The notes under the pieces: generated by a model
Told to the model about the DNA's origin: nothing
The model's input: the letters and a program-made list of their open reading frames with translations, nothing else
The model's database searches: none
Shown here: one piece after another, positions 1 through 58,677 of the stretch
Layout of the letters: every line of letters starts with the position of its first letter
Numbering within the stretch: the first letter of the stretch is position 1
Position numbers and translations under genes: made by a program
From: Methanobrevibacter olleyae
GTDB taxonomy: Archaea; Methanobacteriota; Methanobacteria; Methanobacteriales; Methanobacteriaceae
NCBI RefSeq assembly: GCF_900114585.1
Contig: NZ_FOTL01000010.1
Location: 1-58,677, forward strand
Direction of reading: 5' to 3'
DNA: 58,677 bases

Positions 1-255
1 TTTCATCTAAAAATAGTTTTTGATTATTATTTTTAATTTTTGGTCTTTTATTGAGCCTTTTCTCAATAATTTCATTGGGATTTATTTTTTCATTTTTAAA
101 ATCAAAAAGTTTAAGTTGTATGAAGTTTATATTAGTATTGAGGACAAATTTGTTTTGTTTAGTCATAAAATATTATTTGTCCTCACTTATTTAAGTAATT
201 TACTATTTTTAAATCCTTTATTTCAAAATTAAAGAAAAAAATAACCTATTTTTAT
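1..255. other. window edge, no gene supported
   Basis: AT-rich DNA with T-runs. An open frame of 70 codons exists on the plus strand, but its product is a run of Phe, Ile, Leu and Lys with no motif and no ribosome binding site, so it is not called. The 3' part of the adjoining flavin reductase is not recognisable here. Confidence 0.5.
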
Positions 256-543
256 TTAACGAAGAAAAAAATAAAAAAATAAAAAAAGCCTATAAAATTT
301 TACAGTCTCATTTATTGTTGGAAATCCAATAACAAATTCTTTAGTTTCTAAAATGTCATCAAGTGTTTTTCTTTTTTTAGTTGAGTTAATTGCTATCATT
401 AAACATGGTGGCAAGTGGCTAGACATAGTAGCAAATGCAAGAGTACATGCATCTGCTTTTCCATCACTATCATAAGCTGAAGCTATTACTGCAGGGGCAG
501 GATACATCATAGACCTTGGTTTTAAATTTATTTTTTTAGACAT
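256..543 (-). pseudogene. truncated flavin reductase-like protein (FMN-binding split barrel)
   Basis: The first ~80 residues resemble the N-terminal half of archaeal flavin reductase / FMN-binding split-barrel proteins: the start MSKKINLKPRSMMYPAPAV, then a segment ending in KEFVIGFPT. After about residue 83 the reading frame runs into low-complexity sequence (YRLFLFFYFFLR) and stops. Intact members are usually about 180-200 residues, so the second half of the barrel is missing and was not found in the 255 bases beyond. A good ribosome site (AGGTGA) precedes the ATG. I read it as a decayed gene; a shortened functional product is unlikely because the split barrel needs both halves. A sequence error at the truncation point is an alternative. 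Confidence 0.7.
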
Positions 544-661
544 TTTTCACCTATTATTTTTCATATATTTAGAATAATTTAATAGACATTTTTCACCTAT
601 TATTTTTCACATATTTAGAATAATTTAATAGACATTTTTCACCTATTGAGAATAATTTAAT
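538..661. repeat. 46-bp tandem repeat carrying RBS and start codon
   Basis: Copies start at 538, 584 and 630 (period 46; the third lacks its middle part). On the minus strand each copy contains the AGGTGAAAAATG ribosome site plus start codon of the flavin reductase remnant, so the translation initiation region itself is duplicated. Confidence 0.9.
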
Positions 662-687
662 GTTTGGATTCTTATCTAGCTCTATTT

Positions 688-1026
688 CTAGATTTTAATA
701 TTCTTCATAAAATTTACATGGTCTATATAGTTTCTCAATGCTTCTTCAACAGTACCTTCATCTTTTACTAATTTTAAGCCAAAATCTCCTGCATGCATTT
801 GAGCCTTTACACCAAATTGTTGACAAATCGCAACTTCACAATCTTTTATAGCATCAATAATTTTTGGGTTTTGATGCTTGGTATATGATTCAATTTCAAC
901 AGTTCTTTTATCTATAAATTCAAATTCATCTTTTTCTTCATGGTATTCATAAACATATAATGAATGTGCTTTTCCAAAATGTAAATCTAAATCTTCTCCA
1001 TTTGATGAAGCAACAGCTATTCTCAT
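688..1026 (-). CDS. NifX/NifB-C-terminal-like protein (dinitrogenase iron-molybdenum cofactor family)
   Basis: A 112-residue protein of the small NifX-like fold that binds iron-sulfur or iron-molybdenum cofactor precursors. Visible: the N-terminal strand MRIAVASSNG, the characteristic HFGKA motif (His16-Ala20), and a C-terminal half (VAICQQFGVKAQMHAGDFG) typical of the family. An AGGTGAAAAT ribosome site precedes the ATG. No nitrogenase genes are nearby, so a role in nitrogen fixation cannot be inferred; many methanogens keep several stand-alone members whose task is unknown. It sits between the broken flavin reductase and the ClC gene on the same strand, separated from both by AT-rich spacers. 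Confidence 0.8.
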   Translation of the reverse strand: MRIAVASSNGEDLDLHFGKAHSLYVYEYHEEKDEFEFIDKRTVEIESYTKHQNPKIIDAIKDCEVAICQQFGVKAQMHAGDFGLKLVKDEGTVEEALRNYIDHVNFMKNIKI

Positions 1027-1081
1027 ATTTTCACCTTTTATGATATTTAATAAGTATTAAATTGGTTTTTTAATAGTTATC

Positions 1082-2662
1082 TTATTTAACTTGTTCTTTT
1101 TTCCAGTTCTTATAGATTAAAGATTCGATTTCTTGATTATCATCTAAGTAGGTATTTTGATTCATAATAATGAATAATTCATCAGCATACTTTAATCTTA
1201 AATATTCATCTGGAATTAAAGTATTCCCGCTTCTTACAACAGATACGACCATTGCAGATTTAGGTATTGGAAGTTCCCAAACCTTCTCTCCAATTAATGC
1301 ACAGTCCATTGGGACAACATACTCTTCTAATACGCTTTTTGTTTTATCGAAGTCAATTCCTTTATTCTTTTTAAGTAATCTCATAAGTAAAGTTTCATAA
1401 ATCGGATCATTACCTAAAATGGTTGGTATGATATATGCAAGTACAACTACAACAATCATTGCAACTAGAGAATTTGTAACTCCAGTCATCTCAGCAATGA
1501 GAATAACTGCTGTTATTGGAGTTCTAACAGAACTTGCAAACATCGCTGCCATTGAAATCATAATAAATTTATATGCTATAAGAGGATTTAATCCAAAGAG
1601 GGGGATTACAATTGCACTGAATATTGCACCAATATAAGCTCCAATTACAAGAACTGGGTAGAATATTCCTCCTGGGGCACTAGAACCAAAACAAAAGATT
1701 AAAAGCAAATATTTTCCAATTAAAAGAACGATTAAAACAGATAATGGAGGTAAACTTAGCTCAATTAAACTCATCATTGAGTATCCTCCGCCAAGTATTT
1801 CAGGTAAAAAGAGACCTACAAGTCCAGTTACAAGGAACACTATTATAAATTTCACCTCCAATGGCAGGAAACTTAACTTATCCCACATTTTGGAGGTTTT
1901 AATCATTCCAACATTGTAAATATATCCTAAGATTCCAATAAGAATTCCTAAAACTATTAATAACCAGTAATAGTTTAATGGAAGATTTAATGATGTAAAT
2001 GGGAATATCGGGCTTTGTCCAAAGAACAATTTAGATACTAAATCTGCTACAAGTGCTGAAACTAAACCTACAATAACAATTGATCTGTCAAAACCTTTGT
2101 TAATTTCTTCTAATGTAAAGATAAATCCTGCAAGAGGTGCGCTGAAAGTAGCTGCAAGTCCTGCTCCACTTCCACATACTAAAAGACGTTTTTCATCAGT
2201 TTTACTGTTTGGCAAATATTTTGACACTCCCTTTGCAGCCATAGCTCCTAGTTGTACAGATGGGCCTTCTCTTCCTAAGGAAAGCCCTCCAAGTGCAGTA
2301 AGGGTCCCTGCAATAAATTTAGCTATTAATGTTTTCCACCAGCAAACATCAAAGTATCCTTTTACCTCTCCCATAACTTGAGGTATACCACTTCCAGAAC
2401 TGTCTGGACTCCATTTAATAAGAAGTGCTGTTATTAGCCCCATAAGTGCAAGTATGGAGAACCATGCAATTGTTAGTAAAAAATCTCCCTGTATATATTT
2501 TAAAGTAGAAAATAAGATATTTTCAGAATTATCTAATCCAAATCTATAAAGAGACACTACAAAACCTGAGAATAAACCGATTAATATAGCTTCTATAATT
2601 AGTTTGATATAATATTTTGGGTTTTCCACATTCAAACCTAATGTTTGTTTAATCATTTTCAT
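1082..2662 (-). CDS. ClC-type chloride/proton antiporter with C-terminal RCK_C (TrkA-C) domain
   Basis: A 526-residue membrane protein. The three ClC selectivity motifs are present: GSGIP (residues 90-94), GREGPS (130-135) and SSAPGGIFYP near residue 330. The gating glutamate is Glu132, and the pair Glu185-Glu186 in PLAGFIFTLEE matches the internal proton glutamate of bacterial antiporters, so exchange of Cl- for H+ is more likely than a passive channel. After the last membrane helix (about residue 430) a soluble C-terminal domain resembles the TrkA-C/RCK_C ligand-binding fold, suggesting control by a small ligand. GGAG lies 8 nt before the first ATG. It appears monocistronic and minus strand. 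Confidence 0.9.
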   Translation of the reverse strand: MKMIKQTLGLNVENPKYYIKLIIEAILIGLFSGFVVSLYRFGLDNSENILFSTLKYIQGDFLLTIAWFSILALMGLITALLIKWSPDSSGSGIPQVMGEVKGYFDVCWWKTLIAKFIAGTLTALGGLSLGREGPSVQLGAMAAKGVSKYLPNSKTDEKRLLVCGSGAGLAATFSAPLAGFIFTLEEINKGFDRSIVIVGLVSALVADLVSKLFFGQSPIFPFTSLNLPLNYYWLLIVLGILIGILGYIYNVGMIKTSKMWDKLSFLPLEVKFIIVFLVTGLVGLFLPEILGGGYSMMSLIELSLPPLSVLIVLLIGKYLLLIFCFGSSAPGGIFYPVLVIGAYIGAIFSAIVIPLFGLNPLIAYKFIMISMAAMFASSVRTPITAVILIAEMTGVTNSLVAMIVVVVLAYIIPTILGNDPIYETLLMRLLKKNKGIDFDKTKSVLEEYVVPMDCALIGEKVWELPIPKSAMVVSVVRSGNTLIPDEYLRLKYADELFIIMNQNTYLDDNQEIESLIYKNWKKEQVK

Positions 2663-2691
2663 AGCTTAATCTCCGACTTTATTTTATTAGT

Positions 2692-2815
2692 ATCTTATTA
2701 TTTTATAGTATCAGTCTTATTATTTTATAATAATATTATTATTTTATAGTATCAGTCTTATTATTTTATAATAATATTATTATTTTATAGTATTAATCTT
2801 ATTATTTTACTATTA
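2692..2815. repeat. 41-bp tandem repeat upstream of the ClC gene
   Basis: Copies anchored at 2707, 2748 and 2789 (spacing exactly 41). The unit contains AGTATCAGTC followed by a TTATTATTTTATAATA block; the third copy has point changes. It lies just 5' of the ClC start on the minus strand, where its promoter is expected, and 3' of nothing else but the tyrA stop. Confidence 0.9.
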
Positions 2816-2857
2816 GTTTATTAGAAAATATTTTTATTTGGTTTTATTTGATAATTT

Positions 2858-4165
2858 TTATCTGCTAATTCCACCAAATCCTTTTAATACTTTTTTACAC
2901 TCTTTAGTTGACTCTTTGCTTAATGATTTAATTTTAAAAGTATAACTAATCTCATTTTCTTTTATAGGGCTTCCTTTGTAAACATCAATTATTTCTACAT
3001 CAATAATATCTTCAATTCTTTTTAAAGTATCTTTAATGATATGTGGATTTGAAGCTCTACTAAAGATAGAGCTAATATCCATTGTGTAAATTTTTTGATT
3101 GTTAATTTTCCATTGGAATAATTCTTCTTCATTTAAAATTTCTATATTAGCTATTTTTAATTTTTTAAGTTTTTTATTTGCATCTTCTAAATGTGCGAAG
3201 TCTAAATCAATTTTTTTAAGTGTTCCTACATGTATTTTTCCAGAGTAAATATGCTTTAGCCCTATTTCACATCCAATAGATTGTTGGAGTATATTGTATT
3301 CTTGTGTAAGTGAATTTATTGCTTTATCACTTCTACCTAATGCTGCTTGAATGTCTCCCATATGTTTAGTTGCCTTTAGTGCAATTTCAACGAATTTATC
3401 TTCATCTTCATTTGTTAAAGCATCTTTTAATTCTACAATTGAGTCAAATAGAGCTTGTCTAATTTTTTCTCCACGTTTATTTTCATGTTGGATTGAGTAG
3501 GTAAGATATGGATTTTGAGATACAATTCTTGCTATTGTATCAATCATTAAATTATAAATTGGACTTTCATAATCTTCTGTATCCTTAAGGTTTATTTTTA
3601 ATTTTTCAATTGCGGAAGCAGTTGAAATATAAGAAAAATGAGTTAAGACTTGTACAACAGCCATCATATCGTCATGATGTTCAGCTGTGGTTTCAATTAT
3701 TCTCATACCTTTCTCTTCTAGGAATTTGTAGACTTTAGGATACCATTTTCCTTTTTCTATTGGTGTAAGCACTATAATTTGCCCTTTCAAATCAGTTGTT
3801 CTAGGACCAAAAACAGGGTGTGTAGGGATAAATTCAACCCCTTCATTTAAGCATTCTTTCATTTTATTACTTGGACCTTCTTTAACAGAAGTAACATCTA
3901 ACATTAATGATCCATCTTTCATAAATGGAGCTAATTCTTCAATAATTTCTTCAGTATGTGAAATAGGTACAGAAATAATTACAATATCACTGTTTTGAAC
4001 TATTTTTTTATTATTATTAGAATATTTAACTTTAAGCTCTTCACTTACTTTAGCTCCTACTCTAGTATCTCTTCCAGTAATTGTAACTTCAAAGTTAAGG
4101 TCTTTAAAATACCAAGCTAAGGTTTTTCCTAAACCCCTTGTTCCTCCAATAATTCCAACTTTCAT
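2858..4165 (-). CDS. tyrA: prephenate dehydrogenase with C-terminal FDX-ACB-like domain
   Basis: Oxidative decarboxylation of prephenate in tyrosine biosynthesis. N-terminal Rossmann fold with GGTRGLGKT (residues 7-15); catalytic His116 in THPVFGP; the helical dimerisation domain of TyrA follows to about residue 285. At 435 residues it is much longer than a minimal TyrA (about 280). The last ~75 residues (360-435), with IIDVYKGSPI at 392-401 followed by a SYTFKI strand, resemble the ferredoxin-fold anticodon-binding (FDX-ACB) domain of phenylalanyl-tRNA synthetase. I infer an aromatic-sensing or regulatory role by analogy to ACT domains; this is not shown. The gene is divergent from pelA, and a 33-bp tandem repeat lies in the shared upstream region. 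Confidence 0.88.
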   Translation of the reverse strand: MKVGIIGGTRGLGKTLAWYFKDLNFEVTITGRDTRVGAKVSEELKVKYSNNNKKIVQNSDIVIISVPISHTEEIIEELAPFMKDGSLMLDVTSVKEGPSNKMKECLNEGVEFIPTHPVFGPRTTDLKGQIIVLTPIEKGKWYPKVYKFLEEKGMRIIETTAEHHDDMMAVVQVLTHFSYISTASAIEKLKINLKDTEDYESPIYNLMIDTIARIVSQNPYLTYSIQHENKRGEKIRQALFDSIVELKDALTNEDEDKFVEIALKATKHMGDIQAALGRSDKAINSLTQEYNILQQSIGCEIGLKHIYSGKIHVGTLKKIDLDFAHLEDANKKLKKLKIANIEILNEEELFQWKINNQKIYTMDISSIFSRASNPHIIKDTLKRIEDIIDVEIIDVYKGSPIKENEISYTFKIKSLSKESTKECKKVLKGFGGISR

Positions 4166-4208
4166 TTTATTATTTCCATTAGTTTATTAAAAAATTTTAA
4201 ATTAGATA

Positions 4209-4315
4209 ATTTTTATAAGAATCTTAATTTATAATCACTTAGTTTTTATAAGAATCTTAATTTATAATCACTTAGTTTTTATAAAAACCTTAATTTATAA
4301 TCACTTAGTTTTATA
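4209..4315. repeat. 33-bp tandem repeat in the tyrA/pelA divergent promoter region
   Basis: Units beginning AGTTTTTATAAGAATC start at 4241, 4274 and 4307, with partial sequence before the first (period 33). The rest of 4166-4443 is AT-rich with TATA-like runs and should hold divergent promoters for tyrA and pelA. Confidence 0.9.
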
Positions 4316-4443
4316 TATTATCGATAATTATATTTTATATTGTTTTATAATAATTATATAATTATTGAATTTTTTATAATTTTTGAACTAGATTTACTAA
4401 AGAAATCTGTTATTTTAATTTATGTTATAGCTGAGGAAATTCT

Positions 4444-5505
4444 ATGAAGATAACTTATCAAGATAAAAAGAAAGGGATTATTGAACTTCTTCCTGAAACA
4501 TTAGATGATTTATGGCATTTGTCTCATATAATTGCTGAAGGAGATACTGTATATTCTAAAACAACAAGAAGAATTCAAGATAATACAGGAGATAAGTTAA
4601 GAAGTGACAGAGGAGTTAAAAAAACATTTACACTAGGTGTTTCTGTAGAAGATTTAAGTTTCCATATTTTTACAGGAAAACTTAGAATAATCGGTTCTAT
4701 AATTAAAGGTCCTGAAGACTTGATTCCTCTTGGATCTCACCATACAATTGAAGCTAAGTTAAATACACCTATTAAGATTTTTAAAGAACAATGGTCACAA
4801 TATGTTTTAAAAAGAATCAATCAGGCAATTGAGGCTTCTAAAAAATTATCTGCAATTATTGTAGTGTTAGAAGATGATGTAGCTGATTTTGGTTTGATGA
4901 GGCAACTTGGAATTGAGTATTATGGTCCAGTTATGGGAAATGTTTCTGGAAAACAAATTATTGATAAAAATAGAGCTAAAAATATTGAAAAATTTTATCA
5001 AAAAATTGTAGATTATATCCTTAAATTTGATAATATCCAAACTATTGTTTTAGCAGGTCCGGGGTTCTTTAAAAATGATTTTTTAAAATATTTAGAATCA
5101 AAACATGCCGATTTAGCTAAAAAGTCCATAATTGAGTCTACTGGCTCTGGTGGTCGTGTAGGTATTAATGAGGTTCTTAAAAAAGGTACAGTTGAAAAAT
5201 TAGCTGCAGAAAATAGAGTTGCATTTGAAATTTCAGCTATTAATGAAATACTTCAAGAAATAGCTAAATCTTCTAATTTAGTGGTTTATGGTAAAAAACA
5301 AGTAAAAGAAGCTATTAATATAGGGGCTATTGAAAAATTACTTGTTTTAGATAATTTAATTAGAAGTGAAGATTTAGAGGAATCTATGGATATGGTAGAA
5401 AGGATGTCTGGTGAAGTGTTAGTTATAAGCAGTCAACATGAAGGTGGAAAACAACTTGAAGGATTAGGTGGTATGGCTGCTACTTTAAGGTATTCTATTT
5501 CTTAG
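4444..5505 (+). CDS. pelA: pelota (Dom34) mRNA surveillance / ribosome rescue factor
   Basis: A 353-residue protein of normal archaeal pelota length. It resembles peptide release factors and, with aEF-1A and ABCE1, dissociates stalled ribosomes. Visible: an N-terminal Sm-like domain with TLDDLWHLSHII and TRRIQ, a central domain (SAIIVVLEDDVADFGLM, then TIVLAGPGFFKNDF), and a C-terminal eRF1-3-like domain (YGKKQVKEAINIGAIEKLLVLD) ending ISSQHEGGKQLEGLGGMAA. As expected for pelota it has no GGQ tripeptide in the central domain. GAGGAAATTCT precedes the ATG. The recycling partner ABCE1 is at 44.1-45.9 kb, unlinked. Confidence 0.95.
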   Translation: MKITYQDKKKGIIELLPETLDDLWHLSHIIAEGDTVYSKTTRRIQDNTGDKLRSDRGVKKTFTLGVSVEDLSFHIFTGKLRIIGSIIKGPEDLIPLGSHHTIEAKLNTPIKIFKEQWSQYVLKRINQAIEASKKLSAIIVVLEDDVADFGLMRQLGIEYYGPVMGNVSGKQIIDKNRAKNIEKFYQKIVDYILKFDNIQTIVLAGPGFFKNDFLKYLESKHADLAKKSIIESTGSGGRVGINEVLKKGTVEKLAAENRVAFEISAINEILQEIAKSSNLVVYGKKQVKEAINIGAIEKLLVLDNLIRSEDLEESMDMVERMSGEVLVISSQHEGGKQLEGLGGMAATLRYSIS

Positions 5506-5656
5506 TTTTTTAAGTACTTTTTCAGATTCTCTAAAATAAACGTTATATATTAAAAATTATAAAAATATTAATATTATATTAAAGATTATAAAATAATAAT
5601 ATTTTAAAAATTATAAAAACATTGTTATTATATTAGAAAATAAAAGGATTTTAAAG

Positions 5657-6613
5657 ATGTATTTAGAATTATTTATTGTATTTATATTATCATTAATTGG
5701 AACTGGAGCTTTAAATATTATATTCCGTTTCTTAGGTAAAAGAGGCTACATAGGTAATCTATATGAATCAGTACGTGGAGGAACTCCTCGTGGGATTGGC
5801 ATAGTTCCATTTATTTTAATTAGTTTATTTTTACCTGCAGGATATAACAATCTTGTTTTAGTAATGGGACTATGTGCTCTAGTTGATGATATAATGGGTA
5901 GAAGAAGAATAGCTAATTTACCTATTGAAATAGGCCAGCTTGCTAGAGGAATAGGTATGTTATGTGTTATTGGATTGGGCTATCCTCTTATGGGTGTCTC
6001 TTCTATTTTAGTTGCTTTAATGATTCAGCCATTAAATATTGCAGATATGCAACCAGGAACTGCAGTAAGTGTAGTTTCTATTATGAGTTTATTCACCATC
6101 CTTGCAGTTGTTATTATAGGTGTAGCACCTGTAGCACAGATTCCTGCATATTATGTACCCTTGCTTACTTTAATTACTTGTTTAGGTTATGCTCCTTTAG
6201 ATTATTCTGGAAAGATCATGTTAGGTGAAGTAGGTAATCATAGTTTTGCCATTGCTTTAGGAATTGGTTTTTATATTCTTGGAGGATTTGTAGGAACTTT
6301 AATATTATTCATTGTAACTACTGGATTAATTGCATATATTAGAAGAGGAAACTTATCTAGATTCCTTATTAATAAATTACATATAAACAATCCAACTTTT
6401 GGTGATTTATTTATGGATGTTTTAACTGGTGGAGGTTTAGGTGATTTATTTAGAAAAATCATTCTTAGGGAGAGTCAAAAAGAAATTAGTGATAATTTAT
6501 TAATTGCACTTGGATTTAGAAGGTTAATTTATAATCCATACTCTCATAATCTTGAAAGAGTAGTTGAAAAAGATGTTAGAACAAAACCTGCAGATTTAAG
6601 AAAGCTATATTAA
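5657..6613 (+). CDS. MraY-like polyprenyl-phosphate sugar-1-phosphate transferase (GT4 family), probable pseudomurein precursor enzyme
   Basis: An integral membrane protein of 318 residues with about ten hydrophobic segments. Degenerate forms of the MraY/WecA signatures appear in order: LVDDIMG (76-82; the FLDD-type Asp pair is Asp77-Asp78), NIADMQPG (127-134, matching the NxxD...G loop) and GKIMLGEVGNHS (185-196, matching the GD.G.H/S-type loop with Glu191 in place of Asp). These enzymes join a nucleotide-activated sugar to a lipid phosphate. In pseudomurein-walled methanogens MraY-like proteins are thought to carry out the lipid-linking step. Neighbours here are not cell-wall genes, so substrate is inferred from family and lineage. 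Confidence 0.7.
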   Translation: MYLELFIVFILSLIGTGALNIIFRFLGKRGYIGNLYESVRGGTPRGIGIVPFILISLFLPAGYNNLVLVMGLCALVDDIMGRRRIANLPIEIGQLARGIGMLCVIGLGYPLMGVSSILVALMIQPLNIADMQPGTAVSVVSIMSLFTILAVVIIGVAPVAQIPAYYVPLLTLITCLGYAPLDYSGKIMLGEVGNHSFAIALGIGFYILGGFVGTLILFIVTTGLIAYIRRGNLSRFLINKLHINNPTFGDLFMDVLTGGGLGDLFRKIILRESQKEISDNLLIALGFRRLIYNPYSHNLERVVEKDVRTKPADLRKLY

Positions 6614-6759
6614 GGTTTATTAAATTTAGGCATTTAAAGAGTTAATTTTTATTAAAGATTATATATATTATTGATTTATTAAAGGTTATTATATATTATT
6701 TAAATTATTATAAAGATATTATAGGCTTTATTTAAACAATTAAAATCATGGTGATATTT

Positions 6760-7305
6760 ATGGCTGATATTTTTGAAGTTATTAAAAATCGTAGAAGTGT
6801 AAGAGAATATAAGCAAGAACAAATTGATGATGAAGATATTGAAAAAATATTACATGCAGCTATTTTAGCACCTACTGCAAGAGGAGAGGCTCCATGGCAT
6901 TTTACTGTAATCCAAAATAAAGAACTTCTTGATGATATTAATGAATCTGTTAATAATATCTTAAGAAATTCTGGGGATGAACTTCTTGAAGCTATTGCAA
7001 AATCTGGAAAACATATAATGCATAATGCCCCAACTGTTGTAATAGTTTCTGCTAAATCTTCTGCAACCAATATGCAAGCAGATGTTTCTGCAGCTATTGA
7101 AAATATGCTTCTTGCTGCTGAAGGTTTAGACATTGGGTCTTGTTGGCTAGGTTTAATTGCAGCTTACTTCAGCATTGAAGAAAACTTGAAAAACTTACAC
7201 ATTCCTGAAGGCTACACTCCATTATATGGGGTTTCTTTAGGTTATAAAGTTAATGAAAACGAACCAAATCCACGTGATGATGTTTTAATTAATTGGTTAA
7301 AATAA
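6760..7305 (+). CDS. nitroreductase family protein (FMN-dependent)
   Basis: A 181-residue flavoenzyme. N-terminal signature IKNRRSVREY, then PTARGEAPWHFTVIQN (the FMN-contacting arm), and a C-terminal half with SCWLGLIAAYF and LYGVSLGYK found throughout the family. These proteins use NAD(P)H or other reductants to reduce diverse substrates; the substrate here is not predictable. An ATG lies 12 bp earlier (6748), but GGTGAT sits between the two ATGs at ideal spacing for 6760, which is therefore chosen. Single gene, convergent with the Lpd-like gene. Confidence 0.88.
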   Translation: MADIFEVIKNRRSVREYKQEQIDDEDIEKILHAAILAPTARGEAPWHFTVIQNKELLDDINESVNNILRNSGDELLEAIAKSGKHIMHNAPTVVIVSAKSSATNMQADVSAAIENMLLAAEGLDIGSCWLGLIAAYFSIEENLKNLHIPEGYTPLYGVSLGYKVNENEPNPRDDVLINWLK

Positions 7306-7484
7306 GTAATTGCTTAAAATAATTATTTTAATCAATTCTTCTATTTTTTAAATTATTTCTATTTTTAAAGAATATTTGGATAAAATAAATCTTTATCTTA
7401 TCCTTTTTTAATCATTATTTTTTATTTTTATCTATTATTTTTTCTATTTTTTATCTATTATTTTTTCTATTTTTTTTTAATCAT

Positions 7485-8867
7485 TTACATGATTTTTAAA
7501 ATTTTATAATAAGCATCTGTTGATGGATGAATTTCTAAAAAATCATCAAATGCTTCTTTTTCTATTCCCATATTCATTAAGAATGCGAGATATGCAGTAT
7601 CATCAATTGAAGATGGTGAAATTGAGCTTACTTTTTCAACTTCTTCGGTCTGCTTATTCAATGAAACTTTAGTAAGTCCTGTTCCTCCACTTAAGATTCT
7701 CCAAAAGGCATGAGGCCCTGCAAGACCTGGAATAACAACATCTTTAATGTTTTCATTATCTTTACCATCAATACCTCTATTTTGTTTTTTAGCAAAACTA
7801 ACATCCATATCTAATGTTAATGATTGTGGAACGATAAGATCATCAAATTTATTTAAATAACCTGCCATGTTCCTTCCTGCGGAAATTCCCTCTTTTCTTG
7901 CATAAGGGGTTAAGGTTATTCCTCCTGTAACATCACCTGCAGAATAGATATTTGGATTTGAGGTTTGGAAAAATTCATTTACTTTAATTGAGCCATCATC
8001 ATTTAAGTCTACAATATCTGCTACAATTTCAGAATTAGGAACTCTTCCAGTAGCTATTAAAGTTTTACCAAGAAACTCTCCTTTATCTGTTTTAATAGAG
8101 TTTTCACTTATTTCTAAAACATTTGTATTTTCATAAATTTCCACTTCATCAATAAGTTTACTAACTACATAATCTTTAATTTCTAAATCTAAATCTTTTA
8201 AGATTTCACTTCTTGCAATGATCTTTACTTCACTTCCAAAGCTTGAAAATAAATTGGAAAGCTCAGTAGCTATTATTCCTCCACCTATTATATTTAATTT
8301 ACTTGGAATTTCCTCTAGATTAAGTACATCACTACTTGTTAAGGCATGTTCTGCCCCTAGGATATTTGGAATAAATGGTCTAGCACCAGTAGCTATTAAT
8401 AAATTTTCAGCTTCAAAGCTTAAATATTCTTTATTTTTATATTCTTGATTTTGAAGCTCATTATTGTTGTCTAATTTAACTGTAACTATGATTTTTTCAT
8501 CTTCATTTATTTCTACACTTGCTTGGCCATAGAGGACTTTATTATTCACACTTTCATTTTCTTCCTGGTTAAGTTTACGGAGGATTTTTTGAGTCTTTTT
8601 AATATTATCACATGCAGATTTAAAGTCAAGGCTTATATCTCCATTGATAAATCCAATTTCACCAAATCTTTTATAATCTCTTAAAAAACGACTAATATCA
8701 GTTAATGCACAAACAACCATACATCCTTCATTAAGACAGGTTCCTGCAATGTAGTTCTTTTCTATAATTAAGGTTTCTTCACCTAATTTTCCAAGTTCAA
8801 ATGATCCAAGTCTTCCTGCAGGACCTGCTCCAATAACAATATTTTTAATTTTTTCAATGTTTTCCAT
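7485..8867 (-). CDS. Lpd/mercuric-reductase-like FAD-NAD(P) disulfide oxidoreductase
   Basis: A 460-residue pyridine-nucleotide disulfide oxidoreductase. FAD motif VIGAGPAG (11-18); redox disulfide Cys44-x4-Cys49 in GTCLNEGCM; an extra Cys53 close by; second dinucleotide motif IIGGGIIATE; the second FAD motif SAGDVTGG. The C-terminal dimerisation domain ends with IHPSTD where the E3 family has HxHP..E, so the catalytic His is retained and Glu is replaced by Asp. Methanogens lack 2-oxoacid dehydrogenase complexes and no lipoyl proteins are adjacent, so this is not a classical E3; it could reduce CoA disulfide, lipoylated glycine-cleavage-type H protein or another small disulfide. AGGGAT precedes the ATG. 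Confidence 0.8.
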   Translation of the reverse strand: MENIEKIKNIVIGAGPAGRLGSFELGKLGEETLIIEKNYIAGTCLNEGCMVVCALTDISRFLRDYKRFGEIGFINGDISLDFKSACDNIKKTQKILRKLNQEENESVNNKVLYGQASVEINEDEKIIVTVKLDNNNELQNQEYKNKEYLSFEAENLLIATGARPFIPNILGAEHALTSSDVLNLEEIPSKLNIIGGGIIATELSNLFSSFGSEVKIIARSEILKDLDLEIKDYVVSKLIDEVEIYENTNVLEISENSIKTDKGEFLGKTLIATGRVPNSEIVADIVDLNDDGSIKVNEFFQTSNPNIYSAGDVTGGITLTPYARKEGISAGRNMAGYLNKFDDLIVPQSLTLDMDVSFAKKQNRGIDGKDNENIKDVVIPGLAGPHAFWRILSGGTGLTKVSLNKQTEEVEKVSSISPSSIDDTAYLAFLMNMGIEKEAFDDFLEIHPSTDAYYKILKIM

Positions 8868-9001
8868 ATTATCCCTTAAACTATTTTTAAATTTATTTTG
8901 GTGTTTATTAAATTAATTTTCATTATTTTTAGTTTGTTTATTTTATTATAAAGTTTTTATTAATTATTCATAGAATTATTTATAAAAATTCTATTAGCAC
9001 A

Positions 9002-9108
9002 TTATAGAAAAAGAGTTTAATTGATATAAAATTTTAAAAAGTATTATTTATATTAGTAAGTTATAGAAAAAGAGTTTAATTGATATAAAATTTTAAAAAG
9101 TATTATTA
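9002..9108. repeat. direct repeat of 47 bp, period 59
   Basis: Two almost identical copies beginning TTATAGAAAAAGAGTTTAAT at 9002 and 9061. They lie in the 306-bp spacer 8868-9173, which otherwise holds only AT-rich sequence: upstream of the Lpd-like gene and downstream of cbiO, both on the minus strand. Confidence 0.9.
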
Positions 9109-9173
9109 ATTTTTATTTATACTAATACTTTATTAACTATATTATGAAGGTTGTTTTATGATTTTTAAAAAAA

Positions 9174-10007
9174 TTAGTTTTTATTTAATAAGTTTAAAAA
9201 CTTATCACTTGCCTCTTCAATTGTCAAAGGATAATCATTTTCCATATCAATCCCTTCACTTTCTAATCTTTGGAAAAGCTCTGTGACAATTGGTACTTTT
9301 AGATTTGCTTTTTCAAGAATTTCTGGTTGTGCAAAAATTTCTTTAGTGCTTCCTTCTGCAATTAATAAACCATCCACTAAAACAAATACCTTTTTTGCAT
9401 AGTTAGGAACTAGGTCAACTTCATGAGTTGAAATAATAATTGTAATTCCTTCTTCATTAAGTTCCTTTAATAATCTAGTTAAGTCTGTTACTCCTTGAGG
9501 GTCAAGACCTGCAGTAGGTTCATCTAAAACCATTATTTTAGGTTTCATTGCAAGAATACCTGCAATAGCAACCCTTTTCTTCTGACCGCCACTTAGGTGA
9601 TGAGGCGCTTTTTTCTCAAATCCGCTCATTCCTACACGAGCTAATGCTTCTGTTACTCTTTTTTGAACTTCTTCCATAGGCAAACCTAGATTTAAAGGTC
9701 CAAAAGCAACATCCTCCTCTACTGTAGGTGCAAATATCTGATCATCAGGATTTTGAAAAACAATTCCTACTTTTTGCCTAAATTTAACTAGAGATTTTTT
9801 ATCATATTTTAATTCTTCACCTTCAATAAATACTTTACCTTCATCAGGCTCAAAGATACCGTTTAAATGAAGAAACAATGTAGATTTTCCAGCACCATTC
9901 TTACCTAAAAGAGCAATCATTTCTCCCTTTTCAACTTTTAAGCTAACTCCTTTAAGTGCTTGATACTTATTATTATAAGAGTATTTAATATTTTTCACTT
10001 CTAACAT
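9174..10007 (-). CDS. cbiO: cobalt/nickel ECF transporter ATPase CbiO
   Basis: A 277-residue ABC ATPase that powers the CbiMNQ cobalt importer. Walker A GKNGAGKST (35-43), Q-loop in VGIVFQNPDDQIFA, signature LSGGQKKR, Walker B IMVLDEPTAGLDPQG and the H-loop STHEVDLV are all present. The FQNPDDQ form and the ~40-residue C-terminal extension are typical of ECF-type CbiO/EcfA ATPases. It is the last gene of cbiMNQO and starts one base after the cbiQ stop, which suggests translational coupling. Methanogens need cobalt for the corrinoid of the Mtr methyltransferase. Confidence 0.95.
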   Translation of the reverse strand: MLEVKNIKYSYNNKYQALKGVSLKVEKGEMIALLGKNGAGKSTLFLHLNGIFEPDEGKVFIEGEELKYDKKSLVKFRQKVGIVFQNPDDQIFAPTVEEDVAFGPLNLGLPMEEVQKRVTEALARVGMSGFEKKAPHHLSGGQKKRVAIAGILAMKPKIMVLDEPTAGLDPQGVTDLTRLLKELNEEGITIIISTHEVDLVPNYAKKVFVLVDGLLIAEGSTKEIFAQPEILEKANLKVPIVTELFQRLESEGIDMENDYPLTIEEASDKFLNLLNKN

Positions 10008-10008
10008 T

Positions 10009-10704
10009 TTATTCCTCCTTTTTTGGAGGTATGTACACTGGAAGCTCTCCAGTATAGCCTCTAGAATCTAAAGCATGTTGTAATGTTTCACTTTTATCTA
10101 AAGATCTTAAAAATATAGTACTTATAAGAGCACCTAAAGATCGTAATGAACTCCAGTAGGAATGATAACCTAATCTAGTTTCTTGTGCTTTTTGCATTGT
10201 ATCAATTTCATTTAAAAATATGAATATTGTATTATACATTAAAAGTCCGATTTCAATAAGAATTTTAGGTACTTTCATTGTTTCTAAGCAATGGAAAATT
10301 TTTGCAATTGGTGTTGTTAAAGCAAGAAAACCTAAAGAAGGTAAACATCCAATAACTCTAAAGAATGTATACAGACCATAATGCCATGAGTTTCTAGTAA
10401 CTACAATGCCAAATATTCCTGTTTCATAGATAACATCACCCTTTCCAAAGAAAAATATTAAAAAGAGACATGTTATAATAAGAAATGCAAGGGGGATTGT
10501 TAAAAATTTTAAATAGGATTTATAGTTGATCTTTGCTATAGCTAATATTACAATAGACATTAGAATAAATATAAAAATATCGAAATATAGGTTATCTAGT
10601 GCTAATGTAGCAATTAATAGGATTATTGTTAAAAACAATTTAAAATAAGGATTTGCTTCAGTTAACTTATTATTATGGGCAATATAATCTATATCAAATT
10701 TCAT
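10009..10704 (-). CDS. cbiQ: cobalt ECF transporter transmembrane protein CbiQ
   Basis: A 231-residue T-component (EcfT family) linking CbiM to the ATPase. About five hydrophobic helices lie in the first ~130 residues and again near 150-190. The coupling-helix signatures follow: MQKAQETRLGYHS and LRSLDKSETLQHALDSRGYTG, which carry the conserved A-R-G type motifs that dock on CbiO. Third gene of the cbiMNQO operon, 35 bp after cbiN. Confidence 0.93.
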   Translation of the reverse strand: MKFDIDYIAHNNKLTEANPYFKLFLTIILLIATLALDNLYFDIFIFILMSIVILAIAKINYKSYLKFLTIPLAFLIITCLFLIFFFGKGDVIYETGIFGIVVTRNSWHYGLYTFFRVIGCLPSLGFLALTTPIAKIFHCLETMKVPKILIEIGLLMYNTIFIFLNEIDTMQKAQETRLGYHSYWSSLRSLGALISTIFLRSLDKSETLQHALDSRGYTGELPVYIPPKKEE

Positions 10705-10739
10705 AAAATCACAAAAAAAGAAAAAGGGATAAAGAAGAA

Positions 10740-11027
10740 TTATTCTTCTTTACCTTGCCCTCTCCAGTAACCAAAGAAGTAACCTATAATGATTGCTCCA
10801 ATAGATGCTTGAAGAGCAAATAATAAACTTTCTATTTCGCCACTAGGTGGTTCCCATATTGATGAAAACCATGGTTCATAATCTGATGCTTCAATAGCTT
10901 CACTAGCTGCATCATCAGCTCCGCCAAAGTATCCGTCATCTTCTCCAAGACCACTAAACATTACTAATGGTGCAATGAAGATTACAATACAAATGACTGC
11001 TAAAATTATTAATGTTGATCTTTCCAT
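10740..11027 (-). CDS. cbiN: cobalt transport protein CbiN
   Basis: A 95-residue small membrane subunit with two transmembrane segments (MERSTLIILAVICIVIFIAP at the N-terminus and FALQASIGAIIIGYFFGYW at the C-terminus) enclosing an extracytoplasmic acidic loop (GLGEDDGYFGGADDAASEAI). CbiN assists metal insertion into CbiM. The start is set at the ATG of MERSTL because AAGGTGATA lies directly before it; a longer frame begins 21 bp upstream with no better site. It begins 10 bp after the cbiM stop. CbiN rather than NikN-like protein favours cobalt as the metal. Confidence 0.93.
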   Translation of the reverse strand: MERSTLIILAVICIVIFIAPLVMFSGLGEDDGYFGGADDAASEAIEASDYEPWFSSIWEPPSGEIESLLFALQASIGAIIIGYFFGYWRGQGKEE

Positions 11028-11037
11028 ATCTATCACC

Positions 11038-11703
11038 TTATGCTTCATTAGGAGTTAATGCATCGAGTTTATCTAATAATTTTGGTTTGTAAGCTTTTAA
11101 TCTGTCCCAGATAATCACGGTTAAAATACCTTCACCAATAGCTAGTGGTATTTGGGTAACTGCAAAGATAGTTAAGAAAGTACCTAATGCTGTGCCGAAT
11201 GTTGGTGCAGGGAATGCAAAAGCTAACTGGAATGAAGTCGCTACGTAAGTTAATAAGTCACCTAAAAATGCTGCAAAGAAAATTGCAATGGTTGATGAAA
11301 TATTAGCTTTGGTTAAACCTTTGTATACAATCCAAGCTACAAATGGGCCTACAATACCCATTGAGAAAATGTTTGCACCTAAAGTGGTTAATCCACCATG
11401 TGCAAGTAATAATGCCTGGAAAATAAGCACGATAGTTGCTAATACTGCTGTTACAGCAGGGCCGAATAAAGCTGCAGCTAATCCATTACCACAAGGGTGA
11501 GAACAACTTCCAGTAACAGATGGTAATTTTAAAGATGATAATATGAACATGAACGCTCCACTTACAGCAAGTAAAGCCTTTGATTCAGGATTTTCATCTA
11601 CGATTTTTCTAATTTGATAAATACCAAAAGCAACAACGATGAATGATATGATGAACCATATAATACACCATGTTAATGGTAAATATCCTTCCATAATATG
11701 CAT
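11038..11703 (-). CDS. cbiM: cobalt ECF transporter substrate-binding protein CbiM
   Basis: A 221-residue S-component. The mature-like start MHIMEGYLP is diagnostic: the N-terminal Met-His pair coordinates the metal in this family. The conserved [19 protein letters not shown]-type loop is visible as [15 protein letters not shown], and six to seven hydrophobic helices follow. An upstream in-frame ATG nine codons earlier includes the GGAGG ribosome site in its coding sequence, so the start at 11703 is correct. First gene of cbiMNQO; divergent from hypC. No cobalamin riboswitch was recognised upstream. Confidence 0.95.
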
Positions 11704-11737
11704 AATCACGTTCCTCCAAATTGCTATCAATATAATC

Positions 11738-11850
11738 TGATAAATTTAACAATATTTAACTATATTTTATTTTTATTAAAGCTATATTTGTAATTTGATA
11801 AATTTAACAAGATTTAACTATATTTTATTTTTATTAAAGTTATATTGATA
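11738..11850. repeat. 58-bp direct repeat in the cbiM/hypC divergent region
   Basis: Two copies anchored on TGATAAATTTAACAA at 11738 and 11796 (period 58), each ending in TTTTATTAAAG. They sit immediately upstream of the cbiM ribosome site, where its promoter should lie. The remaining spacer to hypC (to 12134) is AT-rich with no other recognisable feature. Confidence 0.9.
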
Positions 11851-12134
11851 ATAATATTATATGTTTTATTATATATAAGCTTATTTAGTAGTTTTACAAA
11901 TGGATTTAGTTAAATCTAAAATTTTTATAAAATAAAAAGAACTAATGGATTTTTAAGTTTTACTTGATTTATTTTTTAGCTCTAGATTTTGTCTATTCAA
12001 TTTGTTCTATAAAATAAAAATATTTATATAATGTAAAAACTAATAATAAAACTATTAAGAAAGTGATTTTGAATTAAAATAAATTTTTCAAATTGATTTA
12101 ATTCATTTAAATAAAACCAGAAGGAGTTGTTGTT

Positions 12135-12383
12135 ATGTGTATTGCTGCACCAGCTAAAATTGTAGAAATTGACAGTGAATCTAATATTTGTGCTGCAGAC
12201 TTTGGAGGAGTAAGACAAAATGCAAAATTAGATCTTCTTCCAGATGTAAAAATTGGAGATTATGTTCTTATTCATGCAGGATATGCTATTGAAAAATTAT
12301 CTGAGGAAGCTGCAAAGGAATCTTTAGAATCTTGGGATGAATTGTTAGAGATGCTAGAAGAAGAAGACAAGATGAAACAATGA
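12135..12383 (+). CDS. hypC: hydrogenase maturation chaperone HypC/HupF
   Basis: An 82-residue chaperone that carries the Fe(CN)2CO precursor with HypD and delivers it to the [NiFe]-hydrogenase large subunit. The start MCIAAPAKI with Cys2, the metal-contacting residue exposed after Met removal, is the family signature; [15 protein letters not shown] is also conserved. AAGGAG is placed well before the ATG. Divergent from the cobalt transporter; no other hyp gene is in the window. Confidence 0.96.
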
Positions 12384-12557
12384 TGAAATAAGAGTTATAA
12401 AATTCTTTATTTTTTGTTTTTTTTTAATTTTCTATTTTTAATCTTTTATTTTCTTATGGATTTATTCTTTAGATGATTTTAACTATTTTTATACTATTTT
12501 TATTTTAATTTATTAAAAATTTTCAAGATTCGATTATTTTATTGAATTTGTGATTAT

Positions 12558-13052
12558 ATGGATGAAGAAATAAAATTATTAAAGGAATTTGATTGTCCTG
12601 AATGGGTAATTGAGCATTCTAAAGGAGTTTCAAGAAAGGCTTGTGAAATTGCATCTAACTTTGATGATGTAGATATGGAGCTTGTAAGAGTTGGTGGCTT
12701 ATTACATGATATTGGCAGATCTAAAACTAATTCTATTGAACATGCAGTAATCGGTGCTCAAATACTTAAAAAGAGAGGATTTTCTGATGAAATAGTTAAT
12801 ATTGTTGAAAGACATATTGGAACTGGCCTTTCTGAAGAGGATTCAAAAGAATTAGGATTACCTATAAAATCTTATATTCCTCAAACTTTAGAAGAAAAAA
12901 TAGTTTCCCATGCAGATAATCTTTTTAATGGTGTTGAGGAAGTTGGTATTGATTTTACTATTAAAAAGTGGAAAAGAAAATTAGGTGAAAATCATCCATC
13001 TATTGAAAAAATTAAAGAAATTCATGAAGAGCTTGTTTTAAGATTTGAATAG
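12558..13052 (+). CDS. HD-domain metal-dependent phosphohydrolase (TIGR00295-like)
   Basis: A 164-residue protein with a single HD domain: His20, the His50-Asp51 pair in GGLLHDIGR, His62 and His86 in VERHIGTGL. The pattern and length match a small archaeal HD family related to the HDIG proteins; the substrate, probably a nucleotide or phosphoester, is unknown. The ribosome site is TGTGAT with 3 nt to ATG, a form seen several times in this window. Not obviously in an operon; a 28-bp tandem repeat follows. Confidence 0.85.
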
Positions 13053-13099
13053 TCTTTATAAAAACTATTTTATAAATGAAATTTAAATATTTAATATGT

Positions 13100-13230
13100 T
13101 TATTTAATTATTTATTCAATTTTTCATTTATTTAATTATTTATTCAATTTCTTATTTATTTAATTATTAATCCAATTTTTTATTTATTTAATTATTTATC
13201 CAATTTTTTATTTATTTAATTATTTTTAAT
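13100..13230. repeat. 28-bp tandem repeat, about 4.5 copies
   Basis: ATTTAATTA anchors at 13102, 13130, 13158, 13186 and 13214: exact 28-bp spacing. Unit sequence is TATTTAATTATTTATTCAAT plus a T-rich tail. Contiguous copies without spacers. It fills the gap between the HD gene and the ArcS-type gene. Confidence 0.92.
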
Positions 13231-13286
13231 TGATTATTGATTTTTATAATTAGTTATTAATTTTATAATTTTATACGAGGAAAAGA

Positions 13287-14198
13287 ATGAAAGTTATTTG
13301 TTCAAGTGATGAGTCATTATTTAGGCCTGAAGTAGTTAGATGGAGAGAAAGGATGTCTATGATGACACCTATAGGTGATGTAGTTGTAGTTCTCCCCTGT
13401 AGTATGAAAAAGCCATATTCTAATTCCCAATCTCATCAAAAATTTAGAAGAGCTACTAAAGGTTATCAAGAACTAATTGTAACTTCCCCATTTGGTATTT
13501 GTCCAAGAGAAATGGAAAATACATTTCCAATCCAATCTTATGATGTTGCAGTTTCTGGTGATTGGAATGAAGAGGAAATACGATTGGCTGGAGAGCTTCT
13601 TAGAGATTATGTTGGGGATAAAGCAGTAATTGCTAATGTTGATGGAGGCTATGAAGAGGTTTGTCGTGAGTATTTAGATAATTGTACCTATGTTTGTGTA
13701 GATGGTAGGCCTACATCTCCAGAGTCAATTTTTAATTTAAGAGAAGAACTTAAAAAATATCCAAAAACTAAACATAAGGATAGAGTTCTTAATGAACTTA
13801 AATCAATTGCTAAATATCAGTTCGGACTAGAAGCTGAAAAAATAATCACTGATGATGTTGTTACTAAAGGGAGATATCATAGAAATATTTATTCAAAAGG
13901 TAAGCAATTAGCCCTTCTTAATAGGGATATTGGTTTATATACTCTTAACCTTGAAGGAGCTAGAAGATTAGCTGAGCTAGGTATTCATATAGTTGAAATT
14001 GATTTTGACTTAAAAACAAATTCATTATTTGCTCCAGGTATTGTAAATGCAGATTTAACTATTCTTCCGAAAGATGAAGTTGCTGTTGTTAGAAATGATG
14101 AAATTGTAGCAGTTGGTAAAGCTGTTTTAACCGGTAAGGAAATGATGGAATCTAGAAATGGAATTGGAGTAAAAATAAGACATAGGAAGAAAAATTAG
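13287..14198 (+). CDS. archaeosine synthase-type protein (ArcS catalytic core plus PUA domain, without TGT-like N-terminus)
   Basis: ArcS converts preQ0 at tRNA position 15 towards archaeosine. The ArcS motif PCSMKKPYSNSQSH is complete at residues 37-50. The C-terminal ~80 residues (LYTLNLEGARRLAELG to the basic end RHRKKN) form a PUA RNA-binding domain. Full euryarchaeal ArcS proteins carry an extra N-terminal TGT-like domain and exceed 500 residues; this one is 303 residues and begins directly with the core. Either the TGT-like part is encoded elsewhere or this is the compact ArcS form that may work with a radical-SAM partner. GAGGAAAAGA precedes the ATG. Single gene. Confidence 0.82.
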   Translation: MKVICSSDESLFRPEVVRWRERMSMMTPIGDVVVVLPCSMKKPYSNSQSHQKFRRATKGYQELIVTSPFGICPREMENTFPIQSYDVAVSGDWNEEEIRLAGELLRDYVGDKAVIANVDGGYEEVCREYLDNCTYVCVDGRPTSPESIFNLREELKKYPKTKHKDRVLNELKSIAKYQFGLEAEKIITDDVVTKGRYHRNIYSKGKQLALLNRDIGLYTLNLEGARRLAELGIHIVEIDFDLKTNSLFAPGIVNADLTILPKDEVAVVRNDEIVAVGKAVLTGKEMMESRNGIGVKIRHRKKN

Positions 14199-14533
14199 AA
14201 TTAAATAAATTTTTCTATTTATTCTATTTTTTTCATTTTTTAAATAAATTTTTTCTATTTTTCCTATTTTTCCTATTTTTCATTGTTTATTCTATTAATT
14301 TTCTAATTTTATTTAATTTTTTAATATTTTTATATTAATTTTTATTATCTTAATTGATAAGCTATAAATATAATTAGAACAATAGTTATATTATTAACTT
14401 TTTGTTAGTATAAAATTTATAAGAAAAATATAGCTCTTAGTTATTTTATTCTATGCATTAATGTTATCAATTTTATTTAAAAATTTTTATAAAAAATTAT
14501 TTAAATGTTATTTAAAAATATCGAGGAGATAAA
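14199..14533. other. 335-bp spacer before the DUF59 gene
   Basis: T-rich tracts with CTATTTTTCC-type short repeats directly after the ArcS stop, probably acting as terminator. A TATA-like GCTATAAATATAATT lies near 14361, and CGAGGAGAT precedes the next ATG. No gene seen. Confidence 0.5.
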
Positions 14534-14824
14534 ATGTCTGAAGAATTAGCACTTGCTGTTAAAGATGCAGTTTCTGTTGTAAACGACCCTCACATGGGCA
14601 TAAGTATTGTAGAAATGGGTATTGTACAATCTATTGCAATTGATGGTTCAACTGCAGAATTAGTTATTAAACCTACTAACCCTGGTTGTATGAGTGTTAC
14701 TCGTATGGCTGCTCAAGCTAAAGCTGAAGCTTTAAAAGTTGAAGGAATTGACAAAGTTAAACTCATTATTGAAGGTCATGTAATGGCTGATTCTCTTAAT
14801 GAGATGCTTAATAAAGATAATTAA
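14534..14824 (+). CDS. MIP18/DUF59 family protein, iron-sulfur cluster assembly-like
   Basis: A 96-residue single-domain DUF59 protein (SufT/PaaD/MIP18 group). The DPHMGISIVEMGIV stretch matches the family's DPE.G.NIVDLGLV signature, and Cys52 in NPGCMS occupies the conserved cysteine position. Family members help deliver or assemble Fe-S clusters; a direct role in this organism is inference. Strong GAGGAG ribosome site. Precedes a tRNA gene. Confidence 0.88.
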   Translation: MSEELALAVKDAVSVVNDPHMGISIVEMGIVQSIAIDGSTAELVIKPTNPGCMSVTRMAAQAKAEALKVEGIDKVKLIIEGHVMADSLNEMLNKDN

Positions 14825-14896
14825 GTTTTTTAAACTTAATTACTCTATTTTTTTTAATATTTTCATTGTTTTCTAATCTTTAGAATATTTATAATC

Positions 14897-14913
14897 AAAA
14901 GATTTATATATTA
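14897..14913 (+). promoter_or_regulatory. probable archaeal TATA/BRE promoter for tRNA-Ile
   Basis: AAAAGATTTATATATTA: purine-rich BRE-like bases followed by a TATA box about 45 nt before the mature tRNA 5' end, giving a short 5' leader. Confidence 0.6.
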
Positions 14914-14953
14914 CTTAACATATATCTTATAATAGTTGTATTTTATTTCGTAT

Positions 14954-15028
<75 letters not shown>

Positions 15029-15030
15029 CT

Positions 15031-15112
15031 TTTACTAATTTTATTCACTAATTTTATTTATTTACTAATTTTATTTACTTGCTAATTTTATTTACTTGCT
15101 AATTTTATTTAT
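15031..15112. repeat. 17-bp tandem repeat after the tRNA
   Basis: CTAATTTTATTT anchors at 15035, 15048, 15065, 15082 and 15099 (13 then 17, 17, 17). It begins right after the tRNA 3' end and probably covers its terminator. Confidence 0.85.
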
Positions 15113-15236
15113 TTTTTAGATAATTTTACCTTTTAGTCAATTTTATCTTATTTTATTAGAATCTAGGCTATTTTTTTATTTAAAAGGTTTTTATATTTTT
15201 TACAATTTAACTTTATTATTGAATTGCACATATTTT

Positions 15237-15275
15237 AAATGTACATTTTTATGTATTGGTATACATTTATATACT
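15237..15275 (+). promoter_or_regulatory. operator-like palindromes over the promoter of the ACT-domain gene
   Basis: The 12-bp perfect palindrome AAATGTACATTT (15237-15248) is followed by ATGTAT-TGGT-ATACAT (15251-15266) and then a TATA-like ATTTATATACT, about 45 nt before the start codon. Two dyads directly against a TATA box are what a repressor or activator site would look like. Confidence 0.5.
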
Positions 15276-15316
15276 TAAAAGTACAATATATTAATAGAGA
15301 ATATATTGGTGGTACT

Positions 15317-15820
15317 ATGTGGGGAAATTTAAATTTAAAGTTTAGTAAATATCCTGCAAGAATGACTGTAGCTCAAAAAATGTTTGAATTAGGTTTAAGA
15401 ATAGCGGATGACGGAAAAATATATTGTGGGGATTTAAAAATCAGTGATTCTGCATTAGCAGCTGCAGCAAATGTTGATCGCAGAGTAATTAAATCTACTG
15501 TAGATGTTATTATTGCAGATGATGAATTGTATGAAATATTTTCAAATATTATTCCAGCAGGAACATTAATAAAAAATATTGCAAAGAATTTAGATTTGGG
15601 TGTTATTGAGATAGAAGCTGGTGAAAAAAGTGATGGTGTCTTAGCTAATGTAGCTTGGATAATGAGTAAGCATAATATAAGTATCCGTCAAGCATATGCC
15701 GGAGACATTCAACTGAAGACAAATCCTGTCTTAACAATCATTACAGAAGACCCTATTCCTGGAGAACTTTTAAGTGAATTCATTAAAGTGGAAGGAGTTT
15801 TAAAAGTTTCTATTCTGTAA
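15317..15820 (+). CDS. ACT-domain amino-acid-metabolism regulator (COG2150-like)
   Basis: A 167-residue protein. The N-terminal ~70 residues look like a helix-turn-helix (FSKYPARMTVAQKMFELGLRI, then SDSALAAAANVDRRVIKSTVD). The C-terminal half (LGVIEIEAGEKSDGVLANVAW to the end) is an ACT fold that binds amino acids. The frame is open further upstream, but the ATG at 15317 follows GGTGGT and starts the conserved MWGNL N-terminus, and the upstream part overlaps the promoter. Likely role: amino-acid-responsive transcription control; possibly self-regulated through the adjacent palindromes. Confidence 0.8.
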   Translation: MWGNLNLKFSKYPARMTVAQKMFELGLRIADDGKIYCGDLKISDSALAAAANVDRRVIKSTVDVIIADDELYEIFSNIIPAGTLIKNIAKNLDLGVIEIEAGEKSDGVLANVAWIMSKHNISIRQAYAGDIQLKTNPVLTIITEDPIPGELLSEFIKVEGVLKVSIL

Positions 15821-16231
15821 TTCATTCATTTTTTTAGATAGATTATATACAATCGGCAATAAGCTTGAAAGTATGATTTGTTCTTATATAAAGACCATTC
15901 AGTAAAATTAAATGCTAGTAAAATTATACCCTTCTTAAATAAAGAAAACTAATTTTAATCTTAATTTATAAGATTTATAAATAAATTTGGCTAAATCAAT
16001 ATGGTATTTCAACATCAGAATAGATATTTCTATAAAAACATTACATTTATTAATATAGTGTGTATATAAATATAGATATAATGTAATTTATTAAATTATT
16101 TACCATAATGAGTAATTTTTATTAAATTTTAATTTTCTATTAAATTGCTTATTTTCAGATTTTAAATATTAATTTAAGTTTTTTAAAGATTTTTATTATA
16201 AAATTTAAGATTCTATAAGGAAGACTATATT
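15821..16231 (+). promoter_or_regulatory. 411-bp spacer with the probable tfe promoter
   Basis: Contains a strong TATA-like GTGTATATAAATATAG at 16061-16076. ATTACAT (16040-16046) and ATGTAAT (16081-16087) flank it as an inverted pair. The remaining sequence shows no gene. AAGGAAGACTATATT leads into the next ATG. Confidence 0.5.
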
Positions 16232-17377
16232 ATGTTAAGAGATCCTATTATTCAAAATTTATTTCCGGAAATATTTGAATTTGAAGAGGCTGTAGATATT
16301 ATCGGATGTCTTAAAGAATGGCCTAAAAGTAGATTATGTGCTGATAAGGATATTGCTAGAAAAACTAAAATAGATATTAAAACAGTTAAAGATGTTCTTA
16401 AATTGCTTGAAAATAATAATTTTGTTTATCCTGTAAAAGTTAATGAGGTTTGTATAAAGTTAATTAAACATTTTAGATCTGGTAAACTTTCTCATGAAGA
16501 GATGGCTAAAAAAGTTAAATTAGATGTAAAAATTGTAGATCAATTCATTGAAGAGAACGAATCTCTTTTAGAAGAAACTAAAAAAACATACTGTCAAAAA
16601 ACCTTAAAAACTTTAAATGACAATTTAAATTCTTTAATTAAAGGAGAAAAAAAGGACGAAAGAGATAAAAAGGATAAAAAAGGAAAATCTTCTGAAGACA
16701 ATAAAAAAGAAGATGAAAAGGACGATGTAGTTGGAGATGAATCTTCTGAGGATGATAAAAAAGTTATCAATGAAGATAAAGAATCTGAAGAACTAGTAAT
16801 TAAAGAAGCTGTTGATGTTTCAGAAGAATTTGAAGAAAAAGAAAAAGCTACTAAAAAGCCTAAAGCTGGAAAATCTAAAAAAGAGAAAACTACTAGAAAA
16901 AGAGCAGTTAATCAAAAATTTTGGTATCTTACTTTCGATGAGACAATTGAATGCCTTAAAAATGGATATACAACAGATGAAGAAATCTCTGAAGAAATCA
17001 GTTGTAAGTTAAATATAGTGAGAAAAATTCTTTATAAACTATATGATATGCGCTTAGCAAGTTATAAGAGAGATAAAGATAAAGAAACTCAATGGTATAC
17101 TTATGATTGGAAATTTAGTGAAAATGAGTATAAGAAATTAGAATTTAATTTAGCAAGTTCAGAACTTAAGAGATTAAATGCTGAATTGACATATGAAGAA
17201 AACAATATGTTCTTTGTTTGCCCATTTGGCCATTACCGTCTTGACTTTGAGGATGCTTCAACTGTTGAATTCTTATGTCCAGAATGTGATGTTGACTTAG
17301 AATTCGAAGACAATCAGGAAAAAATAGATAAGAAAAAAGAAGAAATTAAAGTTCTTGAAGATATAATTTCCAGTTAA
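16232..17377 (+). CDS. tfe: transcription initiation factor E alpha (TFE) with enlarged N-terminus
   Basis: TFE stabilises the open complex of archaeal RNA polymerase. The C-terminal part is clear TFE-alpha: winged helix at 231-290 with LNIVRKILYKLYDMRLASY, KDKETQWYTYDWKF, then a zinc ribbon (Cys330, His334, Cys349, Cys352) and a terminal helix. Archaeal TFE-alpha is usually 160-200 residues; this is 381. Residues 1-30 (MLRDPIIQNLFPEIF...EEAVDIIGCLKE) mimic the normal TFE N-terminus, then come two more helix-turn-helix-like segments (about 34-68 and 75-108) and a Lys/Glu/Asp-rich linker (about 136-226) before the true winged helix. The second zinc ligand is His instead of the usual Cys. No frameshift is apparent and the frame is continuous. 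AAGGAAG ribosome site. Confidence 0.9.
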   Translation: MLRDPIIQNLFPEIFEFEEAVDIIGCLKEWPKSRLCADKDIARKTKIDIKTVKDVLKLLENNNFVYPVKVNEVCIKLIKHFRSGKLSHEEMAKKVKLDVKIVDQFIEENESLLEETKKTYCQKTLKTLNDNLNSLIKGEKKDERDKKDKKGKSSEDNKKEDEKDDVVGDESSEDDKKVINEDKESEELVIKEAVDVSEEFEEKEKATKKPKAGKSKKEKTTRKRAVNQKFWYLTFDETIECLKNGYTTDEEISEEISCKLNIVRKILYKLYDMRLASYKRDKDKETQWYTYDWKFSENEYKKLEFNLASSELKRLNAELTYEENNMFFVCPFGHYRLDFEDASTVEFLCPECDVDLEFEDNQEKIDKKKEEIKVLEDIISS

Positions 17378-17412
17378 TCTCTTTATTTCTATCTTTTTTA
17401 TTTTTTATTTTT

Positions 17413-17534
17413 ATATATGATTCATAACTTTTTTTTTAAATCATTTTTATCATTATATAATTTATAACTTTTTTTTAAAATCAATTTAATCTTTATATAA
17501 TTCATAACTTTTTTTTTAAAATCAATTTAATCAT
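17413..17534. repeat. 40-bp tandem repeat between convergent tfe and cofE-like genes
   Basis: Anchors TTCATAACTT at 17421, TTTATAACTT at 17461 and TTCATAACTT at 17501: exact 40-bp period. Each copy contains a T8-9 run followed by AAATCA, so each can act as a U-tract terminator for tfe. Confidence 0.9.
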
Positions 17535-18440
17535 TTATTCTATTTTTCTAATTAAAACTGCAGGTGTATGAATAATAGAATCTAATGATTTAAGACTAAT
17601 TTCATTAGTATCAGAATTTAAAACCTTTTTCACACTATAAATAGTTTCCATTGCTGTAGATAATGATTTTTGATAATCTTCTGCAATATTTGCTATCTTA
17701 ATAGCTTCATCAACATCTATTTCTCTTGAACAAGCAAGGGGAGTTGATCCTAAATTTTCAGATAACTGGCCTAATGTGTATCCAAAAACACCTTTATTTG
17801 CTTCAATACCTGGAATAGCTATTGGAAGACCTGTGAAATATTTATTTCCTTTCTTATATGTCGCATCGGTATCTATAATTAAAGTGATTATTGTATTTTC
17901 TGTTTTATTTTTTATATTTTCTGTAATTTCCTTAGCTACTTTTTCAGGATTCTCTGGAAGTAAAGATACATATGTTCCTGGTGCATTACTTAAATCGATT
18001 CCAGCTTCTGAAGCAGGTTTTAATGCATGTTTCCAACCATATAAATCTAAAACAAGCTCTTTATGTCTTTCAGATTCTTCTTCAGGAAGTTTTCTTAAAT
18101 TTTTAATAGTTCTTTCTTTTATTCCAAGAATAGGTCCTAAAATGTATCCCCAGAAGTATTTACTCCAATATTTAGCTAAAAATTTAGCTTTATAAGATGC
18201 TGTATAATTAGCTTCATCAACTAACCTTCCTTGAGATACAGAAATAGGTGTTTCTGCAATAACTAAATAATCATTTTCTTCAGATAATTTAGAAATCTCC
18301 TCTATCATAAAATTTATACTTTCATTAGGTTTTATATAATGTGTTTCAATCGGAATAACTTGATATCCTTTAATTTCAACATATTTATATCTTTGCCCTT
18401 CTTTAGTTTCTGATTCTCTATAATTTGGATTAGTTGTCAT
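17535..18440 (-). CDS. F420-0:gamma-glutamyl ligase-like protein (CofE superfamily paralogue)
   Basis: A 301-residue protein related to coenzyme F420-0:L-glutamate ligase. Family features: the early IPIETHYIKPNE strand, LVIAETPISVSQGRL (matching the EDILVIA-K-VS..EGR element), and PLACSREIDVDEAIKIA near the end. A segment with RHKELVLDLYGWKHALKPASEAGIDLSNAPGTYV marks a distinct subgroup separate from canonical CofE of ~250 residues. ATP/GTP-dependent glutamylation of F420 or a related compound is inferred from the family. Convergent with tfe; the start follows AAGATACT, a weak ribosome site. Confidence 0.75.
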   Translation of the reverse strand: MTTNPNYRESETKEGQRYKYVEIKGYQVIPIETHYIKPNESINFMIEEISKLSEENDYLVIAETPISVSQGRLVDEANYTASYKAKFLAKYWSKYFWGYILGPILGIKERTIKNLRKLPEEESERHKELVLDLYGWKHALKPASEAGIDLSNAPGTYVSLLPENPEKVAKEITENIKNKTENTIITLIIDTDATYKKGNKYFTGLPIAIPGIEANKGVFGYTLGQLSENLGSTPLACSREIDVDEAIKIANIAEDYQKSLSTAMETIYSVKKVLNSDTNEISLKSLDSIIHTPAVLIRKIE

Positions 18441-18571
18441 AGTATCTTAAATTGTTCTTTAATAAAAAGTAGATAAAAAATAAATCAAAGGTAAATGAAT
18501 AGTTACCATTAATAAATAATAAATAATTATCATTAATAAATAAAATAATTTTATATTAGTAAATATATAAC

Positions 18572-18690
18572 TATTATCGTATATATTTATATAACAAAAT
18601 TAGAGTTTTTATAGGTATTATCGTATATATTTATAGAGTTTTTATAGGTATTATCGTATATATTTATATAACAAAATTAGAGTTTTTATA
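18572..18690 (+). repeat. triplicated promoter-like repeat upstream of the pyruvate-kinase-C-like gene
   Basis: TATTATCGTATATATTTATA begins at 18572, 18616 and 18649 (spacings 44 and 33). Every copy holds a TATA-like ATATATTTATA followed by AGAGTTTTTATAGG; the middle copy lacks the ATAACAAAATT piece. The last copy runs into the ribosome site GGGGAATT. Three stacked potential promoters. Confidence 0.85.
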
Positions 18691-18701
18691 GGGGAATTAT
18701 T

Positions 18702-19271
18702 ATGGAAAAATCAATTACTTATTTTGAAAAACCAGGTCCTATTAATACTGATGCTATTATAGGACTTGTAAAGGAAAGATTGAGAGAATCAGATATTAAA
18801 TATGTAGCAGTTGCCTCTTCTACTGGTGTGAGTGCTTTAAAACTCAATCAGGCATTAAAAGATTTAGATATAACTATTGTAAACTGTTCTCATCATGCAG
18901 GCTTTAAAGAAGTAAATAAAACAAGAATATCAGCTGAAACTAGAGCTCAACTTGAAGATGAAGGAATAGTCACTTTTATAGGGTCTCATGCTTTAAGTGG
19001 TGTTGGTAAAAGTATTTCTAAAAAATTTGGAGGGATTACTCCTGTAGAAATCATTGCTTCAACTTATAGAACAATTTCTCAAGGTTTTAAAGTATGTGCT
19101 GAGATTACTATTATGCTTGCTGATGCAGGATTAATTCCTGTTGGTGAAGAGGTAGTAGCTATTGGTGGAACTGGTAGTGGATTAGATACTGCTGTTGTTA
19201 TGACTGCAGCTAATATGACTAATGCCTTTGATATGAAATTCCATGAAATCATAGCTATGCCAAGACCTTAA
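18702..19271 (+). CDS. pyruvate kinase C-terminal-domain-like protein (COG1751)
   Basis: A 189-residue protein resembling the alpha/beta C-terminal domain of pyruvate kinase standing alone. Visible: VKERLRESDIKYVAVASSTGVSA, the core IVNCSHHAGFKE, and glycine-rich AIGGTGSGLDTAVVM. In pyruvate kinase this domain binds effectors; the free-standing archaeal and bacterial proteins have no settled function. GGGGAATTATT precedes the ATG. Single gene behind a triplicated promoter-like repeat. Confidence 0.85.
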   Translation: MEKSITYFEKPGPINTDAIIGLVKERLRESDIKYVAVASSTGVSALKLNQALKDLDITIVNCSHHAGFKEVNKTRISAETRAQLEDEGIVTFIGSHALSGVGKSISKKFGGITPVEIIASTYRTISQGFKVCAEITIMLADAGLIPVGEEVVAIGGTGSGLDTAVVMTAANMTNAFDMKFHEIIAMPRP

Positions 19272-19725
19272 ATTTTTGATTTTATTTTAAAAATTTTTTT
19301 ATTTTTTTAGGATACCATTTTTATTTTTTAGATTTATTTTTTTAGAATTATCAATTAGTATTTATAGAAATTAAGGTTCTAGAAATTAAGATTTTTAAAA
19401 CCACTGGAATCTATTATTTTTTCTTATTATTTTTAAATTTAATTGAAAATAGTTATATACTTTAAAATTTATAATATGAATACAAATTTATAATATTATT
19501 TTAAAAATTTTTAATTTTTTAAAACAGTTTAATAGAATTTTATTGTTATGTTTCTCAAATATCAAACAGTTTTTTGTATTATAAACTAGTTTTTTATCCT
19601 ATATTTATTTTATTTTTTTTATGAATTTTTCCATTTACATTTAAATATTACTTTTAACATAATTAATAAATAATTTATACTTATTATAAATAATTTCAAA
19701 TAATCAATAATTGTGGGGTTTACTC
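19272..19725. other. 454-bp spacer upstream of ftsZ
   Basis: T-rich after the upstream stop, then AT-rich with TATA-like AATTTATACTTATTA near 19671. No gene or clear repeat recognised; the ftsZ promoter should lie in the last ~100 bp. Confidence 0.45.
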
Positions 19726-20892
19726 GTGAAATTTATAGATGAAGCAATTAAAGGGTCAGAAGAAACTATTGAAAATTCTGTTCCTAAAAATTCAAATGAT
19801 AATTTAGACGAAGAATTATTAAAAATCATTGAAGGAAGTCGTGCTGACATTATTGTAGTTGGTTCTGGTGGAGCTGGAAATAATACTATTTCAAGATTAA
19901 ATGAAATTGGTATTGAAGGTGCAAAAACTATTACTGTAAATACTGATGCTCAAGATTTATTCTACAGCAGTGCTGATAAAAAATTACTTTTAGGTAGACA
20001 AACTTGTGGTGGTCTCGGTGCTGGTGGAGAACCTACCGTAGGTGAAGAATCTGCTGAAGAAAGTGAAGAAGATATTAGAGAAGAATTAGAAGGAGCTGAC
20101 ATGGTCTTTGTTACCTGCGGTCTTGGTGGTGGAACCGGTACTGGTTCTGCTCCGATAATTTCTAAAGTAGCTAAAAAATCTGGTGCTTTAACTGTTGCTG
20201 TAGCTACCATGCCATTCTCTGCTGAAGGTGTAAAAAGAAGAGAAAATGCAGAAATTGGTTTAGAAAAACTTCAAGAAAATGCAGATACTGTAATTGTTAT
20301 TCCTAATGATAAGTTATTGGAAGTTGCTCCTAACCTTCCTATAAACAAAGCTTTCATGGTTTCAGATGAAATCTTAGGAAGAGCTGTTAAAGGAATCACT
20401 GAATTAATTACCAAACCAGGACTTATTAGTTTAGACTTTGCAGATATCAGTTCCATTATGAAAGGTTCTGGTATGGCTATGATTGGTATGGGAGAATCAG
20501 AATCTGGTGATAGAGCTATTGAATCTGTACATGAAGCATTAAGCAGTCCTTTATTAGACATTGATATTTCCAATGCTAAAGGTGCTTTAATTAACATTTC
20601 AGGTGGTTCTGACTTGACCTTAAATGAAGCTGAAAAAATCGTACAAATTGTCGGTGACAGATTAGATCCAGAAGCTAACATCATTTGGGGAGCTCAAATC
20701 GATGAAGAGTTACAAAATATGATAAGAACTACTATCGTTGTTTCTGGTGTAAAGTCTCAATATACTATAGAACCTGAAAATGATGAATTCGAAGAAATCG
20801 ATTTCAATGAAGAATTTGAAGGTACTGCTTTAGCAAATAATGAAGATGCTCCTACAGACCCTTTAGATGAGTTCTTAGATGGCATATTTTAG
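19726..20892 (+). CDS. ftsZ: cell division GTPase FtsZ
   Basis: A 388-residue tubulin homologue that forms the division ring. The G-box GGGTGTGS is at residues 134-141, the nucleotide-binding GSGGAGNNT is near 41-49, and the T7-loop [13 protein letters not shown] is intact. The C-terminus [11 protein letters not shown] looks like the conserved peptide that binds the membrane anchor. A GTG start at 19726 after GTGGGG is preferred; an in-frame TTG lies 15 bp upstream inside that ribosome site. First of the ftsZ-secE-spt5-ribosomal stalk gene order common in Methanobacteriales. Confidence 0.96.
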
Positions 20893-20950
20893 TCAAGTTT
20901 TAGCCTAAGCTTATGGATTGGCCCATAAATATTGACTAAAATTTTTTTTT
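20890..20950 (+). terminator. two-stem terminator starting at the ftsZ stop codon
   Basis: Outer stem TAGTCAA (20890-20896) with TTGACTA (20932-20938), inner stem TTATGG (20911-20916) with CCATAA (20923-20928), followed by a T9-T10 run. The TAG of the outer stem is the ftsZ stop codon. Confidence 0.7.
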
Positions 20951-21200
20951 AAAAAACCATACACTTTAAAAAAATCGGCCAATTTTTTTTAAATTTCTTT
21001 AAGTTAATACTTAAAGATTTTTTTTATTTTAATTTATTCATATATTTGAAAAATTCTATTTTTACCAGTTTTTTATAAATTTATTAATTCTTTTATTTTT
21101 TAATATTTTTATGCAAAGATTTATTAATGTAATTAAATAAAACTTATTATATTATTATAAATTAAGATTAAAATTAAGTCTTACTATTAAAGTAAATTTT

Positions 21201-21302
21201 ATTAAAACTTTATATGATTAATAAATTAAAGGATTTTAATTAAAATTTATTAAAACTTTATATGATTAATAAATTAAAGGATTTTAATTAAAATTTATTA
21301 AA
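21201..21302. repeat. 48-bp tandem repeat upstream of secE
   Basis: ATTAAAACTTTATATGATTA at 21201 and 21249 (period 48), with a partial third copy. Each copy includes a TTTATATGATT TATA-like element. It lies in the 463-bp spacer 20893-21355 whose other contents are the ftsZ terminator and AT-rich sequence. Confidence 0.9.
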
Positions 21303-21355
21303 TTAATTATTAACTTAACTTATCAACTTATCTTTTATATATGTAGGGATTTTCA

Positions 21356-21535
21356 ATGAATATTAAAGAAACTACTAATGATTTTATAAAACAAAGTAAA
21401 AGAGTTTTAAAAGTAGCTAAAAAACCAGATCGTGAAGAATTTTTTGATTTTTCTAAAGTTACTGCAATAGGTATTGCTATTATTGGAGTAATTGGCTTTG
21501 TCATGGTTTTAATTGGTCAATTATTAGGTTTATAA
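21356..21535 (+). CDS. secE: preprotein translocase subunit SecE (Sec61 gamma)
   Basis: A 59-residue protein, typical for archaeal SecE. The amphipathic N-terminal half (NDFIKQSKRVLKVAKKPDRE) carries the conserved KP-D/S-R-E-E-F turn, followed by one transmembrane helix (VTAIGIAIIGVIGFVMVLIG). It clamps SecY in the Sec translocon. TAGGGATTTTCA precedes the ATG. Position between ftsZ and spt5 is the usual archaeal arrangement. Confidence 0.93.
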   Translation: MNIKETTNDFIKQSKRVLKVAKKPDREEFFDFSKVTAIGIAIIGVIGFVMVLIGQLLGL

Positions 21536-21561
21536 TTAATAAAAATATTAATTTAACTTAT

Positions 21562-21730
21562 TATTTTTATTCAAATTTTTATAAGCATATATTTTAAAAT
21601 ATTTTTTTAAATATTTTTATTCAAATTTTTATAAGCATATATTTTAAAATATTTTTTTAAATATTTTTATTCAAATTTTTATAAGCATATATTTTAAAAT
21701 ATTTTTTAAATATTTTTATTCAAATTTTTA
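21562..21730. repeat. 50-bp tandem repeat, 3.3 copies, between secE and spt5
   Basis: TCAAATTTTTATAAGCATAT starts at 21571, 21621 and 21671 with a partial fourth at 21720 (periods 50, 50, 49). Each copy includes a self-complementary TATTTTAAAATA core and a T7 run, so it could form stacked hairpins or terminators. It occupies part of the 534-bp spacer 21536-22069. Confidence 0.93.
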
Positions 21731-21806
21731 ATTAATCTTTATAATAACTGATTAGGGTTATTAATTTTTTACTCTTTTTATTTTTTAAAATCCTAAATTT
21801 GAAACA

Positions 21807-21818
21807 TTTATATATAAG
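21807..21818 (+). promoter_or_regulatory. probable promoter of the spt5-ribosomal protein operon
   Basis: TTTATATATAAG preceded by GAAACA (BRE-like) is the strongest TATA box in the spacer before spt5. It would give a 5' leader of about 230 nt. Confidence 0.5.
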
Positions 21819-22069
21819 ATATTACATATATATTCTTATTATATGAATCTAATTTTATTTATTTTACTTTAACATTCATATCTTCTTACTTATAAAATAG
21901 ATTCTATTCATTAAACTATCTATTTTAGTTTATTTTTAAAGAATTTTACGTTATAGGTTATTTTTTTGTCGATTAAAGAAGAATAATAAAATTTTACTTT
22001 ATATAACTTTTAATTTAATCTATAAATTTATTAATGATTGATAAATATTAATTATATAGGTGAATTTAA

Positions 22070-22561
22070 ATGGAAGATGCTAAAAATTCCATATTTGCTC
22101 TTAAAACATCAGCAGGTCAAGAAAGAAATGTTGCAAGACTTTTAGCGATGAAAGCGGACAAACCTGGAGTAGATATTAAATCAATCGTTGTGCCGGAATC
22201 ATTAAAAGGTTATATTATAGTTGAATCTGCAACTAACCTTGATATGAAGAACCCTGATATGAAAGTTCGTCATTTAAGAGGTATTGTAGGTGCAAATAAA
22301 GATGGAACTATTGATCCAAGTAGTCAAATAACCTTAGAAGAAGTTAAAAAATTCTTAAAGCCACAACCAATTATATCTTCTATACAAAAAGGAAGTATTG
22401 TTGAACTTGTTTCAGGTCCTTTCAAAGGTGAAAAATCTAAAGTTGTTCGTTTAGATGAATCTCGTGAAGAAGTAGTTCTCGAGTTAATTGAAGCAGCAGT
22501 TCCAATTCCTGTTACTGTTAAAGCTGATCAAATTAGAATTATTAAAAAGGAGGCTGACTAA
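22070..22561 (+). CDS. spt5: transcription elongation factor Spt5 (NusG family)
   Basis: A 163-residue NGN-KOW protein. The NGN domain opens with [21 protein letters not shown], and the KOW motif lies at about 105-140 ([19 protein letters not shown]). Spt5 closes the RNA polymerase clamp and promotes processivity. The stop overlaps the rpl11 start by one base (TAATG), so the two are coupled. Often still annotated as ribosomal protein L24-like or NusG. Confidence 0.95.
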
Positions 22562-23043
22562 TGGCTAAAGATACAGTTGAAGTTCTTCTCGAAGGTGGAA
22601 CAGCTACTCCTGGACCACCATTAGGTCCTGCAATTGGGCCTTTCGGTGTTAATATGATGCAAGTAGTTGAAGAAATCAATAAAAAAAGTGCTGATTTCAA
22701 AGGTATGAAAGTACCTGTAATAATTACTATTGATAGTAATACTAAAGAATTTGAAATTGAAATTGGTACCCCTCCAACAACTGCACTTATTATGGATGAA
22801 CTTGGAATTGAAAAAGGTGCTCATGAACCTGGTGCTGAAGTTGCAGCTGATTTATCTGTAGAACAAGCATTTAAAATCGGAAGAATGAAATTTGATTCTT
22901 TACTTGCAAATGATTACAAACATGCAACTAAGGAAGTAATGGGTACTTGTGTAAGTATGGGAATTACCGTTGATGGTAAAGATCCTAGAGATGCTCAAAA
23001 AGCAGTTGATGCTGGAGAGTATGATGATATTTTAGTAGAATAG
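22561..23043 (+). CDS. rpl11: 50S ribosomal protein L11 (uL11)
   Basis: A 160-residue archaeal uL11. The N-terminal domain has the conserved proline-rich [18 protein letters not shown], and the C-terminal RNA-binding domain contains the [22 protein letters not shown] stretch. It forms the base of the factor-binding stalk. AAGGAGG in the end of spt5 is its ribosome site. Confidence 0.96.
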
Positions 23044-23407
23044 ATCAATAATATTGATTTATTTATTTTTATTCTATTGAATTGTATTATTTAATTACTT
23101 ACTATATGTTTAAAATTTAAATATAAAACTAATTTATACTATATATTATTTATTTAAGTGATTAATTTGCATGATTGAATTAATTTAATCTCATAGCTTA
23201 TTATGATAAATAGATAATATTTATTCACTTAAATGTAAGTGATATTATAATTGTATCATTTTACTTGTTCTAGGATGATATGATTGTAATTGATATATTG
23301 ATGAGAATCTAAGGATTTTATAAATGCTTTTTAAAGATTTTATTTAATTTGAAGATTTCTCCTAAATAAAAAAATATCCAATGAACAAAAGTTCATGGAG
23401 GATTTAT
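23044..23407. other. 364-bp spacer between rpl11 and rpl1
   Basis: Unusually long for this operon, where neighbours are normally nearly adjacent. No gene was found. A short dyad CACTTA-AATG-TAAGTG lies at 23226-23241, and ATGGAGGATTTAT leads into rpl1. It may hold a separate promoter for rpl1-rpl10-rpl12, fitting the local autoregulation of that unit. Confidence 0.5.
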
Positions 23408-24046
23408 ATGACACAAGAAATTATTGATGCGGTGAAGGAGGCAAAAGAACAAGCTAAGCCGAGAAACTTCACTCAATCCATTGATGTTATCATTAACCTC
23501 AAGGATTTAGATGTCAAAAAGCCAGAAAACAGATTTAGTGAAGAAGTAGCTCTTCCTAATGGACGTGGTAAGCCGATTAAAATAGGTGTTATCGCTGATG
23601 GGGAACTAGCTCTTGGAGCTAAAAATGCTGGTGTCGATGTTGTGATTTCCAAAGAAGATTTACAAGAATTTGGTAAAGACAGAAAAGCTGCTAAAAAGGT
23701 AGTAAATTCTGTTGATTCATTTATAGCTCAAGCTGATATTATGCCACTTGTAGGTAGATTCTTAGGTCCTATACTTGGGCCTCGTAATAAAATGCCTAAG
23801 CCAGTGCCAGCTAGTGCTAGAATTGAACCATTACTTGAAAGAATAGAAGCTACTATTAAAGTAGGTGTAAAACAACAACCTTCTATCCAAATTTTAGTTG
23901 GAACTCAAGACATGGAAGACGAGAAGTTAGCTGAAAACATTGAAGCTGTTCTTGCAGTTTTAGACCGCAATTTAGAAAAAGGAAGAAACCAAATAAAGTC
24001 CATGTATATTAAAGCGACTATGGGTTCAGTAGTGAGGGTGATTTAA
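23408..24046 (+). CDS. rpl1: 50S ribosomal protein L1 (uL1)
   Basis: A 212-residue uL1 that binds the mobile L1 stalk of 23S rRNA. Family signatures: [38 protein letters not shown], and the RNA-contacting [21 protein letters not shown]. The ATG at 23408 after GGAGGATTTAT is the start; an ATG 27 bp upstream would encode the ribosome site. An L1 mRNA autoregulatory site lies within the first codons. The stop is one base before the rpl10 ATG. Confidence 0.96.
23432..23474 (+). promoter_or_regulatory. L1 autoregulatory mRNA binding site inside rpl1
   Basis: The start of rpl1 contains GTGAAGGAGGC (23432-23442) and GCCGAGAAACTTCACTC (23458-23474). GTGAAG pairs with CTTCAC and GGC with GCC, leaving asymmetric internal loops as in the L1-binding hairpin of Methanococcus vannielii L1 mRNA, also placed ~30 nt inside its coding region. 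Bound L1 would stop translation of rpl1-rpl10-rpl12. Base identity to the archaeal element is from memory, not an alignment. Confidence 0.8.
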
Positions 24047-24047
24047 G

Positions 24048-25052
24048 ATGGCTCACGTTGCTGAATGGAAAAAAGAGGAAGTTAATGAACTTAAAGGTTT
24101 AATTGATTCTGCAGAAGTTGTAGGTATTGTAAACTTATTAAACATTCCTGCTAGACAATTGCAAGAAATGAGAAAAACTCTTGCAGGTAAGGCAACTATC
24201 AGATTATCTAAAATTAACCTTATGAAATTAGCTTTAAAAGATTGTGATAATGAGAAAGCTAAGATAACTGAGCTTTCAGATTATATGGAAGGTCAACCTG
24301 CACTTGTTTGCACTGACATGAATCCTTTCAGATTGTATAAAATATTGGAAGATAGTAAAACCTCTGCTCCTGCTAAAGCGGGATCAATTGCTTCTGATGA
24401 TATTGTTATACCTGCTGGAGATACTGGTTTCCCACCAGGTCCTTTCCTCGGTGACTTACAGCAAATAGGTGTACCTGCTAAAATCGACAAAGGTAAAATT
24501 GTAGTTTCTAAAGATACTGTTGTTGTAGAAGCTGGAGAAGAAGTTTCTAAACAAGTAGCTTCTGCTTTAACCAGAATGGATATCAAACCTATGGAAGTAG
24601 GTATGGATCTTAAAGCTGTATATGAAGACGGTTCTATATTTAAAGCAGATTTATTAGCTATTGATGAAGAAGAAACTCTTGCAGATATTCAAACTGCATT
24701 TACTAAAGCATTTAATTTATCTGTATACAGTACTTTCCCAACTAGCGAAACTATCTCAACTATTATATCTACTGCTCATACTAAAGCATACAATGTTGCT
24801 ATTGAAGCAGCTATTCCTACTGATAAAACCTCTGATGTATTAATTGCACTTGTAAATTCTAAGATGTTAGCTTTAGCTAGTGAATTATCTTCTGATGCTA
24901 TTGATGATGAAATTGCTAATAAATTAGCAAATGCCACAGTTGCTGAGGCTCCTGTCGTTGAAGAAGCTGAAGAAGAAGAGGAAATTGAAGAGGAAGAAGA
25001 AGATAAAGGTGAAGAAACTGCAGCACTTGGATTAGGTGCCTTATTCGGTTAG
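24048..25052 (+). CDS. rpl10: 50S ribosomal protein L10 (uL10, P0 homologue)
   Basis: A 334-residue archaeal P0-type protein: N-terminal rRNA-binding domain ([19 protein letters not shown], then [16 protein letters not shown]), middle domain with [20 protein letters not shown], helices that bind L12 dimers, and an acidic tail ending ALGLGALFG. The tail is shared with L12 and contacts elongation factors. GGTGATTTAAG precedes the ATG and overlaps the end of rpl1. Confidence 0.96.
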
Positions 25053-25093
25053 ATAAAATTTAAACTTTATACTTTTTATTATTTTAAAAACAC

Positions 25094-25117
25094 CTGTGTT
25101 TTATAATGAAAACACAG
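25094..25117 (+). promoter_or_regulatory. perfect hairpin between rpl10 and rpl12
   Basis: CTGTGTTTT (25094-25102) pairs perfectly with AAAACACAG (25109-25117) around the loop ATAATG. It lies 42 nt after the rpl10 stop and about 80 nt before rpl12. There is no U-run after it, so attenuation, processing or mRNA stability are more likely than termination. Confidence 0.6.
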
Positions 25118-25194
25118 TAAATTCAATATAAAAAACTTATATGTATTGGATTTTTAAAAGAAAATAATTTATCATAAGAAAAAACGGTGATAAC

Positions 25195-25512
25195 ATGGAA
25201 TATATATATGCGGCAATGATTTTGCACACTACAGAACAAGATATTAATGAAGAAAATGTAACTAAAATCTTAGAAGCAGCTGGCGCTGATGTAAATGAAT
25301 CTAGAGTTAAAGCTTTAATCGCAGCATTAGAAGATGTTGATATTGAAGAAGCTATGGAAACAACTGCTATGGCAGCAGCTCCTGCAGCAGCAGCTCCTGC
25401 AGACACTGTAGCAACTCCTGCAGATTCTGGAGCAGATGAAGAGGAAGAAGAAGAAAACGAAGAAGAAGCAGCTGCAGCAGCAACCGCTGGTTTAGGTGCT
25501 TTATTCGGATAG
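25195..25512 (+). CDS. rpl12: 50S ribosomal protein L12 (P1-type stalk protein)
   Basis: A 105-residue archaeal P1 protein: N-terminal dimerisation helices (MEYIYAAMILHTTEQDINEE, then KILEAAGADVNESRVKALIAALE), an Ala/Pro hinge (APAAAAPADT), an acidic run, and the factor-binding end TAGLGALFG, the same end as L10. GGTGATAAC precedes the ATG. Last gene of the stalk cluster. Confidence 0.97.
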   Translation: MEYIYAAMILHTTEQDINEENVTKILEAAGADVNESRVKALIAALEDVDIEEAMETTAMAAAPAAAAPADTVATPADSGADEEEEEENEEEAAAAATAGLGALFG

Positions 25513-25597
25513 ATTCTCTCTATCCTTCATTTTCTTTTTTTTTAAAAATTTTAGTAATGCTTTTTTTATTATTTTTATTATTATACTTATTTTTTAG

Positions 25598-25735
25598 CTT
25601 TTAGTTTTTCTATTCTTATTTTACTATTTTTTTATCATTAACTTTTAAAATATTTTCATATTTTTAAACTTTTAGTTTTTCTATTTTTATTTTACTATTT
25701 TTTTATCATTAACTTTTAAAATATTTTTAATTTTT
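25598..25735. repeat. 71-bp direct repeat downstream of rpl12
   Basis: CTTTTAGTTTTTCTAT starts at 25598 and 25669 (period 71); copies continue through TTATCATTAACTTTTAAAAT. It sits in the 311-bp spacer 25513-25823, which also has a T9 run after rpl12 and a TATA-like TTTATATAAAATC near 25768 for the next gene. Confidence 0.88.
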
Positions 25736-25823
25736 TTTGTGTTTTTTGTGTTATTATTTAAGTTAATTTTATATAAAATCAATTTAATAATATATATTAT
25801 ATAATTAATACTGAGTTGTAATT

Positions 25824-26768
25824 ATGAGATTAAATTATAAAAAAATAAGTATTATGTTTTCCTTATTATTTATTTTATTAATTTCTTTGGCTATGGTTTC
25901 AGCTGAAGAAATCTCTTCAGATTCAGCTGATTTAAATTCGTTAGATGATTCTGATGGTATAAATGAGGGAAATGATAATAATTTAAATTTAGAATATACA
26001 GAAAGCGATTCTGAAGAGTATATTGATTCTGATTCTGAACTAAGTCATTCTGAAAGCTCTTCTGATGATTATGCTAATGAAGAAAGTGATGATATTATTT
26101 CATCTTCCAGTGAATCAGAACTTAATGAAGCAGTCCCCTATAACTCTGGTTCTAATGCTCTTGAAGGTAGCAATATTAATGATTCATCTTTTGATGGTTC
26201 CACAACTGTTCTTACAAGAAATATTTTAGGTAAAATGGGCAAAAAAGTTATTCTTGTAGCTAATGTCTATGATGCTTATGGTTTAAGAGTTAATGGCGGT
26301 ACAGTAACATTTACTGTAAAGGGTAAAAATTATAGGGTGAATGTTAAAAATGGAATAGCATTAAAAGTTATCACATCCCCATTTGTAGGAATTCATAAGG
26401 TCAAAGTAAAATATGATGGTGTTGGTGCTTACAAATCTAGCAGTTCTAGTTTTATATTGCTTTCTGATTTAAGAATTAAATATCTTTATTATAAAACTTT
26501 AGCTGTTAAAAAAGGGGCTAAAAAATATTATAAAATGTCTTTAACCAATTATTATACTAACAAACCTTTAAAAAAGTTTAAAATGAAATTTAAAGTTAAA
26601 ATCAATAAGAAAAATTGGAAGACTTATACTTTAAAATCTAACTCTAAAGGTATAATCAAATGGTCTACTAAAAAATTATCTGTTGGAACTCATATTGTAA
26701 AGATCTCTTCCCCATATAAACTTTTCAAATTTAATTTAAAAGGAAAAATAGTGGTTTTTAGAAGATGA
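25824..26768 (+). CDS. secreted surface protein with Ig-like domain (adhesin-like)
   Basis: A 314-residue exported protein. Signal peptide 1-27 (basic start, hydrophobic FSLLFILLISLAMV, cleavage after VSA). Residues 28-125 are Ser/Asp/Glu/Asn-rich and disordered. Residues ~127-212 look like a bacterial Ig-like domain (KVILVANVYDAYGLRVNGG, TFTVKGKNY, VGIHKVKVKYDG). The last 100 residues are very Lys-rich and contain a second Ig-like half (LSVGTHIVKISSPY). Such proteins are abundant in Methanobrevibacter and associate with the cell wall; no membrane anchor or repeat anchor domain is visible, so attachment through the basic end is only a guess. Confidence 0.8.
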   Translation: MRLNYKKISIMFSLLFILLISLAMVSAEEISSDSADLNSLDDSDGINEGNDNNLNLEYTESDSEEYIDSDSELSHSESSSDDYANEESDDIISSSSESELNEAVPYNSGSNALEGSNINDSSFDGSTTVLTRNILGKMGKKVILVANVYDAYGLRVNGGTVTFTVKGKNYRVNVKNGIALKVITSPFVGIHKVKVKYDGVGAYKSSSSSFILLSDLRIKYLYYKTLAVKKGAKKYYKMSLTNYYTNKPLKKFKMKFKVKINKKNWKTYTLKSNSKGIIKWSTKKLSVGTHIVKISSPYKLFKFNLKGKIVVFRR

Positions 26769-27010
26769 TTTCTATTAAAATTTAATTTTTAATTAATCCT
26801 TTTTTCTTTTATTTTCTATTTTTTTAGCTACTTTTATTTTTTTAGCTGTTTTTAATTTTTTTATTATTTCGCTTCACTTTAACTATTTAATTATTTTCAT
26901 TTTAATTTTATTATTTAATTATTTTCATTTCACTTTCACTATTTAATTATTTTTCAATATATATCTTTATTATTAATAAATTATTATTTAGTAAATAGGG
27001 AGGTGTAATT

Positions 27011-27766
27011 GTGGTATTTTGTTCTAATTGTAGTGCAGAAAATAATGATTCTGCAAAGTTTTGTAAAGAATGTGGCAATCCATTAAATACTAGCGGTTCA
27101 ATTAAAAACAATTATATTACTACTGGAAATGCTCCATCTGCTGGAATAAATGATAATTCAAATTTAAACAATTCAAATAAGTCTATTAACTCTGATAGTT
27201 CAAAATCAATCAATAAAAATTTAATTATTATCTGTTTGACAATTGTTATTTGTGCAATTTTAATTGCAGGTGCTTTAACATTGTTTTCAAATGATGATAA
27301 CTCTAATGGTGATTCTAATCTTCTTTCAGATTCAGCATCATTAAATGCCACTGGTTCTGCTGATAATTCTCTAAATAATCTAAATGACTCTAGAAGCACT
27401 GATTCCAATCCAGTTGAAACAAGTACTCAAACCACTCATTCTAGTTCTCCACGAATCTTAAGTGGTAGCTTCTCAACAGGAAGTTCATCATCAGATAAAA
27501 CTTATTGTAATCTTTATCTGGGATCTGAACATGGTGGTAAAAAGGTTAAAATCAGTGTATTATACAGCAATAATGGCCATGCATTAAATCAAGGTAAAAT
27601 TGTAAGTAAAACGGTCAATAGTGATGGATATGTTAAACTAGCAAGTGCAAGTGCATTTGATTACTATCCAGATGATGCATATATTACTTTATATGATAGT
27701 GATGGAAACATTCTTGATAGAAAAGAAGTTTATTTATATGAAGATAGCGGAATACAAAGATTTTAA
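27011..27766 (+). CDS. zinc-ribbon membrane protein of unknown function
   Basis: A 251-residue protein with a GTG start behind GGGAGGTGTAATT. The N-terminus is a zinc ribbon: Cys4-x2-Cys7 and Cys18-x2-Cys21 (FCSNCSAENNDSAKFCKECG). A Ser/Asn-rich linker leads to one transmembrane helix (71-92), a Ser/Asn-rich outside stalk to about residue 145, and a small C-terminal domain with two beta-rich halves (TYCNLYLGSEHGGKKVKISV, YITLYDSDGNILDRKEVYLY). Inside-facing ribbon and outside domain suggest a surface-linked sensor or scaffold; function is unknown. Confidence 0.7.
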   Translation: MVFCSNCSAENNDSAKFCKECGNPLNTSGSIKNNYITTGNAPSAGINDNSNLNNSNKSINSDSSKSINKNLIIICLTIVICAILIAGALTLFSNDDNSNGDSNLLSDSASLNATGSADNSLNNLNDSRSTDSNPVETSTQTTHSSSPRILSGSFSTGSSSSDKTYCNLYLGSEHGGKKVKISVLYSNNGHALNQGKIVSKTVNSDGYVKLASASAFDYYPDDAYITLYDSDGNILDRKEVYLYEDSGIQRF

Positions 27767-28129
27767 AAAGAATTAATATTAATTGGGGGTATATGGTAGA
27801 AATGCCATTAATATTATGGTGGAAATGCAATCCAATTTAGCATTTTAAGTTAAGATATCCTATATTTTTCAATTATCAAATCTTTACTTTTTATATCTAT
27901 TTTATATTTCTGTCTTGCTTTTTAATAATTTAATTAATTTTTTAATTTTATTTCTATTTTTATACAAACTATTTAATAGATTAAAATACATATATATTTT
28001 TATTATGAAATAAATATTTCAACTATTTATTCTACTAATACTTATTACTTAAAATAAACTTTAAAAAAATATTTTTAAAAAAACAATTAAAGCAAAAATA
28101 TTTTAAAAAAACAATTAAAACTGATTATT
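27767..28129. other. 363-bp spacer before alaS with a structured 5' part
   Basis: AATTGG (27781-27786) can pair with CCAATT (27832-27837) around a G-rich segment (GGGGGTATATGG), forming a stem-loop after the upstream stop. A 15-codon frame starts there behind the G-run, too short to call. The remainder is AT-rich and should hold the alaS promoter. Confidence 0.4.
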
Positions 28130-30856
28130 ATGCTTAAAATATTTGAAGATTTAGGATATAAAAAACAAAGATGTGAAAAATGTGGTAATGAGTTTTACTC
28201 TCAAATAGATAGGGATACTTGTGGAGATGCTCCCTGTGATGAATATGGATTTATTGGAAATCCAGCAACTGATAAGCCATATGATCTATATGAAATTCAA
28301 GAAACTTTTAGAACTTTCTTAGAAAAAGAAGGTCACGAACATATATCTCGCTATCCAACTTTAGCTAAAAGGTGGAGGGATGATGTATTTTTGGTTGGCG
28401 CTTCAATATTTTGTTTCCAACCATGGGTAACCTCTGGTTTAGTGGAACCTCCAGCTAATCCTCTTGAAGTTGAACAGCCCTCTATCCGTTTAAACGATGT
28501 AGATAATGTAGGAAGGACTGGTAGGCATATGACTTGCTTTACTATGGGTTCCCACACTGTAATCAATAAGCCAGATAACTTTATCTATTGGGAAGATGAA
28601 ACAATCCGCCTTTGTCATGAGTTCTTTAAATCAATTGGAATTGATAGTGAAGAAATTAGCTTTATTAAATCATGGTGGAAAGGTGGAGGTAATGAAGGGC
28701 CATGTTATGAAGTGTGTTGCCGTGGTGTAGAGCTTGCTACACTTGTTTTCATGCAATACAAAACCCTTGAAAATGGAGAGAAAGAAGAAATTCCAATTAA
28801 GGTAGTGGATACTGGTTATGGCCTTGAAAGAATTGCTTGGATTTCTCAAGGTACTCCAACTGCATATGATGCTTGCTTTGCTCCTGTTGTAGATAAACTT
28901 AAGGAAATTACTAATGTTGAAGTTAATGAAGAAATATTGGCTTGCAATGCAGAAATCGCAGGTATGATGGATATTGAAGATATTGGTGATATTAGAGAGC
29001 TCCGCCAACAGGTAGCAGATAGCTTGGATATTTCCCTTGATGAGTACTTGAAAAATGCAGAGCCAATGGAAGCTATTTATATCATTGCAGATCATACAAG
29101 ATGTTTAGCATTTATGTTAGCTGATGGTATTATCCCATCTAATGTAAAGGAAGGTTATCTTGCAAGGCTTGTTCTAAGAAGAACAATTCGTTTTATGAAA
29201 GAATTAAATATGAAAGAGTCATTATCTGATATAATGGAAATTCAACTGGACTTCTTAAGAGAGTTCTATCCTGAAATTGAAGCATCTCAAAATCATATTA
29301 TGAATATTATCAATCTTGAAGAAGAGAGATATGCAAAAACAATTGAAAAAGGTAAAAAAACTGTTAAAAGAACAATTAAACGCCTTATAAAAGAAGGAAA
29401 ATCTTCAATGCCTTTAGAGACTTTAATAGATTTATACGACACTCAAGGTATGCCTCCTGAAACTGTTGAAGAAATGGCAAGTGGAGATAAAGACTTTGAA
29501 GTTAATGTTCCAGACAATTTCTTTACAATTGTAGCAGATATCCATGAGGAAGATAAGATTGCTAAGAAAGAAGTATTTGAATTAGATGTTCCAGAAACAG
29601 AACTTGACTTCTATAAAGATATTTATCAAAAGGAATCTGATGGAAAAATTATTGAAGTTCTTGAAAAAGGAGATACAGTTAATATAATTCTTGATAGGAC
29701 AATTTTCTATCCTGAAGGAGGAGGCCAACCCTCTGATATAGGTATCATTTCTATTGATGGTAAAATTTATGAAGTTCTTTATGCTGAAAAATTAGACAAG
29801 ATTGTACTGCATCAAATAGCTATTCCTAAAGATAAAGATAAAGAAAGTTTAGTTAAAGCTCTTAAGGAATCCATTGGAACTGAAGTACATATGGCTATTA
29901 ATTGGAATAGGAGAATTACTTTAGCAAGACATCACACAGGAACTCATTTAGTTATTGCAGCTGCTAGAAAAGTTTTAGGGCAATACATTTGGCAGGCAGG
30001 TGCACAAAAAGGCCTTAGCCGTTCACGTATAGACCTATCTCATTACAAACGTATCACACAGGAAGAATTAAATGAAATAGAAAAATTAGCTAATGAGTAT
30101 GTAATGATGAATATTGCTTTAGATATTGATTGGCTAAGTCGTGATGATGCAGAGAGAGAATATGGATTTACCTTATACCAGGGAGGTGTAGTTCCGGGGT
30201 CACGAATTAGAGTTGTAAAGATTCCAGGAATTGATGTACAGGCTTGTGCAGGTACTCACCTTGATAGGACTGGTGAAGTTGGTCCAATTAAAATCAATAA
30301 AACTGAAAGGGTTCAAGATGGTGTAGAGAGAATTGACTTTTCTGCAGGTCTTGCAGCAATTGACTCTATTCAATATGATAAGGAAATTTTAAAAGAAAGT
30401 TCAGATATATTTAGCGTCACTAATGATCAGTTGCCTAAAACTTGTGATAGATTCTTTAGTGAATGGAAAGCTCAGAGAAACGAAATTAAAAAGTTACAAA
30501 AAGAAATAGCTAATTTAAAGGTTTCCAGTTTATCAGATAATGCAATTGAAATTAATGGCTTAAAAGTTTTAAAGGAAATCATTGATGGTGATATTAAAGA
30601 GCTTCAAAAAATAGCTATTGACTTTACTGACAATAATAAAGTAGATATTGTATTTATCGGTAATAATGATGGTAAAATCGTGGGAGCAGCTACTAAAGAA
30701 TCTGGAGTTAAAGTAAATGATATTATAAAAGAAGCAGCAACAGTACTTGGAGGTGGAGGTGGAGGCCGTCCTAATTTAGCTCAAGGTGCAGGTCCAAATG
30801 CAGATAAAATGGCTGAAGCCTTAGATTTAGCTATTGATTTTTTAAGTAAAAATTAG
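28130..30856 (+). CDS. alaS: alanyl-tRNA synthetase (archaeal type)
   Basis: A 908-residue AlaRS. The archaeal-specific N-terminal zinc element is present (Cys15, Cys18, Cys31, Cys36, with CGDAPCDEYGFIG). Catalytic class II core follows (PTLAKRWRDDVFLVGASI, GGGNEGPCYEV). Editing domain metal ligands: RHHTGTHL near residue 600 and CAGTHL near 705. The C-Ala domain ends in GGGGGGRPNLAQG near 873. No clear ribosome site precedes the ATG, so it may be leaderless or weakly initiated. Monocistronic; a 10-bp tandem repeat follows. Confidence 0.97.
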   Translation: MLKIFEDLGYKKQRCEKCGNEFYSQIDRDTCGDAPCDEYGFIGNPATDKPYDLYEIQETFRTFLEKEGHEHISRYPTLAKRWRDDVFLVGASIFCFQPWVTSGLVEPPANPLEVEQPSIRLNDVDNVGRTGRHMTCFTMGSHTVINKPDNFIYWEDETIRLCHEFFKSIGIDSEEISFIKSWWKGGGNEGPCYEVCCRGVELATLVFMQYKTLENGEKEEIPIKVVDTGYGLERIAWISQGTPTAYDACFAPVVDKLKEITNVEVNEEILACNAEIAGMMDIEDIGDIRELRQQVADSLDISLDEYLKNAEPMEAIYIIADHTRCLAFMLADGIIPSNVKEGYLARLVLRRTIRFMKELNMKESLSDIMEIQLDFLREFYPEIEASQNHIMNIINLEEERYAKTIEKGKKTVKRTIKRLIKEGKSSMPLETLIDLYDTQGMPPETVEEMASGDKDFEVNVPDNFFTIVADIHEEDKIAKKEVFELDVPETELDFYKDIYQKESDGKIIEVLEKGDTVNIILDRTIFYPEGGGQPSDIGIISIDGKIYEVLYAEKLDKIVLHQIAIPKDKDKESLVKALKESIGTEVHMAINWNRRITLARHHTGTHLVIAAARKVLGQYIWQAGAQKGLSRSRIDLSHYKRITQEELNEIEKLANEYVMMNIALDIDWLSRDDAEREYGFTLYQGGVVPGSRIRVVKIPGIDVQACAGTHLDRTGEVGPIKINKTERVQDGVERIDFSAGLAAIDSIQYDKEILKESSDIFSVTNDQLPKTCDRFFSEWKAQRNEIKKLQKEIANLKVSSLSDNAIEINGLKVLKEIIDGDIKELQKIAIDFTDNNKVDIVFIGNNDGKIVGAATKESGVKVNDIIKEAATVLGGGGGGRPNLAQGAGPNADKMAEALDLAIDFLSKN

Positions 30857-30881
30857 TTCTTCAATTGTTTTTATAATTATT

Positions 30882-31050
30882 ATTAATTTTTATTAATTAT
30901 TATTAATTTTTATTAATTTTTATTAATTTTTATTAATTTTTATTAATTTTTATTAATTTTTATTAATTATTATTAATTTTTATTAATTATTATTAATTTT
31001 TATTAATTATTATTAATTTTTATTAATTTTTATTAATTATTATTAGATAT
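30882..31050. repeat. 10-bp tandem repeat tract between alaS and thiI
   Basis: About 16 units of TATTAATTTT with occasional TATTAATTAT variants, continuous over ~170 bp, then TTTTA pentamers to 31085. Simple-sequence tract, likely length-variable between strains. Confidence 0.92.
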
Positions 31051-31137
31051 TGTTAATTTTTATTTTATTTTATTTTATTTTATTTTTATTATGGAATATT
31101 TGGACAATTTATTATTTTTATTTTTATGAGGTATTTT

Positions 31138-32286
31138 ATGAAACCTGATTTAATTATAGCTCGTTATGGTGAAGTAGGATTAAAAAGCAATCGAGTTAGA
31201 AAGAGATTTGAGAATCGTTTAAAAAATAATATTAAAGCATCGATTGATGCAGATGTAAATATTAATCAAGCAAGAATTTATATCTTTCCAAAAGATTTTG
31301 ATGATGCGATAGAAAAACTAAAGAGAGTCTTTGGTATTGTATCTTATTCTCCAGCGGTTTCTGCTAAATCTACCTTCGATGATGTAGAAAGAGCTGTATC
31401 AGAATATGCAGATAAACTTCATGAAATGGGCCTTTTAGATGAAAATACTAAGTTTGCTATAAGCTGTAGGAGAGTAGGTAAGCATGAATTTTCATCTCAA
31501 GAAATGGCGGCTTTTGCAGGTGCAGTTGTAGTAGGTAAATATTCTTCTTCAGTTGATTTAACTAATCCAGAACTTACTATTTATCTTGAAGTAAGGGAAG
31601 AAGATACTTATATCTTTCATGAGAAAATAGAAGGTCCTGGAGGATTACCTCTTGGAACTCAAGGAAAAGTTGTATCTCTTCTTTCAAGCGGCATTGATTC
31701 TCCTGTTGCAACATATCTAATGATGAAACGAGGATGTCAAGTAATTGCACTTTACTGTGATAATCAACCTTATACCAGCTCTGATGCACTTAAAAACTTT
31801 GAAGATCTTGTTGATCAGCTAAACCTTTATGCAAGTGGAGCTCCAATTAAGAAAAGGGTTGTTAAATATGGAGACTACTTAAGTATGTGCAAATCTGAAG
31901 CTCCTGATAAGATGACCTGTATCTTATGTAAATCTGGAATGTATAAACTTGCAGGTAAACTAGCTCAAAAAATTCATGCTGATGCAGTTATTGATGGCAG
32001 TAGCTTAGGTCAGGTAGCTTCTCAAACCCTTCCAAATATACTTGCAACTCGTGAAGATTTGGATGTTCCAGTTTTATCCCCTTTAATTGGCCTTGATAAA
32101 GTGGAGATAAGCAAAATAGCTGAAAAGATAGGAACTTATGAAATCTCTAAAAGGGATGATGGTGGATGTAAGGCAGTTCCTAAATATCCTGAGACTAATG
32201 CAGACTTAGAATTGGTTAAAAAGGTAAAAAATGATATAGGTCAAGATGAAAAACTTAAAGAAGCTTTTGAAACTATTGAATATTAA
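31138..32286 (+). CDS. thiI: tRNA 4-thiouridine synthase ThiI (no rhodanese domain)
   Basis: A 382-residue enzyme that adenylates and thiolates U8 of tRNA. N-terminal ferredoxin-like plus THUMP domains (to about 165), then the PP-loop LLSSGIDSPVATYLM near 180-194. The rhodanese domain of bacterial ThiI is absent, as in methanogens, and the Cys pair TCILCK near 258 is the likely sulfur/cluster site. The ATG at 31138 follows GAGGTATTTT; an ATG 12 bp earlier overlaps the ribosome site. Single gene. Confidence 0.93.
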   Translation: MKPDLIIARYGEVGLKSNRVRKRFENRLKNNIKASIDADVNINQARIYIFPKDFDDAIEKLKRVFGIVSYSPAVSAKSTFDDVERAVSEYADKLHEMGLLDENTKFAISCRRVGKHEFSSQEMAAFAGAVVVGKYSSSVDLTNPELTIYLEVREEDTYIFHEKIEGPGGLPLGTQGKVVSLLSSGIDSPVATYLMMKRGCQVIALYCDNQPYTSSDALKNFEDLVDQLNLYASGAPIKKRVVKYGDYLSMCKSEAPDKMTCILCKSGMYKLAGKLAQKIHADAVIDGSSLGQVASQTLPNILATREDLDVPVLSPLIGLDKVEISKIAEKIGTYEISKRDDGGCKAVPKYPETNADLELVKKVKNDIGQDEKLKEAFETIEY

Positions 32287-32394
32287 TTTAACTTACTTTA
32301 AATAATTATAACTTTTAATTTTTTATTCAAAGAGGTTTTTAATTTTTTTTATTTTATTTAGTGAGGCTTTTTTTTTATTCAGCGAGGTTTAAAT

Positions 32395-32994
32395 ATGAAA
32401 TCTAAAATTGCAGGGATTGTTTTTATTTTAGGTAGTTTATACTACATGATAGCTGAAGCTATTAGCGTATTTGCTTTTAATGATACAGTTATTAATAGCT
32501 ATCTTTTTCATACAATTTCTGAACTTGGGATTCCTGGATTAAATTCACCATTATTTTATTTAATGAATTCTGCATTCATTGCAGTCGGATTAACTTTACT
32601 ATTTGCTAATTTCTATAAGTTTAAAAACTTCATTATTAAAGATAAAACTATTTTTTATATTCTAACACTGATAACTTCAATAGGAGTGATAATTGTAGCT
32701 TTAATACATGGAGGTAATCCTTTAACAGCAAGTTACCATAGTTTAGGTGCTGTAATGGCAATTCTTGGTGGAAATATATTGCTTATTCTTATTTCAAGAG
32801 TTATGGATAAATTTGAGACTTATCAAAAGATAAGTTTAATCTTAGGGATTATTGGTTTAATGGCATTTTTGGTGATGTTTTTCAATATGGGAAGTATTTA
32901 CATGCCAATATTTGAAAGATTGTCTGTTTATACTTTGATTCTATGGAGTTTTATTAGCGGTGTTTGTTTATTAAAAAATAATTCAATTGAATAA
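32395..32994 (+). CDS. DUF998 family membrane protein
   Basis: A 199-residue polytopic protein with six hydrophobic segments. The pattern (start IAGIVFILGSLYYMIAEAIS, then SYLFHTISELGIPG and a His-containing loop HGGNPLTASYHSLGA) fits the DUF998 family, found in bacteria and archaea without known function. GCGAGGTTTAAAT precedes the ATG. Confidence 0.8.
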   Translation: MKSKIAGIVFILGSLYYMIAEAISVFAFNDTVINSYLFHTISELGIPGLNSPLFYLMNSAFIAVGLTLLFANFYKFKNFIIKDKTIFYILTLITSIGVIIVALIHGGNPLTASYHSLGAVMAILGGNILLILISRVMDKFETYQKISLILGIIGLMAFLVMFFNMGSIYMPIFERLSVYTLILWSFISGVCLLKNNSIE

Positions 32995-33097
32995 ATTTTT
33001 TTAATTTATCATTTTTAGTTTATTACTTTTAATTTATTATTTTCATTTATCATTTTTAATTCATTATTTTTTATTTATCAGTATTTATTTAGATTTT

Positions 33098-33643
33098 TTA
33101 TTTTAAAGCATTGTACTCTTCCTTTAGAATATCTAAATAAATTTCATCGTATGTTTGATTATTTATTGGATATGCATTTCTTCTCTTTCCAATCACTTTA
33201 AATCCAATGCTTTTATACATTTCAATAGCTTTTTCATTAAATTCTATTGCATATAACATCATATTATTTAAATTCAGTATATTGAATGCAAATTCAAGAA
33301 GAAGTTTAGATGCTTCCTTTCCATATCCTTTTGATTGGTATTTTTCATCTATAAGAATCCCCATAGTTGATTTTCCATGAACATATGAGATATCATAAAG
33401 AATGCCGATTCCAATTGCTTCTTTTGTTTTCTTAGATACTATTACAAAAAAGAACTTGTCATCACTATCATTATAGTCATTGATATATGCTTCTTGCCTT
33501 TGAAGAGTCAAAGCATCATGGCTTTTTCCAAAGCTTAAATTTAATTTAGGGTCATTTAACCATTTAGTATAAAGTTCAAGATCTTCTTTAATGCTTAAAC
33601 TTAAGTAAACATTCTCTCCTTCTACTTTTTTAATATATTTCAT
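33098..33643 (-). CDS. GNAT family N-acetyltransferase (RimJ-like)
   Basis: A 181-residue acetyltransferase. The acetyl-CoA pyrophosphate loop is YQSKGYGKEASKLL, followed by LNNMMLYAIEFNEKAIEMYKSIGFKVIGKRR, the usual last strand-helix of the RimJ/RimL subgroup. Substrate unknown. AAGGAGTTTAATT precedes the start. The next minus-strand gene upstream also has a GNAT-related fold, but 88 bp separate them. Confidence 0.87.
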   Translation of the reverse strand: MKYIKKVEGENVYLSLSIKEDLELYTKWLNDPKLNLSFGKSHDALTLQRQEAYINDYNDSDDKFFFVIVSKKTKEAIGIGILYDISYVHGKSTMGILIDEKYQSKGYGKEASKLLLEFAFNILNLNNMMLYAIEFNEKAIEMYKSIGFKVIGKRRNAYPINNQTYDEIYLDILKEEYNALK

Positions 33644-33731
33644 AATTAAACTCCTTCCTAAATTAATTTTCGCTGATTTTAATAATATTTTAATTATTAT
33701 TAATTCTTTTAATAATTTTTATATAATGTTT

Positions 33732-34697
33732 TTAATCGAAACTCAAACATTTATCTTCTTTTAAAACAGCTATATATTTTGTTAAAAGATTGTCTGGCTG
33801 GTATTTCATTTTTGCATATCTTAATCCTTCAATACCTAGATCTTCTTCCCTATTAACATATTTATAATCGGACCATTCTCTTTTAATGAATTCCTGGTTT
33901 ATAAAGTTATAAATACCTTCATAATCCCTATTTGCTCTTTCACAATGGATAAGTATTGTATCATCAGTAATAGCTTCTCCTGCTGAAACCCCTACTATTT
34001 CACCATCCACCCTTATAATACATCCAGTTATATTAAGTGCAAATAGATTATCAAACATTTCAGTCATAGCCATTAGCTCATCTTTATCATTATTTGAATC
34101 TTTTATAATGTTTAAGGTGAATTCCTTAGCTTCTTTGAGGTTTTCTTTTGTAATGTTTTCATAAGTATAATTGTAATTTTCTATAAACTTCTTAACCCAT
34201 CTACGTTTAGTTCTAAATTTTTTACCTTTAAGCTCAATTAGTTTTGTAGTTGTGTAGATATAATCAAATGAATTTCTATCTTCTACAATTTCAAATTTTT
34301 CGATATTAACTTGCTTTTCCAGACATTCTTTCATTTCAGGTAAAACCGGCTTTATTAAAAGTTTATTATATTTATTTTCATTCTTATTTTCTTTATTTAA
34401 TTTATCATCTTCATTATTTTCATTTAATTTTTCACTAAGAGCTATCTTTTCTAATATTTTCTCAATTAATTGTTCTTTGCAGTTCCCATAAGGGAAGTGA
34501 TAAAATGTTTCTTTGGTATCTCTTGTTTTTCCTCTGATACAGAGACATCCATCTAGCTCTATATATTCATATTCGTAGGTATGCCTCCACATGAATAGGT
34601 TAGAAAAATTCTTTTCTGCATTATTGAACTTAGTTTTAAAGAAGTACTTGTTTATAATCTCCTTATCTTCAAGTTCTATTTTCTTAAATTCTATCAT
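33732..34697 (-). CDS. DUF2156 family protein (GNAT-fold, LPG-synthetase C-terminal-like)
   Basis: A 321-residue protein. The N-terminus (FNNAEKNFSNLFMWRHTYEYEY) and C-terminus (GEAITDDTILIHCERANRDYEGIYNFINQEF, then EDLGIEGLRYAKMKYQP) match DUF2156, related to the catalytic part of lysylphosphatidylglycerol synthetase and FemX-like aminoacyl transferases. A Glu/Asn/Lys-rich stretch near residues 95-115 is a low-complexity insertion. Possible aminoacyl- or acyl-transfer role, not established. GGGATGGAAT precedes the ATG. Confidence 0.8.
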   Translation of the reverse strand: MIEFKKIELEDKEIINKYFFKTKFNNAEKNFSNLFMWRHTYEYEYIELDGCLCIRGKTRDTKETFYHFPYGNCKEQLIEKILEKIALSEKLNENNEDDKLNKENKNENKYNKLLIKPVLPEMKECLEKQVNIEKFEIVEDRNSFDYIYTTTKLIELKGKKFRTKRRWVKKFIENYNYTYENITKENLKEAKEFTLNIIKDSNNDKDELMAMTEMFDNLFALNITGCIIRVDGEIVGVSAGEAITDDTILIHCERANRDYEGIYNFINQEFIKREWSDYKYVNREEDLGIEGLRYAKMKYQPDNLLTKYIAVLKEDKCLSFD

Positions 34698-34919
34698 ATT
34701 CCATCCCTTTTATTTTTAGTTTTATTTATAAATTTTTCATAAATTGAATTAATGGATGATTTAATAAGCCTTTCTTCTAAAGCCCTTAAATCATTTTAGT
34801 AGTTAAATGAGTTAATTATAACTCATGTTATAATTATTTGTATACTATTAAACAATTATATTTAATCTTATATATACTTTTTGTTAGAAAAATATTTTAA
34901 TAAAATTATATTCATTAAA

Positions 34920-34941
34920 ATCACCAGCTATTACCGGTGAT
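34920..34941. other. hairpin in the divergent DUF2156/TMEM175 spacer
   Basis: ATCACC (34920-34925) pairs with GGTGAT (34936-34941) around a 10-nt loop, with TTGTTTTTT soon after on the plus strand. The spacer 34698-35097 (400 bp) is otherwise AT-rich apart from the 50-bp repeat. It could be a small-RNA terminator or operator. Confidence 0.4.
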
Positions 34942-34990
34942 AAATTGTTTTTTAATAATGATTTTCTTGACTTTCGGATGATTTAATAAT

Positions 34991-35090
34991 TCTTTTAATC
35001 ATTGTCTTAATCTTTAATTTATATATTAAAAAATACAAAGTCTTTTAATCATTGTCTTAATCCTTAATTTATATATTAAAAAATACAAAG
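34991..35090. repeat. 50-bp tandem repeat, two copies, upstream of TMEM175-like gene
   Basis: TCTTTTAATCATTGTCTTAA begins at 34991 and 35041; the two 50-bp copies differ by one base. Each contains a TATA-like AATTTATATATTAAA; the second copy ends 7 bp before the start codon, so the proximal TATA would give a nearly leaderless mRNA. Confidence 0.93.
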
Positions 35091-35097
35091 TATATTT

Positions 35098-36237
35098 ATG
35101 AATACAAACCGATTTGAAACATTTTTTGATGCAGTTTTAGCAATCATCATTACAGTTTTAGTTTTAAAATTAGCACAGCCTATTGCCCCTACATTTGAGG
35201 CTATTCTATTATTGAATACTAACTTTATTACATATGCTATCTGCTTTTTAGTTATTTTTATTCTTTGGTATGATAATCATAATTTATTTCAAGTGGTAGA
35301 TGAGATAGATAATAAGGTATTAGTCATATATGCTATTCAAATATTTGCAATAACTCTCCTACCTTACTTTTCAACATGGGTGGTTTTAGATACAAATTCT
35401 GTTGTAGCAGAGACAATGTTTGGAATTGACTTTATTATAATATCTATTTCATACATCCTCTCTATATATGCCGTTTTTAGAGCAAATCCATATAACTGCG
35501 GCTTATGTGAGGCAAACTTTAGAAGTGTTTATAAGTATATTCCATTGTTAATTAGCATTTTGGGATTTTTAATTACTTATACTGTTTTCACTCCTGGAAT
35601 CTATGTATGTGTTTTAGTTTCATCAGTATTTTGGCTTTTCTTTGCAAGACTTCAAAGGCCAGATAAAGGTACAACCGATAGGTTCGAGGCATTCGTTGAT
35701 GCAATCATTGCCATTATAATTACAATACTTGTTATCGAGATTCCAATGCTAACAAATGGATCTTGGGAGGCATTTTTAGATATAAAATTAGATTTCATAG
35801 TTTATGCAGTAAGTTTCCTTGTATGCTTTAACTTCTGGAATTATGGTAATAATATTTTTCACATTGTAAATAAGGTAAATTCTAAAGTAATTTGGTCAAC
35901 TGGGGTATCATTGTTTTTCTTATCATTGATTCCTTATTTAACCACCTTTGTTGGTTTAAATCCTAATTCATTTGTTCCTTGTTTTTTATATGGCCTGGAT
36001 TTTATTGTTGTAGCTATCTTGTTAATCATCACTTCCAATGCCTTAAAAAGTTCGGATGAAGCGAATATTGCATTACAATTAACATTAGATAATAATAAAC
36101 CCTTTATGGTAACAATAGTATTGGTATTAATCGGTATGGTCATTGGCTATTTTGCCTATCCATTAGCTATTGTTATTGCATGCTTAGCTTCAATAATTAC
36201 ATTGTGGATAATTTCTTATTCAACTAAAAACAGATAA
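35098..36237 (+). CDS. TMEM175-like potassium channel with two fused repeats
   Basis: A 379-residue protein of about twelve hydrophobic segments made of two homologous halves. Each half opens with the TMEM175 (DUF1211) signature: RFETFFDAVLAIIITVLVL at residue 5 and RFEAFVDAIIAIIITILVI at residue 195. Family proteins conduct K+ through a pore lined by TM1 residues of the repeat. Prokaryotic members usually have a single repeat and form tetramers, whereas lysosomal TMEM175 has two repeats; this archaeal gene is of the two-repeat kind. No ribosome site is visible, and a TATA box lies very close to the ATG, suggesting a short leader. Confidence 0.85.
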   Translation: MNTNRFETFFDAVLAIIITVLVLKLAQPIAPTFEAILLLNTNFITYAICFLVIFILWYDNHNLFQVVDEIDNKVLVIYAIQIFAITLLPYFSTWVVLDTNSVVAETMFGIDFIIISISYILSIYAVFRANPYNCGLCEANFRSVYKYIPLLISILGFLITYTVFTPGIYVCVLVSSVFWLFFARLQRPDKGTTDRFEAFVDAIIAIIITILVIEIPMLTNGSWEAFLDIKLDFIVYAVSFLVCFNFWNYGNNIFHIVNKVNSKVIWSTGVSLFFLSLIPYLTTFVGLNPNSFVPCFLYGLDFIVVAILLIITSNALKSSDEANIALQLTLDNNKPFMVTIVLVLIGMVIGYFAYPLAIVIACLASIITLWIISYSTKNR

Positions 36238-36250
36238 TTGATGTTTTTAA

Positions 36251-36328
36251 ACTTAAAAATTGAAACAGAATATTTATTAACTTTATATTTAGACTTAAAA
36301 ATTGAAACAAAATATTTATTAACTTTAA
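36251..36328. repeat. 35-bp direct repeat, period 42, upstream of TM2-like gene
   Basis: ACTTAAAAATTGAAACA begins at 36251 and 36293 and continues through AATATTTATTAACTTTA in both copies. It fills the spacer after the TMEM175-like gene. Confidence 0.9.
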
Positions 36329-36368
36329 AAATAAAAATATCCTTAATTAAATTATGGAGGGAAAAATT

Positions 36369-36587
36369 ATGGTAAATGCTATTATTGCAGCTATTTTATC
36401 TTTTATTATTCCAGGTTTAGGTCAAGCTGTAGCTGGTGATATTAAAAAAGGTATTATATTCTTTGTTGTTGCATTAGTTATTGGTTGTATAGCAGTATTT
36501 ATATTCAGATCTTGGGTAGTAAATATTATACAATTTATTTATGCTATTTATGCTGCTTATGATGCTTATGGTATGGCTCAAGAATAA
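36369..36587 (+). CDS. small membrane protein, TM2-domain-like
   Basis: A 72-residue protein with two hydrophobic helices. The sequence IIAAILSFIIPGLGQAVAGDIKKGIIFFVV follows the TM2-like pattern (LSFFIPGLGQ...G...KGI) found in many bacterial and archaeal small membrane proteins. Function unknown. The ATG at 36369 follows GGAGGG; an ATG 15 bp upstream is part of the ribosome site. Confidence 0.8.
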   Translation: MVNAIIAAILSFIIPGLGQAVAGDIKKGIIFFVVALVIGCIAVFIFRSWVVNIIQFIYAIYAAYDAYGMAQE

Positions 36588-37003
36588 ATAAAACTTTTAA
36601 TTAATTTTTTTATTCTTTTCTTTTTTTTACATTCTTTCTATTTTTCTCTATTTTTTAAGATTTCTGGTCTTTTTTATCACCAATATTTATTAATAAACTA
36701 TTTCTTAAATCATAATTATTATATATAATATAAATCAAAGATAATAATGTATATTAAATAACTTAAGAAAAAAATTTAAGTTTTTTAAAGTATTTAGCTT
36801 GATTAATAATTTTTATATTAGCTATTAATTCAAGTAATTAATTATTATAACAATTAGTTATTAATGATATAATTATTTTTTAATGGTTAATTGCTATGAT
36901 AGTTAATTATTGTTATTATATTATGAATTAAAGCTAAATATATACTGCTATTTAACTAAAAGTATTATAGTTAATAGTGATTTATATTACTGAGGTGTTT
37001 TAA
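36588..37003. other. 416-bp spacer upstream of fbp
   Basis: T-rich end of the upstream gene (TTCTTTTCTTTTTTTTAC), then AT-rich sequence with TATTAAT-type repeats. A TATA-like GCTAAATATATACTG near 36933-36948 is the best fbp promoter candidate, and TGAGGTGTTTTAA is the ribosome site. No gene seen. Confidence 0.5.
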
Positions 37004-38104
37004 GTGAAAACTACTGTTAGCGTAATCAAAGCGGATATCGGAAGTGTTTCTGGACACTGTGTATCTCATCCAGCATTAATGGAAAAATGTGATGAAGTAT
37101 TGGCAGGTGCTTTAGAAACTGGAATTCTTGAAGATTATTATATAACTCGTTGTGGGGATGACATTGATTTAATCATGACTCACAGAAACGGCGAACTAAA
37201 CGAAGAGGTTCACAGAACTGCATATGATGCTTTCATTCAAGCAACTGAAATTGCAAGGGATTTAAAATTATATGGTGCAGGTCAAGACTTATTATCTGAC
37301 ACTTTCTCTGGAAATGTTAAGGGTATGGGTCCAGGTTGTGCAGAAATGGAGTTTAAGGAAAGGCCAAGTGACCCTGTAATTGTCTACTGTATGGATAAAA
37401 CCGAACCAGGCGCATTTAACTTACCGATCTTTAAAATCTTTGCAGATCCATTTAACACTGCAGGGCTTGTAATCGATCCAAGCTTACATGAAGGATTCAG
37501 CTTTGAAGTTTTTGATGTAATGGAACACAAAAAAGTTGTTTTAGATTGTCCTGAAGAAATGTATGATTTACTTGCATTGATTGGTTCAACTGGCAGATAT
37601 GTAATTAAAAGAGTATTTAAGAAAAACGGTGAAATTGCAGCTGCAGTAAGTACTGATAAGTTAAATCTATTAGCTGGTGAATATGTAGGTAAAGATGATC
37701 CGGTAGCTATTGTAAGGGCTCAATCTGGTTTTCCAGCTAATGGTGAATGTGTAGAACCATTTGCATTCCCACACATGGTAAGTGGATGGATGAGAGGTTC
37801 CCACAATGGTCCTATGATGCCAACTAGTCAGGAAGAAGCTAATCCAATCAGATTTGATGGACCTCCTAGAGTTGTTGGTTTAGGTTTCCAAGTTACAGAT
37901 GCTAAATTAGTTGGCCCTGTAGACTTATTTGATGATCCTGCATTTGATGAAACTAGAAGACAATCTGCAAACCTTGCTTCTTACATCAGAAGACATGGTC
38001 CATTTGAACCACACAGATTACCATCTGAGGAAATGGAATACACTTCATTACCTGGTGTAATGGAAAAACTAGAACCTAGATTTGAAGACATGGATGAAGA
38101 ATAG
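37004..38104 (+). CDS. fbp: fructose-1,6-bisphosphate aldolase/phosphatase (archaeal class V)
   Basis: A 366-residue bifunctional enzyme that condenses dihydroxyacetone phosphate with glyceraldehyde 3-phosphate and dephosphorylates the product, making gluconeogenesis one-directional. Typical start TVSVIKADIGSVSGHCVSHP (Asp11 and His18 are metal ligands), GAGQDLLSDTFSGNVKGMGPG, and the C-terminal half with EPFAFPHMVSGWMRGSHNGPMMP and RFDGPPRVVGLGFQV. GTG start after GAGGTG. The codons around the stop belong to a 24-bp tandem repeat. Confidence 0.96.
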   Translation: MKTTVSVIKADIGSVSGHCVSHPALMEKCDEVLAGALETGILEDYYITRCGDDIDLIMTHRNGELNEEVHRTAYDAFIQATEIARDLKLYGAGQDLLSDTFSGNVKGMGPGCAEMEFKERPSDPVIVYCMDKTEPGAFNLPIFKIFADPFNTAGLVIDPSLHEGFSFEVFDVMEHKKVVLDCPEEMYDLLALIGSTGRYVIKRVFKKNGEIAAAVSTDKLNLLAGEYVGKDDPVAIVRAQSGFPANGECVEPFAFPHMVSGWMRGSHNGPMMPTSQEEANPIRFDGPPRVVGLGFQVTDAKLVGPVDLFDDPAFDETRRQSANLASYIRRHGPFEPHRLPSEEMEYTSLPGVMEKLEPRFEDMDEE

Positions 38105-38207
38105 TTCATCAACATGTATGGTGAATAGTTCATTGGCATGGATGGTGAATAGTTCATTGGCATGGATGGTGAATAGTTCATCAATATGGATGGTGAATAG
38201 TTCATCT
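38090..38207. repeat. 24-bp tandem repeat built on the fbp stop region
   Basis: ATGGATG(A/G)(T/G)GAATAGTTCAT-type units start at 38090, 38114, 38138, 38162 and 38186: five copies, exact 24-bp period. The first copy is the last five codons of fbp plus its TAG. As 24 is a multiple of three, every copy re-creates TAG in the fbp frame. Confidence 0.95.
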
Positions 38208-38269
38208 ATTCTTTTTCTTTTTTTATTTATTTATTTATTTTTCATTGGTTTATATATTCAAACAAATCT

Positions 38270-38785
38270 TTACTTATTTTTTTCTAAAACCATAGCTACT
38301 TCATAGATTTCTTTTCCAGAAAAATCTATATTTTTTAAATCACGATAATACCTAAATCCTAATTTCTCTAAAACTCTTTTGGATTGGTGATTGTCATATC
38401 TAAAACCAGCATAAATTTTATTTATATTTAAATCTTCAAAGGCATGTTTTATTAATCTATTTGAGGCTTCTACAGCTAATCCTTGACCCCAATATTCTTC
38501 TCCAATCCAATAACCTAATTCAGCACCTTCGCCTTCCCAATGATGATTAGTATCAGGATAAAACAATAATCCTATACTGCCTATTGCTTTGTTATTTATT
38601 GTAATTGCATAGGTTTCTTTTTTAGAAAGAACAGTTTTTATAATTTCTAAACTGTCTTCAACACTTTTATGTACTGGCCAACCGGCTATAGGTCCAATTT
38701 TAGGATTTTTTGCAAAATGATATAAAGATTCTGCATCACTTTCTATCCATGGTCTTAGAATTAGTCTTTTTGTTTTTAAAATCAT
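38270..38785 (-). CDS. GNAT family N-acetyltransferase (RimJ/RimL type)
   Basis: A 171-residue acetyltransferase that begins TKRLILRPWIESDAESLYHFAKNP, the standard RimJ/RimL start. The acetyl-CoA loop is EYWGQGLAVEASNRLIKHAF, and NHQSKRVLEKLGFRYYRDL closes the fold. Members modify protein N-termini or small amines; the substrate here is open. Convergent with fbp, 62 bp from the end of its repeat tract. Confidence 0.88.
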   Translation of the reverse strand: MILKTKRLILRPWIESDAESLYHFAKNPKIGPIAGWPVHKSVEDSLEIIKTVLSKKETYAITINNKAIGSIGLLFYPDTNHHWEGEGAELGYWIGEEYWGQGLAVEASNRLIKHAFEDLNINKIYAGFRYDNHQSKRVLEKLGFRYYRDLKNIDFSGKEIYEVAMVLEKNK

Positions 38786-39037
38786 ATTTAAAAGTTTATT
38801 TAATTAATTATTTAAATATGGGGTTTAATCTTTAATGGATGATTTTTTCATAGTTTTGTTTTTATATTTAAAAATAGTTAAATGGACTTTTTTTATATTA
38901 ATTAAGTAAGCAAATTATTAAATATAAAATAAGTAGCTTAAAAGATTAAACTAATTGATATTAAAAGGTAAAATAAGTGAAATATTAAAAAAGATTAAAA
39001 ATAAAAAAGAAAGTAAAAAAGTAAAAAAAGTTTAAAA

Positions 39038-39226
39038 CTAGATTGCACCAAGTGCTTCTAGCTCTTCAATAATAATGTCGTGAGAAATTTTAGTCATAAT
39101 CTCTTTTATTAATACCTTCTCACTACCTTTATAATCCCAACCATTTTTCTCTAAGATATTAGTTAATTGTTCTTTAGAAAGATCTTCTAAAATAATTCTA
39201 ATTTCAGTTACATCAATATCTGCCAT
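39038..39226 (-). CDS. 62-residue protein of unknown function
   Basis: MADIDVTEIRI... ending EELEALGAI. Acidic, helical, no cysteine, no membrane segment; the LSKEQLTNILEKNGWDYKGSEKVL part could be a SAP- or HeH-like helix-extended-helix motif, which often binds nucleic acid, but this is a weak impression. Start placed at the second Met because GGGAG sits at normal distance from it and abuts the first. Flanked on both sides by 250-330 bp of non-coding DNA. Confidence 0.65.
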   Translation of the reverse strand: MADIDVTEIRIILEDLSKEQLTNILEKNGWDYKGSEKVLIKEIMTKISHDIIIEELEALGAI

Positions 39227-39554
39227 AATAGCCATCTCCCATTTTTAATTGGATTTTACTTTTTAAAATTTTAAAAATTGTTCCCAATCACTTGAATAAA
39301 TTATTTATCTATGAAAGTATTTAAATTTTTAGTTTTTATCTTATTAAATAGTTTGTATACATATGAACATCTTTAACTACTTTTTTAAAATCTTAGCTCA
39401 AAGTTATATGAAGATCTTTTGATATTTTTTAAAATCTTTAGTTCAAAACTTATCAAGTTTTCATTTATTCCAATTGATGGATATCTTGGATATGAACTTT
39501 GATTATTTTATATGATTCATCATTTAGCTATCATTTAATTAATCAAACTTTTAA
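39227..39554. other. 328-bp spacer
   Basis: Holds a degenerate two-copy repeat (TTTTTTAAAATCTTAGCTCA near 39384 and TTTTTTAAAATCTTTAGTTC near 39427). No gene recognised. It is upstream of the 62-residue gene and downstream of the DUF357 gene, all on the minus strand. Confidence 0.45.
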
Positions 39555-39797
39555 TTAAATTAATCCATGAATCATTCTTAGTGCATCCAGTAAGCCGTGG
39601 CTATATTCAATGCAACCAAAGGCAGTTCTTAGATCTTTTTTCTCTAGGTAATATTTTGAATCATTCCAATAATCAATTGCCCTATCATAAACTTCTTTCT
39701 CTTTAGCTTCAAACTTAATCTCTTCAACTTCTTTTAAATTTCTCTCAAGTTTTCTAATATCAATTCTGATTTTCTCTTCACTTTCTAAGTCTTTCAT
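39555..39797 (-). CDS. DUF357 family protein
   Basis: An 80-residue helical protein. KEKEVYDRAIDYWNDSKYYLEKKDLRTAFGCIEYSHGLLDALR matches the archaeal DUF357 family (COG1698): D-A-x-Y-D-S-x-Y-F and G-x-x-D-A-L-R positions. It starts 22 bp after the archaetidylinositol phosphate synthase stop with GAGGAATAAG as ribosome site, so the two are co-transcribed. Biochemical role unknown; the linkage hints at lipid headgroup metabolism. Confidence 0.85.
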   Translation of the reverse strand: MKDLESEEKIRIDIRKLERNLKEVEEIKFEAKEKEVYDRAIDYWNDSKYYLEKKDLRTAFGCIEYSHGLLDALRMIHGLI

Positions 39798-39819
39798 CTT
39801 ATTCCTCGAACAATTTTAG

Positions 39820-40416
39820 TTATAATCTTCTTCTTTGAACTGCTTGACTATTTAATGATTTGAATACATGTAAAACTCTTTGAGCTACTGTAAAATATGA
39901 AAGAATCACAAGTATGTATATACAGTATGTAAATATAATATTTGAATTAAATATTGATGCAATTACTGCAGCTAATATGAGGATTATCAATCTAACTGCA
40001 CGTTCAGCTATTCCTATATTACATTCTATCCCTTGAGACTCTGCCCTTGCTCTTACATAACTAACTGTAATTGATGAGTGAATAGCTAAAATACCAACAA
40101 ACCAATGGCAGTATCCTCCGAATATGATTCCTATGAAAATAATTGCATCTGCAAAACGATCCATTGTGGAATCTAGAAATGCACCAAATGGGCTTGCTCT
40201 ATTGTGATATCTTGCTACAGCTCCATCAACAACATCTAAAAATCCGCTCAACAATATAAATAAAGCTCCAACAAGCAAGTCTCCTCCTGCAAAGAAATAT
40301 GCAGATATTATTGCAATAAAAGGAGAGATAATTGTAAAAATATTTGGATTCATATTCAATCGACTAGCTAAAGGTTCTAAAATTTTTGTAAGTAAAGGTC
40401 GTAAATTATTAAGCAT
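39820..40416 (-). CDS. archaetidylinositol phosphate synthase (CDP-alcohol phosphatidyltransferase)
   Basis: A 198-residue membrane enzyme with six predicted helices. The CDP-alcohol phosphotransferase motif D-G-x2-A-R-x8-G-x3-D-x3-D is complete: Asp64, Gly65, Ala68, Arg69, Gly78, Asp82, Asp86 (DGAVARYHNRASPFGAFLDS). In Methanobacteriales the enzyme of this size and context transfers inositol 1-phosphate to CDP-archaeol. The RARAESQGIECNIGIAERA segment is typical of the archaetidylinositol branch. Upstream of DUF357 in an operon; preceded by a ~50-bp tandem repeat shared with the divergent Sua5 gene. Confidence 0.85.
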   Translation of the reverse strand: MLNNLRPLLTKILEPLASRLNMNPNIFTIISPFIAIISAYFFAGGDLLVGALFILLSGFLDVVDGAVARYHNRASPFGAFLDSTMDRFADAIIFIGIIFGGYCHWFVGILAIHSSITVSYVRARAESQGIECNIGIAERAVRLIILILAAVIASIFNSNIIFTYCIYILVILSYFTVAQRVLHVFKSLNSQAVQRRRL

Positions 40417-40445
40417 AATTTTAATTATATTGATTTACTAATATA

Positions 40446-40636
40446 TAGTTAATTAGGTTTTAACTAAATTTTAAAATTTTATTGATTTATTGATGTATAG
40501 TTAATTAGGTTTTAACTAAATTTTAAGATTTCAGTTGTTTTATAATAGTTGATTAGGTTTTAACTAAATTTTAAGATTTCAGTTGTTTTATAATAGTTGA
40601 TTAGGTTTTAATTAAATTTTAAGATTTCAGCTGTTT
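40446..40636. repeat. 48-52-bp tandem repeat in divergent lipid gene/Sua5 spacer
   Basis: ATTAGGTTTTAACTAAATTT anchors at 40452, 40504, 40552 and 40600 (spacings 52, 48, 48). Units also contain AAGATTTCAGTTGTTTTATA. It fills nearly the whole spacer between the two divergent genes. Confidence 0.92.
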
Positions 40637-40664
40637 TATGGTAATTTTTTTAATGGTGAATTTA

Positions 40665-41300
40665 ATGAAAATATTTAAAATGAGTCCTGAAAATCCAGAT
40701 ATAGACTTAATAAATGAAGCTATTGATATAATGGCTAATGGAGGAATCATTCTTTATCCTACAGATACAGTTTATGGATTAGGTGCTGATATTTTCAATG
40801 ATGATGCAGTTAAAAGGATTTATACAATTAAAAAAAGAGACCCATCAAAACCATTATCTGTTTTAGTTCAAGATAGGTCAAGTATGGAACTGATTGCTGA
40901 TTTAGATAAAAATTCAGCTGAAATTATTAATAAATGCTTACCTGGTCCATTTACTTTTATTTTAAATAAAAAAGAAATTGTATCTCCTTATGTTAGTCCA
41001 AGCTCTAAGGTGGGAGTGAGAGTTCCAGATTATAAAATAGCTAGATTACTTGCAAGCTTGTTTCCAATTACAACTACAAGTGCAAATTTAACTAATGAGA
41101 AGACTTTATCAAATCCACAAGATATCTTAAAACAGATTGGGGATGTTGTAGATTTAGTTATCGATGTTGGATCTTTAGAGGGAAATGAACCATCAACTGT
41201 TATTGATTTAACATATCCAAAACCATCTTTAGTTAGAAATGGATTTATTTCAGATAAAATTAAATCAATAAAAGAGGATGTCGAGAATCTTAAACTTTAA
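40665..41300 (+). CDS. threonylcarbamoyl-AMP synthase Sua5/YrdC
   Basis: A 211-residue YrdC-domain enzyme for the first step of t6A37 tRNA modification. Core signatures: GGIILYPTDTVYGLGADIF, KKRDPSKPLSVLVQD, LPGPFTFIL, KVGVRVPDYKIAR and TTTSANLTNEKTLSNP. It is the short form without the extra Sua5 C-terminal domain. The ATG at 40665 follows GGTGAATTTA; an upstream in-frame ATG at 40638 lacks a ribosome site and lies at the edge of the repeat. Confidence 0.93.
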   Translation: MKIFKMSPENPDIDLINEAIDIMANGGIILYPTDTVYGLGADIFNDDAVKRIYTIKKRDPSKPLSVLVQDRSSMELIADLDKNSAEIINKCLPGPFTFILNKKEIVSPYVSPSSKVGVRVPDYKIARLLASLFPITTTSANLTNEKTLSNPQDILKQIGDVVDLVIDVGSLEGNEPSTVIDLTYPKPSLVRNGFISDKIKSIKEDVENLKL

Positions 41301-41620
41301 TATTTCTATTTAATATGATAATTTTAATTATTATTGAAATATTATATAATTGTTGAAATTATTTATAGATACTTAAAAAATCTTTTTTTAATATTTTTTA
41401 ATAGTCATTTAAGTTTTTTAATTTAAACTAATATTCTATTTTGCCTATAATTTAGCTTCGACATTTTAATATTGATTTTAATTTATTATTTAAAAGCTCA
41501 TAAAAAATTAACTTTAAATAGCTTTAATTAAATAGTATTTATAGATATAAAAAATAATAGTTATTTAATGGGCTTATTATAATTATCATAATTTATTAAA
41601 AAATCTATGTAGGGAAAGAT
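41301..41620. other. 320-bp spacer upstream of radB
   Basis: AT-rich, no gene and no clear repeat. TATTTATAGATATAAAA near 41530 is a TATA-like candidate for radB; TAGGGAAAGAT is its ribosome site. Confidence 0.45.
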
Positions 41621-42319
41621 ATGAAAATATTATCCAATATGCAAAATCAAGAAAAGATATCTACTAATTCTCCTTTAGATGAATTATTAGATGGGGGAAT
41701 TGATAAAAGAACTATTACACAAATTTATGGTCCTCCGGGTGTAGGTAAAACCAATATTTGTTTAAATATAGCTATTGGTGTTGCTAAAAGAGGAAAAAAA
41801 GTAGTTTACATTGATACTGAAGGTGGAATATCAGTTGATAGAATAAGGCAAATATCTGGTGAAGACTTTGATGCTGTTGCAAAAAATATAATAGTGTTTG
41901 AACCAACTTCATTTAAAGAGCAAGAAGAGGACTTATCTTTAATTGAATCATGGATATCTTCTAATAGTGCAGATGTAGAATTGATCATACTTGATTCGGC
42001 AGTTGCACTATTTAGGGTTGAAGAAGATAAATCCAAATCTCACTTTTTGGGAAAGCAAATGCAAATACTTTCAACACTTGCTATAACTTATGATTTGGCT
42101 GTTTTAGTAACAAATCAAATATACGCTTCATTTGATGAAGAAAGTGAGGAAGATTTCAGTCCTGTTGGTGGAACTATCATTCAATATAGAAGTAAGATTA
42201 TCATTGAATTAAAGCGTGAGGAAGGAACTAATCAAAGAATAGCTCTTTTAAAAAGACATAAATCAAAAAGGGAGGGTTTAGCTGTTCATTTCTTAATTAC
42301 CAATAATGGAATTGAATGA
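41621..42319 (+). CDS. radB: DNA repair and recombination protein RadB
   Basis: A 232-residue RadA/Rad51 paralogue of euryarchaea that lacks the N-terminal helix-hairpin-helix domain and modulates recombination. Walker A GPPGVGKT (37-44), Walker B VELIILDSAVALFR, and the L2-region SPVGGTIIQYRSKIIIELKRE are visible. Length and missing N-domain separate it from RadA. Monocistronic. Confidence 0.93.
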   Translation: MKILSNMQNQEKISTNSPLDELLDGGIDKRTITQIYGPPGVGKTNICLNIAIGVAKRGKKVVYIDTEGGISVDRIRQISGEDFDAVAKNIIVFEPTSFKEQEEDLSLIESWISSNSADVELIILDSAVALFRVEEDKSKSHFLGKQMQILSTLAITYDLAVLVTNQIYASFDEESEEDFSPVGGTIIQYRSKIIIELKREEGTNQRIALLKRHKSKREGLAVHFLITNNGIE

Positions 42320-42629
42320 TTAACAATTTTCTTAACTTTTTTTATTTGATCCTTTTTGATTCTTTTTATTTTGCTCATTTTTATTTATTCCTTTTTATTT
42401 TGCTCATTTTTATTACTTTTTTTATTTTTCTTAATAATTTCCTTTAATCTGCCTAATTTTTATAAATAATTTTATATGTAACTTTTAATAGATAATATAA
42501 TGTTATATGTTCTTTTGAAAACATAATCAGTTTAATTATATTAAAAACTTGGTTACTTAACTAAATAAATGATATTGTTAAATTATTTTTAAATTTTTTT
42601 AATTATTGAAATATAGGATTTGTGATAGG
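42320..42629. other. 310-bp spacer with short T-rich direct repeat
   Basis: TTTTTATTTTGCTCATTTTT occurs at about 42363 and 42392, directly downstream of radB, where it supplies several T-runs for termination. Then an AT-rich stretch with TATA-like TTTTATATGTAACT for the aminotransferase. Confidence 0.55.
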
Positions 42630-43790
42630 ATGATCCAAAAGAAAAAGTATGCAAAAGCAGCTAAAATTATTCCAGATGGCTATGAATCTGCAAACCATTT
42701 TTTTGAAGCTGTTTTTGGTGATAAAGAAATGATTTGGATGGGTCAAAATACAAATGAATTACATATTGGTCACAATGAAGATGTTCATAAAGCGATGATT
42801 GAATGTATTGAAAGTGATGAATACTGTAAGTACCCACCTCCAGAAGGATTTACAGAACTGCAATCTCTGATTTTAAAGGATTTAGAATTAGAAGATTTAA
42901 GTATATATATTAATGCAGGTGCAACTGAATCATTATACCTTGCCATGAATGCTGTTTTATCTAAAGGAGATAATGTAATAACTCCAGATCCGGGATATCT
43001 TATTATTGATAATTTTGCAAGTAGATTTGCTTCTGAAGTAAGGGCAGTGAAAATTTATAGTGAAGAAAACAACTATAAATTAACTCCTAAACTTGTACGT
43101 GAAAACATGGATGAAAATACTAAAGTTATTCTTTTAATTGATCCATTAAACCCACTTGGAAGTTCTTACACTGAAGAAGAAATTAAGGAATTTGCAGAAA
43201 TCGCTATAGAAAATGACTTATTCCTATTACATGATGTAACTTATAGGGACTTTGCTCAAAAGCATACTATTGCTGCTAAATATGCTCCAAATAATACTAT
43301 AACCACTTATAGCTTCTCTAAAATATTTGGTATGGCAGGCTTAAGATTAGGTGCTGTTATATCCTCAAAAGAGTTTATTGATGTTGTAAAAAGCATTATT
43401 ATAAATGATGTAGGTACCAGTATAGTTGCACAAGCTGCTGCATTAGCTGCTTTAAAATCTAAAGACCAATGGGCTGAAAGGGTTAAGGAAACTACATTTG
43501 AAAACCAAAAAATCATTAAAGAAGCGGTTGATAAATGTGAAGGTGTTTTCTTGCCAGTTTATCCATCAAGTGCAAACATGATGGTTATTGATTTATCTGG
43601 TGCAGGAATTGACCCTGAAGATATGTCTTCATACTTAATTGAGAAAAAGGTATTTACAAGGCAAGGCTCTTATACAAGTAATACTTTTGGAGACAGATAT
43701 TTGAGGGTAAGCTATTCAATTGACCCTGAAAAGGTAAAAGTATTTGCTCGTGAATTTGTATTAGCTGTTGAAGCTTTAAGAACTAAATGA
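42630..43790 (+). CDS. PLP-dependent aminotransferase (class I/II)
   Basis: A 386-residue fold-type I aminotransferase. Motifs: INAGATESLYLAMNAVL (PLP phosphate contact), TPDPGYLIIDNFA, LLIDPLNPLGSSYTEEEI, HDVTYRDFA and the Schiff-base lysine in TYSFSKIFGMAGLRLG (about residue 231). The N-terminal NELHIGHNEDVHKAM and YPPPEGFTELQ are like archaeal histidinol-phosphate or aspartate aminotransferase-type proteins, so substrate is uncertain. An in-frame TTG 24 bp earlier is possible, but TGTGAT lies 3 nt before the chosen ATG, as in other genes here. Confidence 0.85.
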   Translation: MIQKKKYAKAAKIIPDGYESANHFFEAVFGDKEMIWMGQNTNELHIGHNEDVHKAMIECIESDEYCKYPPPEGFTELQSLILKDLELEDLSIYINAGATESLYLAMNAVLSKGDNVITPDPGYLIIDNFASRFASEVRAVKIYSEENNYKLTPKLVRENMDENTKVILLIDPLNPLGSSYTEEEIKEFAEIAIENDLFLLHDVTYRDFAQKHTIAAKYAPNNTITTYSFSKIFGMAGLRLGAVISSKEFIDVVKSIIINDVGTSIVAQAAALAALKSKDQWAERVKETTFENQKIIKEAVDKCEGVFLPVYPSSANMMVIDLSGAGIDPEDMSSYLIEKKVFTRQGSYTSNTFGDRYLRVSYSIDPEKVKVFAREFVLAVEALRTK

Positions 43791-43809
43791 TTTTATTATT
43801 TGGTTTATT

Positions 43810-43898
43810 TTTTCTTTTTTTTTTAATAGATTACTAGTTTATTGTTTTCAATTTTTTTCTATTTTTTTTTTTAATAGATTACTAGTTTATTGTTTTCA
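43810..43898. repeat. 48-bp direct repeat downstream of the aminotransferase gene
   Basis: TAATAGATTACTAGTTTATT begins at 43824 and 43872 (period 48), each preceded by a T8-10 run. It lies between convergent genes; the T-runs could terminate the aminotransferase transcript twice. Confidence 0.9.
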
Positions 43899-43968
43899 GA
43901 TTTTTTCATAATTTTTATAACTTATTCCTATTTTTTATTTTAACTTTTTTAAGCTATTTTTTTATAAT

Positions 43969-43988
43969 TTTCATGTAATTACATGAAA
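43969..43988. other. 20-bp perfect palindrome
   Basis: Half-site TTTCATGTAA followed by its exact complement TTACATGAAA without a spacer. It lies between convergent genes, away from any obvious promoter, so either a hairpin in 3' untranslated RNA or a protein-binding dyad. Confidence 0.6.
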
Positions 43989-44034
43989 TATAATTCACAT
44001 ATTATAAAACCTTTAAAAAGACTAAAATAGTTTT

Positions 44035-44079
44035 AAAAAAGTATAATGGCTTTTAGATTTAATCTAAAAACTTTTATAC
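44035..44079 (-). terminator. terminator hairpin of the ABCE1 gene
   Basis: Read on the minus strand: outer stem GTATAA (44079-44074) with TTATAC (44046-44041), inner stem TTTTAGATT/AATCTAAAA with one-base loop, followed by U6 (44040-44035). It lies 13 bp beyond the ABCE1 stop. Confidence 0.7.
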
Positions 44080-44091
44080 AATCTTCTCTTT

Positions 44092-45867
44092 CTAGTCTTT
44101 TAAGTAGTAATACTCACCTTGTTCTTTTTGTTCCCTATCAAGGTAAGAATCATATTTATTCACTCTTGGGCGTTTAGTTTCTTTATCTCTTCTAAATGTA
44201 ATATCTAGATCTCCTAGGAATTGATTCATAGAAGTTCTTAAATCTGAGGGTTTAGAAGCGATACCATTTAATCCAGGTTCTCCACTAAATACCATGGCTC
44301 TATCTGAAATATAATCAATAAACACAATATCGTGATCTACAATTAAAGATGCGGCATTTCTACTTTCAACTATTTTTCTAATAACACGAGCTGCTATTAA
44401 TCTTTGTTCCACATCTAAAAATGCAGTAGGTTCGTCGAAAAGATAAATGTCTGCATCTTTTGATAATGTAACAGCAAGTGCTAGCCTTTGAAGCTCCCCT
44501 CCGCTTAATTTTTTAATCTTTTTATCAAGTAAATTATCTAAGGCAAGTGGCTTAGCTATTTCACTATTAAAGATATTAGAGCCATAGTTAGGGGCATTTG
44601 CATATAAGAACTCTTGTGCAGTTCCATCAAAGTCAGATTCAATGTACTGTGGTTTGTATGCAATATCTACCTTTTCTATAATGTCTCCTTCACTTGCTTT
44701 TTCAACTCCGGCTAATATTTTAGCAAAGGTTGTTTTTCCAATACCATTTGAACCGAATGCTGTAACAATTTCATCATGATAGATTTTTCCTGCTTCTGCT
44801 TCTAATGTAAATCCATCATATTCCTTTCTAAGCTTGCTATATTCACTTAAAACTTCACCATCCTCTTCAGGTGTAGGTGGACGGATACTGAATTCAATGG
44901 CTTGCTTTCTAATTCTAACATTTTCTTCCTGTAAGAAGCCGTTAATGTATGCATTTATTCCTACTCTTACACCTTTATTACCAGATACCACACCGTATCC
45001 TCCAGGCTCACCATACAATAAATGAACATTATCGCTCATAGCATCTAAGGTAGCTAAGTCATGCTCAATTACAAGTACAGATTTACCTGCTTCAGCAAGA
45101 GAACGGATTACTTTTACAGCATTAAGTCTTTGGCGTACATCTAACCAAGATGTTGGTTCATCGAAGTAGTAGAAATCACCTTCACGAAGAACTGTAGCGG
45201 CAATAGCTACTCTTTGAAGTTCCCCACCACTTAAATTTTGCATATCTCTTTCAAGCACATTTTTTAAGTCAAGGTCATCTACTATTTCACCTAATTTAGC
45301 TCTTTCATCAACATTTGAAAGTAAGGTTTTTACATTACCCTTTATGACCTTTGAAAGTTGATCTACCATTTGTGGTTTATGGATGGTTTTTATTTCACCA
45401 GCTTCTAGTGATTTAAAGTAATTCTGCAATGTTGAGCCTTTATAGTAATCAATTACTTTATCCCAAGAAGCTTCTTCTTCATAGTTTCCTAAGTTCGGAA
45501 TCAATTCTCCAGATAATATTCTCATAATGGTGGATTTACCAATACCATTCTGCCCAAGCAGACCTAAGACAGTTCCTTCTTTTAAGCTTGGCAGGCCAAA
45601 TAATTCAAAACTGTTTTGCCCATATCTGTGAACCGGCTCATCAAGAGCTTCTGGTAAGTTAATAACACTAACTGCACCAAATGGGCATCTGTTGGTACAA
45701 ATACCACATCCAGAACATAACTCTTCTGAGATAAGTGGCTTTTTAGTCTTTTCATCGATTACAATTGTATCTTCTTCCATACGCACACCAGGACAATAGT
45801 GCATACATACATAGTTACATTTTTTAGGCTGACACTTGTCCTTGTCTAAAATAGAAATTCTACTCAT
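44092..45867 (-). CDS. ABCE1 ribosome-recycling ATPase (Rli1 / RNase L inhibitor homologue)
   Basis: A 591-residue twin-ATPase that splits ribosomes after termination together with pelota or aRF1. Two N-terminal 4Fe-4S clusters: [16 protein letters not shown] and [16 protein letters not shown]. Two nucleotide-binding domains follow, with [16 protein letters not shown] and [16 protein letters not shown] as Walker A sites and two signatures [13 protein letters not shown] and [13 protein letters not shown]; hinge motifs with SYLDR near the end. Normal length, complete. Minus strand, single gene, with its own terminator. Confidence 0.97.
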
Positions 45868-45909
45868 TTTATCTCCATATATTCTAATAATAATTGATAA
45901 GTTTTATTT

Positions 45910-46016
45910 TTCAATATAAAATTTTTTAATAATATAAAATTTTTTTAATATAAAATTTTTTAATAATATAAAATTTTTTAATAATATAAAATTTTTTTAA
46001 TATAAAATTAAAATTT
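45910..46016. repeat. low-complexity TAATATAAAATTTTTT repeat upstream of ABCE1
   Basis: Seven or so units of AATATAAAATTTTTT, alternating 15 and 18-19 bp long through an optional TAA, over ~105 bp. It covers the expected ABCE1 promoter region and many TATA-like TATAAAAT strings. The rest of the 383-bp spacer 45868-46250 is AT-rich. Confidence 0.85.
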
Positions 46017-46250
46017 TTTAAATTAATTGTTAATAATTTATAATAGATATAATTTGTTTTTAATAGTTTATAATAATTTTGCATTATTTAATTTTTTATT
46101 TAATTTTATTGAAAAATCATTTCCCTAATCTTTTTTAATCACTTTAAAGTTAAATTTAAATAATTTTGAGTTTAATATATGATTAATTAACTAACTTTTT
46201 TTAATAATTAATTTATTAATTAATTGAAATTTAGCTATTTTGGGATTTAA

Positions 46251-46589
46251 ATGAAACAGGTAATGATTATAAGAACAGACTTAAAGATGGGCAAAGGTAA
46301 AATGGCTGCTCAATGTTGCCATGCAGCTATAGGTGCTTATAAAAGAGCTGATAAAGATAAGATAAGAAAATGGGAAAATGAAGCTTATGCAAAAGTGGTT
46401 TTAAAAGTACCTTCCTTAGAATGTCTCTTAGAAATTAGAAATATGGCTCAAGCTAAAGGGATTGCCTATTATTTAGTTACAGATGCTGGAAGAACTCAAA
46501 TTCCAGAATCAACCATAACTGTTTTAGGATTAGGTCCTGATGAAGATGATGTTTTAGAGGAAATTACTGGTGAATTAAAGCTATTATAA
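46251..46589 (+). CDS. pth2: peptidyl-tRNA hydrolase Pth2
   Basis: A 112-residue archaeal/eukaryotic-type hydrolase that frees peptides from tRNA. Start KQVMIIRTDLKMGKGKMAAQCCHAA is the family hallmark (catalytic Lys and GK.AAQ..HA), and the end TITVLGLGPDEDDVLEEITG is conserved. GGGATTTAA precedes the ATG. Confidence 0.97.
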   Translation: MKQVMIIRTDLKMGKGKMAAQCCHAAIGAYKRADKDKIRKWENEAYAKVVLKVPSLECLLEIRNMAQAKGIAYYLVTDAGRTQIPESTITVLGLGPDEDDVLEEITGELKLL

Positions 46590-46767
46590 TTTTTTATATT
46601 TTAGCATTTCTTTACTTATTTTCACTTATTTTTACTTTTTTAGTATTTTTTTTTATTTATTTTTAGTTATTTTCACTTTTTAAGTATTTTTTTACTTATT
46701 TTTAATTCTCTTTTAAAAACATTAGAATAAAAAAATTTTATTTATATTATTAACAAATATTAAACTT

Positions 46768-47718
46768 ATGAAAAAGGTCTTTAAATTTATTGAAAAATAT
46801 TTTTTTATGGTTATACTAATAGCAATACTTATTTCCCTAATTTATCCAAGTTCATTTAATTGGGTTTTAGATGAGTTTATGGGAGTAAATCTAATAAATA
46901 TACTTTTAGGCCTAATTATTTTTGCTATGGGTACTACATTAAAATTAGATAATTTTCTAAATGTTTTTAAAAGCCCTAAGGAGATTTTAATCGGTGTTTC
47001 TATACAATATTTTATAATGCCTCTAATATCTTTTGCACTTGCCACTCTCTTCTCATTGGATTTAGGCTTAACTGTTGGCTTAATTCTTGTTGGAACGGTT
47101 CCAGGAGGAACGGCATCAGATCTTATAACTTTTCTTGCTAAAGGGGATCTAGCATTATCTGTCTCTTTAACTGCTGTATCTACTTTAATTTCACCGATTT
47201 TAACTCCAATAATTACTTTGCTATTGATTGGTAGCACTATTTCATTTAGCCCAGTTGATATGTTTATTTCAATTTTCCAGATTGTAATCATTCCAATTGC
47301 TATGGGCTTATTCCTTAACTATAGATTCCCTAAGTTCTGTGAGAAATTGAATGACTTTTTACCTGCTTTATCTTCTATTGTAATTGCAACAATTGTTGCA
47401 GGTGTAATTGGAGCAAATAAAGAGGCTATCATCAGTTCATCTCTTATAATAATTGTAGTTATTATTTTACAATACTCTTTAGGAACATTGTTAGGTTTTG
47501 TTCTTGCATATTTATCTGGTGTGAATACCAAACAAATGATTACCATAGCTATTGAAATAGCTTTCCAAAATTCTGGATTATCTACAAGTCTTGCAAAAAC
47601 ACATTTTCCAGATTTAACTTTAGCAACGGTTCCTGGAGCTTTATATTCAGTGTGGCAAAACTTCGCAGGTTCAATACTCGCATACATTTTTACTAGATAT
47701 TTTAATAATGATGTTTAG
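46768..47718 (+). CDS. BASS family transporter (bile acid:sodium symporter-like)
   Basis: A 316-residue membrane protein with nine to ten helices. Signature LVGTVPGGTASDLITFLAKGDLALSV covers the crossed-helix Na+ site (GTVPGGTAS), and EIAFQNSGLSTSLAKTHFP covers the second (E-x-x-x-Q-N-S). Prokaryotic BASS proteins import organic acids with Na+, for example pantoate, pyruvate or keto acids; the substrate here is unknown. No ribosome site before the ATG. Confidence 0.9.
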   Translation: MKKVFKFIEKYFFMVILIAILISLIYPSSFNWVLDEFMGVNLINILLGLIIFAMGTTLKLDNFLNVFKSPKEILIGVSIQYFIMPLISFALATLFSLDLGLTVGLILVGTVPGGTASDLITFLAKGDLALSVSLTAVSTLISPILTPIITLLLIGSTISFSPVDMFISIFQIVIIPIAMGLFLNYRFPKFCEKLNDFLPALSSIVIATIVAGVIGANKEAIISSSLIIIVVIILQYSLGTLLGFVLAYLSGVNTKQMITIAIEIAFQNSGLSTSLAKTHFPDLTLATVPGALYSVWQNFAGSILAYIFTRYFNNDV

Positions 47719-47919
47719 TTTTTATTTTTTTAATTTTTTTTTAAATTCAATAATGTTTAATTTTTATTTTTTTAGCTTCTTTTACAAGATTATTTTAAAG
47801 CTTTCTTAAAAAATACTAAGATATATATAATGCAAAAAATAAATAATTAATAGATGCTATTTTTATAAGTATTTTTTAATTTAATTTTTATAAATTATTT
47901 AACATTCAGTTGTGATATT

Positions 47920-48579
47920 ATTATTGAATGGGTTATTAAGATTGGTGGAAGCTTATTCCCAAAAAAAGCTATTGAATTAGCCGATGCACTTAAAGGCCAA
48001 AATTGTTTATTTCTTATTGGTGGAGGGGAATTTGCTAATCTTATTAGAAAATATGATTCTGAAATGGAATTTTCAGAGGATGTAACTCATGAGACAGCAA
48101 TCGATTCAATGGATATCTTAGCTAAATTGCTGAATGATAAATTAGCATTTACAGAAATTAGTTATACAATAAAAAAAGCCAATAGTATATCTAATTCTAA
48201 TAAAATACCAATTATGATTTGTTCAGAGATTCTAAAAGAGCATGAACCTTTTAGACATTCATGGGATATTAGCTCTGATTCAATTGCAGCTTATATTGCA
48301 AATCTTTTAAATGCAAAACTTTTAATAGCAACAAATGTAAATGGTATATATACTAAAGATCCATCTTTAAGTGGAGCAGAACTAATTAAAGAAATTGATG
48401 TAAATAAACTACTAACTTTTGATGAATCATCAATTGATTTAATGTTGCCTACTTTATTAATTGACTATGGATTAGATTGTTATGTTGTTAATGGTGAATA
48501 CCCTCAAAGAGTTTTATCCATAATGAATAATAAAACTTCAGATGGTTCATTTGATTGTACTTTTATACATAATAAATAA
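47920..48579 (+). CDS. mfnE: amino acid kinase-fold phosphate kinase of methanofuran synthesis (MfnE-like), apparent AUU start
   Basis: A 219-residue amino-acid-kinase-family protein. N-terminal nucleotide loop VIKIGGSLFPKK, then CLFLIGGGEFANLIRKYD, HSWDISSDSIAAYIANLL and LLIATNVNGIYTKDPSL, and a C-terminus with VVNGEYPQRVLSIM. MfnE phosphorylates the aminomethylfuran alcohol for methanofuran. Close linkage to aEF-1beta, as in other methanogens, supports the assignment. The first in-frame ATG (48064) would delete the phosphate-binding loop. No ATG, GTG or TTG occurs in frame between the stop at 47866 and there; TGTGAT lies 3 nt before the ATT at 47920, so initiation on AUU (M-I-E-W-V) is proposed. 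Confidence 0.78.
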   Translation: MIEWVIKIGGSLFPKKAIELADALKGQNCLFLIGGGEFANLIRKYDSEMEFSEDVTHETAIDSMDILAKLLNDKLAFTEISYTIKKANSISNSNKIPIMICSEILKEHEPFRHSWDISSDSIAAYIANLLNAKLLIATNVNGIYTKDPSLSGAELIKEIDVNKLLTFDESSIDLMLPTLLIDYGLDCYVVNGEYPQRVLSIMNNKTSDGSFDCTFIHNK

Positions 48580-48718
48580 TTAATGAACATATAACAATCA
48601 AACTATCTTTTTTAGAGGTAAAGAATATTAGATTTATATTTATTTAATTATGGATTTAATTAATGGTTAAATTTATAAATTAATAAATTAAAGATTTATA
48701 ATATATTTGGTGATATAT

Positions 48719-48880
48719 ATGGAAAAAGTAAACTGTCAGTCTTGTAAACAAGAAATACCATTAATTGAGCCTTATGTTCAATTCAACTGTCCAGAATGTG
48801 GTAAACCTATCGCAAGATGTGAAAGTTGCCGTACTTTCGGTCACTCTTACAAATGCGAATGTGGATTTGAAGGGCCATAG
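48719..48880 (+). CDS. 53-residue double zinc-ribbon protein
   Basis: A very small protein with four paired-cysteine knuckles: Cys6/Cys9, Cys24/Cys27, Cys34/Cys37 and Cys48/Cys50, with [18 protein letters not shown] in the middle, giving two zinc sites. GGTGATATAT precedes the ATG. It is located between mfnE and aEF-1beta; homologous micro-proteins of the archaeal CPxCG zinc-finger type occur beside aEF-1beta in other archaea, and one haloarchaeal relative has been studied structurally. A translation- or RNA-related role is likely by context. Confidence 0.9.
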
Positions 48881-49059
48881 GATTAGTGGTTATATTTAAA
48901 AATAATTTAAATTAATAATTTATTTAGCTTATTTTAGCTATTTAAATTATATAGCTAAATTAATAGTTATTTAGTTTATTTTAGCTATTTAAATTATTTA
49001 AATATTAAAATTTAGAAAAATTATATTTATGAATTTATTAAATCATTGGAGGAATGATT

Positions 49060-49329
49060 ATGGGAGAAGTTGTAAATACTTTAAAAGTAATGCCAGAAAA
49101 TCCTGAAGTAGATTTAGAAGCATTAAAAGTAGCAATTACTGGTGCAATACCTGAAGATGCAGAATTACATGAAATTACTGAAGAACCTATTGCATTTGGT
49201 TTAGTAGCTTTAAATGTTGTATTTATCGTAGAAGACGGTGAAGGTGGAACTGGACCTACTGAAGAAGCTATCATTGCTTTAGCTGATGTAGCTAGTGCAG
49301 AAATCACTGATTCTAGAAGATTAATGTAA
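49060..49329 (+). CDS. ef1b: translation elongation factor aEF-1 beta
   Basis: An 89-residue nucleotide-exchange factor for aEF-1A. Single alpha-beta domain: MGEVVNTLKVMPENPEVDLE, EPIAFGLVALNVVFIVED and the C-terminus EEAIIALADVASAEITDSRR. The ATG at 49060 is chosen because GGAGG lies 7 nt before it; the ATG at 49054 is only one base away from the ribosome site. Confidence 0.96.
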   Translation: MGEVVNTLKVMPENPEVDLEALKVAITGAIPEDAELHEITEEPIAFGLVALNVVFIVEDGEGGTGPTEEAIIALADVASAEITDSRRLM

Positions 49330-49720
49330 TTCATTTGAATTACTTATTTTATTTTCTATTCTCTTTTTAAATATTATATTTTATTATAGTCCTTTTTTAA
49401 GGTTCTTTTATTTTGCTATTTTTATTGTTAATTTATTCTTTTTTAACTGTTTTAAAATAATTTTTTATTTTATAATATTGTTATATTTTTTCTATTTTAA
49501 TTAAATGATTGATATATTTATCCTAATATATTGAATTATATTCATTTAAGATTTTTTTATTTAGGCTTATTTCTAGTTTTTTTAATATTTAACTGAAAAA
49601 TATTCATTTAAATATAAAGATTTAAATAACTAAATAACTAAACTATTATTAGAGCTGATATATTTCCAGCTTATTCCAGAAATAAATCAACTCTTAAATA
49701 ACTATTTAGGAGAGATAAAA
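49330..49720. other. 391-bp spacer upstream of the alcohol dehydrogenase gene
   Basis: T-rich tail after aEF-1beta, then AT-rich sequence with ATATTGAATTATATTCATTT near 49530. TAGGAGAGATAAAA is the ribosome site for the next gene. No gene seen. Confidence 0.45.
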
Positions 49721-50782
49721 ATGAAAGGATTAGCAAGAATAGCTCAAGATGAAATGGATTGGGTTGAAAAAGATAAACCAAAATGTGGACCTTATGATGC
49801 AATTGTAAGACCAATCGCACTTGCACCTTGTACATCAGATGTACATATCGTTTGGGGAAATGCATACATGAGTGATGCTCCAAACCGTATTCTTGGACAT
49901 GAATCAACAGGTGTTGTTGAAGAAGTAGGTGAATATGTAAAAGATTTCAAGCCTGGAGACCGTGTAATTGTACCGGCAATTACTCCTGATTGGAATACTA
50001 GCCCTGCACAAAAAGGATTTGGTCAGCATTGTTATGGAATGGGTACTGGAATGAGCTTTATTACATTTAAAGATGGAACATTTGCAGAATACTTTAATGT
50101 TAATGGTGCAGATGGTAACTTAGCACACTTGCCAGATAATGTTTCTCTTGATCAAGCAGTAATGATTTCCGATATGATGACTACTGGTTTCTATGGTGCA
50201 GAACTTGCAGAAATTAAACCTGGAGAAACTGTTGCTGTATTTGGTATTGGACCTGTAGGACTTATGGGTGTAGCAGGAGCACACTTTATGGGTGCATCAA
50301 GGATTCTTGCTGTAGGAAGTAGGCCAGTATCAGTTAAAGTTGCAAAAGAATATGGTGCATCTGAAATTGTTGACTATCATGATGGAGATACCGTAGAGCA
50401 AATTATGGATTTAACTGATGGTGAAGGTGTAGATAAAGTAATTGTAGCAGGTGGAAATGCAAATACTATTGGAGAAGCTTTAGAAGTTTTAAAAGTTGGT
50501 GGTATCATTGGTAATGTAAACCACTATGATGGTGTTGAATCTATTCCATTACCTGCACTTGCATGGGGTGCTGGACTTGCTGATAAAACAATCCGTGGTG
50601 GAGTATGTCCTGGTGGACGTGCTAGAATGGAACAGCTCGTAAAATTAGTAGAATACGGCCGTTTTGATTCAAGTAAATTAATTACTCACAGATTTACTAA
50701 CTTTGATGATATTTATGAAGCAATGATTATCATGAGAGATAAACCACGTGATTTAATTAAACCAGCTGTTATTTTAGAATAA
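49721..50782 (+). CDS. adh: NADP-dependent secondary alcohol dehydrogenase (zinc-type)
   Basis: A 353-residue medium-chain dehydrogenase close to the Thermoanaerobacter/Clostridium isopropanol dehydrogenases. Catalytic zinc ligands Cys37 (LAPCTSDVH), His60-Glu61 (LGHESTG) and Asp near 151 (ISDMMTTGFYG). Nucleotide fold GIGPVGLMGVAG; AVGSRPVSVKVAKEYGA holds the Gly-Ser-Arg NADP phosphate pocket. In methanogens it can oxidise 2-propanol or ethanol to supply reductant, or detoxify alcohols. Compared with its neighbours the gene uses more C/G-ending codons and is similar to bacterial enzymes, so ancient transfer or high expression is possible. Own ribosome site AGGAGAGAT. Confidence 0.93.
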   Translation: MKGLARIAQDEMDWVEKDKPKCGPYDAIVRPIALAPCTSDVHIVWGNAYMSDAPNRILGHESTGVVEEVGEYVKDFKPGDRVIVPAITPDWNTSPAQKGFGQHCYGMGTGMSFITFKDGTFAEYFNVNGADGNLAHLPDNVSLDQAVMISDMMTTGFYGAELAEIKPGETVAVFGIGPVGLMGVAGAHFMGASRILAVGSRPVSVKVAKEYGASEIVDYHDGDTVEQIMDLTDGEGVDKVIVAGGNANTIGEALEVLKVGGIIGNVNHYDGVESIPLPALAWGAGLADKTIRGGVCPGGRARMEQLVKLVEYGRFDSSKLITHRFTNFDDIYEAMIIMRDKPRDLIKPAVILE

Positions 50783-50898
50783 TTAATTTATTCTTTTTCT
50801 TTTTTTATTTCATTCTCTTTTTTTAATAATTTCTTTTCTATATTTTTATAGTTTCATATAATTTTCTATTTAAATGTGATTTTCATTTTCTTAGTCGT

Positions 50899-50920
50899 AT
50901 TGTTTTAATATTAAAACAAT
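50899..50920. promoter_or_regulatory. 22-bp perfect palindrome in the adh-TctA spacer
   Basis: Half-site ATTGTTTTAAT is followed at once by its exact complement ATTAAAACAAT. In the 331-bp spacer 50783-51113 it lies ~115 bp after adh and ~190 bp before the next gene. It could be a dimeric regulator site or a 3' hairpin of adh; no T-run follows. Confidence 0.6.
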
Positions 50921-51113
50921 TTAGCTGATTCATTATAATTTCTATTTTTTAATAAATTTAATAACTAAAAATCATTTTTTTAAAATAATATTAATTTTCT
51001 AATGTTATTTTAATATTTAAGTCATTTTTAACCGTTTAATTTAAATATAAGTTCGTATAAATTACTTATTGTATTGGAACTGCTTAAATTAGCAAAATAA
51101 ATTTGGTGTTTAA

Positions 51114-52364
51114 ATGTTCGATTTGATTATAGCATCTTTCATTGGCATAGTAATAGGAACTTGCACTGGGATGATTCCAGGAATACATGTTAATACTGCA
51201 GGTGCTATCATGTTTGCATCTTCTGCACTTTTATTAAGCTACATATCTGCAGAATTTTTATGTGTTGTTTTTGTTTCGATGTCAATAGCTCATGCTTTAA
51301 TCGAATTTGTTCCATCAATGTTACTTGGTGTTCCTGAGGAAGGAACCGCTACATCCATTCTTCCAGGACATAGGATGGTTTTAGAAGGAAGATCTAAGGA
51401 AGCTATTCGCATAGTTTCAGTTGGAGGGTTTGGTGCTATTCTTGTAGTAATTATAATGATGCCTATTTTTGCATTGGCACTGCCTTTTCTACAGGGAATA
51501 TCTAAACCATATACTTGGATTATTTTAACCATAGTATCAATATATATGATTCATAGGCTTAGTTCAGGTAATATTGCCTTTCTATGGTCACTCCTCCTTT
51601 TTGTCTTATCTGGTATATTAGGTTGGCTAATGCTTCAAACCCCCATATCTTCTGGAATCTCTCTAATGTTCCTCTTCAGCGGATTGTTCGGGATTAGTAC
51701 AATTTTATTTAGTTTAAATGATAGCTCTTCAATTCCTCATCAAAATAGATTCTATGATTTAGTTATAGATAAAGATGCTATTAAAAGTATTTTTGCAGGA
51801 GGAACAGCTGGAGCTATTTTAGGATTTTTACCAGGATTCGGTCCTGCTCAAGGAAGTATTATAGCTCAAGGAGCATGTGGAAGAAGTGATGAAAGTGATG
51901 ATACAAAAAATTTCCTTTTAGCTAATAGTGGATTAAATACTTCAGATACTCTCTTCTCACTAATAGCTATTTATTTAATTGGTAATCCTAGGAGCGGAAT
52001 TGCTGTTTATATGTCTTATTTAATATCAGAATTCACTTTATCTCATTTATTGATTTTCACTTTTGCTTCTTTAATTGCAGTTTCAATATCTTTGATGATT
52101 TGTTTAAGATTAGGAGATATTTTTTCAAATCTCATGGAGGGAATAGATTATAAAAAGCTTTCAATTGTAGTAATTTTACTAATGATTTTAATACTGTATT
52201 CTTTTGCTGTAATTTACGAAGGACCAATATTATACCTTACCCTTGCTTTAATAACTACAACTGCTATGGGTTTAGTTCCTCATTATTTAGGACTAAGCAA
52301 ATCACATTTAATGGGAGTTTTAATTTTACCTGCCATTATAGTTTATATGCAAATGTACATTTAA
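51114..52364 (+). CDS. DUF112 / TctA-like membrane protein
   Basis: A 416-residue protein with about ten to twelve helices of the tripartite tricarboxylate transporter TctA superfamily (archaeal COG1784 type). Both glycine/proline loops of the inverted repeats are present: GTCTGMIPGIHVNTAGA near residue 14-30 and AGAILGFLPGFGPAQGSI near 231-250. No TctB or TctC partner is adjacent, so transport mode and substrate are unknown. GGTGTTTAA precedes the ATG. Confidence 0.87.
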   Translation: MFDLIIASFIGIVIGTCTGMIPGIHVNTAGAIMFASSALLLSYISAEFLCVVFVSMSIAHALIEFVPSMLLGVPEEGTATSILPGHRMVLEGRSKEAIRIVSVGGFGAILVVIIMMPIFALALPFLQGISKPYTWIILTIVSIYMIHRLSSGNIAFLWSLLLFVLSGILGWLMLQTPISSGISLMFLFSGLFGISTILFSLNDSSSIPHQNRFYDLVIDKDAIKSIFAGGTAGAILGFLPGFGPAQGSIIAQGACGRSDESDDTKNFLLANSGLNTSDTLFSLIAIYLIGNPRSGIAVYMSYLISEFTLSHLLIFTFASLIAVSISLMICLRLGDIFSNLMEGIDYKKLSIVVILLMILILYSFAVIYEGPILYLTLALITTTAMGLVPHYLGLSKSHLMGVLILPAIIVYMQMYI

Positions 52365-52391
52365 TAGAAAAGATTTAACACTTTTATTTGG

Positions 52392-52450
52392 TTTTTAGAT
52401 GGTTTGGTGGTTTTTAGTGAGATTTTGTTTTTAGATGGTTTGGTGGTTTT
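52392..52450. repeat. 23-bp direct repeat (period 36) carrying the tadA ribosome site
   Basis: TTTTTAGATGGTTTGGTGG begins at 52392 and 52428. The second copy's GGTGG is the ribosome site of the following gene, so an extra copy of the site lies upstream. Confidence 0.85.
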
Positions 52451-53860
52451 ATGGAAAATAATTTCATTCCACTTTATAAGGTTTTAAAATTTAACTTTTC
52501 AGATGAAGAGGAACTCATATTAGAAGACTTAAGAGAGGATTTGATTGATTTAGCTATTTCACAGCAGATGTCTTCTTTTAATGAAGAATTAATATTAAAA
52601 GATATAATTCGTTTTTTAGATAATCGATTAGAAAATAGATTTGACTATGGGTATAAAGAAAATTTAGCTAAAAATATGCTTAAAGAGCTTATTGGCTATG
52701 GGGAAATTAGCTCTCTAATAAATGATGATAATTTAGAGGAAATAATGGTTATCGGTGTAAATAAACCTGTTTTTGTCTATCATAGAAATTATGGTATGAT
52801 GGAAACAGACTTATTCTTTGAAGATGAAGAAAAGATAATGAATATTATCGATTCAATAGCTCGTGAAACTAATCGGAGAATAGATCAGCAATCACCTATT
52901 TTAGATGCAAGACTATCTAATGGCTCAAGGGTAAATGCAACTATTCCTCCTTTATCTGCTAATGGCCCAACTATTACAATTCGCAAATTTAAAAAAAATC
53001 CTTTAACTATTGTTGATTTAATTAAATACAACACTTTAAATAGTGAAATTGCTGCATTTTTATGGCTGTGTGTTGATGGGCTTGGTGTAAAACCTGCAAA
53101 TATTATAGTCTCTGGTGGAACAAGTTCTGGTAAAACAACTTTATTAAATGCTTTATCAATATTTATTAATCCAAAAGAACGTATTATTACAATTGAAGAT
53201 ACTTTAGAGCTTCAAATTCCACATAAACATATATTAAGAATGGAAGCACGCACTGTAAATATTGAAAATCAAGGTGAAATAACTATTGAAGATTTGGTTA
53301 AAAACTCTCTAAGACAAAGGCCAGATAGAATCATCGTTGGGGAAGTTAGGGGAAAGGAAGCTATTACATTGTTTACAGCATTAAATACTGGGCATTCTGG
53401 TTTTGGGACTTTACATGCAAATAACTCTCGTGAAACTATTACAAGGCTCACAAATGCTCCAATGAATGTTCCTAAAATAATGATTTCTTCAATTGATTTT
53501 ATAATTATGGAAAGGAGAATTTATCGCTCGGATGGAATTTCTTTTAGGAGAATTACAGAAATTGCAGAGCTTGTTGGCATTGAAGAAGGAACTATTCAGT
53601 TAAGCAAACTGTTTCAGTGGGATAGTGAAAAGGATGAGTTTCAAAATCTAACTATAGTTAGCAAAACATTAGAAGAAATAGCTAATTTAAAAGGAGTTAA
53701 TATTACAGTTCTCAATAAAGAGTGGGAAAATAGACAATTAGTTTTGAATTATTTAGTTGAAAATGATATTTCTTCACAAAAAGATATATCTAATATTCTT
53801 GAAAATTATTATCTCAATCCAGACTATGTGTTAAATGAGATTTGCCTTAAATTAAATTGA
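52451..53860 (+). CDS. type IV pilus/Tad-type secretion ATPase (TadA/VirB11 family)
   Basis: A 469-residue ATPase. The N-domain has LEEIMVIGVNKPVFVYHR; the core has Walker A SGGTSSGKTTLLNAL (near 220), the Asp box TIEDTLELQIPH, RQRPDRIIVGEVRGKEA (Walker B with Arg finger) and FGTLHANNSRETI (His box). It drives assembly of archaeal type IV pilus-like filaments. The TadC-like partner follows, but no pilin, prepilin peptidase or other component lies in this window. Confidence 0.9.
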   Translation: MENNFIPLYKVLKFNFSDEEELILEDLREDLIDLAISQQMSSFNEELILKDIIRFLDNRLENRFDYGYKENLAKNMLKELIGYGEISSLINDDNLEEIMVIGVNKPVFVYHRNYGMMETDLFFEDEEKIMNIIDSIARETNRRIDQQSPILDARLSNGSRVNATIPPLSANGPTITIRKFKKNPLTIVDLIKYNTLNSEIAAFLWLCVDGLGVKPANIIVSGGTSSGKTTLLNALSIFINPKERIITIEDTLELQIPHKHILRMEARTVNIENQGEITIEDLVKNSLRQRPDRIIVGEVRGKEAITLFTALNTGHSGFGTLHANNSRETITRLTNAPMNVPKIMISSIDFIIMERRIYRSDGISFRRITEIAELVGIEEGTIQLSKLFQWDSEKDEFQNLTIVSKTLEEIANLKGVNITVLNKEWENRQLVLNYLVENDISSQKDISNILENYYLNPDYVLNEICLKLN

Positions 53861-53951
53861 TAGTTTATATAAAATTTTAATTTTATTTATCTGTATTTTT
53901 TATATTTTAATAGTTAATTTATCTAGGTATTTTTGAGTTTAGGTGATTATT

Positions 53952-55202
53952 ATTTTTGATGAATTTTTTATTCAAATTAGTGATTTATTAATAGGTCTTT
54001 TCTTAAAAATCATTGATTTAATTCTTTTATGTTTAAATAAATTTAATGATGGAGACAATTTTGTAAATAAAGAGAATTATGAAGGTGACTTTAAAGAGGA
54101 TTCTAAAGTAGTCTTTGGGGAAAATAATAAAAACAACTTAGACTACCCTAAAAATGATTTAGCTAACTTATCATTTAAATCAAGAATTAATAATTTCTTT
54201 AAAAATGATAGTATTTTTGAAGAATTAGAAAATAAATATTTCAGCAATTCTTCTTCAACTATATCTAACTCACCTAAAAAGTCTAAAAATATATTTTCAA
54301 GCATAAATAATGTAAGTAATCTAAATAATCTAAATAAAGAAATTAATGATAACAATTCCAATGAAAATATTGACAATTATCAAAATAAGTTCTTTGTAAA
54401 TATTAAAGAAAAAACTATTCGTTTTTTAGTAAATAATGGATATGATAAGTTACTAAATAAGCAATATAATAATATAAATGAATTTAATTTTTATAGCTTT
54501 ATTTTAAGAATAATTCTAATAATATTTTCAATTCTAACCATGATTGCAGCTTTAATCAGCTATTTCATATCATTAGAATTAGGATTAGCTATCCTTCTTT
54601 TATTTGCTTTGATTGCCTTTGGAATATTATATTATCCAAAGATTAAAAAACAAAATGATCACTCTTCATTTTCTAAAGAACTACCTTACGCTTTAAGGCA
54701 ATTAGTTACTGAGTTAAGATCTGGAAAAAGCTTATTTGATTCTCTAGATTCTATTGCAAGTTCAGATTATGAAGTACTGTCTTTAGAGTTTTCAAGGGTC
54801 TTGGAAGAGATAAAATACGGTGAAAGTACAGAAAATGCATTTTTAAACTTAGAAAAGAGAGTTAATTCACAAGCTTTATCAAGAGTGATATATGAAATTT
54901 TAACAAGCTTAAGGGTTGGTGCTAATTTATCAAGTTCTTTAAGTATAATTGCTGAAGATATTAATTTTGATATTAGGATGAAATTAAAAGAGCATGGTGA
55001 AAAATTAAATGCATTTATTATGATTTATACTTTTTTAGCTATTCTAGCACCTGTAATTCTTTTAACAATCTTATTGGCATCTTCTGTTATTATAGGTGAT
55101 TTAGTACCAAGTGACTTAATTTTAATTCTTTATTCTCTATTTTTCCCTATGATAATTGTATTTTTAGGATTTGCTATTAAAAAATTAGAACCTAAAATCT
55201 GA
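53952..55202 (+). CDS. TadC-like platform protein with Asn-rich insertion (T2SSF domain), apparent AUU start
   Basis: A 416-residue membrane protein paired with the ATPase. After one hydrophobic N-terminal segment, residues ~40-145 are Asn/Ser/Lys-rich and low complexity. Two helices follow (FILRIILIIFSILTMIAAL, LAILLLFALIAFGILYYP), then the T2SSF domain (ELPYALRQLVTELRSGKSLFDSL, YGESTENAFLNLEKR, TSLRVGANLSSSLSIIAEDI) and two C-terminal helices. The frame has a GTG at 53943, but that GTG is inside GGTGAT, the ribosome site. ATT at 53952 is 4 nt after GGTGAT, the spacing used by ATG in neighbours, so an AUU start is proposed; GTG remains the alternative. Confidence 0.78.
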   Translation: MFDEFFIQISDLLIGLFLKIIDLILLCLNKFNDGDNFVNKENYEGDFKEDSKVVFGENNKNNLDYPKNDLANLSFKSRINNFFKNDSIFEELENKYFSNSSSTISNSPKKSKNIFSSINNVSNLNNLNKEINDNNSNENIDNYQNKFFVNIKEKTIRFLVNNGYDKLLNKQYNNINEFNFYSFILRIILIIFSILTMIAALISYFISLELGLAILLLFALIAFGILYYPKIKKQNDHSSFSKELPYALRQLVTELRSGKSLFDSLDSIASSDYEVLSLEFSRVLEEIKYGESTENAFLNLEKRVNSQALSRVIYEILTSLRVGANLSSSLSIIAEDINFDIRMKLKEHGEKLNAFIMIYTFLAILAPVILLTILLASSVIIGDLVPSDLILILYSLFFPMIIVFLGFAIKKLEPKI

Positions 55203-55268
55203 TGTGTATTTAAATCAAATGATTAAAAATAGCTTAGGTTATAGTTTAAAAAAAGTTAGATTATTTAA

Positions 55269-55391
55269 AAAATTTTGATTCTGTTGAAGTCCTTTAAAAT
55301 TTTAAAATAAAAATTATTATTTTATAAGTTAAAAGAATTTTATCCATCTAAATAAATCTAAAAAATAGGATTTCAACAAAGTCAAAATTTT
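55269..55391. repeat. 123-bp inverted-repeat element (MITE-like) downstream of hcgG
   Basis: The left arm 55269-55292 (AAAATTTTGATTCTGTTGAA...) and the right arm 55368-55391 are inverted copies matching at 21 of 24 positions. The right arm also matches sequence upstream of hcgG. It lies in the 678-bp spacer 55203-55880. No coding frame inside. Interpreted as a small non-autonomous mobile element or the remains of one. Confidence 0.6.
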
Positions 55392-55577
55392 AATTAAAAA
55401 ACATTTAATTAATAGTTTTAGGGATTTATTAAAACTATGAGCTTAAAATTTTAAAATAAAGCGATGGAGGGCAATTGGCTTGTTTGATTTAGTAATTTAA
55501 TTATAAATTAATTATTTTTTTTATAGGTTTTTTAATATTTTTTCAATATTATTTTTATTATGTATTATTAAAAAGGG

Positions 55578-55615
55578 TAAGAACAATGTTTGTTTTAGGT
55601 GACACATTGTTCTTA
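55578..55615. other. 12-bp perfect inverted repeat, hairpin
   Basis: TAAGAACAATGT (55578-55589) pairs with ACATTGTTCTTA (55604-55615) around a 14-nt loop. It is followed on the plus strand after ~18 nt by a T15 run. Located in the tadC/hcgG convergent spacer, it may be the terminator of tadC or a small RNA. Confidence 0.6.
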
Positions 55616-55880
55616 TAGGTTTAAAGAGTAATTTTTTTTTTTTTTTAATTTGAGCGATAAAGTTTAAAAAATAGCTCTCTTTAAACACATATTTTACTTT
55701 ATAATTTTTCATATAAAAACTTTATTACTTTTATATAAAAAAGTATTACTTTTTTAATAATTTTTTCTTTTTTAGTATTATTTTTTAGCTTTTTTCATCT
55801 TTTTCATCTAACTATAAAACTATTTTTTTAAATACTTTTCATCTTTTTCATCTAATTTCTCTATAATAGTTTTCATCTTT

Positions 55881-57389
55881 TTAGATAATATTTATTGCAT
55901 GGGGAATTTTAGACTTTATAGCATTATGTATTTTAGGAATTGTTGTGGTTATAACGGATTCTTTAGCTATAAGCCCTACACTCTTATCATCTTTATGTCC
56001 AGGGATGATTGTTGCATTTAATTCCTCTTGTAAATTGTTAACACTAACTTTTTCAACCCATGGATCACTGTCAGTAATTATAATCTCTTCAACTCCTTTT
56101 TTATCTAATTCTTTTGCAACAAGCCATGAAATGAATCTTCCTCCATGTAATGAAACTGAATCTCCATTAATCTTATTTGATATTTCTTCTAAACTTATAG
56201 GTATATTCATCTCTTTATACATTTTAGAGTTTTGTATTGTTACCCAATGTGCATCACCTATTGCAAATGAGCCGATTGTTTTTGGGTATATATTTTCAGA
56301 ACCTGCAAGTTTAACTGCATGAGTTAAAGCTAATAGTTCTTCTCTTTGAATAGGGACTCTTGTAGGACCTGCTTTACTTTCTTCATTCATAATTTTAATT
56401 ACTCTAGGCAATCCAAATTTCCCTCTTCTTGCAGTTTTAGGTTCAAAGCCACACATATATCCATGGTGGTTTTTTGGAAAACCGGTAATTATTACATTTA
56501 ATCCAGATTTAAGCCCTGCTCTACATTCACTTTCATAAGCTCCATTAGTAGCAACAACCTTTCCAGGACATAGGATTCTGCTCATAGCTATTGCTTTTGC
56601 AAAACCTTCGTTAGTATTTTCACAACGGTTAAATGGCCCCCCTTCAATAACAAAAACATCTACCTCCATTTCAATTGCTCTTTTAAATCCAGTGATTAGC
56701 TCATCGTATCCATCACCAACAAACATTATAGCCTCTAAACCTTTTCCATATTTTTTAGCAAGGGCTGCCAAATCTTTAGCTTCCTCTAGAGGTGCAGCAT
56801 GTCCATCGTTTCCTTGTTCGCTACTTAGATTAATTGCAACAGAAGATGATAGCTTAACCCAAGTTTCTTTATCTAGCTCTTCAGATTTTTCTTTATCAAT
56901 CAATCTTTCATGTATTCTTCCTCTAGGACATTCTGTAAAGTTAGGGCCTTGATTATAACAGTCTCCTCCACATCCCACTATATGCTTTGGGAATCTCATT
57001 GCACCGTATTTTCCAAAGTGGTCGAGATCTAATGGAACATCCGTGATATTATAAACCTCTTCCATTATTTCAACACCTCTTTGGCCATATTTTTCTGCAA
57101 TGTCTGAGAATGCATATGCACAAATGTGTATTGGTGCTCCAATCATATTAGCAAGTAAGCAGTTGCCAAATAAATCCATCTTCTCTAAATCTGATGCACA
57201 GGTTCCAACTACTATTTCAGTTAAATCGCATCCAATTGGAAATTTTTTAAAACGTGTTCCAAGTTTCATGGTTTCTTTAAAGCTTAGCTCAGATATAGCA
57301 TCTACAACAGATTCTACATCTTTTTTTGATTTTGCTAATTCTAGAGCACTTTCATCACTGTTAATTGATTCTTTAATAAGTTCGTACAT
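55881..57389 (-). CDS. hcgG: [Fe]-hydrogenase cofactor biosynthesis protein HcgG (HmdC) candidate
   Basis: A 502-residue soluble protein recognised as the Hmd co-occurring protein HcgG/HmdC of hydrogenotrophic methanogens. It has conserved cysteine-rich and charged blocks: FGNCLLANMIGAPIHICAYA, PLDLDHFGKYGAMRFPKHI, VGCGGDCYNQGPNFTECPRG, then GNDGHAAPLEEA and ITGFPKNHHGYMCGFEPKTA, and a C-terminal Rossmann-like part (EEIIITDSDPWVEKV). HcgG is needed for the guanylylpyridinol iron cofactor of Hmd; its exact step is unsettled. Neither hmd nor hcgA-F is in the window. The ATG at 57389 follows GAGGGAG; an ATG 12 bp earlier overlaps that site. Flanked on both sides by related inverted repeats. Family call is from memory of conserved blocks. 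Confidence 0.7.
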   Translation of the reverse strand: MYELIKESINSDESALELAKSKKDVESVVDAISELSFKETMKLGTRFKKFPIGCDLTEIVVGTCASDLEKMDLFGNCLLANMIGAPIHICAYAFSDIAEKYGQRGVEIMEEVYNITDVPLDLDHFGKYGAMRFPKHIVGCGGDCYNQGPNFTECPRGRIHERLIDKEKSEELDKETWVKLSSSVAINLSSEQGNDGHAAPLEEAKDLAALAKKYGKGLEAIMFVGDGYDELITGFKRAIEMEVDVFVIEGGPFNRCENTNEGFAKAIAMSRILCPGKVVATNGAYESECRAGLKSGLNVIITGFPKNHHGYMCGFEPKTARRGKFGLPRVIKIMNEESKAGPTRVPIQREELLALTHAVKLAGSENIYPKTIGSFAIGDAHWVTIQNSKMYKEMNIPISLEEISNKINGDSVSLHGGRFISWLVAKELDKKGVEEIIITDSDPWVEKVSVNNLQEELNATIIPGHKDDKSVGLIAKESVITTTIPKIHNAIKSKIPHAINII

Positions 57390-57558
57390 TTTCTCCCTCA
57401 TATTTTTTTTATGATTATTTAAAAATTATTACTATAATCAAAAAATCCATAAAAAAGTAATATTTTTTTATAAAATTTTATTACTATTTCTATTTTTCTA
57501 TTTAATTTTTATATGATATAAAAATTTTGCTATTTTTTAACTATTTTTTTTAATTTTT

Positions 57559-57897
57559 CACTTTGTTGAAATCCTTTTTAGCATGAAATTAGATATCTGC
57601 TAAAAAATATAAAGTTTTAAAAAGGATTTAAATTTAGTTATAGTTGAAATATTAGTTTAAATTTAAAAAATAAATCCTATTTACTAAAAAAGGAATAAAA
57701 ATTATCATATATCTGAAAATATTAGTTATCCAATCTTATTTTGATTATTCATTACAATTAAATCCAAGATGATTTTTTCATTTGGAAAAGTCCTTGTTAT
57801 ATTAATAGTATAGAAAAAATAATAAAAGAGGCTTTGAAAAATGAATTTAAGAATAAAAGCAAAATTCAATATAAAAAATAGGCATTTTCAACAAAAT
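57559..57897. repeat. inverted-repeat element upstream of hcgG, related to the downstream one
   Basis: ACTTTGTTGAAATCCT (57560-57575) is identical, inverted, to 55367-55382. At the other end TAAAAAATAGGCATTTTCAA (57872-57891) matches TAAAAAATAGGATTTCAA near 55359 except for a 2-base gap, again followed by CAAA. The ~340 bp between have no intact gene. It sits in the 847-bp spacer 57390-58236, whose remaining part is AT-rich with a likely promoter near 58100. Confidence 0.55.
57569..57629. other. mutually exclusive hairpins within the upstream element
   Basis: AAATCCTTTTTA (57569-57580) pairs perfectly with TAAAAAGGATTT (57618-57629). Alternatively TTTTTAGCA (57575-57583) pairs with TGCTAAAAA (57598-57606). 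The two structures compete for the same bases. Confidence 0.55.
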
Positions 57898-58236
57898 CCC
57901 ATATAAATATTTTAAAGACCTAATTTGGACTAGAAAAAGTTTTTTTCATAAAAAGAGGATATCAGATTTTTAGCAAATGTCCTTAAATGAAAATGATTTA
58001 GAAAAAAAGTTTTTGATAAATAATAATATTATAATATATTTTATTGATTCGACCTATTATCATAGCATTATATACATATTAGTTTAATTTTAATCATATA
58101 AATTTTTTTTATATTCGGTGTCGTTAATTATTTATAGGTGGTTGTATAGAGTTATTATTAATTACTTGTACATATTTATCTTTTTAATTTCATTTATTTA
58201 AATAAATTAATAAAAAATAATTGGAGGTAAATGAAA

Positions 58237-58677
58237 ATGATAAATGATTTGAATAAAATTGTTATAGTGTTTTTATTTTTAATTTTTTTATCTATTTCGG
58301 CTGTCTCAGCACAAGAGAATACAAGTCCTGAAATAGGTTTAAATGAAAACATGGAAACTATAGATGCAGAAACAGTAGAAGATACTGTCAATCTTGGAAC
58401 AGGTGATGACAGTGCAGTAGCTTCAGAGTCTGGTAAAGAAGATGAAGTCAACAATGTAATGAATGAGGATAACTTAAAAGGTACAGGATCATCATTTACA
58501 GATTTACAAACTTTAATCGACAATACACCTGCGAATAACATATTAACTCTAGATAAAGATTATACTTATTCTGCTGGTGATTCACAGATACTTATTAACA
58601 AGCCCATAACTATTGATGGTAAAAACCATGTACTTGATGGAAAATTATCAACAAGAATACTCAATATAACTGGCAAT
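58237..58677 (+). CDS. adhesin-like secreted protein, 5' part only
   Basis: The frame is open to the window end, giving the first ~147 residues. Signal peptide MINDLNKIVIVFLFLIFLSI...SAVSA with cleavage before QENTSPE; then a Ser/Glu/Asp/Asn-rich region; then ADNTPANNILTLDKDYTY-like sequence and KPITIDGKNHVLDGKLSTRI, the start of a right-handed parallel beta-helix typical of Methanobrevibacter adhesin-like proteins. GGAGGTAAATGAAA gives good spacing to the ATG at 58237; ATG 58231 is too close. Full genes of this class can be several kb long. Confidence 0.85.
   Translation, partial: MINDLNKIVIVFLFLIFLSISAVSAQENTSPEIGLNENMETIDAETVEDTVNLGTGDDSAVASESGKEDEVNNVMNEDNLKGTGSSFTDLQTLIDNTPANNILTLDKDYTYSAGDSQILINKPITIDGKNHVLDGKLSTRILNITGN

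Follow-up and report, generated by a model that had tools for sequence, protein, structure and literature searches.

The window, a stretch of 58,677 nucleotides from Methanobrevibacter olleyae, contains at 16232–17377 on the forward strand an uninterrupted frame of 381 codons, tfe, which encodes an extended TFE-alpha. This assignment draws on orthologues, on a match to Pfam TFIIE_alpha (PF02002) at residues 237–323 (75.7 bits, cut-off 22.9) and on a match to the TIGR00373 transcription factor E model at residues 238–379 (158.4 bits, cut-off 149.5); a second equivalog model, NF004910, stays under its cut-off for the 381-residue protein (169.1 vs 180). The best PDB matches of the C-terminal part are the TFEs of P. 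furiosus and T. kodakarensis. By synteny, the gene occupies the orthologous TFE locus, with a TrpY-family regulator upstream (15314–15820, forward strand; NF053754, 201 bits) and a gene for an F420-0:gamma-glutamyl ligase-like protein downstream (17535–18440, reverse strand; PF01996, 88 bits). It also lies upstream of ftsZ and of spt5, the latter 4.7 kb away (22070–22561, forward strand; TIGR00405, 209.6 bits). The Spt5 homologue of M. jannaschii is reported to compete with TFE for the RNA polymerase (RNAP) clamp (PMC3223566). One TFE match was detected in the host genome (2.12 Mb, 99.8% complete) and it is the long gene; the long TFE is the sole detected, orthologous TFE-alpha of its organism. 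Production of a short TFE from an internal start was rejected for standard starts, since codons 91–263 contain no in-frame ATG, GTG or TTG. A literature search found nothing on Methanobrevibacter TFE.

An ordinary TFE makes up the last ~155 residues (227–381) of the protein. This part consists of the core winged helix (residues 227–296; 16910–17119), which scores 65.7 bits against PF02002 when searched alone and whose clamp-contact residues were mapped from T. kodakarensis TFE, a helix leading to the zinc ribbon (297–324 in the model; 17120–17203), and the zinc ribbon itself (327–360; 17210–17311), with the chain ending ~29 residues past the last zinc ligand. The ordinary TFE signature directly precedes the core winged helix, but here the core is without this leading segment and the ~15 residues in question (MLxDPIIQ...) now open the protein. 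They form the N-terminal signature MLRDPIIQNLFPEIF (residues 1–15; 16232–16276), which matches the TFE profile and, starting at Met1, is colinear with the TFE of another genome, G018, a short form. Between signature and core lie a first helix-turn-helix (HTH) unit, HTH1 (17–66; 16280–16429), assigned from PF02002, hhalign, predicted helices and dN/dS as a degenerate, wingless duplicate of the TFE winged helix; a second unit, HTH2 (71–110; 16442–16561), assigned from predicted helices, weakly similar to HTH1 and conserved in all long forms; a conserved tail helix that completes the N-terminal module (111–139; 16562–16648; helix 122–137 in the model); and a charged, flexible linker (140–226; 16649–16909) with pLDDT below 50, 27 Lys/Arg and 29 Asp/Glu in its 87 residues. 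All of these segments are on the forward strand.

Structure models were of low confidence, with a mean pLDDT of 58.6 for the full protein and 60.8 for residues 1–140. They place tri-helical HTH units at 17–61 and 72–108, a long helix at 122–137 and disorder across 140–228. The helices, at 17–28, 38–45 and 49–61 in HTH1 and at 72–83, 88–95 and 99–108 in HTH2, are predicted with moderate confidence. About 10 residues connect HTH1 to the next helix, which leaves little room for a wing, and the sequence suggests for residues 34–108 a pair of HTH units without wings, not a single winged helix. A Foldseek search of the N-terminal part of this low-confidence model against the PDB gave no match at E ≤ 0.001. 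The earlier note on this DNA had described a 381-residue frame with an ordinary TFE C-terminus, two N-terminal HTHs and a Lys/Glu/Asp linker, a description borne out by the frame, the profiles and the model.

Of the residues of TFE-alpha from T. kodakarensis, R51, R52, Y55, D59, F65, K66, R67, W75, Y78 and R81 touch the clamp or point towards it, R69 touches the lobe, and W75 and Y77 are exposed aromatics implicated in DNA contact (PMC7704642). The equivalent core positions are R264, K265, Y268, D272, Y278, K279, R280, K282, W288, Y291 and K294. R51, Y55, D59, K66, R67, W75 and Y78 are identical in the core; F65 is replaced by Tyr, R52, R69 and R81 by Lys, and Y77 by Thr (Thr290). HTH1 carries K53, D54, K57 and N61 at the contact positions and has no wing. 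Because the core keeps the contacts or near equivalents whereas HTH1 lacks both contacts and wing, the core can do the known TFE job, which HTH1 probably does not duplicate. The clamp coiled coil of Rpo1N hardly differs between genomes with a long and those with a short TFE, with no co-change with TFE length, and an Rpo1N insert at position 173 is common to both. By sequence, the zinc site has four putative ligands, C330-x3-H334...C349-x2-C352. The same C-x3-H...C-x2-C arrangement occurs in short Methanobrevibacter TFEs and in family f3 (CVNGH); Thermococcales have C-x4-H and other Methanobacteriaceae C-x4-C. The Cys-x3-His motif that had been singled out in the earlier note is therefore present, but it is, as judged from these sequences, ordinary for the order rather than special to the long TFE.

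Among 19 Methanobrevibacter genomes, 11 have a long TFE and five have short frames, with no TFE found in the other three. Ten of the 11 long forms measure ~356–384 residues and that of G007 measures 510; nine further Methanobrevibacter genomes keep the full length at 67–84% identity, and one long form (G002) is encoded in a single-contig genome of 2.94 Mb (2,937,203 bases). Across the Methanobacteriales, where 142 of 151 genomes gave a TFE match, lengths mostly fall at ~170–230 residues, and, apart from the long forms, just three frames (280–291 residues) are longer than ~230. Two genomes, G004 and G053, yielded no TFE although rated 99–100% complete, probably through fragmentation. TFE-beta (PF05158) was found over its cut-off in none of the 151 genomes, S. 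acidocaldarius serving as positive control. The long TFE is limited to a rumen-type clade of Methanobrevibacter and is not general in the order; the earlier note had held that an order-wide architecture would undo its reading, and with 11 long forms in one genus this does not apply.

The segments of the protein differ in how strongly they are constrained. The dN/dS ratio is 0.01–0.07 for the core winged helix, 0.05–0.20 for the zinc-ribbon part and mostly 0.03–0.15 (up to 0.25) for HTH1, with HTH1 and HTH2 together at 0.03–0.25. The linker, at 0.16–0.60, is the highest segment in every pair tested, and its length and sequence vary among species. The module is thus kept by selection, given its low dN/dS, while the linker drifts. 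Among the 11 genomes, 41 of 140 module positions are invariant. With net charges of 0 and +1, the module is charge-neutral overall and not an obvious DNA binder, and it has no conserved four-Cys Fe-S pattern. For certain species pairs, codons 1–60 (16232–16411) have fewer synonymous differences than the remaining codons (p 0.0002 to 0.03), a reduction that is absent in other pairs and was dropped as a signal.

As an initiation factor, TFE-alpha is conserved in archaea and most likely essential in Haloferax (PMC5861453). In the long protein, the core (227–381) would do the normal TFE job of bridging the RNAP clamp and stalk, opening the cleft and helping promoter melting. Lacking clamp-docking residues, the N-terminal module cannot simply repeat this job; carried on a tether of ~80 residues, it would most likely make a contact of its own within the initiation complex. 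Candidate partners are the promoter DNA, near the bubble or upstream of it, and a surface of TFB or RNAP. An added contact of this kind would raise TFE occupancy or help resist displacement by Spt4/5. The module may also partly stand in for the absent TFE-beta; against such compensation being required, TFE-beta is absent order-wide, yet most members have a short TFE. We see about an even chance that the sole TFE-alpha was enlarged by a lineage-specific duplication and that its tethered module adds a contact in the initiation complex, with a partner and an effect that we infer.

The module might instead be a regulatory or recruitment domain that binds another protein, such as a regulator, a chromatin protein or an elongation factor, and so makes TFE regulated. 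Its neutral charge, its many conserved hydrophobic and aromatic residues, its two wingless HTHs, its strong conservation and its long flexible tether would all suit such a role. However, no candidate partner gene came up, short of a systematic search, and growth by HTH units would be just as expected of a general binding surface; we consider this alternative rather unlikely, less so than the others below.

The duplication itself is approached by comparing the module with TFE. The N-terminal 140 residues alone match TFIIE_alpha at 7–66 (E 8.8e-5; 22.8 bits, just below the 22.9 cut-off) and also match HTH_9 of RPC82. Starting at Met1, residues 1–56 give a colinear alignment with the short TFE of the nearest short-TFE relatives over its N-terminus and HTH (score 100, z 17), and residues 29–70 alone, with the first 28 left out, align with the short-TFE HTH at z 5.5 (p 0.0005). 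Profile comparison with TFE (hhalign) gives E 1e-8 over residues 1–56 and E 5e-6 for the HTH alone. Compared with the core of its own protein, HTH1 shows no significant similarity (p 0.17) and fares more poorly than against the short-TFE HTH. Because an HTH-only TFE profile found the core in the organism's own genome and missed HTH1, the homology of HTH1 rests on N-terminus-inclusive and profile-profile comparisons. When the module profile was searched against the genomes G012, G013 and G018, the only match was the start of their own short TFE (E ~1e-6). HTH2 had no match in a domain-family search and its likeness to HTH1 is weak (z 3.7). Taken together, the alignments support residues 1–66 as a repeat of the N-terminus and HTH of TFE itself that arose by lineage-specific internal duplication, and the internal duplication of the winged-helix region envisaged in the earlier note holds up in the match of residues 1–60 to the TFE N-terminus and HTH.

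As an account of origin only, compatible with any function, a foreign winged HTH could have been inserted between helix 0 and helix 1 of TFE. When the 41-residue HTH1 piece (30–70) is taken alone, generic winged-helix families (RepL, TrmB and MarR) equal or exceed TFE in score, with RepL and TrmB the best (RNA_pol_Rpc34 scores weakly, E 0.13), and HTH2 is without a family match. We nevertheless find such an insertion rather unlikely: residues 1–56 run colinearly along TFE with the HTH included, and the search for a separate donor gene was negative in the organism's own genome, which offers none except TFE itself, in the short-TFE relatives and among viral contigs.

Internal duplication of TFE is also seen elsewhere. 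In g9, a different genus of the Methanobacteriaceae, the 280–291-residue TFEs of G054, G066 and G084 (L060, L050 and L059) have a clean, complete second extended winged helix in tandem (copy A vs copy B, z 21 in G054 and profile E 6e-11 in G066), and in alignments copy A has lost several clamp-contact residues; this duplication is independent of the Methanobrevibacter long form. Within Methanobrevibacter, a partial HTH duplication was detected in G008 (z 4.7) and by eye in G009, and the g9, G008 and G009 cases together indicate that N-terminal enlargement of TFE is recurrent in the family. The 510-residue TFE of G007 (L017) repeats the HTH2 unit (z 14.4), which, with the weak likeness between HTH2 and HTH1, indicates that the HTH array grows by duplication.

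Repeated and differing N-terminal expansions, a further HTH unit in G007 and a short allele in close relatives are also what neutral or nearly neutral growth might leave behind, harmless HTH duplicates being retained with no specific new function (constructive neutral evolution). A module dN/dS closer to that of the core than to that of the linker and the shared invariant positions speak against this, and we judge it improbable. Finally, an artefact, whether frameshift, misassembly or two fused frames, can be dismissed: the same architecture recurs in 11 genomes, including the single-contig one, purifying selection runs throughout the module, and full-length orthologues of the same design exclude the frameshift joining two genes against which the earlier note had warned. 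The protein is a genuine, conserved, clade-specific TFE-alpha variant whose architecture is well supported and whose function we infer.

Several further irregularities were seen in TFE and Rpo1N. A g9 subgroup has a strongly divergent TFE, whose zinc ribbon begins CCM, together with large Rpo1N inserts: ~98 residues at reference position 534 (L159, L160, L161, L157 and L158, from G042, G061, G055, G066 and G041) and, in some, 50–100 residues added near 148–155, beside the clamp zinc site. Co-evolution of TFE and clamp is possible in this subgroup. In L084, L072 and L073 (g12, probably Methanosphaera), an unrelated-looking N-terminus, MARKKVKYTFDYDSKFLNEHNVKKLAYELT, replaces MLxDPxVQ, and L063 and L064 (G102 and G039) are TFEs of ~219–227 residues with a ~50-residue insert ahead of the core winged helix. 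The Rpo1N of G012 (L102, L105) has a 106-residue insert at reference position 372. G008 has two extra, highly divergent Rpo1N-like frames (L107 and L108; 957 and 1217 aa, 286 and 263 bits), which may stem from contaminating contigs in the bin.

The history of the TFE gene within the genus differs from that of its surroundings. A tree of nine flanking genes (1993 columns) places the long-TFE genome G002 with the short-TFE genomes G013 and G018, as does the Rpo1N tree (support 100/100 and 100/98, respectively), and the flanking genes reject a single group of all long forms (p 1.8e-7). In the TFE-core tree, which has only 139 columns, all long forms fall together with G013 and G018 outside (support 100/99), and the TFE core rejects the G002, G013 and G018 group (p 2.5e-4), a tested grouping that was picked after the first trees had been seen. 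Despite their placement with G002, G013 and G018 (77% and 62% complete) carry their short TFE at the native locus (L170 and L169). The simplest reading of this conflict between flanking genes and Rpo1N on one side and TFE on the other is allele replacement at the TFE locus, and the trees suggest that TFE alleles were exchanged between lineages.

In the published view, archaea streamlined the initiation system, and eukaryotes elaborated it by winged-helix duplication (PMC4495717). Here, an archaeal clade has a sole TFE that grew by HTH duplication, with the short version still present in close relatives, and an enlarged basal factor has been identified in the ruminantium group of rumen methanogens. 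The long and short pair allows a direct test of the effect of an added winged-helix unit, the step proposed for RPC62 of RNA polymerase III. More speculatively, and with considerable doubt, we suggest that the sole TFE of Methanobacteriaceae may repeatedly be rebuilt into a multi-HTH factor, in convergence with the way RPC62 arose, that takes over TFE-beta-type functions or keeps TFE in place against Spt4/5, long and short alleles being swapped among lineages by recombination at the native locus.

Compared with canonical archaeal TFE-alpha (P. furiosus, T. kodakarensis, M. thermautotrophicus), the long TFE shares the winged helix, connecting helix and zinc ribbon, as well as clamp- and DNA-contact residues, genomic locus and single copy. 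It differs in the ~226 residues added at the N-terminus, which comprise two HTH units plus the charged linker, and in the place of the signature, which no longer adjoins the core winged helix. TFE-beta/hRPC39 would likewise bring an extra winged-helix unit to TFE-alpha, but the long TFE has neither a PF05158 match over the cut-off nor, in its module, conserved Fe-S cysteines. Eukaryotic TFIIE-alpha (Tfa1) resembles it as a TFE core with an extension that roughly doubles its length. In TFIIE-alpha the extension is acidic and lies at the C-terminus; that of the long TFE is N-terminal, contains HTHs and leaves the protein without an acidic C-terminal extension, so the likeness drawn in the earlier note finds no support. 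RPC62/C82 is similar as a TFE-alpha relative enlarged via winged-helix/HTH multiplication, and HTH1 matches HTH_9 of RPC82. RPC62 is a stable subunit of RNA polymerase III with four winged helices. The long TFE, in contrast, lacks four tandem winged helices, having one full winged helix and two wingless HTHs with the zinc ribbon kept, and it is an orthologue of TFE-alpha with an independent duplication. RPC62 is proposed to have arisen by winged-helix multiplication in a TFE-alpha relative (PMC4495717), and it is this multiplication, rather than TFIIE-alpha with its C-terminal extension, that is the nearest parallel to the long TFE.

Follow-up and report, generated by a model that had tools for sequence, protein, structure and literature searches.

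In bacteria, near-cognate start codons are known. The infC gene, which encodes IF3, starts on AUU in E. coli and on ATC in Streptomyces, and this start is reported as deeply kept and mis-annotated (PMC5472188). The gene considered here, a probable mfnE, resembles infC in each of these respects, having a putative AUU/AUC start that is Shine-Dalgarno-led, deeply kept and mis-annotated. Unlike mfnE, which encodes a probable coenzyme-biosynthesis kinase, infC is bacterial, serves IF3 autoregulation and encodes a translation factor. A further difference is that the AUU of mfnE exchanges with AUG in relatives. IF3 is not known from Archaea. The sigR gene of Streptomyces starts on GTC and is repressed by IF3, and, like mfnE, has a near-cognate start that is kept across species and overlooked by annotation (PMC5472188). 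It differs from mfnE in its codon, in being bacterial and in having been shown by experiment.

The UUG and GUG starts of archaea share with mfnE non-AUG initiation and a Shine-Dalgarno match, and TTG and GTG also occupy the start column in relatives of a hycI-type gene described below. They differ from AUU and AUC in that the mismatch is at the first position and in being accepted as canonical. Archaeal recoding (Sec, Pyl and −1 frameshifting) likewise departs from standard decoding, whereas mfnE concerns initiation. According to a 2021 review, elongation and termination were the only steps for which non-canonical events had been demonstrated in archaea (PMC8211752). In a ribosome-profiling study of M. 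mazei, 5% of unannotated sORFs are reported to start on CTG. A literature search, which was partial and covered no subscription papers or preprints, turned up no AUU, AUC or ACG start from archaea. With near-cognate starts already known in bacteria, what would be new here is the domain, the breadth and the free exchange with AUG.

An open frame without a canonical start codon

The window, the whole 58,677-nt stretch of DNA that was analysed, belongs to a draft assembly of 49 contigs (G000). Based on the sequence and a frame check, a frame on the forward strand runs from a TAA at 47866 to a stop at 48577–48579 and is open throughout. As the sequence-only reading had stated, no ATG, GTG or TTG is in frame between this TAA and the ATG at 48064, and translation from ATT 47920 yields a conserved nucleotide loop. 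The ORF caller used here accepts only ATG, GTG and TTG and does not read AUU, AUC or ACG. Its first acceptable codon was 48064, confirming that standard annotation would drop 48 residues. The features of the locus are as follows.

47866–47868, + strand: in-frame TAA, the upstream bound of the open frame (from the sequence)
47903–47909, + strand: CATTCAG, a leader element just upstream of the Shine-Dalgarno match (CATTCAG or close to it in 16/18 genus genomes; G009 and G010 differ)
47911–47916, + strand: TGTGAT, the Shine-Dalgarno match (GTGAT of GGAGGTGAT), 3 nt before ATT 47920
47920–47922, + strand: ATT, the inferred initiation codon (ATT in 17/18 genus genomes; ATG in the same column in G008)
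47920–48579, + strand: amino-acid-kinase family gene, probable mfnE, 219 codons plus stop (Pfam, NCBIfam, 7qrh)
47923–47925, + strand: ATT, the second codon, homologous by alignment to the ATG start of outgroup genera
48064–48066, + strand: first in-frame ATG, internal and inferred not to be the start (Met in 2/18; located after the VIKIGGSL loop)

The product read from 47920 (IIEWVIKIGGSLFPKK) carries the glycine loop of amino-acid kinases, and the first strand and ATP loop of the kinase are encoded by the codons from 47920. Membership of the amino-acid-kinase fold family was met at 70.8 bits against Pfam AA_kinase (PF00696, cut-off 24.9), and the chain of a solved homologue, 7qrh, aligned from VIKIGGSL onward. 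The best named match was NCBIfam MfnE (NF040622), nearly full length at 145.9 bits. As the curated cut-off of 300 bits was not met, the name mfnE proposed by the sequence-only reading was retained only as 'probable mfnE'. Kinase activity on the furan substrate is putative.

The start column in the genus and the family

The gene was present in 18 of the 19 genomes searched of the window's genus; 12 further loci largely duplicated genomes already searched and were not counted twice. In 17 of the 18, the start region reads ATT ATT GA(A/T) TGG, and no canonical start occurs between this point and the in-frame stop upstream. The remaining genome, G008, reads ATG ATT GAA TGG, placing an ATG at the exact column of 47920 and thereby pinning the start position. 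This alignment supported the AUU start that had been proposed for 47920. Divergence within the genus (n = 18) was high and unstructured upstream and low over the Shine-Dalgarno match, and from the codon at 47920 (codon 0) it turned to the coding type, with the third position the most variable. The recurrence in 17/18 genomes, the coding-type variation from codon 0 and the rarity of Met at 48064 together indicate more than chance.

Across the family, the gene was present in 124 of 138 genomes. Starts were read in all of these and in 12 outgroup genomes; 135 of the 136 loci were anchored by script, and the one that was not (L164) reads ATG at +1. The genus codes g1, g3, g5–g11 and g13 (97 genomes, 10 codes) fell into a single clade of the gene tree (support 96). 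Codon 0 in this clade was ATT in 41 genomes and ATC in 40 (81/97 for the two), ATG in three and another codon in 13; it was never ATA. In the 13, an ATG was found one codon upstream, and one of the genomes with ATT has it as well. Of the 2199 Ile codons in the remainder of the same genes, 867 are ATA, and ATA occupies codon +1 (47923) in 51/97 genomes. Since the rows are related by descent, this contrast is not a formal test. Outside the clade, all 38 anchored loci had ATG (33) or TTG (5) at codon 0, +1 or +2, mostly at +1. Parsimony on the gene tree, with ambiguous rows left free, gave seven changes: the canonical start was lost once at the clade base and regained once each in G129, G008 and G061, and the remaining switches fall inside g9. 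Among relatives, ATG was seen at the mfnE start column in G008, G061, G040 and G019. The position, its conservation, the exchange with AUG in relatives and the Shine-Dalgarno spacing detailed below are matters of direct observation.

Based on these comparisons, the favoured reading (probability about 0.88) is that translation would start at AUU 47920, placed by the Shine-Dalgarno match, and that near-cognate starts would also serve a few other genes of Methanobrevibacter-like archaea. The canonical start would have been lost once, at the base of the Methanobrevibacter-like clade, with AUU/AUC taking over at the codon just before the ancestral AUG. TGTGAT, three bases upstream of the new start, would place the 30S subunit through pairing between its GTGAT and the 16S rRNA 3′ end, bringing AUU 47920 into the P site. 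The initiator Met-tRNA would then read AUU with a third-position mismatch, and the protein would begin with Met. Use of the normal initiator tRNA, the N-terminal Met and a weak start that keeps expression low are inferred, there being no ribosome-profiling, peptide or reporter data.

Within the clade, 40/97 genomes wholly lacked an in-frame canonical codon (ATG, GTG or TTG) before codon +1 (17/18 in g1 and 8/58 in g9), and 17/97 had ATG at codon 0 or adjoining it. Some other in-frame canonical codon was present upstream in 40/97 (35/58 in g9), mostly a GTG inside the Shine-Dalgarno match, and a GTG start can therefore not be excluded in those genomes. In several relatives, in-frame stops lie just 5–7 codons upstream, so that the start must fall within that short stretch. 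It remains possible, though it is not the favoured view, that g9 (smithii-like) starts at the in-frame GTG at −3 and that AUU/AUC is used by the other genera only. Most of the 35 g9 genomes concerned have the in-frame GTG at −3 or −5, and g9 genomes with ATG at −1 lack GTGA, as expected if the start had moved. However, codon 0 is still ATT or ATC in the eight g9 genomes without any in-frame canonical codon, two of which (G063 and G085) keep GTGAT out of frame, and that GTG is not preceded by a suitably spaced Shine-Dalgarno match.

The position of the Shine-Dalgarno match was compared with 172 orthologous ATG/ATG start pairs (344 starts) in a two-genome sample of related genomes. The GAT-to-start spacing had its mode at 3 nt (167 starts), with 86 starts at 4 nt and 18 at 6 nt. 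In the window, TGTGAT is 3 nt from 47920, as originally noted, and 6 nt from 47923; the GTGAT-N3-ATT arrangement meets the expectation of a near-cognate codon at proper spacing. The same motif and spacing were also found where they had been claimed, before the HD gene (TGTGAT 12549–12554, ATG 12558) and the aminotransferase gene (GTGAT 42622–42626, ATG 42630). Predicted anti-Shine-Dalgarno pairing averaged −6.9 kcal/mol in the 40 strict non-AUG genomes, compared to −3.7 (3 genomes) and −4.3 (14 genomes) before a regained ATG. The link between a non-AUG start and GTGA (62/80 vs 1/17) was not significant once the tree was controlled for (sign test on 5 pairs, median p 0.625). A pattern search for the 16S 3′ end in G000 gave no matches, hence the anti-Shine-Dalgarno was not read directly. 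The aIF1/SUI1 gene is present in G000. In Sulfolobus, aIF1 discriminates against near-cognate starts, and its presence was accordingly counted against the AUU start.

The second AUU, at 47923 in the ancestral AUG column, is an improbable site of initiation. This codon is ATT in all 18 genus genomes, as conserved there as 47920, and the ATG of the outgroups sits in its column. However, a start at 47923 would need the 6-nt spacing that is rare among the reference starts. Across the clade, codon +1 drifts (ATT, ATA, ATC, GTA, GTG, GCA) whereas codon 0 avoids ATA, and the regained ATG is found at codon 0 (G008, G061, G040) or −1 (14 genomes) but never at +1.

A start at ATG 48064, with the part upstream being a relic or noncoding, or the gene a pseudogene, is very hard to sustain, even though 48064 is the first canonical codon in frame. 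It was rejected on the pattern of divergence in the genus, where codons 2–47 show a third-position excess (215 synonymous vs 106 nonsynonymous differences from G000; n = 18), and on the presence of the Met in just 2/18 genomes. The upstream part also holds the VIKIGGSL loop that aligns with 7qrh. Equally little credence was given to initiation at GTG 47912 (frame +1), inside the Shine-Dalgarno match, followed by a −1 frameshift. Most genomes do carry this GTG in the motif, and in g9 it frequently falls in frame, at codon −3. However, it is directly followed by TAA in g8 (GGTGTAATA) and g10 reads GTG AAA AGA TTA TAG, the stops excluding this route for both; the GTG is missing at that place in G036, G041 and G096, and its frame relative to the gene is not constant between genera. 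The least credible alternative, a sequencing or assembly error concealing ATG or GTG at 47920 or 47923, which the sequence-only reading had named as its refutation, can be entertained for a draft assembly but is refuted by the agreement of separate assemblies on ATT in 17/18 genus genomes and on ATT or ATC in 81/97 of the clade.

Possible near-cognate starts in other genes

Genes besides mfnE with a possible near-cognate start were sought by comparing stop-to-stop frames between 740 kb of the 1.85 Mb of G041 and 1,018 kb of the 2.27 Mb of G042, giving 357 non-overlapping reciprocal ortholog pairs of at least 80 bits each. Three further genes of G041 survived inspection, a hycI-type protease, an unnamed protein and the transcription factor TFB. 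Together with mfnE they represent ~1% of the pairs, which is a rough lower figure because a gene that happens to have an in-frame GTG or TTG escapes the screen. The sequence-only reading, supported for its own gene, was drawn too narrowly, as the start extends far beyond Methanobrevibacter in the strict sense and other near-cognate starts are inferred in these genomes. The first two genes are located as follows.

L206:9708–10202, − strand: hycI-type hydrogenase maturation protease (relatives L341–L370)
L210:16911–17717, − strand: unnamed conserved protein of ~267 residues (relatives L371–L400)

The protease matched TIGR00142 (hycI) at 140.7 bits against a cut-off of 119.1. Its start column, usually behind GGTGAT, was ATT in seven genomes, ATC in two, ATG in five, TTG in six and GTG in one (21 alignable of 30 genomes). 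The nine genomes that could not be aligned at the start, the window's own included, were left out of this count. The unnamed protein had no match in Pfam or NCBIfam. Its start column was ATT in 16 genomes, ATG in 12 and ATA in one, with one of the 30 unalignable, and nine of the 16 ATT genomes had no upstream in-frame canonical codon. The window's own genome has ATT at this column, and also an in-frame GTG three codons upstream.

Sequence conservation suggests that, across the family, translation of the general transcription factor TFB begins at a conserved ACG, which follows a strong Shine-Dalgarno sequence. The loci read were L242–L271, L272 (the window's genome) and L273–L320. In all 30 g9 loci, ACG lies 8 nt after a GGAGG-type sequence, in a frame without an upstream canonical codon. 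Of 20 further regions, 18 have ACG in the equivalent position; of the other two, G012, a member of the window's genus, shows ATG in this column and G122 lacks ACG. The same holds for 26 of 29 more loci, the exceptions being G024 and G027, with ATG in the column, and G102, with neither. Three genomes in all thus have ATG at this column. In the window's own genome (contig C42, ~12807–13799), ACG is present and there is no canonical codon before the zinc ribbon. ACG accounts for 1.4% of Thr codons in G041. In g1 and g9, ACG appears to be the only start. In g4, g5, g7, g11, g15, g16 and the outgroups, ATG follows a few codons after ACG, and there ACG may be an additional or former start. A mini-ORF beginning in GGATGAG, with −1 slippage at AAAAAG, was rejected, since ATG and GTG are both absent there from three of the 30 g9 loci (L244, L246, L247), and the A run is AAGAAG in five (L250, L254, L257, L258, L262).

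Other candidates were not counted. A scan of start columns produced a list of mostly antisense shadow frames, from which only the unnamed protein and TFB were kept. Two strong Shine-Dalgarno ATT/ATT pairs were set aside, a TiaS-like gene whose start is made ambiguous by an in-frame GTG inside GGTGAT, and a second unnamed gene with ATG three codons upstream in one genome. Candidates A2317, A3104, A2648 and B574 could be frameshifts, truncations or missing starts, A2830 and A2863 resemble conserved leaders and B656 is weak. The window ORF at 9177–10067 was also flagged, but the preceding gene extends into its upstream part, and it was therefore not counted.

Some of these merit separate description. 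The TiaS-like gene (G041 ~430243–431505, minus strand, within L210) begins TAG GTG ATT TTA ATT AAA; the in-frame GTG of GGTGAT would pass as a start, and the AUU four bases later fits better. A2317 (G041 532589–533144, joined sample) is homologous to the window gene at 18702. Unlike its G042 partner, it lacks a canonical start and meets a stop a short way upstream, potentially reflecting a frameshift or another unusual start. The pair A2830/B2530 (G041 ~733889–735728 and its G042 partner) shares the leader TTTAGGTANACCTAAA, conserved immediately before the ATG start in both genomes; it is a near-perfect palindrome and resembles an operator or RNA element.

Implications for annotation and initiation

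In this gut methanogen, mfnE has no normal start codon and almost certainly begins at AUU, a start inferred for a few other genes as well, so that standard annotation will trim the fronts of the proteins. If the proposed near-cognate starts are correct, gene models restricted to ATG, GTG and TTG would drop catalytic or regulatory N-termini in these genomes. The GTG inside the common GGTGAT Shine-Dalgarno sequence could also be mistaken for a start, and is likely a general annotation trap. The third-position strictness of archaeal initiation (aIF1, aIF2 and Met-tRNAi) would become testable, since closely related species that differ naturally in AUU or AUG already provide the comparisons.

A joint reading of all these genes can be offered only tentatively, and is more doubtful than the start proposed for mfnE. 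AUU/AUC would be an ordinary minor start, used by ~1 gene in 100 and exchanging with AUG, UUG and GUG; the ACG of TFB would be family-wide; and a change in fidelity would shift these genes together. If so, a change in fidelity, for instance through the amount of aIF1, would move TFB, the hydrogenase protease and the coenzyme enzyme in concert. This would be the archaeal counterpart of the IF3–infC–SigR logic, although repression by a fidelity factor, with aIF1 as the candidate, is hypothetical here. In Methanobrevibacter-like archaea, near-cognate starts seem to make up a minor but regular share of translation and, if borne out, would constitute evolutionary evidence for AUU, AUC and ACG starts in Archaea, across genera that include the main gut methanogens.
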